DNA of 64,000 nt from Haloplanus salinarum (lineage in GTDB: Archaea; Halobacteriota; Halobacteria; Halobacteriales; Haloferacaceae): NCBI RefSeq assembly GCF_024498175.1, contig NZ_CP101823.1, positions 1,674,001 to 1,738,000 of the forward strand, read 5' to 3'. How positions within the stretch are numbered: position 1 is the first letter of the stretch; the number at the start of each line of letters is the position of its first letter. Made by a program: the position numbers and the translations under genes. Positions 1 through 64,000 of the stretch are shown here, piece after piece. The notes below the pieces were generated by a model, which searched no databases, was not told the DNA's origin, and saw only the letters and a program-made list of their open reading frames with translations.

Positions 1-360
1 GGCGACGTCTACGCGCTGGACGCGGAGTCCGGCGACCAACGGTGGCGCTTCGCGACGGGTGAGCCCGTGTTCTCGTCACCGACGACGGCCGACGACACCG
101 TCTACGTCGGGAGTCAGGACGACAACGTCTACGCGCTGGACGCGGGTTCGGGCGACGTACGATGGCGCTTCGAAACCGGGCTTGGCGTAGAGTCGTCACC
201 GGCGGTGGTCGACGGCACCGTCTACGTCGGAAGTTACGACGGCGACGTCTACGCGCTGGACGCGGAGTCCGGCGACCAACGGTGGCGCTTCGAAACCGGG
301 GATGGCGTTCGATCGTCTCCGGCGGTGCTCGACGGCACCGTCTACGTCGGGTCCAGCGAC
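1..360 (+). repeat. Tandem 120-bp repeat encoding propeller blades
   Basis: Three consecutive 120-bp units (1-120, 121-240, 241-360) each encode one 40-residue PQQ-like blade. Bases 1-52 and 241-292 appear identical, so similarity holds at the DNA level and not only in the protein. The array probably continues upstream of the window. Confidence 0.8.
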
Positions 361-1998
361 AACAGCGTCTACGCGCTCACCGGCGACACGCCGACGCCCA
401 CACCCACGTCGACACCGGCCCCCACGACCACCTCGATAGCCACCGATACCTCCGGGAGTCCGGACGACGACACCGATACCGACGACGACGCCTCGCTGCC
501 GCTCCTCCCCGTCGCGGGCGCGGCCGCCGCGGCCGGCGCCGGCGGCCTCTGGTACTGGCGGAACAACGGCGAGGACGCCGCCGGCACCGGCTCGACCGCC
601 GCCGACCCGTCGGACGACGGCGGCGGTGGCCCGGTGCGGCGGGGAACGCAACGTGCGAGCGAGGTGTCCGAATCCGGCTCGGACGATACCGGCCCCACAC
701 CCGATGCGGTCACCGACCCGCTCGATCGGGGAGACGACCACCGAGAAGCGGCGACCGAGCACGCCGAGGCCGGCGAGTACGACCGCGCGCTCTCGGCGCT
801 CGACGACGCTCGCGAAGCGTACCGCGAGGCCCGCGAGGCGGCGGGCGAAAGCGAGGCGGTCGACGGCGAGGGGATCGAGGATCGGTTGGCGACCCTCGAC
901 GATCGCCGGCGAGAGGTGCGCCGGGAGCGATTGGCGTCTCGCCACGATGCGGTACGGGACGACCTCGACCGCGCGGGATCCCTCGTGGAGACCGATCCGG
1001 AGACGGCCCGTCGCCAGCTGATGGACCTCGAAGACGATATCGGCGACCTCGCGTCCCGGGCAGCCGGCCGCGGGTTCGACGACCTCGCCGACCGAGCGGC
1101 CACCCTGGAATCCGAGCGGGTCGACCTGCTGGCCCAGACCGAGCGTGCGGGACATGAGGGCCCGCCCGAGTCGATCCCCGAGGCACCCGACGTCACGGTC
1201 GACTACGAGGCGCTGGCCGACGAGGAACCCATCGGCGGTGGCGGCAACGCCGACGTGACGAGAGCGACCCTGCCGACGCCCGAGGGCGACGTGGCCCTCG
1301 CGATCAAGCGCCCGCGGATGCAGGGGACGCTCCACACCGACGCCGTCGAGCGACTCATGCAGGAGGCCGAGACGTGGGACAAACTCGACGACCACGACCA
1401 CGTGGTCGGCGTCATCGACTACGGAGCCGAACCCCTCCCCTGGATCGCCATGGAGTACATGGACGCCGGGCATCTCGGGGAGCGGGCGGGCGGCCTGGAC
1501 TTCGAGCAGGCGCTCTGGACGGCGATTTCGATCACGAAGGGTGTCCGGCACGCCCACCGCCGGGGCGTCGCTCACCTGGATCTGAAGCCGGCGAACGTCC
1601 TCTTCCGCGGGGTCGAGGGAGCGTGGGACGTCCCGAAAGTCGCCGATTGGGGGCTCTCGAAACACCTGCTGGACCACTCGAAAAGTGTCGAAGGTCTGTC
1701 CCCGCAGTACGCCGCCCCCGAACAGTTCGATACGGATCGGGGTGCGGCCGACGACCTCACGGACGTCTACCAACTCGGTGCGGTCCTCTACGAACTCTTC
1801 ACCGGGGAACCACCGTTCGATGGTTCTCCCGCGGAGGCGATGCACCGGGTGTTACACGAGGAGCCGACGCCGCCAAGCGAGGTGGCGGGCCTGCCGCCCG
1901 CGTTGGACGACGTGTTGCTGACGGCGCTCGAAAAGGAGCGATCCGACAGATACGACGGCGTTTTGCTGTTGCGCGAGGCGTTGCAGGGCCTCCGGTGA
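1..1998 (+). CDS. PQQ-propeller receptor-like Ser/Thr protein kinase (5' end outside window)
   Basis: The frame is open from base 1, so the start lies upstream; 665 residues are visible. Residues 1-125 are PQQ-type beta-propeller blades (VYVGS..D..VYALDA.SGD.RWRFETG, about 40 residues each). A Pro/Thr-rich stalk and Asp-rich segment lead to one membrane helix (about 166-186), a helical segment (about 240-385) and a protein kinase domain (about 400-665). Kinase motifs are a GGGGNADV nucleotide loop (412-419), the AIK lysine (K436), HLDLKPAN with catalytic D527, DWG in place of DFG (D549), and APEQF. The inferred topology is an outside propeller sensor and a cytoplasmic kinase, possibly phosphorylating Ser/Thr. 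The missing HRD arginine and the DWG motif are variants, but the Lys and both Asp are present, so activity is plausible. The ligand is unknown. Confidence 0.85.
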   Translation, partial: GDVYALDAESGDQRWRFATGEPVFSSPTTADDTVYVGSQDDNVYALDAGSGDVRWRFETGLGVESSPAVVDGTVYVGSYDGDVYALDAESGDQRWRFETGDGVRSSPAVLDGTVYVGSSDNSVYALTGDTPTPTPTSTPAPTTTSIATDTSGSPDDDTDTDDDASLPLLPVAGAAAAAGAGGLWYWRNNGEDAAGTGSTAADPSDDGGGGPVRRGTQRASEVSESGSDDTGPTPDAVTDPLDRGDDHREAATEHAEAGEYDRALSALDDAREAYREAREAAGESEAVDGEGIEDRLATLDDRRREVRRERLASRHDAVRDDLDRAGSLVETDPETARRQLMDLEDDIGDLASRAAGRGFDDLADRAATLESERVDLLAQTERAGHEGPPESIPEAPDVTVDYEALADEEPIGGGGNADVTRATLPTPEGDVALAIKRPRMQGTLHTDAVERLMQEAETWDKLDDHDHVVGVIDYGAEPLPWIAMEYMDAGHLGERAGGLDFEQALWTAISITKGVRHAHRRGVAHLDLKPANVLFRGVEGAWDVPKVADWGLSKHLLDHSKSVEGLSPQYAAPEQFDTDRGAADDLTDVYQLGAVLYELFTGEPPFDGSPAEAMHRVLHEEPTPPSEVAGLPPALDDVLLTALEKERSDRYDGVLLLREALQGLR

Positions 1999-2100
1999 GT
2001 CCAGCGGTGGCCGCCCGGACGGGAGCCGTCACGGCCGACCGGTCGCCGTCGCGACGCGCGGCAGGTGACCGGCAAGTCGACTATCGTCGTCCACCGCCCG

Positions 2101-2148
2101 CTATATAGCCCTACATAGAGGACTATTGACGGGGGGATAACGCTTAGG
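2101..2148 (+). promoter_or_regulatory. phoU promoter region with paired 8-bp repeats
   Basis: A TATA-like element lies at about 2141-2148, some 25 bases before the phoU ATG at 2172, which fits a leaderless transcript. Upstream, CTATATAG (2101-2108, palindromic) and CTACATAG (2111-2118) sit exactly 10 bp apart, one helical turn. This looks like an operator or activator site; the binding protein is unknown. Confidence 0.45.
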
Positions 2149-2171
2149 GGGGTCGAGGAGAGTGTACTGGT

Positions 2172-2855
2172 ATGGCTCGAACGGATTATCAGTCGTCGCT
2201 CGAGGACCTCCGCGACGACGTTCTCTACATGAGCGAAGTCGTCGCGGAGCGGTTGCGGACGGGGCTCGACGCCCTGGAACGGAAGGACGAACGGATCGCC
2301 CGGGAGGTGATCGACGGCGACGCCGAGATCAACGACATGTACCTCGAACTGGAGGGGGAGTGTGTCGACCTCATCGCCCTCCAGCAGCCGGTCGCGAGCG
2401 ACCTGCGCTTCATCGCCGCCTCGTTCAAGATCATCACCGACCTCGAACGCATCGCGGATCTCGCGGTGAACCTCGGCGGGTACACGCTCGACGCCGAACG
2501 CGACCTCTTCCCGGACGTCGACATGCAACGGATCGGACGGGCGACCCTCGACATGCTCGACGACGCGATGAGCGCCTACGCCGACGAGGACGTCGACCTG
2601 TGTTACGATGTCGCCGACCGCGACGAGGAGGTGGACGCGATGTGCGAGGCCGCCAGCGAACTCGTCGTCCGCGACCTGATCGAAGGCGATTACCTCGGGG
2701 AGAGCGAGGACGACGCCGAAATCGAGACGTTGATGCAGGACGTCTCCCGCCTCCTGCTCACCATCCGCGACCTCGAACGCGTCGGCGACCACGCCGTCAA
2801 CGTCGCGGCACGCACCCTCTACATGGTCGAGAACGACGACGAACTGCTGTACTGA
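2172..2855 (+). CDS. phoU: Phosphate signalling protein PhoU
   Basis: The 227-residue, all-helical acidic protein has the PhoU layout of two related three-helix bundles, each with repeated D/E-rich metal-binding segments. Family members link the phosphate ABC transporter (Pst) to phosphate-dependent regulation and often act as negative regulators of uptake. The length matches ordinary two-repeat PhoU proteins. The ATG at 2172 lies about 25 bp behind a TATA-like box. No pst genes are visible in the window, so this copy is separate from any transporter operon, and its partner cannot be named from context. Confidence 0.9.
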   Translation: MARTDYQSSLEDLRDDVLYMSEVVAERLRTGLDALERKDERIAREVIDGDAEINDMYLELEGECVDLIALQQPVASDLRFIAASFKIITDLERIADLAVNLGGYTLDAERDLFPDVDMQRIGRATLDMLDDAMSAYADEDVDLCYDVADRDEEVDAMCEAASELVVRDLIEGDYLGESEDDAEIETLMQDVSRLLLTIRDLERVGDHAVNVAARTLYMVENDDELLY

Positions 2856-3524
2856 TCACGCGTCGGTCGCCCCGCCGACCGCCCGCCGCATCAGCGTCGC
2901 CTCCGCCTTCCGCAGGTGTTCGGCCGCCGTCCCCGGGGCGACGTCGAGCGCCGCGGCCACGTCCGCCACCGTCCCCTCGCGCGGCGAGTCGTAGTACCCG
3001 CAGTCGACGGCGGCCGCGACGGCTTCGCGTTGGCGGTCGGTGAGTCGTGGCCCCGACGGCCCGGCCCGACGGCGGTACGGGCCGACCGACTCCACCGTCG
3101 CCCGCATCCCCGCGGGCAACGCTTCCACGGCGGCGTCGATGTCGGCCGGCGTCCCGACCAGCGTCACCCGGGTCGTGCCGTCCGGTTCGAACGCGACCGG
3201 CGGCACCACGACGAGCGTCCCCCGGGCGAAGGCGTCGATGTAGCGCCGGTCCGCATCCGTCGCCCGGTCGCGGACACAGCAGTAGAAGACGCCGTCGACC
3301 GGGTCGGTGAGGGCGTAGGCCACCGTCGCCGCCCGCGCGTCGAGTTTCGCACGGAACGGCTCGGGGTCGCCCCGGATCCGAAACACCATCGCGTTCGTCC
3401 CGTCGAGGACCGTGTTCCAGTGGAGGAGCGTCGCCCGTTCGATGTCGTCGTGATGCATCTCGAAGGAGTGCATCGGGTGACGCCGTTCGGGGTCGTGGTG
3501 CACCCGCAGTCGGGCGTACTTCAT
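2856..3524 (-). CDS. Bacterio-opsin activator (Bat)-type HTH regulator
   Basis: This 222-residue protein is built like the haloarchaeal bacterioopsin-activator family: an N-terminal alpha/beta sensory region (1-150) and a C-terminal helix-turn-helix (about 160-214) containing LTDRQREAV, a Tyr-Asp-Ser-Pro-Arg turn and VADVAAALDV. Proteins of this group bind DNA; the signal sensed here is unknown. The ATG at 3524 is supported by a strong A/T-rich TATA element at about 3544-3554, which gives a leaderless transcript. The stop codon directly abuts the phoU stop, so the two genes converge with no spacer. No opsin genes are nearby. Confidence 0.8.
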   Translation of the reverse strand: MKYARLRVHHDPERRHPMHSFEMHHDDIERATLLHWNTVLDGTNAMVFRIRGDPEPFRAKLDARAATVAYALTDPVDGVFYCCVRDRATDADRRYIDAFARGTLVVVPPVAFEPDGTTRVTLVGTPADIDAAVEALPAGMRATVESVGPYRRRAGPSGPRLTDRQREAVAAAVDCGYYDSPREGTVADVAAALDVAPGTAAEHLRKAEATLMRRAVGGATDA

Positions 3525-3607
3525 CGCCCGGGCTTCGGACGGCAATAAATAAAAAACCTCATCCACGAGGCAGTTTCGACTCCCGGCGTCGCGCCCAACG
3601 CCGATCC

Positions 3608-4198
3608 ATGACGCCGATCCGACTCGCGTTCGGGGCCGGACTGCTGTCGGCCGCCGGCGTGTACGTCCTGGTGCTCGGAACGCTCCTGACCGACCACGAG
3701 TGGTGGCCGCCCGGCGACCGGACGCCGGCGTACTACGTCCACTGGACGCTCGTGGGCGTCTTCGACGTCGCCCTCCTCGCGACGGCCGTCCTCGACTGGA
3801 ACGGGTGGGGACTCCCACCGGCCGTGGCCGCCGTCGGAGTCGGCTTCGGACTCTGTGGCACCGCCGTCTTCGTCTGGGGCGCACGGACGATGCGCTCCGC
3901 GGAGACGATGGGCGTGACGGGTGAACTCTACACCGGCGGCCCGTACGCCTACACGCGCAACCCACAGTACCTCGGCATGATCGTCGGCGTGATCGGATTC
4001 GGCCTCGCGGTCGATTCGGCACTCGTCGCCGCCCTCGCCGCCGTCCACGTCGGCTGGGTCCTCCTTCTGCCGCGCGCCGAGGAACCACATCTGCGGGCCG
4101 AGTTCGGCGAGGAATACGGTCGCTACGTCGCCCGCGTTCCACGGTTCGTCGGCCCCTCCACGTTCTCCGGGGCCGAGGACGACGAACTGCCGAACTGA
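3608..4198 (+). CDS. Isoprenylcysteine carboxyl methyltransferase-like membrane protein
   Basis: This 196-residue integral membrane protein has four or more predicted helices (about 5-27, 42-64, 69-94, 120-156). The C-terminal half carries the ICMT/PEMT-type signature GPYAYTRNPQYLG (111-123) and an EEPHLRAEFGEEYGRYVARVPR block (158-179). In this superfamily those segments form the SAM-binding cytosolic face of membrane methyltransferases acting on lipids or prenylated substrates. The substrate here is unknown. It lies 10 bp upstream of nuoCD on the same strand, so co-transcription is likely; whether that means a link to quinone metabolism is speculative. Confidence 0.75.
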   Translation: MTPIRLAFGAGLLSAAGVYVLVLGTLLTDHEWWPPGDRTPAYYVHWTLVGVFDVALLATAVLDWNGWGLPPAVAAVGVGFGLCGTAVFVWGARTMRSAETMGVTGELYTGGPYAYTRNPQYLGMIVGVIGFGLAVDSALVAALAAVHVGWVLLLPRAEEPHLRAEFGEEYGRYVARVPRFVGPSTFSGAEDDELPN

Positions 4199-4208
4199 TC
4201 CCCCTCTT

Positions 4209-5861
4209 ATGACGGCACGAAACCCGGAACCACGGCTCGAATCGTCAGCGACCGACGAATCCCTCGCCGACCTGCTCTCCCCGTACACGGTCGGCCGTGA
4301 TACCCACCTGAACGCACCCGCGTTCGTCGTGCGTCCCGACGAGGTGCGGGCGGCGCTGTCGACGCTCCGGGGCGCGGCCGGATTCGACCACTGTTCGTGT
4401 GTCACCGCCCAGGAGTACGAGAACCGCTACGAGACCATCTATCACCTCCGGAAGTACGACGATCCCACTGACGAAGTGAGCGTCGTCGTCCCGGCACCGA
4501 AGTCGTCGCCGGTCTCCGAGAGCGGGAGTTCGGTCTACGAGACGGCGAACTGGCACGAGCGGGAGGCCTACGATCTGGTCGGCATCAAGTACGATGATCA
4601 CCCTGACCTGCGTCGTATCCTCCTGCCCGAAACCTGGCAGGGTCACCCGCTCTCCCGCGACTACGATCGGAACCGGCCACAGGTCGTCCGCTACGACGAG
4701 AACGCGAATCCGGTCGGCGACGACGACCAACGCGGGGAGACGATGTTTCTCAACATCGGCCCCCATCACCCGGCGACCCACGGCGTGTTGCACCTCGAAA
4801 CCGTCCTCGACGGCGAACAGGTCGTCGACGTGGACCCGGACATCGGCTACATCCATCGGTGTGAGGAACAGATGGCTCAGTCGGGGACGTACCGGTACCA
4901 GATCATGCCGTATCCGGATCGCTGGGACTGGGGTGGCGGGGGACTACTGAACGAGTGGGCCTACGCCCGGACCGCGGAGGACCTCGCGGACATCGACGTC
5001 CCCGAGTACGCGCAGGTCATCCGGACGATGAGTGCGGAACTGTCGCGTATCCTCTCGCACCTGCTCGCGGTCGGAACGTACGCCCTCGACGTCGTCGGTG
5101 ACTTCACCGCCACGTTCATGTACGCCATCAACGACCGCGAGTCGGTGCAGAACATCCTCGAAGAGCTGACGGGTCAGCGCCTGATGTTCAACTACTTCCG
5201 TCTCGGGGGGGTCGCCTGGGATCTGCCCGAACCCCGGGTGGAGTTCGTCGAGCAGGTTCGCGCGTTCCTCGACGACCTCCCCACACGGTTGGAGGAGTAT
5301 CACGACCTCCTCACGGCCAACGAAATCCTGCAGATTCGCACCGTCGATACGGGCGTCCTCCCACCGGCGGTGGCCAAGCAGTACGGCTGTACCGGCCCGG
5401 TCGCCCGGGGGTCGGGCATCGACTACGACCTGCGCCGCGACGACCCCTACGGCTACTACGACGAACTCGATTGGGACGTCGCCGTCGAGGACGGCCGTGA
5501 CAACTACGCCCGGTTGCTCGTCCGCCTGCGCGAGATCGAGGAGTCCGCGAAGATCATCGAGCAGTGCGTCGACCGCCTGGAGGACTGGCCGGAAGACGAA
5601 CGGCGGGTGCAGTCGAACGTCCCGCGGACCATCCGCCCGGACGACGACGCCGAAATCTACCGCGCCGTCGAGGCCGCGAAAGGCGAACTCGGCGTCTACA
5701 TCCGTGCCGACGGCACCGAGAAACCCGCCCGGTTCAAGATTCGAGGCCCGTCGTTCTCCAACCTGCAGGCGCTTCCGGAGATGTCCAACGGTGAGTACGT
5801 GCCCGACCTCATCGCGACACTCGGTAGCCTCGATACGATAATGGGCGAAGTCGACCGATGA
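4209..5861 (+). CDS. nuoCD: NADH:quinone oxidoreductase (complex I-like) subunit CD fusion
   Basis: The 550 residues comprise a NuoC part (about 1-155, with WHEREAYDLVGI and HPDLRRILLP) and a NuoD part (about 180-550, beginning IGPHHPATHGVLHLE, with the quinone-site His region). The C-terminus ends GSLDTIMGEVDR, as in full-length NuoD proteins. The subunits sit at the quinone-binding junction of the peripheral arm. In haloarchaea nuoCD usually lies inside a nuoABCDHIJKLMN operon; here neither neighbour is a nuo gene (methyltransferase-like upstream, SnoaL-like downstream). It may be an orphan or second copy. The sequence shows no truncation or obvious loss of core motifs. Confidence 0.9.
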   Translation: MTARNPEPRLESSATDESLADLLSPYTVGRDTHLNAPAFVVRPDEVRAALSTLRGAAGFDHCSCVTAQEYENRYETIYHLRKYDDPTDEVSVVVPAPKSSPVSESGSSVYETANWHEREAYDLVGIKYDDHPDLRRILLPETWQGHPLSRDYDRNRPQVVRYDENANPVGDDDQRGETMFLNIGPHHPATHGVLHLETVLDGEQVVDVDPDIGYIHRCEEQMAQSGTYRYQIMPYPDRWDWGGGGLLNEWAYARTAEDLADIDVPEYAQVIRTMSAELSRILSHLLAVGTYALDVVGDFTATFMYAINDRESVQNILEELTGQRLMFNYFRLGGVAWDLPEPRVEFVEQVRAFLDDLPTRLEEYHDLLTANEILQIRTVDTGVLPPAVAKQYGCTGPVARGSGIDYDLRRDDPYGYYDELDWDVAVEDGRDNYARLLVRLREIEESAKIIEQCVDRLEDWPEDERRVQSNVPRTIRPDDDAEIYRAVEAAKGELGVYIRADGTEKPARFKIRGPSFSNLQALPEMSNGEYVPDLIATLGSLDTIMGEVDR

Positions 5862-5924
5862 CGTGACCGGGTCCGGCCGGTCGGGGCTGAAAGAGTTAAC
5901 AGCCGTCGGCGAGACGGTCCGCGC

Positions 5925-6302
5925 ATGAACGCCGCGGCGACGATCCGCGAGTACTACGAAGCGCTCCGTCGGGGTGAACCGCTCTATCCCTACTTCGCGG
6001 AACGCCCGGACGTGGTGAAGTTCGGCGTCGGCGAGCGACTCGTCGGCTACGACGCCGTCGCCGAGGGCCTGCGCGAGCAGACCCGAACGACCGAGGACTG
6101 GACCGTCGAGAGCCGTGACCTCCGGGTGACGGAGCGTGACGGCCACGCCTACTTCTCGGACTCGGTGTCCATGGCCTGGACCGACCGGGCGGCCGACCAC
6201 GAGTACGCGCTCTCGACCCGGTGGAGCGGGACGCTGGAACCGCGGGACGAGGAATGGCTGTTCGTCGGCATGCACGTGAGCACGCCGTACGTCGACGGGT
6301 GA
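5925..6302 (+). CDS. SnoaL-like / NTF2-fold small protein
   Basis: The 125-residue protein starts with an amphipathic helix (AATIREYYEALRRG) followed by alternating beta strands (LVGYDAVAEGLR, HAYFSDSVSMAW, YALSTRWSGTLE, WLFVGMHVS), the order seen in SnoaL/DUF4440-type NTF2-like cone folds. Members are enzymes, binding proteins or immunity-type proteins, and no catalytic residues can be assigned here. A TATA-like GAGTTAAC at about 5892-5899 lies near the leaderless distance from the ATG. The stop codon overlaps the start of the next gene (TGATG at 6300-6304), so the two are probably co-translated. Confidence 0.6.
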   Translation: MNAAATIREYYEALRRGEPLYPYFAERPDVVKFGVGERLVGYDAVAEGLREQTRTTEDWTVESRDLRVTERDGHAYFSDSVSMAWTDRAADHEYALSTRWSGTLEPRDEEWLFVGMHVSTPYVDG

Positions 6303-6529
6303 TGGTCGGGCCGAGCCTCTCCGAGGACGACCGGCGAGCCGCCTCCCGGCGGCTCAAACTCGGCTTCGTCGCGCTGGTCGGCGTCTCTGGCGGATTCGTC
6401 GCCCTCGCCGCGGGCGCGACGCCGGTACAGGGGCTCCTCGCCACCCTGGGTGGTCTCCTCGTCGGCGGCCTCCTCCTCGGATACCTCGGACGGGTCGGCC
6501 GTGACTGGCGATCGGCGCGGCGGCGCTGA
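6302..6529 (+). CDS. Small two-helix membrane protein
   Basis: A 75-residue protein with a charged N-terminus, two hydrophobic helices (about 20-40 and 44-64) separated by a short Thr-Pro turn, and a basic tail ending RSARRR. No family is recognised. The start is chosen because its ATG overlaps the TGA of the preceding SnoaL-like gene by one base, typical of translational coupling. It converges with the zincin gene, leaving only two bases between the stop codons. Confidence 0.6.
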   Translation: MVGPSLSEDDRRAASRRLKLGFVALVGVSGGFVALAAGATPVQGLLATLGGLLVGGLLLGYLGRVGRDWRSARRR

Positions 6530-6531
6530 GG

Positions 6532-7503
6532 CTACGCCCCGTCGACCCGTGCCAACCACCGCTCGGGGGCGTCGAGTTCGGCGTCGGTCGGTAGGTTCTC
6601 CGGGCGGTCCCACACCGCGCTCGCACCCGTCAGTCCCCGGGCGTCGGCGACGGCCTCGAAGAAGGCGGCGCCGCGCTCGTACTGTCGGCGCTTCAGACCG
6701 AGGCCGAGCAGGCGCCGGGCCAGCCGGGCGACCGGACCGCCACCCTGTCGGCGGGCGTCGAGTTTCGCCCGCAGGTCCGCGTAGTCGTCGTCGAAGGCGC
6801 GGTCCATCAACAGCTCGGCGTACCCCTCGACGGCGGTCATGGCCGTATCGAGTTCCCGGAAGGCCTCGCGGTCGAGGTCCCCCGCGACCAGGCCGTCGAT
6901 GCCGCGTTCGAGTCGGGTTTCGAGGTGCGTCGAGAGCCAGGGCGCGGCGCCGAACTCCGCGGCGTGGGACACCTCGTGGAAGGCGATCCAGCGCCGGAAC
7001 CGCGGGCGGGAGACGTCGAGGTCGTCCGCCACCGAGACGATGTTCGGATGGACGAAATAGAGGCAGTGCTCGCGGTCGGCGGGGTCGGCCTCCGCGAGGA
7101 GGAGGGGGTCGTACTGCCCGAGGACGTTCCGCCCGAGGAAGGCGAGCAACAGGGTACAGGTCCCAGTGTTGACGACCCGAGAGACGTCGGGAAGGAGGAC
7201 TTCCGGTCCCTTGGCCTCCATCGGCGCCATCACCCGCCGGAAGGTGTCGACGTTCGCGTCGATCCAGTGGTGGCGGTTCTGTATCTCGACGGTCTCCGGC
7301 AGGTCGAACTCGACGCCGCCCAGCCGACGCAGTCGGTCGCGGGCGTCGCGGACGTCGGTCGCGTACCCCTCGCGTTCGGCGTCGGTGAGCGTCAACTCGC
7401 CCGGCGCCGTCCCGTCCTTGGCCGCGTCGGCGACGGCCGACCAGTCGACGTAGCCCGTCCCCGAGGCGCCGGTGACGGTGCGCACGCTCCGGAAGATGTC
7501 CAT
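6532..7503 (-). CDS. Zinc-dependent metalloprotease-like protein, F420-associated (DUF2342) family
   Basis: The 323-residue protein contains HEVSHAAEF at 176-184, a classical HExxH zincin motif, followed by a helical C-terminal region. This combination matches the DUF2342 / 'coenzyme F420 biosynthesis-associated' family found in actinobacteria and haloarchaea, which are F420 users. Proteolysis has not generally been shown for the family, so the role is inferred from the motif. The gene is the last on the minus strand after the ribosomal cluster but is separated from rps2 by about 85 bp, so it probably has its own promoter. The F420 gene cofD lies elsewhere in the window. Confidence 0.75.
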   Translation of the reverse strand: MDIFRSVRTVTGASGTGYVDWSAVADAAKDGTAPGELTLTDAEREGYATDVRDARDRLRRLGGVEFDLPETVEIQNRHHWIDANVDTFRRVMAPMEAKGPEVLLPDVSRVVNTGTCTLLLAFLGRNVLGQYDPLLLAEADPADREHCLYFVHPNIVSVADDLDVSRPRFRRWIAFHEVSHAAEFGAAPWLSTHLETRLERGIDGLVAGDLDREAFRELDTAMTAVEGYAELLMDRAFDDDYADLRAKLDARRQGGGPVARLARRLLGLGLKRRQYERGAAFFEAVADARGLTGASAVWDRPENLPTDAELDAPERWLARVDGA

Positions 7504-7588
7504 ACCGGACGGTACGGTGGGTGCGTGAAAACGCTTCCGTAGCGGCCGCTGTGAGCCGTGACGTCCCGAAAAGTGACTCGGTCGCGGC

Positions 7589-8362
7589 TTAGATGCCCGC
7601 CTCGAAGTCGTCGAGGGCGTAGGCCGGCTCGGCGCCGCGGCGGTCGAGCGTCTCGTTGGCGAGCAGCCAGTAGACGACCGACAGCGCGCGCCGACCCTTG
7701 TTGTTCGTCGGGATGACGAGGTCGACGTTGCTGAGCTGGTTGTTCGAGTCGCACATGGCGATGACGGGGATGCCGACCGTGATGGCCTCCTTGACCGCCT
7801 GCGAGTCGCCGATGGGGTCGGTGACGACCAGCACGTCCGGCTCGATGTAGCCGTCGTAGTCCGGGTTCGTCAGCGTCCCCGGGATGAACCGCCCGGTGCG
7901 AGCGCGGGCGCCGATGGCCTCCGCGAACTTCTCGGCCGGGAAGCGACCGTACTGGCGCGAGGAGGTCACGAGGACCTGCTCGGGCGAGTAGTTCGCGAGG
8001 AAGTCCGCGGCCGTGCGGATGCGACGGTCGGTCTGGCTCACGTCGAGCACGTACAGCCCGTCGTCACGGACGCGATGGATGAACCGCTCCATGTCCTTGG
8101 TCTTCTGCTGGGTCCCGATGTGAACCCCCGCGCCGAGGTAATCCTCGACCGGGATGAGGAGGTCGGCCTCGTCGTCGGGCATCACGTTCTCGTCGAACGG
8201 CGAGGCGTCGTCCTCGGCGTCGTCCGTCTCTGCCTCGGGGGCCTCGTCGGCCGCCTCGGCGGTCGGTTCCTCCGTCTCCACGGCACCGGCGTCGGGGTCG
8301 GGCGCCTCGTCGGCCGCCTCCTCGTCCTCGACGTCGGCGAGTTCGTTGTCGTTGTCAGTCAT
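7589..8362 (-). CDS. rps2: 30S ribosomal protein S2
   Basis: This 257-residue protein has the S2 core from about residue 72 ([49 protein letters not shown]). It binds the head-body junction of the small subunit. The first 65 residues are an extremely acidic, Ala/Glu/Asp-rich tail with almost no basic residues, a haloarchaeal extension absent from bacterial S2. It is the last gene of the minus-strand cluster; its ATG overlaps the eno stop by four bases (8359-8362). Confidence 0.97.
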
Positions 8363-9564
8363 ACAGCGTCCTCCGCGATGCGGATGAGTTCGTTGAGCTT
8401 GGCGGTTCGCTCGCCGCCGACCGTGCCCGTCTTGATGAAGGGGGCGCCGGTCGCCACGGCGAGGTGTGCGATAGTCGTGTCCTCGGTTTCGCCCGAGCGA
8501 TGCGAGACGACGGCCTCGAGCCCGTTACGGGTCGCGAGCTCCACCGCGTCGACGGCGTCCGAGAGCGTCCCGATCTGATTGGGCTTGACGAGGATGGCGT
8601 TGCCCGCCCCCTCGTCGATCCCGCGACGGAGCCGCTCGACGTTGGTGACGAAGAGGTCGTCGCCACACAGGACCGTCCGGTCGCCGACCCGGTCGGTCAG
8701 GTCGGCGAAGCCGTCGAAGTCGTCCTCCTCGACCGGGTCCTCGACGTACGCGAGGTCGTACTCGTCGACCAAGTCGGCGATGTAGTCGACCTGCTCGTCG
8801 GGCGTCCGCTCGACGTCGCCGTAGCGGTAGACCTCGCTCTCGGCGTCGTAGAGTTCCGACGCCGCCACGTCGAGACCGACCGCTACGTCGAAGCCGACGT
8901 CCGCGGCGACGTCATCGGTCGCGGCGGCCACGATATCGAACGCCTCGGCGTCCGTGACCGCGGGCGCCCACGCGCCCTCGTCGCCCTTGCCGGCGGGCAC
9001 GTCCCGTTCGTCGAGCAACTCGCCGATCCGGTCGTGGACCGCCGCGTTGGCGAAGACGGCCTCCGAGACGTTCGGCGCGCCGTGCGGGACGGCGAGGAAC
9101 TCCTGGATGTGCGTGGCTGCCTTGGCGTGCTCGCCGCCGCCGAGGACGTTCCCCAGCGGAATCGGGAGGTCGCCACCGCGGAAGGTCCCGCCGAGGTGCT
9201 GGAAGAGCGGTGCCCCAAGCACGTCGGCGCCGGCCTTCGCGGCCGCCATGGAGATGGCGACGGCGCTGTTGGCGCCGACCGTCGAGAAGTCGTCGGTGCC
9301 GTCCGCGCCGCGCAGGGCCGCGTCGACCTCCCGCTGGTTGCCCGCGTGGACCTCGTCCACGAGACGGGGGACGGCGTGCTGGCGGGCCGACGCAATGGCC
9401 TCGCCCGGCGGGAGTTCGATGGCCTCGTACTCGCCCGTAGATGCACCGCTCGGTGCAGCCGCACGTCCGAACCCGCCGGAGTCGGTCAACACGTCCGCCT
9501 CGACGGTCGGGTTGCCCCGCGAATCGAGGATCCGACGCAGGCTCACCGAGCGAATCAGCGTCAT
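8359..9564 (-). CDS. eno: Enolase
   Basis: This 401-residue phosphopyruvate hydratase converts 2-phosphoglycerate to phosphoenolpyruvate in glycolysis and gluconeogenesis. Visible hallmarks are GNPTVEADV near the N-terminus, [23 protein letters not shown] with metal-binding acids, [23 protein letters not shown] with the catalytic Lys, and the C-terminal [17 protein letters not shown]. It sits between rpoK and rps2 with four-base overlaps on both sides. The placement of eno inside a ribosomal/RNA polymerase cluster is well known in haloarchaea. Confidence 0.98.
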
Positions 9565-9740
9565 TTGCCCTCCCGCCTGACCGTGAAGGGGAGCACCCCG
9601 GCGTCGTACTCCTCGGCCGCGACGAGGATCGGCTCGCTTTGCTCCGTCTCGACGAGCACCGGCGCGCCGTAGGACACCTGCAGGGCTCGCGCCCCGAGGA
9701 TGCGTGCCTTCTCGTATCGGTTGTAGCGTCCCTGACTCAT
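9561..9740 (-). CDS. rpoK: DNA-directed RNA polymerase subunit K (Rpb6/omega homologue)
   Basis: A 59-residue protein with the conserved start [20 protein letters not shown] and the motif [10 protein letters not shown], the hallmarks of archaeal RpoK. It stabilises the RNA polymerase clamp and core assembly. The start ATG overlaps the rpoN stop by four bases (9737-9740) and its TGA overlaps the eno start (9561-9564), so it is translationally coupled on both sides. It is short but complete. Confidence 0.97.
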
Positions 9741-9928
9741 TGGTAGGGGGAGACGACGTCGACCAGGTCCTTGTGCGAGACGAACATGCGCCGACAGCAG
9801 TGTCGGCTCACGCCCAAGTCGTCGAGCACCTCGGCGGGGTCCTCACCCTCGTCGAGGCGAGCCTGGTACTCCTCCCAGTGCTCGCCGATGACCTTCCCGC
9901 ACGTGAAACACCGGACTGGGATCATCAT
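9737..9928 (-). CDS. rpoN: DNA-directed RNA polymerase subunit N (Rpb10 homologue)
   Basis: The 63-residue protein begins [15 protein letters not shown] and has [14 protein letters not shown], giving the CX2C...CC zinc-binding pattern unique to RpoN/Rpb10. It anchors the RpoD/RpoL platform of archaeal RNA polymerase. Either of two adjacent ATG codons (9928 or 9925) could be used. It lies 12 bp after rps9 and overlaps rpoK by four bases. Confidence 0.98.
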
Positions 9929-9940
9929 GGGTGGATCACC

Positions 9941-10339
9941 TCAGCGGTAGGACTTCTGGTAGCGGGCCCGCGCACCGGGACCGCCCCACTTCTTGGGTTC
10001 GGACTGGCGAACGTCGTTGACCAGCAGCGACCGGTCGAACTCCATGAACGCGTCGCGGAGTTCGGCGTCGTTGTGATGTTGCACCAGCCCGCGGGCGATG
10101 GCGGTCCGCACGGCGTCCGCCTGGCCGGCGAAGCCGCCGCCGGAGACGCTCACGTCGATGTCGACCGTATCGCGGAGGTCGTCGCCGGCGATGCGGAACG
10201 GCTCCAGCATCTTCAGCTTCGAGAGGTCCGGTTCGACCAGTTCGACGGGTTGGGAGTTGATGCGCACGCGACCCTCGCCCTCGCGCACCGTGGCGCGGGC
10301 GACGGCCGTCTTCTTCTTGCCGCTCGTGTTGGTTACCAT
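9941..10339 (-). CDS. rps9: 30S ribosomal protein S9
   Basis: This 132-residue protein has the S9 features [42 protein letters not shown] and the invariant basic C-terminus [10 protein letters not shown] that reaches the P-site tRNA. The start at 10339 ([10 protein letters not shown]) is chosen because it overlaps the L13 stop region (10333) and matches the usual length. An upstream extension in this frame lies inside rpl13 and is not expected to be translated. Confidence 0.97.
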
Positions 10340-10770
10340 GTGACGTTCGCACCCAGTTGTTCGGAGACGTCTCCGAGGGAGACGAATTTGATGTTCGAGA
10401 GGCGATCCAGCGACGTACCCTCGAGCACGTCGCCGTCCTCGTCGAAGGGGTTGCCGACGTAGACGCGGACGTTCTCGAACGCCTCGCGACCGCGCGGCTT
10501 CTTGTAGGGCAACATTCCGCGGATCGACCGCTTGAAGATGCGGTCCGGCCGCTTTGGGTAGTACGGCCCGCTGTCGGAGCCCAGCTCCGCACGCTTGCGG
10601 TAGGTCTCCATCGTGGACTCCTCGTTGCCGGTGATGACCGCGTCCTCGGCGTTGATGACGGCGACCGTCTCGCCGGCGAGGGCGCACTGGGCCACCTCGC
10701 TGGCGACCCGGCCCATGATGCAGTCCCGCGCGTCGACGACCACGTCGGCGTCGAACTCGGCGAGGCTCAT
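10333..10770 (-). CDS. rpl13: 50S ribosomal protein L13
   Basis: The 145-residue protein shows [18 protein letters not shown] and [30 protein letters not shown], the two core blocks of archaeal L13, an early-assembly protein of the large subunit. The length is normal for haloarchaea. It overlaps L18e upstream by four bases and S9 downstream by seven bases, consistent with one polycistronic mRNA. Confidence 0.97.
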
Positions 10771-11117
10771 CGAATCACCCGGACGTTGGAGCCCTCGGGG
10801 TTCGACTCGGCGACGTGTTCCAGTCGCTCGGCCGCCCCGACCTGTTCGATCTTCCGTCGCGCCGTCGACGAGAAGTCGACGGCCGCGACGGTGACGTTCT
10901 TTTCGAGCACACCGCTTCCCAGCACCTTACCGGGAACGACGACGGTCTCCTCTTCGCGGGCGTACCGTTCGATCTGCCCGAGGTTGACCTCCGCGTGGGT
11001 GCGCCGTGGCTTCTCCAGGCGGTCCGCGACGTCCTGCCAGACACCGGCACCGGACTCGCGAGAGACCGCCTTCAACTCGGCGATGAGACTATTGAGTCTC
11101 GGATTGGTCTTACTCAT
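10767..11117 (-). CDS. rpl18e: 50S ribosomal protein L18e
   Basis: The 116-residue protein has [36 protein letters not shown] and [21 protein letters not shown], diagnostic of archaeal/eukaryotic L18e (related to bacterial L15). The ATG at 11117 is only 20 bp after the 3' end of tRNA-Leu, so the tRNA and mRNA may be produced from one transcript and separated by tRNA processing. The 3' end overlaps rpl13 by four bases. Confidence 0.97.
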
Positions 11118-11137
11118 TGTCTACCTCCAGAAGGGAG

Positions 11138-11222
11138 TGCAGGGAGCAGGATTTGAACCTGCGGACCCCTATGGGACAGCGCCCTGAACGCTGCGCCGTT
11201 GGCCTGACTTGGCTATCCCTGC
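11138..11222 (-). tRNA. tRNA-Leu (anticodon CAG)
   Basis: The minus strand folds into an 85-nt tRNA with acceptor stem GCAGGGA/TCCCTGC, an anticodon stem CAGCG/CGCTG enclosing loop TTCAGGG (anticodon CAG), a long class II variable arm and a T-arm with GTTCAAATC. CCA is not encoded. A TATA-like GGTTTGAAGG lies on the minus strand at about 11247-11256. The gene heads the rpl18e-rps2 cluster. Confidence 0.96.
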
Positions 11223-11355
11223 ACGCATGTCGCAGTATCGGTCGCCCCTTCAAACCAGTTTCGATTCCCGTACCCCGCCGGGCCACGGCGCTCGTGGCCG
11301 TGGCCGTCGGCGCGGGTGCGGACGTCGAAGGTGGTGTTCGGGGCATCGTGGGGTC

Positions 11356-12105
11356 TCAGACTGCGACTTTCGTCTCTAGTTCCGCCGCGCGGGCGCCGAT
11401 CGATTCGGCGGCGCGCGTGACCAGTTCCTCGACGCTGAACGACCCGTCCGTCTCCACGTGGAAGACGAAGGCGTCGGGCACGTCGTGTACCTCCAGTTCC
11501 TTGCCGGGGTATCGGTTGGTGAGGTCGTGATCGAACTCGTCGGTCGCGACGAGTTCGCCGTCCTCGGTCTCGATGACCCCGCGAAGGATGTTCGGCTCCT
11601 GTTCGTCGAACTCGCCGGCGTCGCCGACGACCTCGACGCGCTGGAGGTGGCGGTAGCCGACAGCCACGCCGCCCTGATGTTTGGCGTGTTCGCGGCCCGT
11701 ATCGAGGACGGCGTCCGCCTCGAGTTCGATCCGCTGTTGCTCTTTGAGCTCGATGATCGGGATGTTGTCGTCGGCGGGTTCGACCATGGCGTCGGACGTC
11801 TCGATGTCGCCCGAGTAGGCCGTCGCCGGGCCCTCGACGTCCAGGGCAAGCGTCACCGTCTCGCCCACCTCGAAGTCGTCGAGGGGGGTCGTCAGCGGCA
11901 CCAGTCCCAGTCGGAGACCGATCATCTCGTCGAACATCACGGACGAGTTCTCGACGAACCGGACGGTGTCGATCGAGAAGGTCGGCACGTCGGCGATCAT
12001 CGCCCGGCGGATGCCGTTGGCGAAGGCCGGCGACGCGCCCCTGACGAGAAAGCGTGCGTTCCGATCGTCGCGTTCGATGAACTCGACCTCGAAGTCGGCT
12101 ACCAT
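11356..12105 (-). CDS. rpoD: DNA-directed RNA polymerase subunit D (Rpb3/alpha homologue)
   Basis: This 249-residue protein has the alpha-like dimerisation signature [19 protein letters not shown] and [12 protein letters not shown]. RpoD pairs with RpoL to nucleate archaeal RNA polymerase assembly. Some archaeal RpoD proteins hold an iron-sulfur domain; this sequence contains no cysteine, so no cluster is possible. It lies four bases after rps11 and about 130 bp before the tRNA-Leu gene. Confidence 0.97.
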
Positions 12106-12109
12106 GATG

Positions 12110-12502
12110 TTAGAGGCGGCTGTTTTTCGGCGCGCGAGTGCCGTCGTGCGGCATCGGCGTCACGTCCTCGATGCGGCCGATCTCCAGGCCGGCACGGGCG
12201 AGCGCACGGATCGTCGCCTGTGCGCCCGGCCCGGGGGACTTGTTGCCGTTGCCGCCGGGGCCACGGACGCGAACGTGGACGCCCTCGAGGCCGGCCGCGA
12301 GGGCCTCCTCGGCGACCACTTCGGCCATCTGCATGGCCGCGTACGGCGACGCCTCGTCGCGGTTCTGTTTCACGACCGTCCCGCCGCTGGATTTGGCGAG
12401 CGTCTCCGCGCCGGTCTGGTCGGTGATCGTGATGAGCGTGTTGTTGAACGACGCGTGGACGTGGGCGATGCCCCACTTGTCCTGCGGTTCTTCGGCGCTC
12501 AT
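12110..12502 (-). CDS. rps11: 30S ribosomal protein S11
   Basis: The 130-residue protein has [40 protein letters not shown] and the C-terminal [18 protein letters not shown], all typical of S11 of the 30S platform. It overlaps rps4 by four bases. Its first eight residues (MSAEEPQD) are identical to those of S13 two genes upstream. Confidence 0.97.
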
Positions 12503-13026
12503 TCCTGGGCCTCCGCGCGTTCGGGGTGCAGGTCGTCGGCCAGCGGACTGTTCTCGTCGAAGGCGACGGTCGGCTGCTCGTCGACCTCCACCTTCTTCGA
12601 GGGCGTCCGCACGCGGGCGCCGTCGACCGTGACGTGTCCGTGGCTGACGAACTGGCGGGCCTGCTGGGGCGTGTTTGCCAGCCCCTTCCGGTAGACGACC
12701 GTCTGCAGCCGTCGTTCGAGCAGGTCGGTCACTTCGAGCGAGAGGACGTCGCTGATGTCGTCCTGCTCGTCGAGGATGCCGAGTCGCTGGAGCCGGGCGA
12801 CGAACTCGCTGCCGGCCTCGGCCGCCACCTCGACGTCGCCCTGGGCGTCGCCGAGCAGTCGTCGCGCCTCGCGGCGCATCTCGCGCAGTTCGGACTGGGC
12901 GCGCCAGAACTCCTGTTTGTTCTTCAGGCCGTAGCGCCCGAGGAGGTCCGCCTCCTCGGCGATGCGTTCGCCCTGGTACGGGTGGTTCGGCGTCTCGTAG
13001 AACTTGGTGTTCTTACCGGTCGTCAT
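12499..13026 (-). CDS. rps4: 30S ribosomal protein S4
   Basis: The 175-residue archaeal S4 begins [22 protein letters not shown] and contains the S4 RNA-binding domain ([34 protein letters not shown]). It is a primary 16S rRNA binder. The start at 13026 overlaps the S13 stop by four bases, and longer in-frame extensions upstream lie inside rps13. The acidic tail ERAEAQE is a halophilic addition. Confidence 0.97.
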
Positions 13027-13550
13027 GCTTCGTCTTCCTCCGCAGCTTCCTCTTCGGCCATGTCTTCCTTGATGGCCTCGACGTTGACGCCGATGGTGCC
13101 TTCGGTGCGGCCGGTGGACTTCGTCCGCTGGCCGCGCACCTTCTGTCCGCGCTTGTGTCGGACGCCACGGTAGGAGTCGATCATCTTCATCCGGTTGATG
13201 TCCTGCGTGCGCGTCTGACTGAGGTTGGAGCCGACTCGATGGCTGCTCTCGCCGGTGTAGAAGTCGTTCCGGCGGTTCACCATCCACTCCGGGACTTCGT
13301 CGCCGAAGTTCTCCACGACCCCGATAATGCGGTCGATTTCGTCGTCGTCGAGGCGCCCGAGCGTGGCGGTTCGATCCACGTCGGCCGCGTCGGCGACGAT
13401 GCGCGCCGTGCGCTTGCCGATGCCGTTCATGTCGGTGAGGCTCCGCTCGACGGCCTTCGTCCCGTCGAGGTCGGTCTGTCCGATTCGGACGAAGTACCGA
13501 AGGTCTTCGTCGTCCTCGGGGGAGCCGTCCTGTGGTTCTTCTGCACTCAT
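13023..13550 (-). CDS. rps13: 30S ribosomal protein S13
   Basis: The 175-residue protein has [32 protein letters not shown] and the basic [23 protein letters not shown] segment that contacts tRNA and the subunit bridge. The start at 13550 is chosen because the next upstream in-frame residues run into tRNA-Ser. The tRNA 3' end is only 17 bp upstream. The acidic C-terminus ([10 protein letters not shown]) is halophilic. Confidence 0.97.
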
Positions 13551-13567
13551 GGATATCTGGGTGCGAG

Positions 13568-13652
13568 CGTTGCGGCGGGGATTCGAACCCCGGAGGCTTG
13601 ACGCCACAGAGTTAGCAACCCTGCGCCTTGGGCCAGGCTTGGCTACCGCAAC
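13568..13652 (-). tRNA. tRNA-Ser (anticodon GCT)
   Basis: The minus strand gives an 85-nt class II tRNA with acceptor GTTGCGG/CCGCAAC, anticodon stem CAGGG/CTCTG with loop TTGCTAA (anticodon GCT), a long variable arm and T-loop GTTCGAATC. It is immediately upstream of rps13 and probably shares its promoter. Confidence 0.96.
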
Positions 13653-13740
13653 ACCTGCGTTCGTGTTCGTATCGTCGCCCTACTCGGACTCGGGGCCGGA
13701 CGCCCCTGCAGCGTATGCACTCGGATCAACCCGGGGACGG

Positions 13741-13748
13741 TACTTAAA
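13741..13748 (-). promoter_or_regulatory. TATA-like box for the tRNA-Ser / rps13 cluster
   Basis: The minus strand reads TTTAAGTA at this site, inside an otherwise GC-rich spacer. It lies about 90 bp before the tRNA-Ser 5' end, so the primary transcript would carry a leader removed by tRNA processing. It is the only good TATA candidate between moaA and the cluster. Confidence 0.4.
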
Positions 13749-13820
13749 CATCACGAAAGGAAGGGGGCGTGGGGCGCGGTTACACGGGCGGTCGGCGGAC
13801 GCGTCCGCGGGGCGAGCGGC

Positions 13821-14828
13821 TCAGACCGTCGGCGTGCCGAGGTATTCGTCGTTGACTTCCCACTCGCCGCTGTCGTTCTTGACCATGTACTCGCCGTAGT
13901 AGGGGACGCGGTTGGCCACCGTCTCCCGGAACGTCTCCCGGATCTCCGCTTTCGTCATCTCGCCCATCGACCGGAGGTCGTCGTTACGGTTGAGACAGCC
14001 CTTGAGGTAACCCTCGTGGGTGACGCGGACGCGGTGGCAGTTGGCACAGAACGTCGGGTTCTCGACGGGGTCGACGATCTCGACCATGCCACGCTCGGCC
14101 GGCGGGGCGGTCGGGCCGTCCGGATCCGTTCCGCTCACCCAGTAGCGTTTCCGGTCGTGCATCTCGCGGTGTTCGATCTCGTCGGCGATATCGGCCAGCC
14201 AGTCGTGGACGCGCCCGATGTCGATGTTCCACTCGGGCTTGCCGGTGAGTTCGGGCATGTACTCGATCAACTGGAGCTGGAGGCCGTCGTTCTCGGCGAC
14301 GTGCTCGACCATGTCCTCGACGTAGCCCGCGGTGTGCTCGAAGACGACCATGTTCAGTTTGACGGGGTCGAGCCCCGCGTCGAGGGCCGCCTCGACGCCC
14401 TCCATCACCTTGTCGTAGGCGCCGGATTTCGTGATCTCGGCGAAGGCGTCGGGATCGAGAGCGTCCTGGGAGACGTTGACCCGTTCGAGACCGGCGTCGA
14501 CCAGGTCCGGCGCCCGCCCGGGCAGGTAGGTCCCGTTGGTGGTCATCGACACCTCCATCGAGTCGGGAGTCCGGCGGATGATCTCCTCCAAGTCGCCCCG
14601 GAGCATCGGCTCCCCGCCGGTGAACTTCACGCTGTCGACGTCGAACTCCGCGGCGACCTCGAGGAACCGGACGACGTCGTCCGTCGACATCTCGTCGTCC
14701 TGTGGATCCATCGGACCCCGGGTGTCCCCGAGCCCCTCGTTGTGACAGTAGACACAGTCGAAGTTACAGCGGTCGGTGAGCGAGACGCGCACGCCCGAAA
14801 CCTCGCGCCCGAAGTCGTCCTCCAGCAT
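13821..14828 (-). CDS. moaA: GTP 3',8-cyclase MoaA (molybdenum cofactor biosynthesis)
   Basis: This 335-residue radical-SAM enzyme starts molybdopterin synthesis from GTP. The N-terminal CNFDCVYC (C21, C25, C28) binds the SAM 4Fe-4S cluster, FTGGEPML is the SAM GGE motif, and C261/C264/C278 ([19 protein letters not shown]) bind the second, substrate 4Fe-4S cluster. The C-terminus ends GTPTV and lacks the Gly-Gly tail of bacterial MoaA. A TATA-like CTTAAAT at 14855-14861 (minus TTTAAG) places the start of transcription at or near the ATG. No other moa genes are nearby. Confidence 0.93.
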
Positions 14829-14987
14829 TCTACCCGATAGTTCGTCCGGAGAGGCTTAAATGGAGACGTTTTATCGGGGGTAGTGTAACCGCATTCAGTT
14901 ACATACCGTCGCCCGAGTTCGCATCCTCGGTTTCACCGAGGGGAGGTCGACAAAACCCTTATCCGACGTTCACGCCGAGGCTACCGC

Positions 14988-16016
14988 ATGGACGAAGCCG
15001 ACGTACGGGAGCTGCTCGGCCGGGTCGAGGACCCAGATCTCGGCGACGACATCGTGTCGCTGGGACTGGTCAACGGCGTGGCCGTCGAGGCCGGGACCGC
15101 CAAGGTGTCGCTGGCGCTCGGGGCGCCCTACGCCCCGACGGAGAGCGCCATCGCCGCCGACGTCCGCGAGGTGCTCGCCGACGCCGGACTGGACGTGGAA
15201 CTCACGGCGAAGCGGCCGGCCGAACTCCGGGACGACGAAGTGTTGCCGGGCGTGAAAAACGTCGTCGCCGTCGCCTCCGGCAAGGGCGGCGTCGGCAAAT
15301 CGACGGTCGCGGTGAACCTCGCGGCCGGCCTGTCGAAACTCGGCGCCCGCGTCGGCCTGTTCGACACCGACGTCTACGGCCCGAACGTGCCACGGATGCT
15401 CGACTCCGAGGATCCGCCGACTGCGACCGACGACGACACCATCATCCCGCCCGAGCGCTACGGGGTGAAACTCATCAGCATGGCGTTCATGGTCGGCGAG
15501 GACGACCCGGTGATCTGGCGCGGCCCGATGGTCCACCAGGTGCTCACCCAACTCGTCGAGGACGTCCAGTGGGGCGAGCTCGACTACCTCGTCCTCGATT
15601 TGCCCCCGGGGACGGGCGACACGCAGCTCACCATCCTCCAGACCCTCCCGCTCACGGGCGCGGTCATCGTCACGACGCCCGAGGAGGTGGCCGTCGACGA
15701 CGCCCGCAAGGGGATCCGGATGTTCGGCCGCCACGACACCAACGTTCTCGGTCTGATCGAGAACATGAGCTCGTTCGTCTGTCCGGACTGCGGCGGGGAA
15801 CACGACGTGTTCGGCTCCGGCGGCGGCCGCGGCCTCGCCGAGGCGAACAAGCTCCCCTACCTCGGCGGCGTCCCCCTCGACCCCGAGATCAGAACCGGCG
15901 GCGAGCCGATGGTTCTGAAGGAGGACAATCCGACCGCCGACGCCTTCCGTGTCATCACCGAGGACGTCGCCAACAACGTCGGCGTGGTCAACCGTCGCCG
16001 CGTCTCGGACACCTGA
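14988..16016 (+). CDS. Mrp/NBP35-type P-loop ATPase (iron-sulfur carrier)
   Basis: The 342-residue protein has an N-terminal MIP18/DUF59-like domain (1-75), the deviant Walker A GKGGVGKST (98-106), DTDVYGPNVPRML, VLDLPPGTGDTQL and a CPDC cysteine pair near residue 265 that in ApbC/Nbp35 proteins bridges a labile 4Fe-4S cluster between two subunits. Its family role is to assemble or carry Fe-S clusters to target apoproteins. A TATA-like CCTTATCC at 14957-14964 supports the ATG at 14988. A second Mrp homologue with a different C-terminus is at 33280-34509. Confidence 0.92.
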   Translation: MDEADVRELLGRVEDPDLGDDIVSLGLVNGVAVEAGTAKVSLALGAPYAPTESAIAADVREVLADAGLDVELTAKRPAELRDDEVLPGVKNVVAVASGKGGVGKSTVAVNLAAGLSKLGARVGLFDTDVYGPNVPRMLDSEDPPTATDDDTIIPPERYGVKLISMAFMVGEDDPVIWRGPMVHQVLTQLVEDVQWGELDYLVLDLPPGTGDTQLTILQTLPLTGAVIVTTPEEVAVDDARKGIRMFGRHDTNVLGLIENMSSFVCPDCGGEHDVFGSGGGRGLAEANKLPYLGGVPLDPEIRTGGEPMVLKEDNPTADAFRVITEDVANNVGVVNRRRVSDT

Positions 16017-16089
16017 GGGCCGTCGACGGGACGAGCCGCCGCACCAACCCCGGCCGACCGCTTTTGTGTCCGGGGCGCGAGAACGGCGT

Positions 16090-16731
16090 GTGAACCCAGC
16101 ACAGGAAGACCCCGACAACCCGTTCGGCATGGACACCGACTGTCGGAACTGTCCGAACCTCTGTGACGTGCGAACGAACGTCGTCCACGGGTACGGCGAC
16201 GTCGCGGCGGACTTCATGTTCGTCGGTGGGCGTCCGGGACCGGGCGCGGACCGAACCGGCGTCCCCTTCACCGGCGACGGCGCCGGCCGTCGCCTCCAGC
16301 GGATCCTCGGCGAACTCGGGTTCTCGAACTCGCCGCCGGACGCCGCCGAACCCGAACTCGACGGCGCGTATCTCACCTACCTCACGCGCTGTCGTCACCC
16401 CGACCGCGGGCCGACGAGCGAGGAAGTCGGCACCTGCGACCCCTACCTGACCGCGGACCTGCGCATGATCAACCCGGAGATCATCGTCCCGGTCGGCGAA
16501 CTCGCGCTCCGGGAGGTGGCGGTCGAACACACGACGCGGGACGCCGAATCGCTGGACGTCGAGGCGTGTCACGCGACGACGATCCGGGGCCGCGGGTTCG
16601 AACTCGTGCCCATGCGGGCGCTCGACGACCAGACCGACGCGCAGACCGAAGCGTTCGTCGAACACGTCGCCGAGTCGGTCCTCGGACGCGATTACCGACA
16701 GACGAAAGGCCGGAGCGGCGCCCGCGACTGA
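16090..16731 (+). CDS. Family 4-like uracil-DNA glycosylase superfamily protein
   Basis: The 213 residues from a GTG start contain C18, C21, C101 and C116 in the spacing expected for the 4Fe-4S cluster of family 4/5 uracil-DNA glycosylases, plus GVPFTGDGAGRRLQ and PEIIVPVGELAL. The family removes uracil from DNA in base-excision repair. The usual GEAPG motif reads GGRPG here (47-51), so the motif Glu is absent and activity is uncertain. GTG 16090 is chosen because the upstream frame overlaps the preceding gene and because NPFGMD..C..CP is the usual N-terminus; ATG 16129 is an alternative. Confidence 0.75.
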   Translation: MNPAQEDPDNPFGMDTDCRNCPNLCDVRTNVVHGYGDVAADFMFVGGRPGPGADRTGVPFTGDGAGRRLQRILGELGFSNSPPDAAEPELDGAYLTYLTRCRHPDRGPTSEEVGTCDPYLTADLRMINPEIIVPVGELALREVAVEHTTRDAESLDVEACHATTIRGRGFELVPMRALDDQTDAQTEAFVEHVAESVLGRDYRQTKGRSGARD

Positions 16732-16737
16732 TACGGA

Positions 16738-16813
16738 TTACTGTAACCGTTTACCGGTGGTTCGCCGAACTGTTCCGGCGAACCACCGGTAAGAACTTAC
16801 GGTAAACAGTACG
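16738..16813. repeat. Intergenic palindrome with 16-bp perfect stem
   Basis: Bases 16751-16766 and 16777-16792 are perfect reverse complements (16 bp) around a 10-base loop, and the loop itself could add a short GAAC/GTTC pairing. Outside the stem, TACTGT on the left and ACAGTA on the right extend the symmetry imperfectly. It lies between two same-strand genes. It could be a transcription terminator, a REP/MITE-like element or a dimeric protein site. Confidence 0.75.
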
Positions 16814-16868
16814 AGCCGGTCGTCACCGGACCGGCGCGTTCAAGGCCACGCCGCCACGAGCGGGTGAC

Positions 16869-17624
16869 ATGACCACCATCGCCGTCATGGCGGCCCCTCC
16901 TCGTGAGGGATTGGTCGCCACCGACCTCGCGGCGACGAGTCCGTTGACCGAGGCGGAGGCCGCGGAGTGTTACGCCGCGATGCTCCGGGACGTCCTCGTC
17001 GCCGTCTCCGAATCGGGGGCCGACCTGCTCGTCAACTACCGACCCGACGAACTCCTGCCGGCGGACCACGTCACCGACACGGCGGCCGCGGCGGAGGTGC
17101 GGGCGCTCGCCGCCGCGGCGCTCGACGACCCCGGCGAGGTGCGGTTCGAGCCCCAGGTGGGGTCGACGTTCGACGCCCGCGCGGGCAACACGATTACGCA
17201 CCTCCTCCGCGAGGAGGGAGTCACCTCGGCGGCCGTCGTCGAGCCGACGGCGCCGTTTCTCACCCGTACGCTCGTCGACAACGCGGCCATGAAGCTCCGG
17301 CGCGCGGAGGCCGTCCTCGGCGTGTCGACTCGCGGTCGGACCTACTACGCCGGCTTCACCGAACCGATCGACTTCGCCGACGCCTTCGCGGCGCCCGCGT
17401 TGGAGACGGTGACCGACCGCAGCCGGGCGGCCGGCCACGAGGTGGACTTCCTGCCGATTCAGCCCGTCGTCGAGACGGGAACTGACCTCCTCGACGTGGT
17501 GCCGGCGTTGAACGCGCGGGTCGCGGCCGAACGGATCGTCCCCGCGAACACCGCCGCCTTCATCGATCGAACGGGTCTCCGGGTCGTCCACGACGACGGC
17601 GAACCGCGGCTAGCCCGGGACTGA
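16869..17624 (+). CDS. DUF2064 / nucleotide-sugar-transferase-like protein
   Basis: The 251-residue protein opens with a beta-strand and an APPREGLVATDLA segment, then TEAEAAECYAAMLRDVLVAVSESGADLLVNYRP, similar in layout to DUF2064 (GT-A-like) proteins. VGSTFDARAGNTITHLL and LTRTLVDNAAMKLRRAEAVLG follow. A GT-A fold with nucleotide-sugar binding is inferred, but the canonical DxD is not obvious, and the substrate is unknown. It appears monocistronic and precedes tRNA-Ser(TGA). Confidence 0.45.
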   Translation: MTTIAVMAAPPREGLVATDLAATSPLTEAEAAECYAAMLRDVLVAVSESGADLLVNYRPDELLPADHVTDTAAAAEVRALAAAALDDPGEVRFEPQVGSTFDARAGNTITHLLREEGVTSAAVVEPTAPFLTRTLVDNAAMKLRRAEAVLGVSTRGRTYYAGFTEPIDFADAFAAPALETVTDRSRAAGHEVDFLPIQPVVETGTDLLDVVPALNARVAAERIVPANTAAFIDRTGLRVVHDDGEPRLARD

Positions 17625-17674
17625 CGACCGGGGACCGACAGGCCTTAGCGGGACGATGCCGAACGGCCGACCGT

Positions 17675-17758
17675 GGTGGGATGGCAGAGCGGCCTATTGC
17701 GCCTGCCTTGAAAGCAGGTAGCCTCACGGCTTCCTGGGTTCGAATCCCAGTCCCACCG
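17675..17758 (+). tRNA. tRNA-Ser (anticodon TGA)
   Basis: An 84-nt class II tRNA with acceptor GGTGGGA/TCCCACC, anticodon stem CCTGC/GCAGG around loop CTTGAAA (anticodon TGA), a long variable arm and T-arm CTGGG/CCCAG with loop TTCGAAT. The last 22 bases are duplicated 108 bp downstream, a pattern expected of an integration target. Confidence 0.96.
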
Positions 17759-17866
17759 CTTCTCCGCGAACGCTAGTGAGCGGAGAGCGGCCGCTGGGAT
17801 TCGAATCAGGGAGTGGAGCGAACGAACGTGAGCGAAACGACCGTGGTTCGAATCCCAGTCCCACCG
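17737..17866 (+). repeat. Duplicated tRNA-Ser 3' end (possible attachment-site scar)
   Basis: The 22 bases at 17737-17758 (T-arm, acceptor 3' strand and discriminator) recur exactly at 17845-17866. A third, inverted copy of the T-arm core TTCGAATCCCAG lies between them at 17794-17805 on the minus strand. A short hairpin (17761-17767 with 17780-17786) follows the tRNA. The layout suggests remnants of integration or excision at a tRNA gene; no integrase is present in the window. Confidence 0.7.
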
Positions 17867-18030
17867 GATTCCCTCGACTCGCGGCGCTCGTCTCGACCAG
17901 TCGCTGCTGTCCCGCTCGCTCGGGTACCTCGCTCGCGGGACTCCCACCGCAGTCTCGCGAACCCCACCGAGGACCGCGGCCCGTGTGACCGTTCCCCCCG
18001 ACACACGCCACCAAACAACATGAACAATAA
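17867..18030. other. Intergenic stretch, no gene seen
   Basis: Together with the repeat region this is the gap between tRNA-Ser(TGA) and the small zinc-finger gene. It holds short CTCG/CGAG-rich imperfect palindromes and ends in an A/T-rich run leading into the next promoter. No convincing ORF was found; small Arg-rich frames here lack halophilic composition. Confidence 0.5.
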
Positions 18031-18038
18031 TTATATAC
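18031..18038 (+). promoter_or_regulatory. TATA box TTATATAC for the small zinc-finger gene
   Basis: TTATATAC in an A/T-rich stretch, about 25 bp before the ATG at 18060, is one of the strongest TATA elements in the window. The spacing predicts a leaderless mRNA and supports the short ORF as a real gene. Confidence 0.65.
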
Positions 18039-18059
18039 CCGGCGGGCGTAGGGATATCC

Positions 18060-18179
18060 ATGTCGACACAGGGGTCGACCTCGGCGTCGTTGCACCGGTG
18101 CGGGTGTGGCGAGACGTTCGACTCGACGGAGGAGCTTCTCGAACACGCCCGCGAGGTACACCGGTTCACGCCGTGGTGA
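18060..18179 (+). CDS. 39-residue single C2H2-like zinc-finger protein
   Basis: The tiny protein reads MSTQGSTSASLHRCGCGETF and then STEELLEHAREVHRF, so C14, C16, H29 and H34 can form one C2H2-type zinc site. Haloarchaea encode many one-domain zinc-finger proteins under 60 residues, some affecting motility, biofilm or stress; the role here is unknown. The strong TATA box at the leaderless distance and the intact motif are the evidence that it is expressed. It stands alone between tRNA-Ser and the next gene. Confidence 0.65.
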   Translation: MSTQGSTSASLHRCGCGETFDSTEELLEHAREVHRFTPW

Positions 18180-18239
18180 CCCGCCCTCGGCGACCGGACC
18201 GAACGTAACGGCTTTGGGCCGCCCGTCCCAGGGGCCGGT

Positions 18240-18554
18240 ATGGATTGGCCACACGACCCCGACGGCGAGGAGGGAAGCGAGGGCCGGCGCAAGTACGGTC
18301 ACGCCGTCATCGCGAAGAAGGTAGACGAGGAGGAGGACTTCCCGCTCGACGTCGCGTCGTTCGTCGCGGAGTACGGCGACGACCCCGTCCGGATCGACTT
18401 CGAGACGGTCGTCTCCGTGCGCGATATCTTCGAGAACGTCGAGGCGGACGAGTTCGACGACTTCACGGAGCTCCACCGCGCTCTCGGGACGGCGATGCGC
18501 GAGAACGGCCACTGGTTCTACGAGGGCGCCGAGGAGTTCGTGGGCGACGCCTGA
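18240..18554 (+). CDS. Conserved haloarchaeal protein (DUF5785-like)
   Basis: A 104-residue, very acidic protein with the N-terminus MDWPHDPDGEEGSEGRRKYG, a short beta region (HAVIAKKV), VRIDFETVVSVRDIFENV and a C-terminal helix ending WFYEGAEEFVG. I associate this pattern with the haloarchaeal DUF5785 family, from memory only. No catalytic or metal-binding motif is visible. Length and composition are those of a real cytoplasmic halophilic protein. Confidence 0.6.
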   Translation: MDWPHDPDGEEGSEGRRKYGHAVIAKKVDEEEDFPLDVASFVAEYGDDPVRIDFETVVSVRDIFENVEADEFDDFTELHRALGTAMRENGHWFYEGAEEFVGDA

Positions 18555-18602
18555 GCGGGGCCGGCCCGGCAGCCGACCGACTGCACACGGTTCTCGGAAG
18601 CT

Positions 18603-18610
18603 TTTATAAA
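18603..18610 (+). promoter_or_regulatory. TATA box of the binding-protein gene
   Basis: TTTATAAA at this site is 23-30 bp before ATG 18633. It decides the start: the GTG at 18627 in the same frame would lie at or before the predicted transcription start. Confidence 0.6.
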
Positions 18611-18632
18611 TTATCCGAGCGTTACTGTGGGT

Positions 18633-19937
18633 ATGGTACACGATATCGGACGGCGCGAGTTCCTCGTCGGGACCGGAACGGCCGGGACCCTCGGTCTCGC
18701 GGGATGCATCGGCGGCGGTGGAAACGGCGGTGACGGCGGCGGCCCGGAGATGCTCGTCGTCATCGGCTACCCCGAGAGCGGGATCCAACTGTTCCGGGAC
18801 TACTACTCGATGGCGAGCGGCGACCACGACATCCTGGTTCCCGACGGCCTCCGCGACGGCACCATGCCCGGCCAGGTCGGCAACGACATGGAGAACGTCA
18901 TCGGGACGGCGCCCGCCGCCGGTGGCCCGAACCAGGAGGCGTTCAACTCGCTGTTCCAGGAACAGTACGGCGAGTCGCCGGGTGTGTTCACCTCCCAGTC
19001 GTACGACTCGGTCGCGATCCAGATCCTCGCCAACGCGGCGGCGGGCGAGAACGACGGCACGGCCGTCCGCGATCAGATGCGCCGGATTGCCAACCCCGGG
19101 GGCGACGAGTACGGCCCCCAGAACTTCCTCGACGCCGTCGAAGCGGCCGCCAACGGCGACGACATCAACTACCAAGGAGCCTCCAGCGCGACGAACTTCG
19201 ACGAGGCGGGCGACCCCGCCTCGGCGGCCTACTCCATCTGGGAGTTCGAGGGCGCCGACACCGAGGGCACGAGTCGGATCGAGGTCCAGAACTTCGAGGG
19301 CGAGAACCCCGAGGGCGGCGGGCCGAGCGCCGACAGCGGCCCGGGCGGGATGGGACGGACCATCGACGTCGGCATCCTCCTGCCGGAGACGGGCGACCTC
19401 GCCTCCGTGGGTGGCCCCATGATCCAGGCGGCGCAGTTGCCGGCCCGACAGGTCAACGACTCGGATCTCGACCTCGAAGTCAACGCCCAGGTCGAGGACA
19501 CCCAGACGTCGCCGTCGTCCGGCGTCACGGCGGCCGAGTCGCTCGTCAACGCCGGGATGCCGAGCGTCTGTGGGTCGGCGTCCTCGGGCGTGAACGTCCC
19601 CGTCTCACAGGAGGTGTTCATCCCCAACCAGATCGTCGGCTGTTCGCCCTCCAGTACGGCGCTCTCGGTCACCAACCTCGAGGACGACGACTACATCTTC
19701 CGGACGGCCCCGTCCGACCAGTTGCAGGGGCGCGTGATGGCACAGGTGGCTTCCGAACGACTGGGCAACTCGACGGCCGCGACGCTCTACGTCAACAACG
19801 ACTACGGCCAGCAACTCTCCGAGCGGTTCACCGGGGTGTTCGAGGACACCTTCGGCGGGACGGTCACGGATCAGGTGGCGTTCAACATCGGCGAGTCGTC
19901 GTACTCTTCGGTCATCGAGACGGCCCTGTCGAGCTAA
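18633..19937 (+). CDS. Tat lipoprotein, branched-chain amino-acid-type ABC substrate-binding protein with swapped halves
   Basis: The 434-residue protein has a Tat signal (RREFLVGTGTAG) and lipobox LAGC (C25), so it is probably exported folded and lipid-anchored. The mature part resembles LivJ/LivK (Peripla_BP_6), but the order is reversed. Residues 36-222 match the family's C-terminal half (PEMLVVIGYPESGIQLFRDYY to IEVQNFE); after a Gly/Pro-rich linker (223-241), residues 242-434 match the N-terminal half (RTIDVGILLPETGDLASVGG to SSYSSVIETALSS). In ordinary members the last segment runs straight into the first. The frame is intact throughout. The stop overlaps the convergent livF end by four bases. 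It presumably serves the adjacent livHMGF system. Confidence 0.85.
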   Translation: MVHDIGRREFLVGTGTAGTLGLAGCIGGGGNGGDGGGPEMLVVIGYPESGIQLFRDYYSMASGDHDILVPDGLRDGTMPGQVGNDMENVIGTAPAAGGPNQEAFNSLFQEQYGESPGVFTSQSYDSVAIQILANAAAGENDGTAVRDQMRRIANPGGDEYGPQNFLDAVEAAANGDDINYQGASSATNFDEAGDPASAAYSIWEFEGADTEGTSRIEVQNFEGENPEGGGPSADSGPGGMGRTIDVGILLPETGDLASVGGPMIQAAQLPARQVNDSDLDLEVNAQVEDTQTSPSSGVTAAESLVNAGMPSVCGSASSGVNVPVSQEVFIPNQIVGCSPSSTALSVTNLEDDDYIFRTAPSDQLQGRVMAQVASERLGNSTAATLYVNNDYGQQLSERFTGVFEDTFGGTVTDQVAFNIGESSYSSVIETALSS

Positions 19938-20677
19938 CCGCCGAGGAACTCCCGGCGCACCTCCTCGTCGTCGAGGAGCGTCCGCCCGTCGCCGGTAAAG
20001 CGGTTCGTCCCGTTGGCGAGGACGTAGCCCCGGTCGCACCGACGGAGCGCCTCCTTCGCGTTCTGCTCGACCATCAGGATCGCGGTCCCCGCGTCGTTGA
20101 TCTCGTCGATGCGGTCGAACATCTCGTCGACCAGATCCGGCGCCAGCCCCGCGCTCGGCTCGTCGAGGAGGAGGAGTTCCGGATCGAGCATCAGCGCCCG
20201 CCCCATCGCGAGCATCTGTCGCTGCCCGCCGCTCAGCGTACCCGCGGTCTGGGTCGATCGCTCCTCGAGGATCGGGAAGCGCTCGAACACCGCCTCGAAC
20301 CGCTCCTCGGGGACGTCGTCGAGGATGTACGCCCCCATCTCCAGGTTCTCCCGGACCGAGAGCGAGGCGAAGACGTTGTCCGACTGTGGCACGTACCCGA
20401 TCCCCTCGTAGATGATCTCCTCGGGGTCGAGCCCGGTGATGTCCGTGTCGTCGAACCGAACCGACCCGCCCATATGTGTGGTGAGGCCGAAGACGGACTT
20501 CATCACCGTCGACTTGCCGGCGCCGTTCGGCCCGACGACCGTGACGTACTCCCCGTCGCCGACGGCGAGGTCGACGCCGTCGAGGATCTGGAGGTCGCCG
20601 TAGCCCGCATCGAGGTCCTGGACGACGAGCAGATCGTCGGCGGCCGTGTCGGCGTCCACCTCCGCGTCGGCGCTCAT
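19934..20677 (-). CDS. livF: Branched-chain amino acid ABC transporter, ATP-binding protein LivF
   Basis: The 247-residue ATPase has Walker A GPNGAGKST, signature LSGGQRQM, Walker B LLLLDEPSAGLAP and a switch region in which MVEQNAKEAL replaces the usual H-loop context. The N-terminus DLDAGYGDLQILDGVDL is LivF-like. It pairs with LivG to power LivHM. The start overlaps the livG stop by four bases. Its last four bases overlap the convergent binding-protein gene, so the two transcripts must read into each other. Confidence 0.93.
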   Translation of the reverse strand: MSADAEVDADTAADDLLVVQDLDAGYGDLQILDGVDLAVGDGEYVTVVGPNGAGKSTVMKSVFGLTTHMGGSVRFDDTDITGLDPEEIIYEGIGYVPQSDNVFASLSVRENLEMGAYILDDVPEERFEAVFERFPILEERSTQTAGTLSGGQRQMLAMGRALMLDPELLLLDEPSAGLAPDLVDEMFDRIDEINDAGTAILMVEQNAKEALRRCDRGYVLANGTNRFTGDGRTLLDDEEVRREFLGG

Positions 20678-21498
20678 ACGTCACCTCCCAGGTACGCCTC
20701 GATGACCGCCTCGTCGCGTTTGACCTCCGCAGGCGTCCCCTCTGTCAGGATCCGGCCCTGGTGCATCACGATCACGTGGCGGCAGTTCTCCATGATGAGG
20801 TCCATGTCGTGTTCCACGAGCAGGAACGTGTAGCCCCGGTCCCGAAGTTCGTGGATGTGATCGAGCAGTCGGCGTTCGAGCGTGGGGTTGACCCCCGCGA
20901 AGGGTTCGTCGAGGAGCAGGACGTCCGGATCGGTCAACAGTGCACGCGCCATCTCCAGCAGTTTGCGCTGGCCGCCCGAGAGGTTACCCGCGTACTCCTC
21001 GGCGAGGTGTTCGATCTCGAAGAACTCTAGGATCTCCCACACCCGCTCCAGTAGTTCGGTCTCCTGGTCGACGACGTCCCTGCGGGCGACGGGGAGGACC
21101 GACCGCCAGAGCCGCTCGCCGCGCTGTCCCTTCGGCGCGAGCATCATGTTCTCGAGGACCGTCATCTCCTGGAGTTCGCGGGCGATCTGGAACGTCCGCA
21201 CGAGGCCGCGATCGGCGATCTCGTACGGTTCGAGCCCGGTGATATCCTCGCCGTCGAAGGTGACCGTGCCGGCGTCGGGCGTGAGCATCCCGGTGATCAG
21301 GTTGAACGTCGTCGACTTGCCGGCGCCGTTCGGCCCGATGAGACCGGTGAGGGTGCCACGCTCCACCTCGAAGGTGGCGCCGTCGACGGCGGTGATCCCG
21401 CCGAAGCGTTTGGACAGCCCCTCGACCCGGAGCGGCGTGTCGGTCACCTCGGGGCGCGAGCGACCCTCGTCGCCAGCACCGTCGGCGGCGTCACTCAT
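20674..21498 (-). CDS. livG: Branched-chain amino acid ABC transporter, ATP-binding protein LivG
   Basis: The 274-residue ATPase has GPNGAGKST, LSGGQRKLLEMARAL, LLLDEPFAGVNP and LLVEHDMDLIM. The GLVRTFQIARELQEMTVLENMMLA segment and PTLERRLLDHIHEL are LivG-specific. ATG 21498 is chosen because it sits at the end of livM (stop at 21491-21493); a longer in-frame extension upstream is Arg/Pro-rich and antisense-like. The N-terminal 25 residues are an acidic tail before LRVEGLSKRFGG. Confidence 0.93.
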   Translation of the reverse strand: MSDAADGAGDEGRSRPEVTDTPLRVEGLSKRFGGITAVDGATFEVERGTLTGLIGPNGAGKSTTFNLITGMLTPDAGTVTFDGEDITGLEPYEIADRGLVRTFQIARELQEMTVLENMMLAPKGQRGERLWRSVLPVARRDVVDQETELLERVWEILEFFEIEHLAEEYAGNLSGGQRKLLEMARALLTDPDVLLLDEPFAGVNPTLERRLLDHIHELRDRGYTFLLVEHDMDLIMENCRHVIVMHQGRILTEGTPAEVKRDEAVIEAYLGGDV

Positions 21499-22885
21499 CC
21501 GTCTCGCCCCCGCTCGCGTCGCCCGCGGGCGTCGGATCGGTGGCGACGGCGTCGGCCTCGGAGCGACCACCGTCGCCACCCTCGCCCCCACCCGCCCGAC
21601 CCATCAGCGGGATGGCAGCGGCCGTCTCCTTCCGGTGGCCGAGCATCCCCTCGGGGCGGTTGTGCATCAGCCAGATCAACACGACGCCCATGACCACGAG
21701 CTGGAGCTGACGCACGGAGTCGAGCGTGTAGAGCAGGAAGGGAACGGGATCCAGGTTCGCGACGAGCGGCGCGACCGCCGGGCCGAAACTCCCCGGGGCG
21801 TCGCCGGGCTGGAAGACGCTCGTGACGAGGTTCTGGAAGTAGAGCGGCCCCTGATAGAGGACGGCCGCGAAGACGGCGCCGCCGATGACGCTCCCGGTGT
21901 TCGAGCCCGCGCCGCCGATGATGAGTGCGATCCAGACGAAGAAGGTGAGCCGCGGCCGGAAGAAGTTGGGCGTGACGGCACCCTGTCCCATCAACCAGAG
22001 GATACCGACCAGGCCCATGAGCGCACAGCCGAGCATGAACGACGTGATCTTGAACCGACCGGTGTTCTTGCCGAGGGCGCGGGCCACGTCCTCGTCCTCC
22101 CGGATGGCCTTCAGCACGCGCCCGAACGGGGATTCGCCGGTCCGTTTCAGGAGCCAGAAGAAGCCGGCGACGACCCCGAGGAGGACGACCCCGTAGACGA
22201 GGCTGTGGACGATCGGGTCGGGGTTGTTCGGGACGACGGTGCCGACGAGGGAAACGAGGCCGCCGTAGACGCCGGCGAGGCCGAGGGCGTCGATCAGCGT
22301 CAGGAGGGGATCGGGGAAATCGAGGATGAGCCCGCTGCCGCCGCCGAAGCCGACCCGTGTCGTGTCGCCGGCGAGCGTGTAGGGGAACTGGAACCGCTGG
22401 AACGTCGAGGAGAGGAACGTAAAGCGGACGATTTCGGACATGGCGATGGTGACGATGGCGAGGTAGTCGGCCCGCAGGCGGAGCGCGGGGAGTGCGACGA
22501 CGAACCCGAGGAGGGCGGCAGCGGTCATCCCGGCCAGGATGCCGACCGGGATGGGCAGTCCGAGGCCGCCGACCTGTGCCGCACCCCCGGAGCCGTAGAG
22601 GGGCTTCGAGACGAAGGCCATCACGTAGATGCCGACGGCCATGAACCCGACGACGCCGATGTTGAACAGGCCGGTGTACCCCCAGTGGAGGTTCAAAGCG
22701 AGTGCGAGGGTGGCGAAGACGCCGATGTAGAAGGTGAGCGAGGCGAGGGAGTTCAGCTGTCCGCGGAGGCTGTAACCGAGGACGAGGCCGCTCAGGAGAT
22801 AGGCGGCGTAGATTGCCAGGATGACGACGAGGAGCTTGACCGCGTCCGCCTCCCAGAGTCGGCGGGCGGAGTCGGCGGTACTCAT
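21491..22885 (-). CDS. livM: Branched-chain amino acid ABC transporter permease LivM
   Basis: This 464-residue permease has about ten membrane helices and the cytosolic coupling loop KAIREDEDVARALGKNTGRFK, with LNLHWGYTGLFNIGVVGFMAVG near the N-terminus as in LivM. The C-terminal 60 residues are a soluble Gly/Asp-rich tail longer than in bacterial LivM. ATG 22885 overlaps the livH stop by four bases; the longer upstream frame is inside livH and is rejected. Confidence 0.92.
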   Translation of the reverse strand: MSTADSARRLWEADAVKLLVVILAIYAAYLLSGLVLGYSLRGQLNSLASLTFYIGVFATLALALNLHWGYTGLFNIGVVGFMAVGIYVMAFVSKPLYGSGGAAQVGGLGLPIPVGILAGMTAAALLGFVVALPALRLRADYLAIVTIAMSEIVRFTFLSSTFQRFQFPYTLAGDTTRVGFGGGSGLILDFPDPLLTLIDALGLAGVYGGLVSLVGTVVPNNPDPIVHSLVYGVVLLGVVAGFFWLLKRTGESPFGRVLKAIREDEDVARALGKNTGRFKITSFMLGCALMGLVGILWLMGQGAVTPNFFRPRLTFFVWIALIIGGAGSNTGSVIGGAVFAAVLYQGPLYFQNLVTSVFQPGDAPGSFGPAVAPLVANLDPVPFLLYTLDSVRQLQLVVMGVVLIWLMHNRPEGMLGHRKETAAAIPLMGRAGGGEGGDGGRSEADAVATDPTPAGDASGGETDE

Positions 22886-24027
22886 GCGGTCGACCTCCCG
22901 GAAAACAGGCCCTGGGGACGGGCCAGGAGAATGACGATCATGACGACGAAGGCGGCCGCACGGGAGAACGCGGAGGGGATCCAGAGCACCGAGACCGAGG
23001 CCGTGACGCCGATGACGAGGCCGCCGGCGATGGCGCCGTAGATGGAGCCGATGCCGCCGAGGATGACCGCGGCGAAGATCAGAAGCAGGAGCAACCAGCC
23101 GTCGTTGAACCCGAGGGTCCCCTTCCAGAGGACGAACACGTACCCGGCGACGCCGGTGAGGCCACCGCCGATGATCCACGTGGCGCGGACGACCCGTTCG
23201 GTCGGGATACCGGTGATGCGGGCCAGGTCCTCGTCGTCGGACATCGCCCGCATCGCCTTACCGAGTTTCGTCGTCTGGAGCAGGAGGTGGACGCCGAGCA
23301 TCAGCCCCGCGGTGACCGCGAGGAGCGTGACGTCGTGGGCGTCGATCCGGACCGCGCCGTCGACGAAGTACAGCGATATCTGTGGGATCGCGCCCGCGGC
23401 GGTCGTCCCGCGGACGTCGGAGCCGAAGACGAACTGGATCAGATACCGGAGAGCGAAGGCGACGCCGATGCTCGTGATGAGGAGGGTGATCCCGCTCTCG
23501 GAGCGGATCGGTTCGTAGACGACGCGGTCGAGCGCCAGCGCCAACAGGACCGTGGCGACGCCGGCGACGACGATGCCGGCGACGACCGCGACGGGCGTGG
23601 TCGTCACGCCGATGCCGAGGGCGCCGCCGAGGACGGAGCCGCCGGCGCCGACGAGGAGGAGTGACCCGACGTCGGCCCGTCCCAGCCCGGCGAGCAGGTA
23701 GGTCGTCGCCCAACCCGCGAACGCGCCGCTGGTGATGTAGTCGCCGTGCGAGAAGTTCGCGAAGTTCAGAATACTGTAGGTCATCGAGAGCCCGATACCG
23801 GCGAGACCGATCACGAGGCCGCGCATCACGCCGTCCCAGACGAGGGAGCCGAGCCGCGAGAAAGATATCGATCCCGAAATGAGCAGCCCCCAGAACAGAT
23901 CGGCGAGAAACAGGAGGCCGACCGCGACGAAGACGGCCGCCAACACCCGGTCAGCCGTCAGTCGCCACCGGCCCGTGAGCGATTCCGTGAGTCCCATTCG
24001 TCCTGTGTGGGAACGTGACATGGACAT
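22882..24027 (-). CDS. livH: Branched-chain amino acid ABC transporter permease LivH
   Basis: The 381-residue permease has about nine helices with ILNFANFSHGDYITSGAFAGW and the cytosolic loop GKAMRAMSDDEDLARITGI that contacts the ATPases. It is first of the livHMGF operon. Two in-frame ATGs (24027 and 24021) are possible and differ by two residues. No strong TATA box was seen upstream. The operon points toward the binding-protein gene rather than following it, an uncommon arrangement for this system. Confidence 0.92.
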   Translation of the reverse strand: MSMSRSHTGRMGLTESLTGRWRLTADRVLAAVFVAVGLLFLADLFWGLLISGSISFSRLGSLVWDGVMRGLVIGLAGIGLSMTYSILNFANFSHGDYITSGAFAGWATTYLLAGLGRADVGSLLLVGAGGSVLGGALGIGVTTTPVAVVAGIVVAGVATVLLALALDRVVYEPIRSESGITLLITSIGVAFALRYLIQFVFGSDVRGTTAAGAIPQISLYFVDGAVRIDAHDVTLLAVTAGLMLGVHLLLQTTKLGKAMRAMSDDEDLARITGIPTERVVRATWIIGGGLTGVAGYVFVLWKGTLGFNDGWLLLLLIFAAVILGGIGSIYGAIAGGLVIGVTASVSVLWIPSAFSRAAAFVVMIVILLARPQGLFSGRSTA

Positions 24028-24109
24028 AAACCTTTCTTTCAGGTGAGTGATAGGCGGTCGCAGGCCGCCGGGACGGAACTGACTTCGGCGGCGGCGGCGA
24101 AGGGGGGAT

Positions 24110-24595
24110 ATGTGGACGGTCGAACCGGCGGAGCCGGGCGACGCGGCGGCGGTGGCGGACCTCTGGGTGGCGCTGGCGAGCGACCAGCGACGGCACGGGT
24201 CGCATCTCCGCGCCGCGGCGAACCGGGAGCCGATCAGGGCGGCGATGGCGCGGGCCGCGGCCGACGACCGACTCGACGTGGCCCGCGACGGCGGCGATAT
24301 CGTCGGCTTCGTTCACTACGCCGTCGAACGGGGCTCGCTCGTCCAGGACCTGACCCGCGGCGTCGTCAACGACCTCTACGTCGTTCCGGAGCGGCGGAGC
24401 GAGGGCATCGGGACCTCCCTGCTCGACGCCGCGGAGGCGACGCTCCGTGATCGGGGGGCCGACACCGTCAGCGTGGAGGCACTGGCGGACAACGAGCGGG
24501 CGATCCGACTGTACGAACGGCGGGGCTACCGTCCACACCGCGTCGAGTTCGAGCGTGAGGTCGAAAACGATAAACGCTCCCGCGGGGACCGATAA
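24110..24595 (+). CDS. GNAT-family N-acetyltransferase
   Basis: The 161-residue protein has the GNAT order: N-terminal strand and helices, VNDLYVVPERRSEGIGTSLLDAAEATLRDRG (the acetyl-CoA pyrophosphate loop is RRSEGIG) and AIRLYERRGYRPHRVEFER at the end. It transfers an acetyl group from acetyl-CoA to an amine, but the acceptor is unknown. It is divergent from livH by about 80 bp and followed 11 bp later by tRNA-Thr. Confidence 0.8.
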   Translation: MWTVEPAEPGDAAAVADLWVALASDQRRHGSHLRAAANREPIRAAMARAAADDRLDVARDGGDIVGFVHYAVERGSLVQDLTRGVVNDLYVVPERRSEGIGTSLLDAAEATLRDRGADTVSVEALADNERAIRLYERRGYRPHRVEFEREVENDKRSRGDR

Positions 24596-24606
24596 CCCGT
24601 CGGCGC

Positions 24607-24680
24607 GCCAGGGGAGCATGGGCGGTTCATGCACTCGACTTGTAATCGAGATTTCGTGGGTTCAAATCCCACCCCTGGCT
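24607..24680 (+). tRNA. tRNA-Thr (anticodon TGT)
   Basis: A 74-nt tRNA with acceptor GCCAGGG/CCCTGGC, D-stem GCAT/ATGC, anticodon stem CTCGA/TCGAG with loop CTTGTAA (anticodon TGT), T-stem GTGGG/CCCAC with loop TTCAAAT and discriminator T. By this alignment position 8 is G rather than the nearly universal T/U, and position 14 is G rather than A. Confidence 0.95.
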
Positions 24681-25384
24681 CCTGACACCTTCTCCGAGGC
24701 GACGCGGCGAACGGCGGGCCGCCCCGTCGTCGATTCCGAGCGATGCCACGAGTCACGGCGAGCGTCGGGTGAGGGCTCGACCGGAGAGACGGCACGGATC
24801 ACGTTCGCCGGCATACGGAATACCGGGCACGACGTGGGCCGAAAAATGACGGCACCGATGCCGTCGGGAGCGGGACGGCGCAGTGACGGGATCGGCGGCA
24901 CGCGGAGGGGGTGGCGAGGCCCTGACGTGCCGCCGAGAGGCGGATGCGATGACTGGAGGCCGACGTGACGTCCGAACGATGTGACGGGACTGGCCCCGTC
25001 AAACAAGTTGACTCGACGACACTAATACCCCGATAGTTTCGAAGATACTCACAACGAACCGACCGAACGGCGGACTGCACCGACCCGTCGGATCTGGGCG
25101 GGCCGCGTTCGTGGACCGGTGCCGGCCGACAGTAGTCCCCCGGCCACGGAGTCCGAGCGAGCGACGGTGTCGGCGGGGCCGGTGTCGGCACGGGGAGACG
25201 GTAACACGGCTTTCGTGAGCAGGGTGGACGTTCCGGATCACGATGCGGGCATGTCGCATCGGCGGGTGCCATCCGCCCCAGGGCCTGCCGGCACCGACCG
25301 TCTCCCCCATCAATCGTTCAGTTCAACTGACTTATATTTCGGGGCGAGGAGGTCGTCGGCCGAGCAGGGCCGCGTGATATGGCG
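24681..25384. other. 704-bp gap with no convincing gene
   Basis: Frames on both strands are Arg/Pro/His-rich and lack the acidic composition of neighbouring genes. An A/T-richer patch lies near 25000-25065. Near the right end there is a 13-bp palindrome followed by a TATA-like element (25319-25338, listed separately). The stretch may hold an untranslated RNA or decayed sequence. Confidence 0.5.
25319..25338. promoter_or_regulatory. Orphan palindrome plus TATA-like element
   Basis: TCAGTTCAACTGA (25319-25331) is a 13-bp palindrome around a central C and is followed at once by a TATA-like run. On the minus strand the run reads AAATATAAG, and an ATG at 25310 lies at the leaderless distance, but the resulting 103-codon frame is Arg/His-rich. 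The real product may be an RNA. Confidence 0.35.
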
Positions 25385-26443
25385 TCAGTCGGCCTCGATG
25401 CCGCGGGTTTCGTCCGCCGCCGGCGCGTCGACGATGTCGGGCGACCGTTCGCTCGCCCGGCGCCGCAGGGTCGGGAGGTCGACCGACTCGCTGCCGATCA
25501 CCGCGAAGCCGGCGAAGACCGTCAGGAACCCGACGACCGCGGCCGTCGAGATGGTCTCCCCGAGGAACGCCCACCCGCCGATGGCGGCGATTACGGGAAC
25601 CAGGTAGAAGACCAGGTTCGACCGGATGGCCCCCGCGGCGTCCAGGAGACCGAAGTAGGCGATGTAGGCCACCCCACCGGCGAGGAGGCCGACGTAGGCG
25701 AGGGCTGCGACGGCCTCGGGCGTCCACGCGATGGCGGCGGGTGACTCGCCGGCACCCAGGCTGAACAGGTGACAGCAGAGCGCCGCGATGGGGAGCCCCC
25801 AGGCGGTCCGTACCGTACTGGACAGGCCGCCGCCCGACCACCGGATCAGGACGCTGCCCAGGGCGCCGCTCACCGCACCCGCAAAGAGGATGGCCTTGCC
25901 CAGGCTGCCGGCCATCAGCGTCGCCGGATCGGGGTTGACGACTAGCGCGACGCCGACGAACCCCAGCGCCATGCCGCCGACGCCGCGGAGCGAGAGCCGT
26001 TCGTCGGCCAGCAAGAGCGACGCGAAGACGGGCGTCAGGATGGGGTTGAGGCTGAACACGATGGCGGCGACGGCGCTCGTGGTGTACTCCTGGCCCACGA
26101 ACAGCAAGGCGTTCGTGATCCCGATGGCGAACACGCCGGTCGCGAGGATACCGGCCGCGTCCCGCCACGTCCGAGGGACGAGGTTCGCCCGCTCCGTCGT
26201 CAGCGCCGCGTAGCCGAGGAGGGCCACCGCCGCGACGTCGAACCGGAGCGCGACGAAAAGCAGGGGCGGGAAGTACGCGAGTCCGGCCTTGGCCGCCACG
26301 AAGGTCCCTCCGAAGAGGACGCCCGTGACCGCGAAGGCCAGAAGCGAGCGGCGATCCGCCGCGCTCACTCTCCGCCCCCAGCGAAGGTCCGTTCGCCGCC
26401 CGTTCCGCAGATCGAGATCCGCCGTCGTCGGTTCATAGCTCAC
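25385..26443 (-). CDS. EamA/DMT-family transporter
   Basis: This roughly 352-residue membrane protein has ten helices in two EamA repeats (GVLFGGTFVAAKAGLAYFPPL... and ...YVGLLAGGVAYIAYFGLLDAAGA). Relatives export metabolites or amino acids; the substrate is not predictable. GTG 26443 is preferred because a TATA-like element lies about 24 bp upstream; GTG 26368, at VSAADRRSLLAFAV, gives 327 residues and is an alternative. The protein ends in a soluble charged tail. It is divergent from the FilR1-type regulator, which may control it. Confidence 0.75.
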   Translation of the reverse strand: MSYEPTTADLDLRNGRRTDLRWGRRVSAADRRSLLAFAVTGVLFGGTFVAAKAGLAYFPPLLFVALRFDVAAVALLGYAALTTERANLVPRTWRDAAGILATGVFAIGITNALLFVGQEYTTSAVAAIVFSLNPILTPVFASLLLADERLSLRGVGGMALGFVGVALVVNPDPATLMAGSLGKAILFAGAVSGALGSVLIRWSGGGLSSTVRTAWGLPIAALCCHLFSLGAGESPAAIAWTPEAVAALAYVGLLAGGVAYIAYFGLLDAAGAIRSNLVFYLVPVIAAIGGWAFLGETISTAAVVGFLTVFAGFAVIGSESVDLPTLRRRASERSPDIVDAPAADETRGIEAD

Positions 26444-26462
26444 CGTACGCGACGGAGCCCTA

Positions 26463-26472
26463 TAGTTTAATT
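26463..26472 (-). promoter_or_regulatory. TATA-like box of the EamA gene
   Basis: The minus strand reads a TTAAACTATA-like run here in an A/T-rich island (to about 26495) between two divergent genes. The spacing supports transcription starting at the GTG at 26443. Confidence 0.45.
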
Positions 26473-26581
26473 CGTAAAAATTTTCACGATAAGAAAGGAG
26501 CGCAGTCCGTCCGATCCGTTCGTGAGGTGCAACGATTTCAGGGGGCGAAAGTGGTTTGTCGTCACGGGGACGACTGCGATC

Positions 26582-27376
26582 ATGGAGTCCGCACTGTCGG
26601 AGATCGAGTTCCTGGCGCTCTCGCCGAACCGGGTGGCTGTCCTCCGACGGCTCGCGGAGGAGTCCCACACGCGCACGGACCTCGCGGTGGCGACGGGCGC
26701 CTCCCAGGCGACGCTCGGGCGGATCCTACGGGACTTCGAGGAGCGGTCGTGGATCCGGCGGGTCGAGGGTGGGTACGCCGCCACCGCGACGGGCGAACTG
26801 ATCGCGGACGGCTTCCTCGATCTGCTGGCGATCCTGGAGATCGAGGGCGAACTCCGGCCGATCGTCCGCTATCTTCCGACCGACGAACTCGGCTTCGACC
26901 TGCGGCGGTTCGAGGACGCGACGATCACCGTCCCGAGCGGCACGAAGCCGAACGCGCCGGTCAAGCGGGTGCTCGATTTCCTCCGGACCGCCGCGGACGT
27001 GCGGGTGTTCTCCCACGCGTTCAACGAGGGGAGCCTCCGGGTGATCGAGGAGCGGGTGAGCGCCGGCGAGACGACCTTCGAGGGCGTCTTCTCGCGGAGC
27101 GCTTTGGACGCCGTCGCCGACGACGCCGGCCTCCGTCGCCGTCTCGGCTCGCTGATCGATACCTCGTCGGCGACGGTGCGGGTCCGCGACGGCGAGATTC
27201 CGCTGGCGGTGACCGTCGCGGACGGCGCGGTCCACATGCTTCTGCGGGACGAGAACGGCATCCTGCAGGCGTCGGTCGACACCGACGACCCGGCGGTTCG
27301 CGACTGGGCACGCGAGACCTTCGAAGCGTACTGGGAGACCGCCGAGCGGGTCGATCCGGACGAACTCACCCACTGA
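26582..27376 (+). CDS. Winged-helix regulator with FilR1 (DUF1724)-type C-terminal domain
   Basis: The 264-residue protein has an N-terminal winged helix-turn-helix (about 1-70; SPNRVAVLRRLAEESHTRTDLAVATGASQATLGRILRD, then a wing GGYAATATGELIADGF). The C-terminal domain (IVRYLPTDELGFDLRRFEDATITVP, then VLDFLRTAADVRVFSHAFNEGS) is the one called methanogenesis regulatory / FilR1 in archaea. Many such pairs occur in haloarchaea, and the signals are mostly unknown. ATG 26582 is the usual start; an earlier GTG would add about 20 residues. It is divergent from the EamA transporter. Confidence 0.75.
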   Translation: MESALSEIEFLALSPNRVAVLRRLAEESHTRTDLAVATGASQATLGRILRDFEERSWIRRVEGGYAATATGELIADGFLDLLAILEIEGELRPIVRYLPTDELGFDLRRFEDATITVPSGTKPNAPVKRVLDFLRTAADVRVFSHAFNEGSLRVIEERVSAGETTFEGVFSRSALDAVADDAGLRRRLGSLIDTSSATVRVRDGEIPLAVTVADGAVHMLLRDENGILQASVDTDDPAVRDWARETFEAYWETAERVDPDELTH

Positions 27377-27435
27377 GTCGAGCACCGGTCGGTGGGGCAG
27401 CGGTTCCCGTCCACCCGAACACGCGACGCCGCCGG

Positions 27436-27549
27436 TCAGGACCGGGAGCGTCGATAGTTGACCAGCCGTCCCCCGCAGGTCGGACAGGTCACCCGAAACG
27501 GCCCCGCCTCGATCTCCCGGTCGCACCCCGGACAGACGTAGCGTGCCAT
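27436..27549 (-). CDS. 37-residue zinc-ribbon protein
   Basis: The very small protein starts MARYVCPGCDREIEAGPFRV and continues TCPTCGGRLVNYRRS, giving two CPxC pairs, a complete minimal zinc ribbon. A TATA-like ATAATTAA at 27572-27579 lies 23-30 bp before its ATG, predicting a leaderless mRNA. Similar rubrerythrin-like or RpoP-like micro-proteins are widespread in haloarchaea; function unknown. It converges with the FilR1 regulator gene 59 bp away. Confidence 0.75.
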   Translation of the reverse strand: MARYVCPGCDREIEAGPFRVTCPTCGGRLVNYRRSRS

Positions 27550-27698
27550 CGTCACGGCCTATACGTCCACGATAATTAACGTTTTCGTCGTGTTCGATCA
27601 CACACATACTGATTCTCGCAATATAGACGGACGATCGGTCAGGTTCGTCGCCGCCGAGGGACCGGAAACACTTAGCACGCGCCCGCGGAGATAATCGT

Positions 27699-28349
27699 AT
27701 GGTTCAGTTGCGGTCCTGTTACTTCTGTGGCGGCGTCGGCGACTCGCTTCGCGAGTACGAGGTGGTGCCGGAGCGCCTCGACACCGGCGGCGACGGCCGG
27801 TCGGCGGTCCTGTGTTCGACCTGTCACGAGAAACTCCGCCGGATGCTCGAACCGCTGGCCGGGGAATCCGCGTCGACGGCGGGGACGGCCGATCCCGAGC
27901 CCGCGTCGCTCCAGGAGGTCACTTTCGCGTCCGACGCCGGGGACGACGCGTCGGCGGATACGACGGATGCAGGCCTCGGGGACCGGGCCGGCGGGCCGTC
28001 CGAAGCGGCGAGTGACGCCGGCGAGACGGCATCGGAGTCGACGAGCGAGACGGCATCGGAGTCGACGAGCGAGACGGCATCGGAGTCGGCGGATCGGGAA
28101 GACGACGAACGGGAGCGATCCACGACGACGAGCGAGTCGGACCCCGACGGCGACGTCCCCGAGGAGTATTACACGGTGCTTCGCCTCCTCCAGAACCGCG
28201 AGTTCCCGATGGAACGGGCCACATTGGTCGACATCGTGACGGGTGCGTACGACGTGTCGGAACCCCAGTGCGAGCGCATCCTCGAGACGGCAGTCGAACG
28301 TGGCGTCCTGGTCACGGACGGGTCGACTCTCGACCTCGGGCGAAGCTGA
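27699..28349 (+). CDS. Zinc-ribbon / winged-helix hypothetical protein
   Basis: The 216-residue protein has an N-terminal zinc ribbon (CYFCGG at 7-12 and CSTCHEKL at about 39-46), a long acidic Ser/Thr/Glu linker (about 55-150) with three tandem repeats, and a C-terminal helical domain (YYTVLRLLQNREFPMERATLVDIVTGAYDVSEPQ) that looks like a winged helix. It may be a DNA-binding or adaptor protein. The ATG lies about 25 bp after a TATA-like ACACTTAGCA. No characterised homologue is recognised. Confidence 0.6.
   Translation: MVQLRSCYFCGGVGDSLREYEVVPERLDTGGDGRSAVLCSTCHEKLRRMLEPLAGESASTAGTADPEPASLQEVTFASDAGDDASADTTDAGLGDRAGGPSEAASDAGETASESTSETASESTSETASESADREDDERERSTTTSESDPDGDVPEEYYTVLRLLQNREFPMERATLVDIVTGAYDVSEPQCERILETAVERGVLVTDGSTLDLGRS
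28021..28092 (+). repeat. Three tandem 24-bp repeats in the linker
   Basis: The unit starting GCGAGACGGCATCGGAGTCG begins at 28021, 28045 and 28069 and encodes SETASEST-like octapeptides. The copies are nearly identical, so the linker length is likely to vary between strains. Confidence 0.8.
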
Positions 28350-28405
28350 CGGAGAACACGAACAATTATGCATGATAATCGATAACGTGGGGGTGGTGGT
28401 GACGC

Positions 28406-28609
28406 ATGAGCCTCATGGACAAGGTGAAAGAACTGTTGGTACCCGACGACGAGGAGACAGTTCTCTACGACTACGAGTGTCAGGATTGCGGTACGACATT
28501 CACGACCAACGCGGAGGCTGACGAAGCGACGTGTGAGGAGTGTGGCTCGTCCGACCTGGAGGAGGTCGGCCGGATGTACGCGGGCGGCGGCGGCGGCGCG
28601 CCCGGGTGA
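28406..28609 (+). CDS. 67-residue zinc-ribbon protein
   Basis: The protein MSLMDKVKELLVPDDEETVL has a short helix followed by YECQDCGTTFTTNAEADEATCEECGSSDLEEVGRM, with two CxxC pairs forming an FmdB-like zinc ribbon, and a Gly tail. Upstream, GGTGGTGA at about 28395-28402 resembles a Shine-Dalgarno site, so unlike many neighbours this mRNA probably has a leader. Function unknown. It converges with the next gene, leaving two bases between stops. Confidence 0.65.
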   Translation: MSLMDKVKELLVPDDEETVLYDYECQDCGTTFTTNAEADEATCEECGSSDLEEVGRMYAGGGGGAPG

Positions 28610-28611
28610 GG

Positions 28612-29898
28612 CTACGCGTCGGCGTCGCTTCCCGGGAGCCGCCCCGGATCGCCCGAGCGGAGGATGTACTCGATGGCGATTCCGTTGAGCGGCGACCCCG
28701 CCTCGGCGGCGTGGTTCCGCGCCAGGTGGAAGTACCGCTCCGTGATGCCGACGACGTTCTCGTAGGCCGTCGCGTCGTCGTCCGTGAGGGCGTACTCGGC
28801 GGTGACGGGCGTGAGCTGTCCCTCGGCCACGTCGTCGCGGTAGTCGTCGACGTCGTCGAGCCAGATCTGTGCGCCGATGATCGCGAGGACGATGGACGTC
28901 CCGAACGCGGCGGGAATCTCGAAGCCGATGCCGCGGTAGGCGTCCAACATCCCGCGGTAGATGACGCCCACGCGGTCGTACTGGGTCCGGAGGTACGGGA
29001 GGTCCCGCTCGTCGCCCTCGAAGGGGGCGTCCTCGGGGACGGACGCGAACTTGTACTCGGACTCGATACGCTCGACGGCGTCGGCGTCGCCGTCGAGGGC
29101 GTCGGCGAGCAGTTCGCGGAACCGGTCGTCCTGCTCCTGGTGGGCCTCGGATCGCTCGACGGCGTCGTCGTAGGCGACCCGCACCGCGTCGGGGGCCCGG
29201 TCGAACGCCGCCTCGACGACGGACTGGAGGTGTGCCTGGGCGGCCACCGCGACGCGCTCCCGGTCGACCTCCGTCCCGCCGTCGACGCGGACCTCGAAGT
29301 CCTCGAACTCGTCGTCGTTGATGGCATCGCGCATGTCGCCGTCGAGCAGCGCCTGGACGATGAGCGCGGTTGCCTCCTCGGCGCGTTCGACGTACTCCCT
29401 GGCCTCGCGGTTGGCGGCCGCAGAGGGGTCGACACGGCCCAGTCGGCCGCGCAGGCCGGTTGCCCCGTCGGCGACGGGGTCGTACCCGGCCGTCGAGCGT
29501 GCGATGGCCCGCCGGTACAGGTAGCCGAGCGTTAGCTCCGCCGGGAGCGTGAGTTTCGTCTCGTACTCGAAGTCGACCGTCTCGACGCCCAGTTCCGCGG
29601 CGACGGCGTCCTCGATGTCGGCGTACACGTCGTCGAGGATTGCCTCGAGCGTGTCGTCGACGGCCGACTTGATCCGGAGCGCGCGGTAGTCGAAGCGACC
29701 GCTCTCGGCGTAGTAGCCCAGGATCGCCCGCTGGGCGGTCGACAGGCGGTCGGTCGCGGCGAGACGGCGGGCGACGGCCCGCGGCGGCGACCGGATCACC
29801 GCTGCGGGCGCCCGGTCGGCGTCCCGGCCACCCCCTCCACCTCCCGACGGTTGACTCGGAGCCTCATGGGGCGAAGGGTCCCCGGCGACGGGTATCAA
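28612..29898 (-). CDS. Uncharacterised helical protein with a D-rich motif
   Basis: The 428-residue acidic, mostly helical protein is not recognised. Near its C-terminus a hydrophobic helix (GTSIVLAIIGAQIW) runs directly into LDDVDDYRDDVAEGQLTP, a pattern reminiscent of the second aspartate-rich helix of class I isoprenoid synthases (FQxxDDxxD). No clear first DDxxD motif was seen, so an enzymatic role is speculative. The N-terminal 40 residues are low-complexity Gly/Pro and the true start may lie further in, for example near residue 30. It is divergent from the AspA-like gene. Confidence 0.55.
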   Translation of the reverse strand: MIPVAGDPSPHEAPSQPSGGGGGGRDADRAPAAVIRSPPRAVARRLAATDRLSTAQRAILGYYAESGRFDYRALRIKSAVDDTLEAILDDVYADIEDAVAAELGVETVDFEYETKLTLPAELTLGYLYRRAIARSTAGYDPVADGATGLRGRLGRVDPSAAANREAREYVERAEEATALIVQALLDGDMRDAINDDEFEDFEVRVDGGTEVDRERVAVAAQAHLQSVVEAAFDRAPDAVRVAYDDAVERSEAHQEQDDRFRELLADALDGDADAVERIESEYKFASVPEDAPFEGDERDLPYLRTQYDRVGVIYRGMLDAYRGIGFEIPAAFGTSIVLAIIGAQIWLDDVDDYRDDVAEGQLTPVTAEYALTDDDATAYENVVGITERYFHLARNHAAEAGSPLNGIAIEYILRSGDPGRLPGSDADA

Positions 29899-29958
29899 CC
29901 TTGTTATCGTCGGGAGCGATGGGACAGCTTTTCGGGGCCGGATATCCCACTAGCGGCC

Positions 29959-30801
29959 ATGCAGGTCCACACGGTCGGTGACGGGGCCCCCGAGGTCGCG
30001 GTCGTCGGCGCGGTCCACGGGGACGAGCCCTGTGGCGCCCGTGCGATCGAGCGCTTCCTCGAATCCGAGCCCGACGTCGACCGCCCGGCGAAGTTGATCG
30101 TCGCCAACGAGCACGCCCTGGAGCGGGGGGTCCGGTACGTCGATACGGACCTCAACCGGTGTCTGCCCGGCGACCCCGAGAGCGACCAGTACGAGGAGCG
30201 ACTGGCCGCCGAACTCATGGACGAGGTGCGGGGCTGTGTCACACTCGGCATCCACTCGACCGTCTCCTACGACCGCCCCTTCGCCAACGTGGCATATCTG
30301 AACGAGCGGAAACGCGAGGCCGTCGCCCACCTGCCCGTCGAGTCCGTCGTCGACTTCACCGTCGTCGCCGACGGCCGCTCGGTCGAACTGCCCGGGTTCG
30401 TCGACATCGAGGCGGGCCACCAGGGCTCGGCTGCCGCCGTCGACAACGCCTACGACTGTCTGGTCGCCTTCCTCCAAACCGCGGACGTCCTCCCGGGCGA
30501 CCCCCCCGCGCCCGATCCGGACGTCTACGAGGTGACCGAACCCATCTACAAGGAACCGGGACGGACCTACCGGTTCCGCGGTGAGAACTTCGAGCGCGTG
30601 CCCGCCGGCGAGCGGTTCGCGACGGTCGACGGCGAGGACCTGGTCGCCGACGAGGAGTTCTGGCCCGTCCTCATGTCCGGCGACGGCCACGACGTCCTCC
30701 TCGGCTACCGGTCGACCCACCGGGGACCGCTGTCGACCCTCCCCGAACCGGAGCACGGGGACGCGACCGCGGATCCGCCAGCCGACGAGGCGACCGACTA
30801 G
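29959..30801 (+). CDS. Succinylglutamate desuccinylase / aspartoacylase-family protein
   Basis: The 280-residue protein has the zinc carboxypeptidase-like motif VVGAVHGDEPCG (H and E ligands) and a downstream LGIHST histidine, as in AstE/AspA proteins that hydrolyse N-acyl amino acids. DTDLNRCLPGD is the substrate-binding Arg segment. The natural substrate in haloarchaea is not established. ATG 29959 (MQVHTVGDG) is chosen over an earlier frame start inside the divergent promoter. The C-terminal 20 residues are an acidic, disordered tail. Confidence 0.8.
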   Translation: MQVHTVGDGAPEVAVVGAVHGDEPCGARAIERFLESEPDVDRPAKLIVANEHALERGVRYVDTDLNRCLPGDPESDQYEERLAAELMDEVRGCVTLGIHSTVSYDRPFANVAYLNERKREAVAHLPVESVVDFTVVADGRSVELPGFVDIEAGHQGSAAAVDNAYDCLVAFLQTADVLPGDPPAPDPDVYEVTEPIYKEPGRTYRFRGENFERVPAGERFATVDGEDLVADEEFWPVLMSGDGHDVLLGYRSTHRGPLSTLPEPEHGDATADPPADEATD

Positions 30802-30907
30802 TCCCCGACGGTCGACGGCCCGGTCACGGTCGCGGACTGGCGACCGAGCCCGAAGGAGTTACAGCGGTGGCGAGGCGACAGCCCGAGGCTTTAGCCGTGG
30901 GAGGACG

Positions 30908-31777
30908 TCAGAGGTAGCCCTCGATGTGGTCCGCTACCTCGTCGGGGGTGTCGCCGACGGGGACGCCGGCGTCGTTGAGCGCCCGGATCTTGCTCTCGGC
31001 GGTCCCGGTGCCGCTCCCGGAGACGATGGCGCCGGCGTGACCCATGCGCTTGCCCGGCGGGGCCGTCCGGCCGGCGATGAAGGCCGCCACGGGCGTGTCC
31101 ATCTCGGTCGCGATGTACTTCGCGGCCGCCTCCTCGTCCTCGCCACCGATCTCGCCGCACATGGCGATGGCCTCGGTCTCCGGATCGGCCTCGAAGAGTT
31201 CGAGGGCGTCGATGAACGAGGTGCCGATGATCGGGTCGCCGCCGATGCCGATGGCGGTCGTCTGGCCGATGCCGCGGTTCGTCAGGTTGTCGACCACCTG
31301 GTAGGTGAGCGTCCCCGACCGGGAGACGAGGCCGACGTTCCCCGACGAGAAGATGTTGCCGGGCAGGATGCCGAGTTTCGCCTCGCCGGGCGTGATGACG
31401 CCGGGACAGTTCGGGCCGACGAGGTAGGTGTCCGTCTCCGAGAGCCGGCGGTTCACCCTCGCCATGTCCTGGGTCGGGATGCCCTCCGTGATGGCGACGA
31501 CCAAGTCGAGCGAGGTGTCGAGCGCCTCGAACAGCGCGTCGGCGGCGAACGCGGGCGGGACGAAGACCACGGAGGCGTCGGCGTCCTCCCGGCGGACGGC
31601 CTCGTGGACCGTATCGTAGACGGGGACGCCGGCGACCTCCTGGCCGCCCTTGCCGGGGACCGCGCCGGCGACGACGTTCGTGCCGTACTCGATCATCTGC
31701 TCGGCGTGGAACTTCCCCTCCCCACCGGTGATGCCCTGCACGACGACGCGGGTGTCCTCGTCGACCAGGACGCTCAC
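30908..31777 (-). CDS. sucD: Succinate-CoA ligase (ADP/GDP-forming) alpha subunit
   Basis: This 289-residue subunit binds CoA ([31 protein letters not shown]) and carries the phosphorylated histidine in [11 protein letters not shown] (H247). With SucC it interconverts succinyl-CoA and succinate in the TCA cycle. The GTG at 31777 gives the standard family length and overlaps the stop of a 29-codon ORF by four bases (GTGA). An upstream start in this frame would run through that ORF and the end of sucC. Confidence 0.96.
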
Positions 31778-31863
31778 GCGAACCACCCCCCGGTGGTGAG
31801 CGTGAGGTCGTCGAGCACAGTCTCGCGAGCACCGCGAGCGAGGAAGCGATCGACGGAACTCAT
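31774..31863 (-). CDS. 29-residue ORF bridging sucC and sucD
   Basis: The ORF begins [20 protein letters not shown] and ends GGWFA. Its ATG overlaps the sucC stop (31860-31863) and its TGA overlaps the sucD GTG (31774-31777), so it fills the gap exactly in one frame with coupling overlaps at both ends. It may be a real small protein, or a relay frame carrying ribosomes from sucC to sucD. No homologue is recognised, and it could be chance. Confidence 0.4.
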
Positions 31864-33005
31864 GAATCGACCTCCTCGGCGTTGGCGACGGCACGTTGCA
31901 CCGCGTCCTCTAGGGTCCCCTCGACCTGGACGAGGCTGGTGTCGAGGATCTCCATCCCCTCGCTGGCGTTGGTGCCGGCGAGGCGGACCACGACGGGTTT
32001 GGGGATCTCGTCGAACTGCGAGAGCGCGTCGTTGATGCCGCGGGCCACCTCGTCGCCGCGGGTGATGCCGCCGAAGATGTTGAACACGACCGAGTCGACG
32101 TTGGGGTCTGAGAAGACCATATCGAGGGCGTTGGCGACGCGTTCGGCCTTGGCGCCGCCACCGATGTCGAGGAAGTTCGCGGGGTCGCCGCCGTAGTGGT
32201 CCACGAGATCCAGCGTCGCCATCACGAGGCCGGCACCGTTGCCGATGATGCCGACGTTGCCCGACAGGCGGACGTAGTCGAACCCGTACTCGCCGGCCTT
32301 GCGTTCGAGGTCGTCGGTGTAGGACTCCTCCTCCATGTCCGCGAGGTCGGGGTGGCGAAAGAGCGCGTCGTCGTCGACGTTCAACACGGCGTCCGCGGCG
32401 ACGACGTCGCCGCCGTCGGTCACCATCAGCGGGTTGATCTCGGCCTCGCTCGCGTCCTTACTCTCCCAGAGGTCGTACAGCGTCTCGAGGACGCTCGCGA
32501 CCGCACGGGAGACGTCACGGGGGATCCCCGACTCGTAGACGGCCTTCCGGGCCTGGTAGGGATGGAGACCGAACGCGGGATCGACCGCCTCGCGGGCGAT
32601 GGCCTCGGGCGTCTCCTCGGCGACCGACTCGATGTCGACGCCGCCCTCGGAGGAGACCATCGCGACGGGTTCGCCCTCGCCGCGGTCCATCGTCACGCCG
32701 AGGTAGAGTTCGTTCGTGAAGTCGACGGCCGACTCGACGAGGACGCGGTCGACGTGGTAGCCCTTGAGGTCCATCCCGAGGATGGCGTCGGCGGCCTCCC
32801 GGAGTTCGTCGTCGTCGGTCGCGATCTCGATACCGCCGGCCTTGCCGCGGCCGCCGACGTGGACCTGTGCTTTGACCGCCACCGGGTAGCCGAGTTCGGC
32901 CCCGGCGTCGACGGCCTCGTCGACGCTCGTCGCCAGCCGGGAGTCGGGCGTCGGGATCCCGGCGTCGGCGAAGATACCCTTCGCCTGATACTCGTGGAGT
33001 CTCAT
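31860..33005 (-). CDS. sucC: Succinate-CoA ligase (ADP/GDP-forming) beta subunit
   Basis: The 381-residue ATP-grasp subunit shows [66 protein letters not shown] and [14 protein letters not shown]. It holds the nucleotide and forms the alpha-beta heterotetramer with SucD. The length is standard. It starts the sucC-sORF-sucD operon; no strong TATA element is evident upstream of 33005. Confidence 0.96.
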
Positions 33006-33130
33006 GTCGAATCGTCCAGGGGTACCGGCGACCGGGAGTTAGTAGTACCGGTCGAACGGGGCCGTCGCGGCGTCCACGCCGCCGGACCGGCGGCCGATCC
33101 GATCGATCGGACGCGAGACGTCAGTGCGAG

Positions 33131-33283
33131 ATGACCGACGATCCGGCGACGGTCGTGGCCCAGACGGCAGAGCGCGCTCTGGAGGCCGACCCCGCGCGGT
33201 TCCGGCGCAACTTCGGCGCGCTGGAGAACGACGGCCGCCTCCTGCCCGGCGAAGACCGACTCAACCGCATGCCAGACCGATGA
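33131..33283 (+). CDS. 50-residue small acidic protein upstream of an Mrp-DUF2249 gene
   Basis: The ORF starts MTDDPATVVAQTAERALEAD and ends LNRMPDR; its TGA overlaps the ATG of the Mrp gene (33280-33283), a coupling arrangement. It is helical and acidic/basic mixed with no Cys. No family is recognised. The coupling and halophilic-like composition favour a real gene. Confidence 0.5.
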   Translation: MTDDPATVVAQTAERALEADPARFRRNFGALENDGRLLPGEDRLNRMPDR

Positions 33284-34509
33284 CCGACGGGACGACACTC
33301 ACGGACCGAGTCGAAGCGGCGCTCCGAACGGTACGCGACCCCGCGGCGGACCTCTCCGTCTTCGAGGCGGGGTTCGTCGAGAACGTCGCCGTCGCGGACG
33401 GCGAGGTGACGGTCGAGACCGACCTGACCGCCCTCGACGGCGAGACGAGTCAGGGGGTGATCGAGGCGATCCTCCGCGCCGTGGACGACGTCGACGGCGT
33501 CGAGAGCGTCCACGTCGAGCAGGCGGCGCCGTCGAGCGAGGGACGTGCCGGCGTCGAGGCCTTCGACCGGGTGATCGCCGTCGCGAGCGCGAAAGGCGGC
33601 GTCGGCAAGTCGACGGTGGCGACCCACCTGGCCTGTGCGCTCGCGGCCGACCACGACGTCGCGCTCTTCGACGCCGACATCCACGGGCCGAACGTGCCGA
33701 CCCTGCTCGATCTGAGCGGCCCCGTCCACTCCAGCGAGGAGGGCGACCCCCTGCCGGTCCGCCGCGGCGGGATGGACGTGATGAGCGTCGGTCTGATGGA
33801 GTCGGGGACGCCGCTGGCCTGGCGCGGCGCGATGGCCCACGACGCGCTCTCGGATCTCTTCACCAACACGGCGTGGCGAAACGAGGACGTCCTCGTGATC
33901 GACCTGCCGCCGGGGACGGGCGACGTCGTGCTCACGACGCTCCAGGAGACCCCCGTCGACGGCGTGGTCGTCGTCACCACGCCCTTCCACGCCGCCGTCG
34001 CCGACACCGCACGCACCGTCGAACTGTTCCGCGACAACGAGGTGCCCGTCCTGGGCGCCGTGATCAACATGGCCGAGTACGTCTGTGACTGCTGTGGCGA
34101 GGCCAACGACCTGTTCGCCGCCGACGGCCTCGGGGACCTGGACGCGCCGGTCCTCGCGGAACTCCCTTTCACCCACGACCTGCAGGGGCGCCCCGAACCG
34201 GGGTCGGTGCCCGCGGTGATCGAGCGCCTCGGCGACCGCGTCGCCGACGCCGTCGAGCACGCGGGCGAGGTCGACGTGCCCGCGGACGCCGTCGACATCC
34301 GCGGGGTGGCTCCCCAGGAGCGAAAGGAGCGGGTGCGCGAACGGTTCGAGTCGCTGGCGCCGGGCGAGCGGTTCGTCCTCGTCAGCGACCGCGATCCGAC
34401 GCCAGTGGCGGGGTTCCTGAGCCGTCTCGCCGAAACGCCACGGGACGCACTCGACGTCGACGTGCGGCGCGCGACGCCGACGGCCTGGGTGCTGGAAGCG
34501 GAACGGTGA
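33280..34509 (+). CDS. Mrp-type P-loop ATPase fused to a DUF2249 (TusA-like) domain
   Basis: The 409-residue protein has an N-terminal DUF59-like region (1-82), the deviant Walker A AKGGVGKST (104-112), DADIHGPNVPTLLD, IDLPPGTGDVVLTTLQ and a CDCC cysteine motif equivalent to the Fe-S-bridging CxxC of ApbC. Unlike the paralogue at 14988, it continues into a C-terminal DUF2249 domain (about 338-409; DIRGVAPQERKERVRERFESLAPGERFVLVSDRDP). DUF2249 is a TusA-like sulfur- or metal-associated fold, so the fusion suggests coupling of Fe-S carriage to sulfur handling or repair. That link is inference. The start overlaps the 50-codon gene. Confidence 0.85.
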   Translation: MTDGTTLTDRVEAALRTVRDPAADLSVFEAGFVENVAVADGEVTVETDLTALDGETSQGVIEAILRAVDDVDGVESVHVEQAAPSSEGRAGVEAFDRVIAVASAKGGVGKSTVATHLACALAADHDVALFDADIHGPNVPTLLDLSGPVHSSEEGDPLPVRRGGMDVMSVGLMESGTPLAWRGAMAHDALSDLFTNTAWRNEDVLVIDLPPGTGDVVLTTLQETPVDGVVVVTTPFHAAVADTARTVELFRDNEVPVLGAVINMAEYVCDCCGEANDLFAADGLGDLDAPVLAELPFTHDLQGRPEPGSVPAVIERLGDRVADAVEHAGEVDVPADAVDIRGVAPQERKERVRERFESLAPGERFVLVSDRDPTPVAGFLSRLAETPRDALDVDVRRATPTAWVLEAER

Positions 34510-34564
34510 GTGCCGACGGCGACTACCCGCCATTTATTCGGTCCCTCTCCGTAGCGACGGACAC

Positions 34565-35572
34565 ATGCGCGCAGTCCGATACCACGAGTACGGCGGTCCC
34601 GAGGTACTGCGAGTCGACGAGGTCGACCGGCCCGAGCCGGCCGCGGACGAGGTCCTGATCGAGGTGGCGGCGGCGGGGGTCAACCCCGTGGACACGTACT
34701 TCCGCGAAGGGGGCTACGAGCCGTTCACCCTGCCGATGGTCACCGGCGTCGACGCCGCGGGCGAGGCCGTATCGGTCGGTCCGGACGTCGTGGGGATCGA
34801 CGCCGGCGACAGCGAGGAGCCACGCTCCTCGGGAAGCCGGCTGGAAGCCGGCGACGCCGTCGTCGCCACCGGCCTGAACAAGGACCACTACGGCACCTGC
34901 GCGGAGTACGTCGCGGTGCCGAGCGACCGGGTCGTCGAACTCCCCGCCGGCGCCGACCCCGTCGCCGCCGGCGGGGCGGGGGTCGCGGCCGTGACCGCCT
35001 GGCGGGCGCTGATCGACCACGCCGGCCTCGAACCCGCCGAGACGGCGCTGATCCACGGTGGGAGCGGCGGCGTGGGCCACGCGGCCGTCCAACTCGCCGC
35101 CACGACCGGCGCGCGGGTCGTCACCACCGCCGCGCCGGAGTACCACGACCGCCTCGAAGCCCTCGGGGCCGACGCCGTCCTCGATTACGCCCGCGACGAC
35201 CTGCGGGAGGCCGTCGAGGAGGCGAGCGCGGGCGGCCCGGACGTCATCCTCGATCACCGCCTCGACGACTACCTGCAGTTCGACGCGGACGTGGCCGCCC
35301 ACGACGCCCGGATCGTCGGCATCGGCGAGAACGACCCCGCCGTCGGCTTCACGAACGACGGCGCCGCCCGCGGGAAGGACCTCACCTTCCAGTTCATGAG
35401 CATGTACAACACGCCGGATCTGAGTCGGCCGCTGGAACGGGTCGCGACCCTGCTCGGCGAGGGCGAACTCGACATCCAGGTGGCACGCACCTACGACCTG
35501 GACGACGTGGCCCAGGCCCAGCGGGACGTGATGTCGGAGAGCTTCCTCGGCAAGCTCGTGGTCACGCCCTGA
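34565..35572 (+). CDS. Zinc-independent MDR oxidoreductase (NADPH:quinone reductase-like)
   Basis: The 335-residue medium-chain dehydrogenase begins MRAVRYHEYGGPEVLRVDEV and has AAGVNPVDTYFREG, HGGSGGVGHAAVQLAATTGARVV (Rossmann nucleotide site) and the usual C-terminal DLDDVAQAQRDVMSES.LGKLVV. It lacks the structural-zinc cysteines, which puts it in the quinone-reductase / zeta-crystallin subgroup using NADPH. The true substrate is unknown. The adjacent SDR gene is on the same strand 83 bp downstream. Confidence 0.85.
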   Translation: MRAVRYHEYGGPEVLRVDEVDRPEPAADEVLIEVAAAGVNPVDTYFREGGYEPFTLPMVTGVDAAGEAVSVGPDVVGIDAGDSEEPRSSGSRLEAGDAVVATGLNKDHYGTCAEYVAVPSDRVVELPAGADPVAAGGAGVAAVTAWRALIDHAGLEPAETALIHGGSGGVGHAAVQLAATTGARVVTTAAPEYHDRLEALGADAVLDYARDDLREAVEEASAGGPDVILDHRLDDYLQFDADVAAHDARIVGIGENDPAVGFTNDGAARGKDLTFQFMSMYNTPDLSRPLERVATLLGEGELDIQVARTYDLDDVAQAQRDVMSESFLGKLVVTP

Positions 35573-35655
35573 TCGTCGGTCGCCGGGTCCCGGGCGGGCG
35601 GCCTCGGCGGACGAGCCCCCGCGGGCTTTTGTGTCGCCACGCCGAACAGTTCCCC

Positions 35656-36363
35656 ATGTCGGCATCCTTCGACTTCGGGGATCGGGTGGTACTGGTCACG
35701 GGCGTGAGCGGTGCGCTCGGGAGCGCGATCGCGACGGCGTTCGACGACGCCGGGGCGACCGTCTGTGGGGCGGACATCGTCGCGCCGGACGACGAGGACT
35801 CGCTCGTCGATCCGGACGTGGTGGACTACTATCGGGGCGACTTCACCGACGAGGACGACGTCAGGGGCGTCGTCGACGCGGTGATCGAGGAGCACGGTCG
35901 CCTGGATCACCTCTGTAACGTCGCGGGGACGTGGCGCGGGGGCGACCCGATCCACGAGACGGACGCCGAGACGTTCGACTTCCTCCTCGACGTGAACCTG
36001 AAGACGATGTTCCTGGCGTCGAAACACGCGCTCCCGCACCTGCGAGAGCGCGGAGGGACGGTCGTGAGCGTCTCGTCGCGGTCGTCGCTCTCGGGCGGCG
36101 AGGGCGACGGCCCCTACCGCGCCTCGAAGGCGGGGGTGCGCCTCCTGACGGAGACGATCGCCGAGGAGAACGCGGGGGTCGTGCGGGCGAACGCGGTCAT
36201 GCCGAGCGTCATCGACACGCCGATGAACCGCGAGATGATGCCCGACGCCGACCACGACACGTGGGTCGACCCCGCGACCATCGCGCGGACGGTGCTGGCA
36301 CTCTCCGCGGACGCCACGGCGGCCACCAGCGGCGCGGCGGTCCCGGTCTACGGCGAGGCCTGA
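35656..36363 (+). CDS. Short-chain dehydrogenase/reductase
   Basis: The 235-residue SDR has the nucleotide motif TGVSGALGSAIA, CNVAGTW in place of NNAG, VSVSSRSS, and the catalytic YRASK (Tyr and Lys). An acid/loop region DTPMNREMMP follows. It catalyses an NAD(P)-dependent oxidation or reduction; the substrate is not predictable. ATG 35656 gives MSASFDFGDRVVLVTG with the family's normal N-terminus; an earlier start adds nine residues without a motif. Confidence 0.85.
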   Translation: MSASFDFGDRVVLVTGVSGALGSAIATAFDDAGATVCGADIVAPDDEDSLVDPDVVDYYRGDFTDEDDVRGVVDAVIEEHGRLDHLCNVAGTWRGGDPIHETDAETFDFLLDVNLKTMFLASKHALPHLRERGGTVVSVSSRSSLSGGEGDGPYRASKAGVRLLTETIAEENAGVVRANAVMPSVIDTPMNREMMPDADHDTWVDPATIARTVLALSADATAATSGAAVPVYGEA

Positions 36364-36433
36364 CGCCCGTCGGCCGGTGGCGGTCGTCACGGCGGATCGT
36401 GATCCTTTTTTCGGTGGTGGCGGAAGCCGGACC

Positions 36434-37771
36434 ATGTCACAGAGAGAGACGTGGGCGACGCGGGTCGGCTTCATCCTCGCGGCCGTCGGAAGCGCCGTCG
36501 GCCTAGGCAACGTCTGGCAGTTCCCGTTCCAGACGGGCGCGAACGGGGGCGCCGCCTTCATCGTCGTCTACCTCGCCGCCGTCTTCCTGATCGGCTTTCC
36601 CGCCATGCTCGCGGAGTTCGTGATCGGTCGCCGCGCGGAGCGAAACCCCATCGACGCCTTCGCCCGCCTCGGCCATCGAGACTGGCGCGTCGTCGGCGTC
36701 CTCGGCACCCTCTCGGCGTTCTGGATCCTCGCCTTCTACAGCGTCGTCGGCGGCTGGGTGATCCGGTACATCGTCGGGAGCGCCACGGGTGCGTACTTCT
36801 CGGGCTCCGAGGCGTACTTCGGCGCCATCGCCGCCGGCCCCGACGCGGTCGGCCTGCACGCCGTCTTCATGGCGCTGACCGTCGGCGTCGTCGCCCTCGG
36901 GGTGACCGACGGCATCGAGCGGTCGACGAAACTGATGGTGCCGAGCATCGTCCTCCTGCTCGGCGGCCTCGCCGTCTGGGCCGTGACCCTCGACGGCGGC
37001 GGCGCCGGCTACGCCTACTACCTCTCGCCCGACATCGACACCCTGGTCGCGAACATCGGAAGCATCCTCCCGGCCGCGGTCGGGCAGGCCTTCTTCACCC
37101 TCTCGCTCGGGATGGGGGCGATGCTCACCTACGCCTCCTATCTCGGCCGCGACGACTCGCTGCCGGCCGACGGCGCGACCATCGTCGTCCTCAATACGTT
37201 CGTCGGCCTGCTGGCGGGCCTGGTCGTCTTCCCCATCCTCTTCTCGCTGGGGATCGAACCCGGGAGCGGCGGCCTCGGCGCCGCGTTCATCACTCTCGCG
37301 GGCGCGTTCGCGCAGTTGCCCGCCGGACGCCTCCTCGGGGTCGTCTTCTTCGTCGTCCTCCTGCTAGCGGCGCTCTCCTCGGCGATCAGCCTGCTCGAAG
37401 TCGTCACTGCCTACCTCGTCGACAACACCGACCGCTCGCGCTCGACGCTAGCGGTGGCCCTCGGCGCCGCCATCTTCGCGCTCGGCGTGCCGAGCGCCTT
37501 CGGCCTGCCGATCCTCTCGTGGTACAACGCCATCGCCTACAACCTCCTGCTCCCCCTGTCGGTGCTCTGTCTGCTCCTCTTCGTCGGCTGGGTCGACACC
37601 GACGACGCCGTCGCCGAACTCCGTCGAGGCACCGGGCTGGGCGAGGGCGGCGCCGTCGCGTGGCTCTGGTTCGTCCGCACGGTCGTCCCCCTCGGCGTCC
37701 TGGTGACGCTCCTGCTCGGCCTACAGTCGCTCGCGGTCCGGGCGGGACTGCTCGCCGAGGCCGTCGTCTAA
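36434..37771 (+). CDS. Sodium-dependent transporter, NSS/SNF family (paralogue 1)
   Basis: The 445-residue protein has the NSS start [28 protein letters not shown], the sodium/substrate-binding helix 1 unwinding segment, then GVTDGIERSTKLMVPSIV and GQAFFTLSLGMGAMLTYASYL. About 11-12 helices are expected. NSS proteins import amino acids or related solutes with Na+, which fits a high-salt cell. A paralogue follows after 65 bp. Confidence 0.92.
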   Translation: MSQRETWATRVGFILAAVGSAVGLGNVWQFPFQTGANGGAAFIVVYLAAVFLIGFPAMLAEFVIGRRAERNPIDAFARLGHRDWRVVGVLGTLSAFWILAFYSVVGGWVIRYIVGSATGAYFSGSEAYFGAIAAGPDAVGLHAVFMALTVGVVALGVTDGIERSTKLMVPSIVLLLGGLAVWAVTLDGGGAGYAYYLSPDIDTLVANIGSILPAAVGQAFFTLSLGMGAMLTYASYLGRDDSLPADGATIVVLNTFVGLLAGLVVFPILFSLGIEPGSGGLGAAFITLAGAFAQLPAGRLLGVVFFVVLLLAALSSAISLLEVVTAYLVDNTDRSRSTLAVALGAAIFALGVPSAFGLPILSWYNAIAYNLLLPLSVLCLLLFVGWVDTDDAVAELRRGTGLGEGGAVAWLWFVRTVVPLGVLVTLLLGLQSLAVRAGLLAEAVV

Positions 37772-37836
37772 GCCTCGCTCCGTTGACGACTCACGACACG
37801 AAACCCACTTTACCGGGGTTCACCGACGGTGTGCTA

Positions 37837-39255
37837 ATGGCACGAGAGACGTGGGGTACGCGCACGGGCTTCATCCTGGCCGCCGCGGGGAGCGCGGTCG
37901 GACTGGGGAACATCTGGCGGTTCCCCTGGATGACCGCCGAGAACGGTGGGAGTGCCTTCCTGCTCGTCTACCTGGTCGTCGTCCTCGGGGTCGGCGTCCC
38001 GGGACTGCTCGGGGAGTTCGTCATCGGCCGCCGGGCCCGCCGCAATCCCATGGGCGCGCTGGGCGACCTCTCCGGGTCGCGCCGCTGGGCCGCCGTCGGC
38101 GGCGTCTCCGCGATAACCGGCGTCGCGCTCCTCTCCTTTTACGGCGTCGTCGGCGGCTGGATCCTCCGTTACCTGCTGGTCTCGCTGACCGGCCCCGTCA
38201 CGGGCGGCGCAGCCTACCTCGCCGATCCGGGCGCGTACTTCGAGGCCGTCTCCTTCGGCGTCGAGGCCGCCGCCTTCCACCTGCTCTTTCTCTCCCTCAC
38301 CGGCCTGATCGTCCTCGGGGGCGTCCGCCGCGGCATCGAACTCGGGACGAAGGTGATGATGCCCGCGGTGCTCGCGCTCCTGGTCGGCATGGCCGTCTGG
38401 GTGTCGACACGCCAGGGCGCCGGCGCCGGCTACGACTTCTTTCTCGCCTTCGACCTCGGGACGATCCGGGGCGATTTCTTCTCGATCCTCGGGCCCGCCG
38501 CCGGGCAGGCGCTCTTTACCCTCTCGGTCGGCGCGGGCACCATGATCACCTACGCCTCCTACCTCGACGAGGACCGGTCGCTCCCCTTCGACGGGTCGGT
38601 CATCGCCCTCCTCAACACGGGCGTCGGCGTCCTCGCGGGCCTCGTGGTCTTTCCGCTACTCTTCTCCCAGGGGATCGATCCGGGGAGTGGCGGTCCAGGG
38701 GCGCTTTTCGTCGGCATCGCAGGCGCGTTCGCGGCCCTGCCCGGCGGCGAACTCCTCGCGATCCTGTTTTTCGGCGTCGTCGCCTTCGCCGCGCTGTCGA
38801 GTTCGATCAGCATGCTGGAGATTCCGGTCGCCGTCCTCGTCGACGAGGCGGGGTGGTCGCGGCGGCGGGCCGTCGGGGCGTTGCTGGCCCTGATCGCGAC
38901 GACGGGGACGATCACCGCCCTCCGGCCCGCGCTCTTCGACTTCGTCGCCGGGACGCTGGTCGACCTCCTGCTCACCGGCGGTCTGATCGCCTTCCTCCTG
39001 TTCGCGGGGTGGGTCCTCGGCCGCGACGCGGTCGCGGAGTACGCGACCGGCGCGGGGCCGATCGCGACCCGCTTTGGCACCCCCTGGTTGCTCGCCGTCG
39101 GGGTGGCTATCCCCCTCTTTCTGGTCTTCACGCTCATGACGACCCTCGGCCTCGACGCCCGGATCGGGTTCTGGCCGACCGTGGGCGCCGCCGTCGCCGT
39201 CGTCGGCGCCGGGATCGCGTTAATCGGCCTCCGACGCGGCCGCGTGGCGGTGTGA
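37837..39255 (+). CDS. Sodium-dependent transporter, NSS/SNF family (paralogue 2)
   Basis: The 472-residue protein opens [20 protein letters not shown] and has [39 protein letters not shown] and [21 protein letters not shown], aligned throughout with the gene before it. Its helix 1 reads IWRFPW against VWQFPF in the first copy, so the two probably differ in substrate. The ATG at 37837 fits the family N-terminus. Tandem duplication with later divergence is the likely origin. Confidence 0.92.
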
Positions 39256-39316
39256 GGACGGCGGAATCCTTTTGCCGCCGGTCGAACCTTTAACGTATCA
39301 TGACAGGTGGTGGGCC

Positions 39317-40867
39317 ATGACCATGGACGAGCGGATCGAGGAACTCCGCGAGAAGCGGGAGCGGGCGCTCCTCGGCGGCGGTCAGGACCGGATCGACTCC
39401 CAACACTCGAAGGGGAAGATGACCGCCCGCGAGCGGATCGACTACTTCCTCGACGACGGCACCTTCCGGGAGTTCGACCAGTTCCGGACCCACCGAACTC
39501 ACAAGTTCGGCATGGAGGAAAAGCAGTTGCCGGGCGACGGGGTCGTCACCGGCTACGGCGAGGTGAACGGGCGCAAGACCTTCGTCTTCGCCCACGACTT
39601 CACCGTCTTCGGCGGCTCGCTCGGCGAGGTGATGGCCGAGAAGATCTGTAAGGTGATGGACAAGGCGATGGACGTCGGCGCGCCCATCGTCGGCCTCAAC
39701 GACTCCGCGGGCGCCCGCATCCAGGAGGGGGTCCGCAGCCTCGCCGGCTTCACCGACATCTTCCACCGTAACCAGCAGGCCAGCGGCGTCATTCCCCAGA
39801 TTTCGAGCATCATGGGTCCCTGTGCCGGCGGCGCGGTGTACTCCCCCGCCATCACCGACTTCGTCTTCATGGTGAAGGACACGAGCCACATGTTCATCAC
39901 CGGACCGGACGTGATCAAGACCGTCACCGGCGAGGAGGTCACCTTCGAGGAACTCGGCGGGGCGGCCACCCACGCCTCGGAGACGGGCGTCGCACACCGC
40001 GCCTTCGAGGACGAGGAGACGGCCCTCGACAACATCCGTCGCCTGCTCTCCTATCTCCCCCAGAACAACGTCGAGGATCCGCCGCGGCTCGACCCCTGGG
40101 ACGACCCGGATCGCCCGGCGGACGAACTCGTCGACGTGGTGCCCGACGAACCACAGAAGCCCTACGACATGACCGACGTGATCGACGCCGTCGTCGACGA
40201 GGGCTCCTTCTTCGAGATCCACGGCGACTGGGCGCGCAACGTCGTCGTCGGCTTCGGCCGCCTCGACGGCCGCTCGGTGGGTGTCGTCGCCAACCAGCCC
40301 CGGTCGAACGCCGGCACCCTCACCGTCGACGCCAGCATGAAAGCTTCGCGGTTCGTCCGCTTCTGTGACGCGTTCAACGTGCCCATCCTCACGCTCGTCG
40401 ACGTCCCGGGGTACATGCCGGGCACCGACCAGGAACACCGCGGGATCATCCGCCACGGCGCGAAACTGCTCTATGCCTACTCCGAGGCGACCGTGCCGCT
40501 ACTGACGGTCATCACGCGGAAGGCCTACGGCGGCGCCTACTGCGTCATGGCGTCGAAACACTTGGGCGCGGACGTCAACTACGCGTGGCCGAGCTCCGAA
40601 CTCGCGGTCATGGGACCGGAGGGGGCCGTGAACATCCTCTACAGCGACGAACTCGACGCGGCCGACGATCCGGAGGCCCGCCGCCAGGACCTCGTCGAGG
40701 AGTACCGCGAGGAGTTCGCCAACCCCTACACCGCCGCCGACCGCGGGTTCATCGACGACGTGATCGAACCCCAGGACACCCGGACGCGCCTGATCGACGA
40801 CCTGGAGATGCTGGCGACCAAGCGCGTCTCGAACCCCGAGAAGAAACACGGCAACATCCCGATCTGA
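39317..40867 (+). CDS. pccB: Propionyl-/acetyl-CoA carboxylase, carboxyltransferase subunit
   Basis: The 516-residue subunit has the two crotonase-like halves of biotin-dependent acyl-CoA carboxylases: [38 protein letters not shown] and [13 protein letters not shown] in the first, [34 protein letters not shown] and [16 protein letters not shown] in the second. It transfers the carboxyl group from biotin to propionyl-CoA (or acetyl-CoA). A TATA-like CTTTAACG before the ATG supports the start. A small PccX-like gene follows by one base; no biotin-carboxylase gene is nearby. Confidence 0.93.
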
Positions 40868-40868
40868 G

Positions 40869-41123
40869 ATGTACGAACTCGACGTCCCCGCCGACGCCGA
40901 CGCGGAGGAGGCCGCGGCCATCGCGGCCGCCGTCGGAGCCCACGTCCGTGACGGCGAGCGTGCCGCGGCGGCGGCCGCCACGACCCCGTCCGACGAGGGC
41001 TGGGACGGGCGCCGCTGGACCTTCGCCGGGCGGATCGACGGCCTCCAGAGCCGGTCGGTTCGCGTCCCCGACGGGGCGCCGACGGACGGCTGGACGGCCG
41101 CGGGTCGCACCGACCGACTCTGA
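40869..41123 (+). CDS. Small acyl-CoA carboxylase-associated protein (PccX-like)
   Basis: The 84-residue acidic Ala-rich protein starts [20 protein letters not shown] and ends with [26 protein letters not shown]. It begins one base after pccB. A third small subunit (PccX) of propionyl-CoA carboxylase encoded in this position has been described in Haloferax mediterranei. The assignment here rests on position, size and an alpha-helical N-terminus followed by a conserved Trp/Arg-rich end, not on alignment. Confidence 0.6.
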
Positions 41124-41207
41124 GCCGATCGTCCGACATCCGTTGACACGTTTCGGAGGATACACGTTTCAATACGCATATACGGACCCCGTTCGAAAGC
41201 TGGGGCC

Positions 41208-42767
41208 GTGAGCGACGAACAGGGGAGCGCCGACGAGAGGGCGGTCGGAGACCCCGTCGGCGGCGACTTCGCCGGGCTCCTCGCCAAGCGATCCCGGAGA
41301 GGGTGGTTGACCGGGGGGCTCGAAGTCCCTCTCGGCGGACTGTCCGTCGCGTGGCGTCGGCGTCTCGGGAGCGGCGTCGTCGCCGGCGTCGGCCTGCTGC
41401 TGGTCGGTATCCCCGTCTATCACCTGTTCAGTCACGGGGCCGCCATCGAGAGCCTACTGGGTGATCTGCTGCCGCTCTCCTTCGGCGCCACGCTGATGAT
41501 GACGGGTGCCTGGCTCCGGTGGTGGAACGACGACGACACGGCCCCGATGGTGACGGCGTTCTGGGTCCTCGTCGGCCTCGTCGGCGCCGGACTCGTGGCG
41601 CTGTACGTCCTCATCATGCACGTCGGCCACGGCCACGTCGTCCAGTCGCCGTGGTTCCTCGCCTACGACATCGCCGCCACGGGCGCCGTGGCCGGACTCC
41701 TAATCAGCCGGTACGACCTGCGAGCCCGGACCCGCCACCGCCGGCTGAGCGAGCGGGAACGCCAGTTCCGGGCGGTGTTCGAGGGGACGCTCGACGCCCT
41801 CGTCGTCACCGACGACCGGGGCCGATACGTGGCCGCCAACCCCGCGGCCGCCGACCTGTTCGGCCTCGAACGCTCGGAACTGATCGGCAAGCGGGTCGTC
41901 GATTTCACGCCCGAAGACGTCGACGTCGACGAACAGTGGTCGGCGTTCCTCGACGAGGGGAGCCAACGCGGCGAGATCGAACTCCGCCGCCCGGACGGCG
42001 AGATCAGAACCGTCGCCTTCGCCGCCACCGCGAACGTCCTGCCCGGGCGTCACCTCTCGGCGCTGCGGGACGTGACCGAGCGCACCCGTCGCGAGCAGGA
42101 ACTGGGCGAGGAGCGCGCCCGCGTCGAGTTCCTTAACCGACTGCTCAGGCACAACATCCTCAACGGCATGAACCTCGTGCTGGCGAAACTCGACGTACTG
42201 GCCGAGGACGTCCCGGACGGCCGACGCGAGGACGTCGACATGGCCCGCCACCGGAGCGAGGAGATCGTCGACCTCGTCCAGACCGCCCGACGGCTGGCGA
42301 GCGACGTGACCGAGGCATCCGCGGAACGCGCGATCCCGGTGGGCGACCCGCTCTCGGCGGCCATCGGGACGGTCAGAGAGACGTACCCGCGGGCGACCGT
42401 CGAGTGGTCGCCGCCCGACCGGCCCCTCCGGGTCCGTGCCGACGACATGCTCGAGACCGTGTTCGATCACCTCCTGACGAACGCGGTCGAACACAACGAC
42501 ACCGAGTCGGTCCACGTGACCGTCGACGTCGAGGCGGACGCGGAGACGGTCACGGTGCGTTTCGCCGACGACGGCGTCGGCATCCCGGCCGAACGGCGCG
42601 AGCAACTGTTCGACGGCGGCGGCTTCTCGCACGGCCGCGACTGGGGCGGGTTCGGCCTCTCCATCGTCGACGTGCTCGTCGACAGGTACGGCGGCCGCGT
42701 GCGGACGACCGAAAACGAACCCCACGGCGTCGTCTTCCACGTGGAACTCCCGCGGGCCGCCGACTGA
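41208..42767 (+). CDS. Membrane-bound PAS sensor histidine kinase
   Basis: The 519-residue protein has four membrane helices (about 55-75, 86-104, 115-138, 150-167), a PAS domain (184-295), a phospho-acceptor H-box RLLRHNILNGMN (H315) and a HATPase domain (about 395-517) with N-box HLLTNAVEHND, DDGVGIP and GGFGLSIV. It probably autophosphorylates in response to a small-molecule or redox cue, with a separate response regulator not seen nearby. A TATA-like CATATACG about 25 bp upstream supports the GTG start. The family is common in haloarchaea. Confidence 0.85.
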   Translation: MSDEQGSADERAVGDPVGGDFAGLLAKRSRRGWLTGGLEVPLGGLSVAWRRRLGSGVVAGVGLLLVGIPVYHLFSHGAAIESLLGDLLPLSFGATLMMTGAWLRWWNDDDTAPMVTAFWVLVGLVGAGLVALYVLIMHVGHGHVVQSPWFLAYDIAATGAVAGLLISRYDLRARTRHRRLSERERQFRAVFEGTLDALVVTDDRGRYVAANPAAADLFGLERSELIGKRVVDFTPEDVDVDEQWSAFLDEGSQRGEIELRRPDGEIRTVAFAATANVLPGRHLSALRDVTERTRREQELGEERARVEFLNRLLRHNILNGMNLVLAKLDVLAEDVPDGRREDVDMARHRSEEIVDLVQTARRLASDVTEASAERAIPVGDPLSAAIGTVRETYPRATVEWSPPDRPLRVRADDMLETVFDHLLTNAVEHNDTESVHVTVDVEADAETVTVRFADDGVGIPAERREQLFDGGGFSHGRDWGGFGLSIVDVLVDRYGGRVRTTENEPHGVVFHVELPRAAD

Positions 42768-42828
42768 TCCGGCCGGCGCCGCGGCTCGCGGGGAGGAGGA
42801 GGAGTCGCTCGACGTACAGCCGACAGTA

Positions 42829-43023
42829 TCAGGCCTGGGCGGCCGCGCCCGCTTTCTTGCGCGTGATGTAGCCCGCGATCCGGTTGCGAACGCCCTTGGA
42901 TTCGACGTTAGTCAGTTTGGTGACACTCTCCTTGTTCGTCTCGAAGTCGGTGTTGAACGCTTCCGGATATCGCTCCAGCAGGAGCCCGCCGAGCTGTTTG
43001 ACGTATTTGGGTTTGATGGCCAT
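42829..43023 (-). CDS. rps17e: 30S ribosomal protein S17e
   Basis: This 64-residue protein, MAIKPKYVKQLGGLLLERYP and FETNKESVTKLTNVESKGVRNRIAGYITRK, is the archaeal/eukaryotic small-subunit S17e. Its minus-strand TATA-like CTTTAGTG (43046-43053) overlaps the stop codon of the DUF447 gene, so it has its own promoter although it ends the cofD cluster. It converges with the histidine kinase. Confidence 0.97.
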   Translation of the reverse strand: MAIKPKYVKQLGGLLLERYPEAFNTDFETNKESVTKLTNVESKGVRNRIAGYITRKKAGAAAQA

Positions 43024-43047
43024 ACCGACAGTTGTGCCGCTGGGCCA

Positions 43048-43656
43048 CTAAAGCGATTCGTTCCGCCGCGCCCGCCAGCCGGTCAGTTCGTCGACCCGGT
43101 CGAAGGCCGCACGCTCCGCCGGCCCGCCGCAGCGCTCGACCGTCTCGGCGAAGTACGCGAGGCGGTCGAGCAGGGCGTCGGTGTCGTAGGCCGGCACGTC
43201 GAGCCGCGAGGCCGCCACCGTCGCGTCGATGACGGCGTAGAACCCGCGGTTTATCGTCGGTACCCGCCGCTCGCGCACCGTCGCCTCGCCGGGGTCGAGC
43301 GCCCAGCGGACCCACTCGGTGCCCCCTTCCTCCCCCTCGTCGAGCCGTTCGACGGTCACCTCCACCCACGCGGCCGCGCCAGCCCGAACCGGCTCGTCCG
43401 TCTCGGTCACGTCGAGGGCGGCGTCGACGAACTCCCGGGGATCGGTCGTGAACTGGACGACGCCGCCGCCCCGTCGCTCGAAGTTGCCGCGGGTCCGGGT
43501 GTGCCCCCACGTGGTCGCGGTCACGGGGTCGTCCGGACCCTCGGGCGCGTGGAGGCCGAGCGCCGCCTGGTTCCAGCGGTCGTTCGGGCCCAGGGTCGCC
43601 GCGACCGACTCGGTGACGCCGGCGAGGTCGACCGGCCAGCCGTCGGGGGTCGTCAC
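43048..43656 (-). CDS. DUF447 family protein (flavin-reductase-like fold)
   Basis: The 202-residue protein begins at a GTG (VTTPDGWPVDLAGVTE) that overlaps the CitG-like stop by four bases. It has WNQAALGLHAPEG and TTWGHTRTRGNFERRGGGVVQFTTDP, the blocks of DUF447, a split-barrel flavin-binding family seen in methanogens and haloarchaea near cofactor genes. Flavin or F420 chemistry is inferred; no reaction is established. The stop codon overlaps the promoter of rps17e. Confidence 0.75.
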   Translation of the reverse strand: MTTPDGWPVDLAGVTESVAATLGPNDRWNQAALGLHAPEGPDDPVTATTWGHTRTRGNFERRGGGVVQFTTDPREFVDAALDVTETDEPVRAGAAAWVEVTVERLDEGEEGGTEWVRWALDPGEATVRERRVPTINRGFYAVIDATVAASRLDVPAYDTDALLDRLAYFAETVERCGGPAERAAFDRVDELTGWRARRNESL

Positions 43657-44522
43657 ACCGGCACCCCCCGTTCGAGCGCGACGAAGGCCGCCGCAGCGGT
43701 GTGATCGGCGGTCGTCCCGGGGTTGATCCCCTCGGCACGGAACCGCTCGGCCAGCTCCTCGGCGGCGTCGAGATCGTCGCGGACGGCCGCAGCCCGCCGG
43801 CTCGCCGCCTCGGCGACGTCCCGACCGTGTTCGGTCGCCACGAGCGAGTCGGGGCGCTCGGCCAGCAGGTCGAGGAACGCGCGGGCCAGTCGGTCGGTGA
43901 CCGGCCCCTCGTCGTCGAGGACGGTTTCGGCGGCCGCGAACGTCCGCTCGAAGCCGCCCGTCCACTCCGCAGCGTTGCCGTCGCGGTCCGCACTCAGGTC
44001 CATCACGTCCGCGAGCGTCAGTCCCCGCTCCCTGATCGCGGGCGCCGCGTCGGCGCCGCGGCGCACGTCGAGGGCCGCCGCGTCCGGCGGCGGGTCGTCG
44101 ACCGCCACTTCGACGTGTTCGAACGCGCGGTAGAAGGAGACGGCGTCGTCGACGGTCGTGGCGTCGACGACACCCGCAACGCCGGCCGGCGAGAGGCGGT
44201 CCGTCGCGGCGGCACGGACCAGCGGGACGAGCAGGAGGAGACAGCCGAACTGCGTGTTGTCGCCGTCCTGCTGGCTCATGCCCCGGACCGCCCGTTCGAA
44301 GGCGTCGCCGAGCGGGCGGTCCGGATCGGCCGCCTCGCGGAGTCCGGGTCTGGCTCCCACGGCGCCCGCGAGGAAGTGTTCGAACCGGAGGTCGTCGTGG
44401 TCGCGGCGGCGGTCGACGTTGCCCGGCTTGGGCGTGCTCGCCACCTCCAGCAGCAAGGCGAGTTCCGCGTGATCGACCGGCGACATCCCGGGTCGAGGGT
44501 GGGATGGGCGGTCGTCGGTCAT
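43653..44522 (-). CDS. Triphosphoribosyl-dephospho-CoA synthase (CitG/MdcB)-like protein
   Basis: The 289-residue helical protein has LALLLEVASTPKPGNVDRRRDHDDLRFEHFLAGA, MSQQDGDNTQFGCLLLLVPL and EGINPGTTADHTAAAAFVAL, the conserved blocks of the CitG/MdcB family, which make the prosthetic-group precursor for citrate or malonate decarboxylases. Archaea lacking those decarboxylases also have it, so the archaeal role is uncertain and may be a cofactor step. It sits in a cofD gene cluster with four-base overlaps on both sides. Confidence 0.75.
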   Translation of the reverse strand: MTDDRPSHPRPGMSPVDHAELALLLEVASTPKPGNVDRRRDHDDLRFEHFLAGAVGARPGLREAADPDRPLGDAFERAVRGMSQQDGDNTQFGCLLLLVPLVRAAATDRLSPAGVAGVVDATTVDDAVSFYRAFEHVEVAVDDPPPDAAALDVRRGADAAPAIRERGLTLADVMDLSADRDGNAAEWTGGFERTFAAAETVLDDEGPVTDRLARAFLDLLAERPDSLVATEHGRDVAEAASRRAAAVRDDLDAAEELAERFRAEGINPGTTADHTAAAAFVALERGVPV

Positions 44523-45292
44523 TCCCGCACCCCTCCGTCGTTGCGGGCCGGGGCCGACGGTCCCTCGGCCCGGCGGTCCCAGTCGTCGACGGCGCGGGCG
44601 ACCCGTCGGAGGATCGCCGGATCGTCGCTCGGTCGGCCGACGCTGACGCCGTCGGCGCCGTAGGCGAGGTACTCCCACGCCGTCGTCCGGTCGCGGACGC
44701 CGTTGTTCGCGAGGACGAAGGCCTCGGGGGCCGCGGCCGCGACGTCGGCGACGACCGGTTCGCTGTCCATCGCGTCGACGTGGACGATATCGGCGCCCGC
44801 GTCGGCGACCCGGCGGGCCGTCGCCGGCAGGTCGACGCCGTCGACCTCGGTGCGGACCTTCACGCTCACGGTTGCGCCCGTCTCGGCCGCGGCGGCGACG
44901 TAGCGGGCGAGGCGGTCGGTATCGCGGAGCAACGCCTCGCCACAGCCGACGGCACACAGCTCCGACTGCCGGCAGTGGGCGTTGATCTCCAGAACCGCGT
45001 CGTGGCGGGCACACGTCGCGGCGGCCTCCCGGATCGGTCCGGCGGCCGTACTCCGGACGTTCAGCCCGGGGCGGATCGGCGCGTCGGCGAGGGCGGCGAG
45101 TTCGTCGTCGGCGAAGGAGAGCGGGTCGTCGGGGAGGAACTCCTCGCGGCCGCGGGCGATCAGGCCGCGGGCGGCCTCGCGGGCCTCGGAGTCGAGGGCG
45201 AGGCCGCCGAGGAGGGCGAGGTCGGCGAAGGGGGCGCCGTCCCGCGCCCACGCGGCGTCGGCGGCGCCGCTGAGGCTCGCGAGGGCGAGCAT
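44519..45292 (-). CDS. tRNA-dihydrouridine synthase-like TIM-barrel protein (MJ0144-type)
   Basis: The 257-residue protein starts [21 protein letters not shown], with EINAHCRQSELCAVGCGEALLRD, SVKVRTEVDG and HVDAMDSEPV followed by GADGVSVGRPS. This matches the flavin TIM-barrel fold of dihydrouridine synthases in the archaeal MJ0144 branch. The substrate may not be tRNA; the F420 neighbourhood favours a cofactor role. Its ATG overlaps the cofD stop by one base and its stop overlaps the CitG-like start. Confidence 0.7.
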   Translation of the reverse strand: MLALASLSGAADAAWARDGAPFADLALLGGLALDSEAREAARGLIARGREEFLPDDPLSFADDELAALADAPIRPGLNVRSTAAGPIREAAATCARHDAVLEINAHCRQSELCAVGCGEALLRDTDRLARYVAAAAETGATVSVKVRTEVDGVDLPATARRVADAGADIVHVDAMDSEPVVADVAAAAPEAFVLANNGVRDRTTAWEYLAYGADGVSVGRPSDDPAILRRVARAVDDWDRRAEGPSAPARNDGGVRE

Positions 45293-46284
45293 CAGGCCAC
45301 CTCCGCGAGCGCCGCCGCGGCGGCGCGGACGACGCGTTCGGCGTCCGCCGGGCCGTCGATTCGGGTGTCGGTGCGGACGACCGGGCGGTCGAGGGTCGTG
45401 CCGTCGTCGGTGTCGAGGACGAACGCGTCGACGAAGGGGTAGGCGTCGGCGACCCCGGCGGTCGAGGGATCGCGCCCGACGCCGCGCATGAGGTCGTCGG
45501 CCGGCCCGGAGAACACGCGGTCCTCGATAAAGGGCGAGACGGCGACGACCGGTGTGTCCGCGAGGGCGTCCTCGACGCCCGGGAGCGCGCGGATGGGGCC
45601 GACGCTGGTGACCGGGTTCGACGGGCCGATCACGACCGGCTCGTCGAGGGCAGCACGGACCGCGGGGGTTGGGGTCGCGTCGGCGGCGCCGCGGAACTCG
45701 ACGTCCTCGACGGCGGGGGCGGCCCGGCGTGCCACCCAGTACTCCTGGAAATGCATCGTGCCCGCCTCGGTGTGAACCATCGTCGCCACGGGGTCGTCGC
45801 TCATCGGCAGGAGGTCGACCGTGAGGTCGAAGGCGTCCGCGAGGCGACGCGTCACCTCGGTCAGGCTGCGACCCTCGTCCAGCAGGCCGGTGCGGGTGAG
45901 GTGGACCGCCCGGTCGCGGTCGCCGATCTCCATGAACTCGGCGACGGCGGAGAAGCGCCGCCAGCGGGCGAGTCGGCGGCCGGCGGTCTGTCGGTCGGGG
46001 GGCAGATACCGCGGCCCCCGGGGGAGGTCGGCGGCGTCGGCCAGCCGGACGAGTTCGTCGTGTGTCGCGGTCGTGTCGCCCTCGATCCCCCACCAGTGGC
46101 CGCGATCGAGGACACCGCCGCCCTGGAAGAGGACGGTATCGAGGTCGGGACAGACCAGCAGACCGCCGAGTTCCACGTCGTCGCCGGTGTTGGCGACGAC
46201 GGTGACCGCCTCGGGGTCGAAGGCGGCGTCCACGCCGTCGAGGAGTTTGGGCGTACCCGTCCCGCCGGCGAGAAACGTGACCAT
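45292..46284 (-). CDS. cofD: 2-phospho-L-lactate transferase (F420 biosynthesis)
   Basis: The 330-residue enzyme begins [20 protein letters not shown] and has [58 protein letters not shown] and [15 protein letters not shown], all CofD signatures. It transfers the phospholactyl group from a GTP-derived precursor to the deazaflavin Fo, giving F420-0. It heads a tight minus-strand operon of DUS-like, CitG-like and DUF447 genes. It is divergent from a PAC2 gene. Confidence 0.95.
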
Positions 46285-46386
46285 GCGCGCCGTAGCGGAC
46301 GGGTGGATTTGTGCCTTTGGGGTCGGGTCGGACCCCCCGGTCGGTCACGCGCCACGCTTACGGAACCGCCGGTCGAAGGGTCACGC

Positions 46387-47127
46387 ATGAGCGACATCGA
46401 GGTACTCCGCGACGACGTATCGCTCGACGATCCGACGCTGGTCGAGGGGTTGCCGGGGGTCGGCCTCGTGGGCAAACTCGCCACCGACCACCTCGCGGAG
46501 ACGTTCGACATGGTGCACTACGCGAACGTCCACTGCGATGGACTGCCGCCGGTGGCGACCTACGAGGACGACGACCGCGAGCTGGTGACGCCGGTTCGGC
46601 TGTACGCCGACGCGGAGCGCGACCTGCTCGCCCTCCGAAGCGACGTGCCGGTCACGCCGCCGGCCGCCCTGGAGTTCGCCGAGTGTCTGTCGGCGTGGGA
46701 CGACGACGGCGGGACACACGTCTACCTGAGCGGGATCGGTCGGGAGCGCGATGAGGGGACAGCGCCGGCGCTGTACGGCGTCGGCACGGCCGGCGGGAGC
46801 GAGAGTCTCGCGGCCGTGGGGATCGAATCCCCCGCGGAGTCGGGACTCGTCTCCGGCCCGACGGGCGCACTCCTGAACCACGCGGTGCGGACCGGTCGGC
46901 GAGCCGTGGGACTGATCGTGGGGTCGACGCCGAACTTCCCGGACCCGCAGGCGGCCGCGCACCTCCTCCAGGAGGGAATCGGGCCGCTGCTCGGGACGGA
47001 GGTGCCGGTCGACGAGTTGATCGACCGCGCGGCGGAGATCAGAAAGGCCAAGCGGCGGCTAGCCCGGCAGATGCAGGAGGCGGACGAGACGAGTTCGCAG
47101 GCGCGGCCGCTCGGGATGTATCAGTGA
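46387..47127 (+). CDS. PAC2-family proteasome assembly chaperone-like protein
   Basis: The 246-residue protein has VEGLPGVGLVGKLATDHLAETF, the hallmark of PAC2 proteins, and ends with a helical Arg/Lys-rich segment RKAKRRLARQMQEAD. Eukaryotic PAC2 assists 20S proteasome assembly. The archaeal role is inferred and not proven, and some archaeal members may bind ligands. ATG 46387 is chosen; an upstream in-frame start runs into the cofD promoter. Confidence 0.85.
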   Translation: MSDIEVLRDDVSLDDPTLVEGLPGVGLVGKLATDHLAETFDMVHYANVHCDGLPPVATYEDDDRELVTPVRLYADAERDLLALRSDVPVTPPAALEFAECLSAWDDDGGTHVYLSGIGRERDEGTAPALYGVGTAGGSESLAAVGIESPAESGLVSGPTGALLNHAVRTGRRAVGLIVGSTPNFPDPQAAAHLLQEGIGPLLGTEVPVDELIDRAAEIRKAKRRLARQMQEADETSSQARPLGMYQ

Positions 47128-47172
47128 GCGCGTTCTGCAAGTCTTAAGCGACCCGAGGCGTTTCGTTCGACC

Positions 47173-47778
47173 ATGCAAGAGGATGCGGCCGACGGAACGA
47201 CGACTGACGGCGACGCTCCCGAAGTGGACGACGGCGAGTCGGCCGAGGCCGACCTCGCCGAACGCGTCGCCGAGTACGACGCCGACCTCGGTGCGGCCGT
47301 CGAGGACCTCGAAGCACGGATCGAGGCTCTCGAAGCGGACCTCGAAGCGGAACGGGACCGTGCCGACGACTTGGAGTCGCGACTGAAACGCAAGCAGGCC
47401 GACTTCCAGAACTACAAGAAGCGCACCGAGGAACAAAAGGAGGAGCTCAAAGAACGGGCGACGGAGGACTTCGTGGCCCGGCTGGTGCCGGTGCGGGACG
47501 ACCTGGTCAGGGCGCTCGAACAGGACGACGACGTCGACATCCGCGACGGCGTGGAGTCGACGCTGGCGTCGCTCGACCGCGTCCTCGAGTCCGAGAACGT
47601 GACGGCCATCGAGCCGTCGGCCGGCGACGAGGTCGACCCAGTCCGCCACGAGGTGATGATGAAAGTCGAGAGCGACCACCCCGAGGGAACCATCGCAGAG
47701 GTGTTCCGTCCGGGCTACGAGATGGCGGGATCGGTCATCCAGGAGGCGCAGGTGACGGTCAGCGACGGGTCGGCGTAG
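47173..47778 (+). CDS. grpE: Nucleotide exchange factor GrpE
   Basis: The 201-residue protein has a long acidic N-terminal coiled-coil (about 30-75), QADFQNYKKRTEEQKEELKERATEDFV and the beta domain HEVMMKVESDHPEGTIAEVFRPGYEMAG ending QAQVTVS. It releases ADP from DnaK. It comes first in a grpE-dnaK-dnaJ order on the plus strand, the common archaeal layout. The long acidic N-terminus is typical of halophilic GrpE. Confidence 0.95.
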   Translation: MQEDAADGTTTDGDAPEVDDGESAEADLAERVAEYDADLGAAVEDLEARIEALEADLEAERDRADDLESRLKRKQADFQNYKKRTEEQKEELKERATEDFVARLVPVRDDLVRALEQDDDVDIRDGVESTLASLDRVLESENVTAIEPSAGDEVDPVRHEVMMKVESDHPEGTIAEVFRPGYEMAGSVIQEAQVTVSDGSA

Positions 47779-47940
47779 CGCAGCCGGAGCGAACCCGGCG
47801 GATTGCAGTTCTACATAAATGGTGTTGGTGAAGGACGACCAGCGAGCGATAAATCGGGGGACGGGAGCGACCCGCTCTGGACGGGGAGCTCGGGCCGTCT
47901 AGTAACCTTTAACCGAACTAAACCGGTAATCAAGGACAAG

Positions 47941-49857
47941 ATGGCGAGCAACAAGATTCTGGGAATCGACCTCGGGACCACGAACAGCGCGTTCGCGGTC
48001 ATGGAGGGCGGCGATCCGGAGATCATCGTAAACGGCGAAGGCGACCGAACGACTCCCTCCGTCGTCGCGTTCACGGACGACGAGCGACTCGTCGGGAAGC
48101 CGGCGAAAAACCAGGCCGTCCAGAACCCCGAGCGCACGATCCAGTCGATCAAACGCCACATGGGCGAGGAGGACTACTCCGTCGAGATCGACGACGACGA
48201 GTACACGCCCGAACAGATCTCGGCCATGATCCTCCAGAAAATCAAGCGGGACGCCGAGGAGTACCTGGGCGACGAGGTCGAGAAGGCGGTCATCACGGTG
48301 CCGGCGTACTTCAACGACCGGCAGCGCCAGGCGACCAAAGACGCCGGCGAGATCGCCGGCTTCGAGGTCGAGCGCATCGTCAACGAGCCGACGGCGGCGT
48401 CGATGGCCTACGGCCTCGACGACGAGTCCGACCAGACGGTCCTCGTGTTCGACCTCGGGGGCGGCACCTTCGACGTGAGCGTCCTCGATCTGGGCGGCGG
48501 CGTCTACGAAGTCGTCGCGACCAACGGGGACAACGACCTCGGGGGCGACGACTGGGACGAGGCGATCATCGACCACCTCGCCGAGGAGTTCGAGAGCGAC
48601 CACGGCATCGACCTCCGCGAGGACCGCCAGGCGCTCCAGCGGCTGAAGGACGCCGCCGAGGAGGCCAAAGTAGAGCTCTCCTCGCGGAAGGAGGCGGACA
48701 TCAACCTCCCGTTCATCACCGCGACCGACGACGGCCCGATCCACCTCGAGACGTCGCTCACCCGCGCGAAGTTCGAGTCGCTGACGAGCGACCTGCTGGA
48801 GCGGACGGTCGAGCCGACCGAGCAGGCACTCTCCGATGCGGGCTACTCGAAAGACGACATCGACGAGGTCATCCTCGTCGGCGGATCGACGCGGATGCCG
48901 CAGGTCCAGGAGAAAGTCGAGGACCTCGTCGGCCAGGAGCCGAAGAAGAACGTCAACCCCGACGAGGCCGTCGCGCTGGGCGCGGCGATCCAGGGCGGCG
49001 TCCTCGGCGGCGAGGTCGACGACATCGTCCTGCTGGACGTGACGCCCCTGTCGCTCGGGATCGAGGTCAAGGGTGGCCTGTTCGAGCGGCTGATCGAGAA
49101 GAATACCACCATCCCGACGGAGGAGTCGAAGATCTTCACCACCGCGGCGGACAACCAGACGATGGTGCAGGTTCGGGTCTTCCAGGGTGAACGCGAGATC
49201 GCCGAGGAGAACGAACTGCTCGGCGAGTTCCAGCTGACCGGCATCCCGCCGGCGCCCGCCGGTACGCCCCAGATCGAGGTCGGCTTCAACATCGACGAGA
49301 ACGGCATCGTCAACGTCGAGGCCGAGGACAAGGGCTCGGGCAACGCCGAGTCGATCACCATCGAGGGCGGCGCCGGCCTCTCCGACGAGGAGATCGAGCG
49401 CATGCAGAATGAGGCCGAGGAACACGCCGAGGAGGACCAGCAGCGCCGCGAGCGGATCGAGGCCCGCAACGACGCCGAGGGTGCGATCCAGCGCGCCGAG
49501 ACGCTCCTCGAGGAGAACGAGGAGGAGATCGACGACGAGATCCGGGAGTCCGTCGAGGACGCCATCGCGGACGTCGAGGAGACCCTCGACGACGAGGACG
49601 CGACGGCCGAGGAACTGCAGGACGTGACCGAGACGCTGTCCGAGGAACTCCAAGAGATCGGCAAGCAGATGTACCAGGAGCAGGCCCAGCAGGCCCAGGC
49701 CGGCGCCGGCGGTGCCGGTGCGGGCATGGGCGGTGCGGGTGCCGGCCCCGGTGCAGGTGCGGGTGCCGGCCCCGGCGCGGGTGCCGGCCCCGGTGCCGAC
49801 GACGAGTACGTCGACGCCGACTTCGAGGAGAAAGACGACGAGGACGAGGACGCGTAG
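47941..49857 (+). CDS. dnaK: Molecular chaperone DnaK (Hsp70)
   Basis: The 638-residue Hsp70 starts [20 protein letters not shown], with [48 protein letters not shown] and a substrate-binding domain ending in a helical lid. The C-terminus has a Gly/Ala repeat ([13 protein letters not shown], about 585-620) and an acidic DDEDEDA tail. It binds unfolded proteins with DnaJ and GrpE. A TATA-like CTTTAACC at about 47907-47914 lies 27-34 bp before the ATG, suggesting separate heat-shock control in addition to readthrough from grpE. Confidence 0.97.
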
Positions 49858-49908
49858 TCCCCGAGCCGCGTTTTTGAAATAGGTAGGGACGGTACGAAAG
49901 GATAACTG

Positions 49909-51069
49909 ATGACAGAGGATTTCTACGACGTGCTCGGCGTGTCCCAGGACGCCTCCGAGGAGGAGATCAAGGCGGCGTACCGGAAGAAGGCCTCCGAGTA
50001 CCATCCGGACGTGAGCGACGACCCCGACGCCGAGGAGAAGTTCAAGAAGGCAAAGAAGGCAAAGGAGGTGCTCACCGACGAGGAGAAGCGACAGGCGTAC
50101 GACCGGATGGGTCACGAGCGCTTCGAACAGGCCGAGAAGCGCGGCGGCTTCGACGGCGGCGGCGGGGCCGACGGCGCACGCGGCAACCCCTTCGGCGGCG
50201 CGGGTGGTGGCGGCGCCGGCGGCTTCGAGGACATCTTCGAGCAGTTCTTCGGCGGCGGCCGCGGCGGCGGCGGGGGCGGCGACCGGCCCCGACAGGGGCA
50301 GGACCTCCGCACGTCGCTCGAACTCGACCTCGAGGAGGCCTTCGAGGGCGTCGAACGCGAGTTCACCGTGACGCGGCCGTCGCGGTGTCCGGACTGCGAC
50401 GGCGAGGGCCACCCGCCCGACGCCGACGCGCGGACGTGTCCCAACTGCGACGGCCGGGGGCAGGTCACACAGGTACAACAGACGCCGTTCGGCCGGATGC
50501 AACAGACGGGGACCTGCCGGCAGTGTGGCGGCGACGGCACCCTCTACAGCGAGACGTGTGCCACCTGCGACGGCGAGGGGCAGGTTCGCGAGGAGTCGAC
50601 GCTCTCGGTCGACATCCCGGCGGGGATCCGGGACGGACAGACCCTGCGGATGGAGGGCGAGGGCGCGCCGGGGCGGAACCGCGGGCCGAACGGCGACCTG
50701 CTGATCGAGGTGTCGGTCGCCGACCATCCGGACTTCGAACGCGACGGCGACGACCTGCAGTACCAGCATCCCATCTCCTTCCCGCAGGCCACTTTCGGCG
50801 ACACCGTCGAGGTGCCGACCCTCGACGGCACCGTCGAGATGGACGTGCCCGCGGGCACCCAGAGCGGCGAGACGTTCCGTCTGAAGGGGAAGGGAATGCC
50901 CCGACTCCGACGGCGGGGCCGCGGCGACCTCTACGTACAGGTGCAGGTCGTGACGCCGGACGACCTGAACGAGGAGCAACGCGAGGCTCTCAAGGAGTTC
51001 GCCGAGGCCGGCGGCGAGGAGGTCGACGTGAAAGAGGGCTTCTTCGAGCGGATCAAGAGCAGTTTCTAG
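49909..51069 (+). CDS. dnaJ: Molecular chaperone DnaJ (Hsp40)
   Basis: This 386-residue type I J-protein has a J domain with HPD at 32-34, a Gly/Phe-rich linker, four CxxCxGxG-type zinc motifs (CPDCDGEG, CPNCDGRG, CRQCGGDG, CATCDGEG) and a C-terminal substrate-binding domain. It stimulates DnaK ATPase and delivers clients. It stands 51 bp after dnaK behind a T-rich stretch. Its TAG is immediately followed by the ATG of the next gene, with no spacer. Confidence 0.96.
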   Translation: MTEDFYDVLGVSQDASEEEIKAAYRKKASEYHPDVSDDPDAEEKFKKAKKAKEVLTDEEKRQAYDRMGHERFEQAEKRGGFDGGGGADGARGNPFGGAGGGGAGGFEDIFEQFFGGGRGGGGGGDRPRQGQDLRTSLELDLEEAFEGVEREFTVTRPSRCPDCDGEGHPPDADARTCPNCDGRGQVTQVQQTPFGRMQQTGTCRQCGGDGTLYSETCATCDGEGQVREESTLSVDIPAGIRDGQTLRMEGEGAPGRNRGPNGDLLIEVSVADHPDFERDGDDLQYQHPISFPQATFGDTVEVPTLDGTVEMDVPAGTQSGETFRLKGKGMPRLRRRGRGDLYVQVQVVTPDDLNEEQREALKEFAEAGGEEVDVKEGFFERIKSSF

Positions 51070-51765
51070 ATGCGCGTCCTCGGGGATCTAGTCGGCCGTG
51101 ACCGGCGAAGCGAACGGATCGCGTTGCGGGTCGTGACCCGCGACCGAGCGGTCAGCTACCGCGATTTCTGTACGACGGCCTGGAAGGCCGGCCACGCGCT
51201 CAGCCACCTGGGCGTCCACGAGGGGGCGCGGGTCGCACTCGCGCCCGACCCGGCACCACAGGTCGTCGAGACGCTGTTCGGTGCGGCGTCGCTCGGCGCC
51301 CCCGTCGCGTTCGACGTCGACGCCGACGCGCGGGTCGTGATGGGACACGTCGACCGGGAGGCCGAACTCGACGGCGGCGAGCGGAAGGTCTGCGTCTACG
51401 GCGGGGCGCCGGCGGCGGCGACGGCGACCCACTGGGAAGGGGTGGTCTGGAGCGAGAACCCCGCGATGCCCCCCGGCGAGCGCTCGCCGGACGACCCGGC
51501 CCTGCTCGACGGGGAGCGGGCGTGGTCACACCGCGAGCTGTTGAGGCGGGCCGAGGACGTCGTCGACGCGGCGGGACTGGACGCCGGGACGGCCGTCGCG
51601 CTCCGGGCGTCGCTCGCCGACCCGCGGGCGGTGGTCGCGGGGGTGCTCGCCCCGCTGCTCGCGGGCGGAACGGTCGTCCTGCCCGGCGCCGAGGCGGCGG
51701 GACCGGTCGCGGTGAGTGACGATCCGGTTCCCGAGGAGCGTCGGATCGCTCTCGGTTCGGTGTGA
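51070..51765 (+). CDS. Truncated, internally repeated acyl-CoA-synthetase-like (ANL) protein
   Basis: The 231-residue protein begins one base after dnaJ. Residues 15-90 (RRSERIALRVVTRDRAVSYRDF...LSHLGVHEGARVALAPDPA...AASLGAPVAF) and 140-215 (DDPALLDGERAWSHRELLRRAED...AGLDAGTAVALRASLAD...LLAGGTVVL) both resemble the N-terminal subdomain of ANL acyl-CoA synthetases. The catalytic motifs of these enzymes (the Ser/Thr/Gly-rich AMP loop and the Lys) are absent. It cannot be a synthetase. Constant association with dnaJ is unknown to me. Confidence 0.55.
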   Translation: MRVLGDLVGRDRRSERIALRVVTRDRAVSYRDFCTTAWKAGHALSHLGVHEGARVALAPDPAPQVVETLFGAASLGAPVAFDVDADARVVMGHVDREAELDGGERKVCVYGGAPAAATATHWEGVVWSENPAMPPGERSPDDPALLDGERAWSHRELLRRAEDVVDAAGLDAGTAVALRASLADPRAVVAGVLAPLLAGGTVVLPGAEAAGPVAVSDDPVPEERRIALGSV

Positions 51766-51828
51766 GCAGCGGTACGGGGTCGAACGTCCGCGCCTTGGAG
51801 GGGTGACTCACGTCACCCGACACCACAC

Positions 51829-51838
51829 CTTTATATCC
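51829..51838 (+). promoter_or_regulatory. TATA box CTTTATATCC of the short-chain fatty acid transporter
   Basis: A strong TATA element in a 100-bp spacer predicts transcription starting at about 51860. This makes the ATG at 51865 more likely than ATG 51853, which would lie at or before the start site. Confidence 0.55.
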
Positions 51839-51864
51839 AAAGATCATGTCGGATGCGAGTATCG

Positions 51865-53268
51865 ATGTCAACACGACAGCGCGTACAATCGTTCGGTCGA
51901 TCGATGGCGGACTGGTCGGAGAGGTGGATCCCGAGTCCGTTCCTGTTCGCGGTGATCCTGACGCTGATCGCGTACGTAGCCGCAATCGCGTTTACACCCG
52001 ACGGTCCCTACCAGAACATCCAGAATTGGTACGACGGCTTCTGGACCCTGTTGACCTTCGCGATGCAGATGGTGTTGATTCTGGTCACGGGGTACGCTGT
52101 CGCCGACTCGGATTTCGTCAGTAGCTATCTGGATCGCCTCGCCGCAGTCCCGGACACGAACACCCAGGCGGCAGCCCTCGTGGCAGCCGTCGCGTTGATC
52201 TTCGGCTACTTCCACTGGGGCATCGGCCTCATCGTGGGGGCAATCTTCGCCATCTTCGTGGCACGGGCGGGCCACGAGCGGGGGAAGACGTTCCACTATC
52301 CCATCCTCTGTGCCGCGGGCTACACGAGCCAGACCATCTGGCACGTCGGCCCGTCGACGAGTGCGGGGCTGTTGTCGGCGACGGAGGATCACCCCTTCCA
52401 GGACATCATCGGCATCGTCCCGCTCAACGAGAGTGTGTTCACGATTTACGCGTTCGGCATCGCCGTCTTGGTGTTCGTGACAGTCATCCCAGTGCTGGCG
52501 TTTCTCGCACCCGACGAGGAGGACGCGACGGGTATCGAGGAGTACGCACCGGAACTCCTCCGCGGCGACGACCCCGAGGAGGCCGTCTCGGACTCGGACG
52601 ACGGGGCGACGGTCACGGCGAACACCCCCCGGTCTCCGGCGGACCGGCTCAACGACAGCCGGGCCGTCGCCTACCTCATCGGCATCGGGATGATGGTGTA
52701 CGTCATCAACTACTTTGTCAACGCCGGCGGGATCGGCGAGGCGCTCGACCTCAACGTGTTCAACTTCACGTTCATCGCGCTGGGCCTGTTCCTGCACAAG
52801 ACGCCGGCGGCGTACATGGAGACGATCCGTGACGCAACCGAGGGCGCGGCCGGGATCATCCTCCAGTTCCCCTTCTACGCCGGAATCCTGGGAATCATCA
52901 GCAACTCCGGGCTCTCGGATCTGATCGCCGAGGGACTGCTCGCTGTGGCGACGCCACAGACCTTCCCGGTGATCGCGTGGCTGCTCGGCGGATTGATGAA
53001 CCTGTTCGTCCCGAGCGGCGGCGGGGAGTGGGGAATCATCGGCGGCGTCGTCGGAAGCGCGGCGGTCGAACTCGGCGTGCCGCCCGGCAAAGCCATCGTC
53101 GCCTACGGCGTCGGCGACATGTGGACGAACATGTTCCAGCCGTTCTGGGCCATCCCACTACTGGGACTGACGCAGGTCCGTGCTCGCGACATCCTCGGGT
53201 ACACCATCGTCGTCATGCTGGTGTTGTTCCCGGTGTTCGCCGTGGGGCTCTATTTCCTGCCGTACTGA
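51865..53268 (+). CDS. Short-chain fatty acid (AtoE-type) transporter
   Basis: The 467-residue protein has about 12 helices and the family segments GYFHWGIGLIVGAIFAI, PILCAAGYTSQTIWHVGPSTSAGLL and WLLGGLMNLFVPSGGGEWGIIGGVVG, which match the AtoE / short-chain fatty acid transporter family. It likely takes up acetoacetate, butyrate or similar acids. A cytosolic loop (about 210-265) is acidic and longer than in bacterial AtoE. The start is chosen by the TATA position; the ATG at 51853 is an alternative. Confidence 0.8.
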   Translation: MSTRQRVQSFGRSMADWSERWIPSPFLFAVILTLIAYVAAIAFTPDGPYQNIQNWYDGFWTLLTFAMQMVLILVTGYAVADSDFVSSYLDRLAAVPDTNTQAAALVAAVALIFGYFHWGIGLIVGAIFAIFVARAGHERGKTFHYPILCAAGYTSQTIWHVGPSTSAGLLSATEDHPFQDIIGIVPLNESVFTIYAFGIAVLVFVTVIPVLAFLAPDEEDATGIEEYAPELLRGDDPEEAVSDSDDGATVTANTPRSPADRLNDSRAVAYLIGIGMMVYVINYFVNAGGIGEALDLNVFNFTFIALGLFLHKTPAAYMETIRDATEGAAGIILQFPFYAGILGIISNSGLSDLIAEGLLAVATPQTFPVIAWLLGGLMNLFVPSGGGEWGIIGGVVGSAAVELGVPPGKAIVAYGVGDMWTNMFQPFWAIPLLGLTQVRARDILGYTIVVMLVLFPVFAVGLYFLPY

Positions 53269-53314
53269 CGCGACGCGGCAAATCCTTTTGGTTCGCCGCT
53301 CACTACCTCGGCCC

Positions 53315-53899
53315 ATGTACGTCCGGGACGCCAAGAACCGAGACGAGGCCTGGTTGCTCGACCACATCGAGGAGATGGCCTTGGACGACGTCGCCTTCAG
53401 GTCCCGGGATTACGTCATCGCGGTCGACGAGGAGACGAACGAGCGGGCGGGGTTCGGCCGCGTCCGCGTCCACAAGACCGACGACGGCGACTACTGCGAG
53501 TTGACGGGTGTCGGCGTCCTGCCCACGTGGCGTGATCAGGGGGTGGGAGCACACGTCGTCGAGCGCCTGGTCGAGACGGCGGCCGCCGAGGGGTTCGACA
53601 TCGTCTACTCGGTGACCGACCGGCCGAACTACCTGGTCCAGTTCGGGTTCGAACCCGTCGAGTCGGACGCCCTCCCGGAGCGGATGCGCGAGCGGGTGGC
53701 CGAGAAGCGGGAGTCGGTCCAACCCGACGCCGTCGCGACGCGCCTCCGCGTCGACGCCTTCGAGATGCCCGCGCGGTTGCGGGAGGCGTTCAAGAACGCA
53801 AGTCCCCACGAGGCGGGCGCCGAGTCGTCGGAGGCCGACGCCGAGGACTTCGGTATCGACCCGGACAGTGCGACGTACAAGTACGACACCGGCCGTTAG
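53315..53899 (+). CDS. GNAT-family N-acetyltransferase
   Basis: The 194-residue protein begins MYVRDAKNRDEAWLLDHIEE, with YCELTGVGVLPTWRDQGVGAHVVERLVETAAAEGF and RPNYLVQFGFEPVE, the GNAT acetyl-CoA-binding loop and C-terminal strand. The last 30 residues are acidic and halophilic. The substrate is unknown. It lies 46 bp after the fatty acid transporter and converges with the small membrane gene at 53896, overlapping it by four bases. Confidence 0.8.
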   Translation: MYVRDAKNRDEAWLLDHIEEMALDDVAFRSRDYVIAVDEETNERAGFGRVRVHKTDDGDYCELTGVGVLPTWRDQGVGAHVVERLVETAAAEGFDIVYSVTDRPNYLVQFGFEPVESDALPERMRERVAEKRESVQPDAVATRLRVDAFEMPARLREAFKNASPHEAGAESSEADAEDFGIDPDSATYKYDTGR

Positions 53900-54111
53900 G
53901 TCCGGTCCTCGAGGAAGTCGGTGCTGAACGCCAGCCACGCGAGAACCGTCGTAAAGAGGATGGGCGGCAGGATAGCGAAGGCCCAGAGGGGTTCGATACC
54001 CCACACCAGGAGGAGGACGACGTCCGCGAGTCCAAGCAACAGGAAGGGCGTCACAGCCAGCGCCGCGCGTCGGCGGTTCGGCGTCGACGCCTCGCCCTCG
54101 GAGAGTGCCAT
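53896..54111 (-). CDS. Small two-helix membrane protein
   Basis: The 71-residue protein has a charged N-terminus (ALSEGEASTPNRRRAAL), two hydrophobic helices (about 17-36 and 41-62) and an acidic tail. The shape is like short DUF3311-type membrane proteins, but family membership is not certain. It converges with the GNAT gene, overlapping by four bases. Confidence 0.55.
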   Translation of the reverse strand: MALSEGEASTPNRRRAALAVTPFLLLGLADVVLLLVWGIEPLWAFAILPPILFTTVLAWLAFSTDFLEDRT

Positions 54112-54191
54112 GGTGGGGCTCGTCGTTCCGCGAGTAAAAGTCCCTCGGGTGGGGACAACCCCTATGCGCTCCCCGCGTGTACGAACGGGGC

Positions 54192-54605
54192 GTGACCGAC
54201 GAACTCGTCGAACGCGCCCGCGAGACCCTCGACGCCGCGTACGTCCCCTACTCCGACTACCGTGTCGGCGCGGCGCTTCGAACCGCCGACGGCACCGTGT
54301 TCACCGGTTGCAACGTCGAGAACGCCAACTACAGCAACAGCCTCCACGCCGAGGAAGTCGCCCTGGCCGAAGCGGTCAAACGTGGCCACCGAGCGTTCGA
54401 CGCGCTGGCGGTCGCCTCGGGTGCCCGCGACGGCGTGACCCCCTGCGGGATGTGTCGCCAGACGCTCGCGGAGTTCTGCGACGACGACCTGCCGATCCGC
54501 TGTGACGAGGGTGGGGACGCGGTCAGCGAGTATACCCTCGGCGAACTGCTGCCCGCGACCATGGGTCCCGAAACTCTCGAATCCGCCGAACGTAGTCACG
54601 AATAA
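54192..54605 (+). CDS. cdd: Cytidine deaminase
   Basis: The 137-residue enzyme converts cytidine or deoxycytidine to uridine. The motif NANYSNSLHAEEVAL gives the first zinc ligand H52 and catalytic Glu E54, and PCGMC gives C85 and C88. Short (tetrameric-type) deaminases usually use a Cys as the first zinc ligand, so HAE is unusual for this size class. GTG 54192 is preferred: a weak TATA-like site lies at about 54160-54168, and GTG 54177 would add five residues. It sits near uridine phosphorylase, consistent with pyrimidine salvage. Confidence 0.85.
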   Translation: MTDELVERARETLDAAYVPYSDYRVGAALRTADGTVFTGCNVENANYSNSLHAEEVALAEAVKRGHRAFDALAVASGARDGVTPCGMCRQTLAEFCDDDLPIRCDEGGDAVSEYTLGELLPATMGPETLESAERSHE

Positions 54606-54727
54606 CGAAATTCGAAACGTACATCGAACTATTTTCCCATATGCACCCATTCCTTAAACACTATTACGTCTATGTAACACATACCAACAGCAGACTTTTA
54701 TGGGACGGATGACATCGTTCTATCAAG

Positions 54728-54859
54728 ATGGCACAAGCCAGCCGAGTCACCGATCCGTCCGAGCTATCGACCTGTCCGTCCTGTGAGAGCACCGTGTTGA
54801 ACGTCCAAGGCATCCACGCCTGTTCGGCCTGTAGTTGGGTCACCGCCGAGTACCGGTAA
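54728..54859 (+). CDS. 43-residue zinc-ribbon micro-protein
   Basis: The protein MAQASRVTDPSELSTCPSCE continues with STVLNVQGIHACSACSW, giving two CxxC pairs for a single zinc site. Upstream is an A/T-rich spacer (54606-54727) with a TATA-like ACTTTTATG at about 54694-54702, about 25-30 bp before the ATG. It is one of several such micro-proteins in the window. Function unknown. Confidence 0.65.
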   Translation: MAQASRVTDPSELSTCPSCESTVLNVQGIHACSACSWVTAEYR

Positions 54860-54941
54860 CCGGCGGTCAGGCTGCGAGTCCCCCGCCGCGGAGGTGTCCA
54901 GCCGCCGTAGCTATTTGCGCCCCGTATCCGTACGGGGTCCC

Positions 54942-55745
54942 ATGGCAGACGACACCGACCGCCAGTACCACCTCGAAGTCGCGCCGGGAGACGTCGCCGA
55001 CACGGTGTTGCTCCCCGGCGACCCCGACCGTGTCGACGTCGTGACCGACCGCTGGGACGAGGCCGAGACGGTCGCGACCCACCGGGAGTACCGCACCGCG
55101 ACCGGAGCGTACGATGGCGAACCGGTCTCGGTCACCTCGACGGGCATCGGGAGCCCCTCCGCCGCCATCGCCGTCGAGGAACTCGCACGCGTCGGGGCGG
55201 AGACGTTCCTCCGGGTCGGATCCTGTGGCGCCATCCACCCCGAGATATCGGTCGGCGACCTGGTCATCACGACCGGCGCAGTGCGGGGCGAGGGGACGAG
55301 CGAGGAGTACGTCCGCCCGGACTACCCCGCCGTCGCGGACCACGCGGTCGTCTCGGCGCTGGTGGCGGCCGCCGAGCGACTCGGCTACGACTACCACTGC
55401 GGGATCACCCTGAGTACGGACAGCTTCTACGCCGGGCAGGCCCGTCCGGGGTTCGAGGGGTTCGAGGCCCCGGGGACCGACTCGTTGCTCGACGACCTTC
55501 GGACCGCGAACGTCAAGAACATCGAGATGGAGGCGAGCGCCGTGCTGACGCTCGCGAACCTCTACGGGCTCCGTGCGGGCGCGGTGTGTACCGTCTTCGC
55601 CAACCGAACGACGGGCGAGTTCCGGACCGAGGGAGAGGGTCGGGCCGCGGAGGTGGGCAGCCTCGCGGCCGCGCTCCTCCACCGGATGGGCGAGCGACGC
55701 GAGGCGTCGGGCGCCGACGCGTGGCACGCCGACCTCTCGCTGTAG
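54942..55745 (+). CDS. udp: Uridine phosphorylase / nucleoside phosphorylase
   Basis: The 267-residue NP-I family enzyme shows LLPGDPDRVD, TGIGSPSAAIAVEEL, FLRVGSCGAIHPEISVGDLVI and the substrate motif NIEMEASAVLTLA. It cleaves uridine (or other nucleosides) with phosphate to base and ribose-1-phosphate. With cytidine deaminase 340 bp upstream it forms a pyrimidine salvage set. ATG 54942 (MADDTDRQYHLEVAPGD) is the family start; an earlier in-frame codon would add 16 residues. Exact base specificity is inferred. Confidence 0.85.
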   Translation: MADDTDRQYHLEVAPGDVADTVLLPGDPDRVDVVTDRWDEAETVATHREYRTATGAYDGEPVSVTSTGIGSPSAAIAVEELARVGAETFLRVGSCGAIHPEISVGDLVITTGAVRGEGTSEEYVRPDYPAVADHAVVSALVAAAERLGYDYHCGITLSTDSFYAGQARPGFEGFEAPGTDSLLDDLRTANVKNIEMEASAVLTLANLYGLRAGAVCTVFANRTTGEFRTEGEGRAAEVGSLAAALLHRMGERREASGADAWHADLSL

Positions 55746-55804
55746 TCGGTGCCGTCCGGCGACGTTCCAACATCCCTATAACGAGGGGATTCGGAGTGTC
55801 CGCC

Positions 55805-56983
55805 ATGACCGCACAGGTCGTCGTACTCGGGTCCGGGTACGCCGGTGCCGGCGCCGTCACCAGTTTCGAGGAAGCGGCGGACGACAGCGCCGAACTCACC
55901 TGGATCTCCGAGCACGACTATCATCTCGTCCTTCACGAGGCCCACCGCGTCGTTCGGGACACGAACGTCGCCCCCAAGATATCGATCCCCGTCGACGAGA
56001 TCAAACCCCCCGAGACGACGTTCACACAGGGCCGCGTCACGGGTATCGACGTCGACGAACGGGAGATCCACCTCCGCGACGGCAAGTCGGTCCCCTACGA
56101 CTACCTGCTCGTCGCACTGGGGAGTCGCACCGCCTTCTACGGCATCGAGGGACTCGAAGAACACGCCCACACGCTCAAGAGCCTCGACGACGCCCGGGAG
56201 ATCCACCGCGACCTGGCCGACGCGGCCGGGGAGGCCACGCGCTCCGACCCCGCACAGGTCGTCGTCGGCGGTGCCGGGCTCTCCGGTATCCAGACGGCCG
56301 GCGAAGTCGCCGCCTACCGGGACGACCACCGCGCGCCCGTCGACGTGACCCTCGTCGAGGGACTGGACGAAGTCTTCCCCGGCAACGATCCCGAACTCCA
56401 AGGGGCGCTCCGCAAGCGACTGGAGGCCGCCGGGGTCGACATCATGACCGGCGAGTTCGTCTCGAAGGTCGACGCCGACACCATCTACGTCGGCGGCGGC
56501 GAGGACGAGGACCCGACCGAACTCGACTACGACGTCTTCGTCTGGACCGGCGGGATCACGGGACAGGCCGAACTCGAAGACGCGGCCGTCGACAAGGACG
56601 ACCGGAGCAATCGGGTGTACGCCGACCGCGACTTCCGGACGAGCGACGACCGGGTGTTCGCCATCGGCGACACGGCGCTGATCGAACAGGGACCGGAGGA
56701 GTTCGCGCCGCCGACCGCACAGGCCGCCTGGCAGGCCGCCGAAGTCGCCGGCGAGAACCTCGCCCGCGCCGTCGAGGGACGGTCGCTCGAGACCTGGACC
56801 TACGACGACAAGGGGACGCTCATCTCCGTGGGCGACGAGGCGGTCGCCCACGGGGTCGACCCGCTCCCGATCGATACGTTCGGCGGCGTCGGCGCCGAAC
56901 TGCTGAAGAAAGCGGTCGCCGCACGCTGGATCGCGGACGTCTCCTCGCTCGGCCGGGCCATCGACGCCTGGTCGGACATGTAA
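55805..56983 (+). CDS. Type II NADH dehydrogenase-like FAD oxidoreductase
   Basis: The 392-residue flavoprotein has the FAD fold VVVLGSGYAGAGAVTSFEE, VVGGAGLSGIQTAGEVAAY for NAD(P) binding, VFAIGDTALIEQG and a C-terminal amphipathic helix (ELLKKAVAARWIADV) that could bind the membrane. This combination matches NDH-2 or related sulfide:quinone / ferredoxin-NAD reductases. No redox Cys pair is obvious, which favours NDH-2. It would pass electrons from NADH to quinone without proton pumping. Confidence 0.75.
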   Translation: MTAQVVVLGSGYAGAGAVTSFEEAADDSAELTWISEHDYHLVLHEAHRVVRDTNVAPKISIPVDEIKPPETTFTQGRVTGIDVDEREIHLRDGKSVPYDYLLVALGSRTAFYGIEGLEEHAHTLKSLDDAREIHRDLADAAGEATRSDPAQVVVGGAGLSGIQTAGEVAAYRDDHRAPVDVTLVEGLDEVFPGNDPELQGALRKRLEAAGVDIMTGEFVSKVDADTIYVGGGEDEDPTELDYDVFVWTGGITGQAELEDAAVDKDDRSNRVYADRDFRTSDDRVFAIGDTALIEQGPEEFAPPTAQAAWQAAEVAGENLARAVEGRSLETWTYDDKGTLISVGDEAVAHGVDPLPIDTFGGVGAELLKKAVAARWIADVSSLGRAIDAWSDM

Positions 56984-57029
56984 CGGGGCCGAGAGCGATG
57001 GCGAGGTAGCGGATATCGCGGACGGGTGC

Positions 57030-57563
57030 TCAGTGCTCGGGCTGTTCCGCGGGCGCCCGCATGTCGTCGATCCGCAGGATCAGGATGTTGTCGGTGTCGT
57101 CCTTGCCGTCGACCGTCCCGTCGACGACGAGTTTCGAGAGCGGCGTGGGGCCGACGCGCACCTTGTCGCCCTCGTGGAACTCCCGGACCGAACCCTGGAC
57201 GTGGATCTCGGCCCGACACAGGTCGGGGTGGTGGACCGACGAGAGGTCGATCTCGCCCACGTTCGCCGTGTCGACGGGTTCGCCGTTGTGGAGCAGGGGC
57301 ACGGCGGCCGGTTCGTCCATCTGATCCACGTCGAGCGCCTCGTAGGCGTTGGCCGTCGGCTTGTACCCGCCTTTCGGCCCCGGTACGCCCTCGACGAGTT
57401 GGAGCGCTTTGAGACTCTGCATCTGGTTGCGGATTGTGCCCGGATTCCGGTCGACCTCGTCGGCGATGTCCTCCCCCTTCACCGCGTCCTCAGTCTCGCG
57501 ATGGAGGTTGATGAGGGCGGTCAGGATCGTCTTCTGACTCGAGGTCAGTTCGATTGATGACAT
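57030..57563 (-). CDS. Winged-helix regulator with C-terminal ligand domain
   Basis: The 177-residue protein has an N-terminal HTH (SQKTILTALINLHRETEDAVKGEDIADEVDRNPGTIRNQMQSLKAL) and a wing PGPKGGYKPTANAYEAL like Rrf2-type proteins. The C-terminal half (about 85-177) is beta-rich, with HHPDLCRAEIHVQGSV and NILILRIDDMRAP; the single Cys gives no Fe-S motif. A minus-strand TATA-like TTTAATAA at 57584-57594 predicts a leaderless mRNA. It is divergent from the epimerase gene and may regulate it. Target unknown. Confidence 0.7.
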   Translation of the reverse strand: MSSIELTSSQKTILTALINLHRETEDAVKGEDIADEVDRNPGTIRNQMQSLKALQLVEGVPGPKGGYKPTANAYEALDVDQMDEPAAVPLLHNGEPVDTANVGEIDLSSVHHPDLCRAEIHVQGSVREFHEGDKVRVGPTPLSKLVVDGTVDGKDDTDNILILRIDDMRAPAEQPEH

Positions 57564-57685
57564 GCCATGGGGTTTGTGACTAGCGTTATTAAATTCGATG
57601 GATGTGAGGAAACGACGTCCGATTTCGCCACCTCGTCGTGACGAAAGCGATACAGCTTTGCATCTATCGGGATTCCCCTTCCCTC

Positions 57686-58627
57686 ATGAGAGGGAAACGA
57701 GTCCTCGTGACGGGCGGCGCGGGATTCATCGGTTCGAACCTGGCGAACCATCTCGCCGCCGACAACGATGTCGTCGCGCTCGACGACTGCCACCTCGGGA
57801 CGCCCGAGAACCTCGACGGCGTCGACGCCGAGGGCAACGCCGACGGCCCCGTCGAGTTCGTCGACGGGAGCGTCCTCGACGACGACCTACCGACCGACGT
57901 GGACGTCGTCTTCCACCTCGCGGCCTACTCCTCCTATACGATGGTCGAGGAGAACAAACGCGAGGCCACGCGCGTCAACGTCGAGGGCTTCGTCAACACG
58001 GTCGAACAGGCCCGCGAGGACGGCTGTGACACCGTCGTCTACGCCACCACCTCCTCCATCTACGGCTCCCGGACCGAACCCTCGCCCGAGGAGATGGACG
58101 TCGAGGCGCGCACCTGCTACGAGGCGTCGAAGCTCGCCCGCGAGCGCTACGGCGAGTACTTCGGCAACCACTACGACATGACACTCGCCGGCCTGCGCTT
58201 TTTCTCGGTCTACCAGGGCTACGGCGGCGCCGAGGAACACAAAGGCGAGTACGCGAACACGGTGGCGCAGTTCGCCGACGCCATCGCCGACGGCGAGTCG
58301 CCCGTCCTCTTCGGCGACGGCACGCAGACCCGTGACTTCACCCACGTCGACGACGTGGTCCGAGCCATCGAACTCGTCGCCGACCACGAACTCGACGGGG
58401 TCTACAACGTCGGCACCGGCGAGAGCTACACGTTCAACACGATGGTCGGGATGATCAACGACGAACTCGGCACCGACGTCGACCCCGAGTACGTCGAGAA
58501 CCCGCTGCCTGTCTACGTCCACGACACGCTGGCCGACGCCACGAAACTCCGCGAGGCCACCGGCTGGGAGCCCGAAGTGGGCTTCGAGGAGGGCGTCGCT
58601 CGCGTGTGTGCACCGTACAAGGACTGA
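57686..58627 (+). CDS. NAD-dependent epimerase/dehydratase (UDP-sugar 4-epimerase-like)
   Basis: The 313-residue extended SDR has TGGAGFIGSNLANHL, SSIYGSRTEPS, the catalytic YEASK, and RFFSVYQGYGGAEEHKGEYANTVAQF followed by TRDFTHVDDVVRAIELV. This is the usual layout of UDP-glucose 4-epimerases and 4,6-dehydratases that supply sugars for glycans. ATG 57686 (MRGKRVLVTGG) is chosen over an earlier start because it starts at the Rossmann strand. No other glycosylation genes are next to it. Confidence 0.85.
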   Translation: MRGKRVLVTGGAGFIGSNLANHLAADNDVVALDDCHLGTPENLDGVDAEGNADGPVEFVDGSVLDDDLPTDVDVVFHLAAYSSYTMVEENKREATRVNVEGFVNTVEQAREDGCDTVVYATTSSIYGSRTEPSPEEMDVEARTCYEASKLARERYGEYFGNHYDMTLAGLRFFSVYQGYGGAEEHKGEYANTVAQFADAIADGESPVLFGDGTQTRDFTHVDDVVRAIELVADHELDGVYNVGTGESYTFNTMVGMINDELGTDVDPEYVENPLPVYVHDTLADATKLREATGWEPEVGFEEGVARVCAPYKD

Positions 58628-58635
58628 CGCCGACC

Positions 58636-58702
58636 GCATTTTTACGCGATCAGCCACTGCGACGACCACGGCGGGCGGGGCGAACCCCCGGTGGCGTTCG
58701 CC
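58636..58702. terminator. Convergent intergenic region with T-run and hairpin
   Basis: Between the convergent epimerase and gyrA stops there is a T-run (CATTTTTACG near 58638-58645) just after the epimerase stop and a 7-bp GC-rich hairpin (58679-58685 with 58696-58702). It is a likely bidirectional termination zone, but archaeal terminators are hard to prove from sequence. Confidence 0.3.
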
Positions 58703-58741
58703 GCGAGCACGCCGCGCGAGCGTCGGCCGTCGCGTGTGGGG

Positions 58742-64000
<5,259 letters not shown>

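Follow-up and report, generated by a model that had tools for sequence, protein, structure and literature searches.

A propeller-membrane-kinase chain beside phoU in Haloplanus salinarum: a probable receptor kinase with a variable sensor

The stretch of DNA analysed here (the window; 64,000 nucleotides, C1:1674001-1738000 of the single-contig, 3.45 Mb genome of Haloplanus salinarum) opens inside a reading frame that is cut by the window edge (positions 1-1998, plus strand; the 3' 72% of the full gene), and the domains encoded there raise the question of whether this haloarchaeon makes a receptor kinase and what such a protein might do. The first-pass annotation had placed propeller blades, a stalk, a membrane helix and a protein kinase domain on one chain, a reading that would fall if propeller and kinase were separate proteins, and it had left the upstream start and the signal sequence to be found. 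The full gene (C1:1673230-1675998) encodes 922 amino acids from an ATG located 771 nt upstream of the window, which is the first start after the preceding stop, and its product contains, in this order, a putative twin-arginine signal, eight PQQ-like blades, a Thr/Pro/Asp stalk, one Ala/Gly-rich membrane segment, a helical juxtamembrane domain and a Hanks-type kinase. Thus, the complete frame and its Pfam matches bear out the single chain and rule out separate proteins, and six paralogues, as well as proteins of congeners and other haloarchaea, follow the same plan. The window itself does not include the start, the signal or blades 1-5; the features within it are collected in Table 1.

Table 1. 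Features of the receptor kinase gene, and the gene that follows it, by window position.
Feature	Position	Strand	Basis
C-terminal part of 8-bladed PQQ-like propeller (aa 258-384)	1..381	+	Pfam PF13360/PF13570; 8 repeats; modelled related ectodomain
Thr/Pro/Asp-rich stalk (aa 385-421)	382..492	+	Sequence
Single membrane segment SLPLLPVAGAAAAAGAGGLWYW, then RNN (aa 422-443)	493..558	+	Sole hydrophobic peak >1.0; position common to paralogues
Juxtamembrane helical domain (aa 500-641), TPR-like hairpin and long antiparallel helices	727..1152	+	AlphaFold2; kept in the G001 and G007 relatives
Hanks-type protein kinase domain (aa 645-920)	1162..1989	+	Pfam PF00069 (Pkinase), 98.9 bits against a gathering cut-off of 31.7; M. 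tuberculosis PknB in the PDB, E 2.5e-28; Foldseek to Stk1/PknB
Glycine-rich loop GGGGNADV	1234..1257	+	Family alignment
Catalytic Lys K693 (AIK)	1306..1308	+	Invariant in family; nearly invariant in 39 kinases
Catalytic loop HLDLKPANV with Asp784; Leu in place of the HRD Arg (non-RD)	1573..1599	+	Kinase comparisons
DWG with metal-binding Asp806	1645..1653	+	Kinase comparisons
APE motif	1714..1722	+	Kinase comparisons
Stop codon of the receptor kinase gene	1996..1998	+	
phoU, next gene after the kinase (context, outside the receptor)	2172..2855	+	TIGR02135 above cut-off

Among solved structures, PknB and Stk1/StkP come closest to the kinase domain, and AlphaFold2 folds window positions 727-1995 with a pLDDT of 94.5 into the helical juxtamembrane domain (pLDDT >90 across most of its length) joined to a two-lobed kinase. 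All of the Hanks residues are present, namely K693, E712 (the helix-C Glu), D784, N789, D806, E831 (APE) and D845 (the F-helix Asp), and the glycine loop is kept; these residues are mostly invariant among 13 family members, and the catalytic ones are invariant or nearly so in the kinases compared. The earlier reading, that HLD and DWG replace the usual motifs while the catalytic Lys, Asp and metal Asp are retained, holds and can be refined: HLD is found throughout the haloarchaeal clade, HRD occurs in most of the other Halobacteriota loci examined and DWG is common to most of those kinases, and the combination of HLD and DWG is normal for this archaeal clade. DWG is also used by CK2. The arginine absent from HRD defines the RD subclass only, and the window kinase is, by its motif, a non-RD kinase, whose activation may depart from the PknB scheme because the catalytic-loop Arg is absent. 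We infer kinase activity, Ser/Thr specificity and sensing for this receptor.

The ectodomain matches the Pfam families PQQ_2 (218 bits) and Beta-prop_ACSF4 (262 bits), and its blade motif occurs in exactly eight copies with a spacing of 40-41 aa. A related ectodomain from Haloglomus irregulare, standing in for that of the window protein, was modelled as an eight-bladed propeller (pLDDT 91), with designed 8-bladed propellers and BamB as best structural matches; in the window protein, an additional N-terminal strand could close the ring. The term PQQ names a fold and implies no ligand, because the 922-aa protein contains no cysteine, and thus lacks the vicinal disulfide over the PQQ cofactor, and it stays far below the cut-off of PQQ-enzyme models (138 bits against 480 for the PQQ-dependent dehydrogenase family); PQQ as a ligand of the receptor is not supported by anything in the sequence. 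The blades share up to 88% DNA identity and contain exact repeats of 60 nt or more, spaced two blades apart, and this near-identity fits the continuous blade amplification known for propellers (PMC9218822). YxaL of Bacillus velezensis (7dxn, 7eq5) is likewise a PQQ propeller and matches the window ectodomain with an E of 4e-52, but the name given to the molecule, 'membrane associated protein kinase', is no more than a label: the entry is a plant growth-promoting factor, and the propeller takes up its solved chain (374-415 aa). Both entries had been considered as a solved archaeal propeller kinase and were dropped when the fold search gave Bacillus YxaL.

Read by eye, the N-terminus (WTRRDTLQTATGAFVGGTLVSGLSDTASAQ) shows a twin-Arg motif (WTRRDTLQ), a hydrophobic stretch and a cleavage site (...ASAQ), and it is regarded as a putative Tat signal; the RR motif, the hydrophobic stretch and the final Q after the small-residue stretch at the likely cleavage site recur in paralogues. 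The segment at aa 422-443 reaches a KD peak of 1.39, for which a threshold of 1.5 is too strict, and is followed by Arg, with the rest of the scan below 1.0; at the equivalent position, paralogues reach KD values of 1.9-2.8, followed by Arg/Lys. The topology is probably N-out, C-in, because a Tat-like signal is combined with one hydrophobic segment before Arg that is stronger in several paralogues. Moreover, the same kinase is present in a chain without a signal, fused to Hsp70-GrpE, which points to a cytoplasmic site of kinase action.

In bacteria, chains with PQQ repeats and a kinase are represented by AfsK, in which the PQQ repeats are C-terminal (Streptomyces, Deinococcus; PMC1262709). Like the window protein, AfsK joins a Hanks kinase to PQQ repeats in a single membrane-linked chain; however, the window protein has the reverse order, with the kinase at the C-terminus, and a Tat signal, and it scores 250 bits against a cut-off of 1300 with the AfsK family model (NCBIfam NF053615). 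The PASTA kinases PknB/StkP provide the closest solved kinase domain and a receptor plan, but their kinase is N-terminal and their PASTA sensor is absent from the window protein, which gives no Pfam match to PASTA repeats and 147 bits against a cut-off of 450 with the PASTA kinase model. For the membrane ePKs of Sulfolobus, such as SiRe_2056, the relevant passages of one paper mention a membrane segment and suggest outside sensing, whereas no propeller is described in those passages (PMC5682000). Other Halobacteriota have receptor kinases with a NosD beta-helix, which resemble the window protein in having two hydrophobic segments that frame an outside repeat domain and a C-terminal kinase with DWG, but differ in the beta-helix sensor and in the retention of HRD; such outside parts precede a membrane segment and kinase at L221, L225 and L230.

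The family search gives 16 matches in the H. salinarum genome, of which 13 are full kinase domains, one is a copy truncated at its 5' end and two are the halves of a single frameshifted copy. Two congeners contain 12 and 11 matches and the other nine none or weak ones, which amounts to a lineage-specific expansion. Seven chains in this genome have the Tat-propeller-membrane-kinase plan; in other chains the kinase is joined to an Hsp70-GrpE unit, to a plastocyanin-like domain or to multi-pass membrane parts. A survey of haloarchaeal genomes, as the first-pass annotation had advised, recovers the same receptor plan in Haloglomus irregulare (two in tandem), Halobacteriales archaeon QS_8_69_26 and Halovenus LUM.6, while Halomicrobium katesii has kinase and propeller in reverse order. 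Matches at E <= 1e-55 were found in 39/293 genomes and 17/87 genera of the order, with part of the candidates per genome scored, and the close family is thus patchy. No paper on a propeller receptor kinase architecture in haloarchaea was found in the open literature; as the search was limited to open papers, an earlier description elsewhere is possible. PADLOC matches to PD-T4-6 and mad6 were discarded, as they reflect just kinase-domain similarity and are given by every paralogue tested.

Further arrangements of the kinase were seen at other loci. Hsp70, GrpE and the same kinase form one chain in two genera (L042:6642-10061, minus strand, equal to C1:386642-390061; L194:12009-15137, minus strand), possibly a chaperone-coupled kinase, and at L046:6887-8479 (plus strand) the kinase is followed by a plastocyanin/azurin-type copper domain. 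One chain at L051:8410-11988 (minus strand) has a propeller, a PKD domain and two tandem kinase domains, L193:2289-14326 packs four kinases into 12 kb, of which two are each preceded by seven predicted membrane segments, and an IS605-type TnpB (L040:13871-15112, plus strand) adjoins a cluster of four kinases. The dead family members are the frameshifted kinase at L042:18329-19999, the frame of which continues into a substrate-binding-protein-like stretch, and the 5'-truncated kinase at L048:5867-6586. Moreover, the Haloglomus irregulare receptor at L059:3127-5457 (plus strand) has lost the catalytic Asp (HLG) and lies in tandem with an intact receptor, and a second receptor, at L040:5177-7504 (plus strand), reads HLDLV; both are possible pseudokinase receptors.

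The two halves of the receptor evolve differently. Among nine receptors, propeller identity is 40-62% and kinase identity 66-96%. Between the window gene and its relatives, pS is alike in propeller and kinase, while non-synonymous differences are 1.6-3.5 times higher in the propeller; kinases show a dN/dS of 0.13-0.26 and propellers one of 0.32-0.68. The sequences behind this contrast are highly diverged (pS 0.4-0.6), and relaxed constraint, instead of new sensing, could underlie it. By these ratios, the kinase half is under strong purifying selection. The sensor, in turn, is subject to turnover. At one syntenic locus in three species, with flanking proteins up to 91-96% identical, G000 has the kinase without a propeller, G007 has it with one, and G001 has two kinases, one with and one without. 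In the paralogue L043, the signal is retained along with a single vestigial blade, which aligns with a score of 128 (shuffled sequences reach <=70). The tandem pair L041 departs from the even pS of the window gene comparisons, with 0.38 in the propeller and 0.15 in the kinase, a pattern expected from gene conversion or a sensor swap. Propeller and kinase trees give the window gene different partners, but AU testing gave borderline values (0.06 and 0.039, for clades picked after the trees had been seen), so that recombination between loci is suggested, not proven.

The reading that we consider probable is that of a ligand-gated single-pass receptor kinase, in which a swappable propeller sensor is joined to a constant kinase output. 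The twin-arginine signal would direct the N-terminal propeller, probably in a folded state, through the membrane, where the Ala/Gly segment would halt transfer, so that the juxtamembrane helical domain and the kinase would remain cytoplasmic. Binding of a ligand or partner by the propeller would then change receptor pairing, and this change would be relayed by the juxtamembrane helices, bringing kinase domains together that could phosphorylate one another and, in a second step, Ser/Thr residues of cytoplasmic targets. The family evolves by birth and death, with a nearly constant kinase output and a propeller that diverges, is re-amplified blade by blade, and is swapped or lost.

The weak hydrophobicity of the membrane segment counts against this receptor reading, and it would suit export of the whole chain by Tat, with the kinase acting outside or on the cell surface, like secreted kinases. 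Tat is able to export folded multidomain proteins. However, ATP is scarce outside the cell, the paralogues are strongly hydrophobic at the same position with Arg/Lys after it, and the same kinase is found in the signal-less Hsp70-GrpE chain; thus, whole-chain export seems improbable. The location of the gene, between pstA and pstB upstream and phoU downstream, directly after pstB and on the same strand, would agree with a phosphate sensor that acts on PhoU or Pst. Nevertheless, pstB and phoU are direct neighbours, with no kinase between them, in 11/11 congeners, and the closest kinase relative (G001) is located away from pst-phoU with a 5' flank that matches that of the window gene, including the TATA-like GGGGAATCACTTATTA about 30 nt before the ATG, so the gene seems to travel with its own promoter. 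Moreover, phoU retains its ancestral upstream region, the spacer beside it being intact in the window and the additional DNA starting at the pstB stop. Together, the absence of the kinase from the site in congeners and its apparent own promoter leave the phosphate link unsupported; a conserved pst-phoU linkage, as expected of a Pho regulon component, is ruled out, and phosphate sensing is very unlikely. No shared direct or inverted repeat of at least 8 nt was found around the inserted gene. The upstream region of phoU itself (window 2100-2171) has CTATA/TATAG motifs conserved across most congeners and is likely a regulator site.

The insertion might also be a recent one with a non-functional kinase or propeller, that is, a decaying pseudoreceptor, and dead or altered relatives do exist, as the frameshifted and 5'-truncated copies in this genome, HLDLV in L040 and HLG in Haloglomus illustrate. 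The window copy, however, is intact, keeps all catalytic residues and has a kinase dN/dS of 0.13 against its closest kinase relative, and decay is hardly to be expected. A special case of the receptor reading would be a receptor that serves the function of IRE1/PERK by sensing misfolded exported proteins. The order of parts is the same: an N-terminal signal, then a PQQ-like propeller on the non-cytosolic side, a single membrane pass and a C-terminal kinase. By sequence, the ectodomain matches human IRE1 with an E of 4e-11 and PERK with one of 7e-9, the Hsp70-GrpE-kinase chain is encoded in the same genome, and the unfolded protein response is among the listed roles of PQQ propellers (PMC9218822). 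Yet these matches are generic to PQQ repeats, BamB and designed propellers scoring higher, the kinase is closest to PknB, export would use the Tat route, and the chain ends directly after the kinase with no RNase domain in the Pfam search. The likeness is real at the level of PQQ-type repeats and gives no evidence of common receptor descent; the receptor falls outside the AfsK family and probably outside IRE1/PERK, and an IRE1-like stress role is most unlikely. All four alternatives are less likely than a ligand-gated receptor.

Experiments on Ser/Thr signalling in archaea have mostly dealt with Sulfolobus, and the locus adds a haloarchaeal genus with a multi-copy receptor-kinase family that combines one conserved output with variable sensors, in only 3/12 species. 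The IRE1/PERK order of parts thus exists in archaea, and in the HLD and DWG kinase clade every catalytic residue is kept under purifying selection. More speculatively, and as an idea that we hold with considerable doubt, some haloarchaea may use a plant-like receptor-kinase logic, in which near-identical output kinases would read fast-changing, copy-number-variable propellers, renewed by blade amplification and swapping, that would probably recognise neighbours, viruses or envelope damage. The syntenic locus, where the same kinase occurs with, without or with a different ectodomain, provides a natural experiment.
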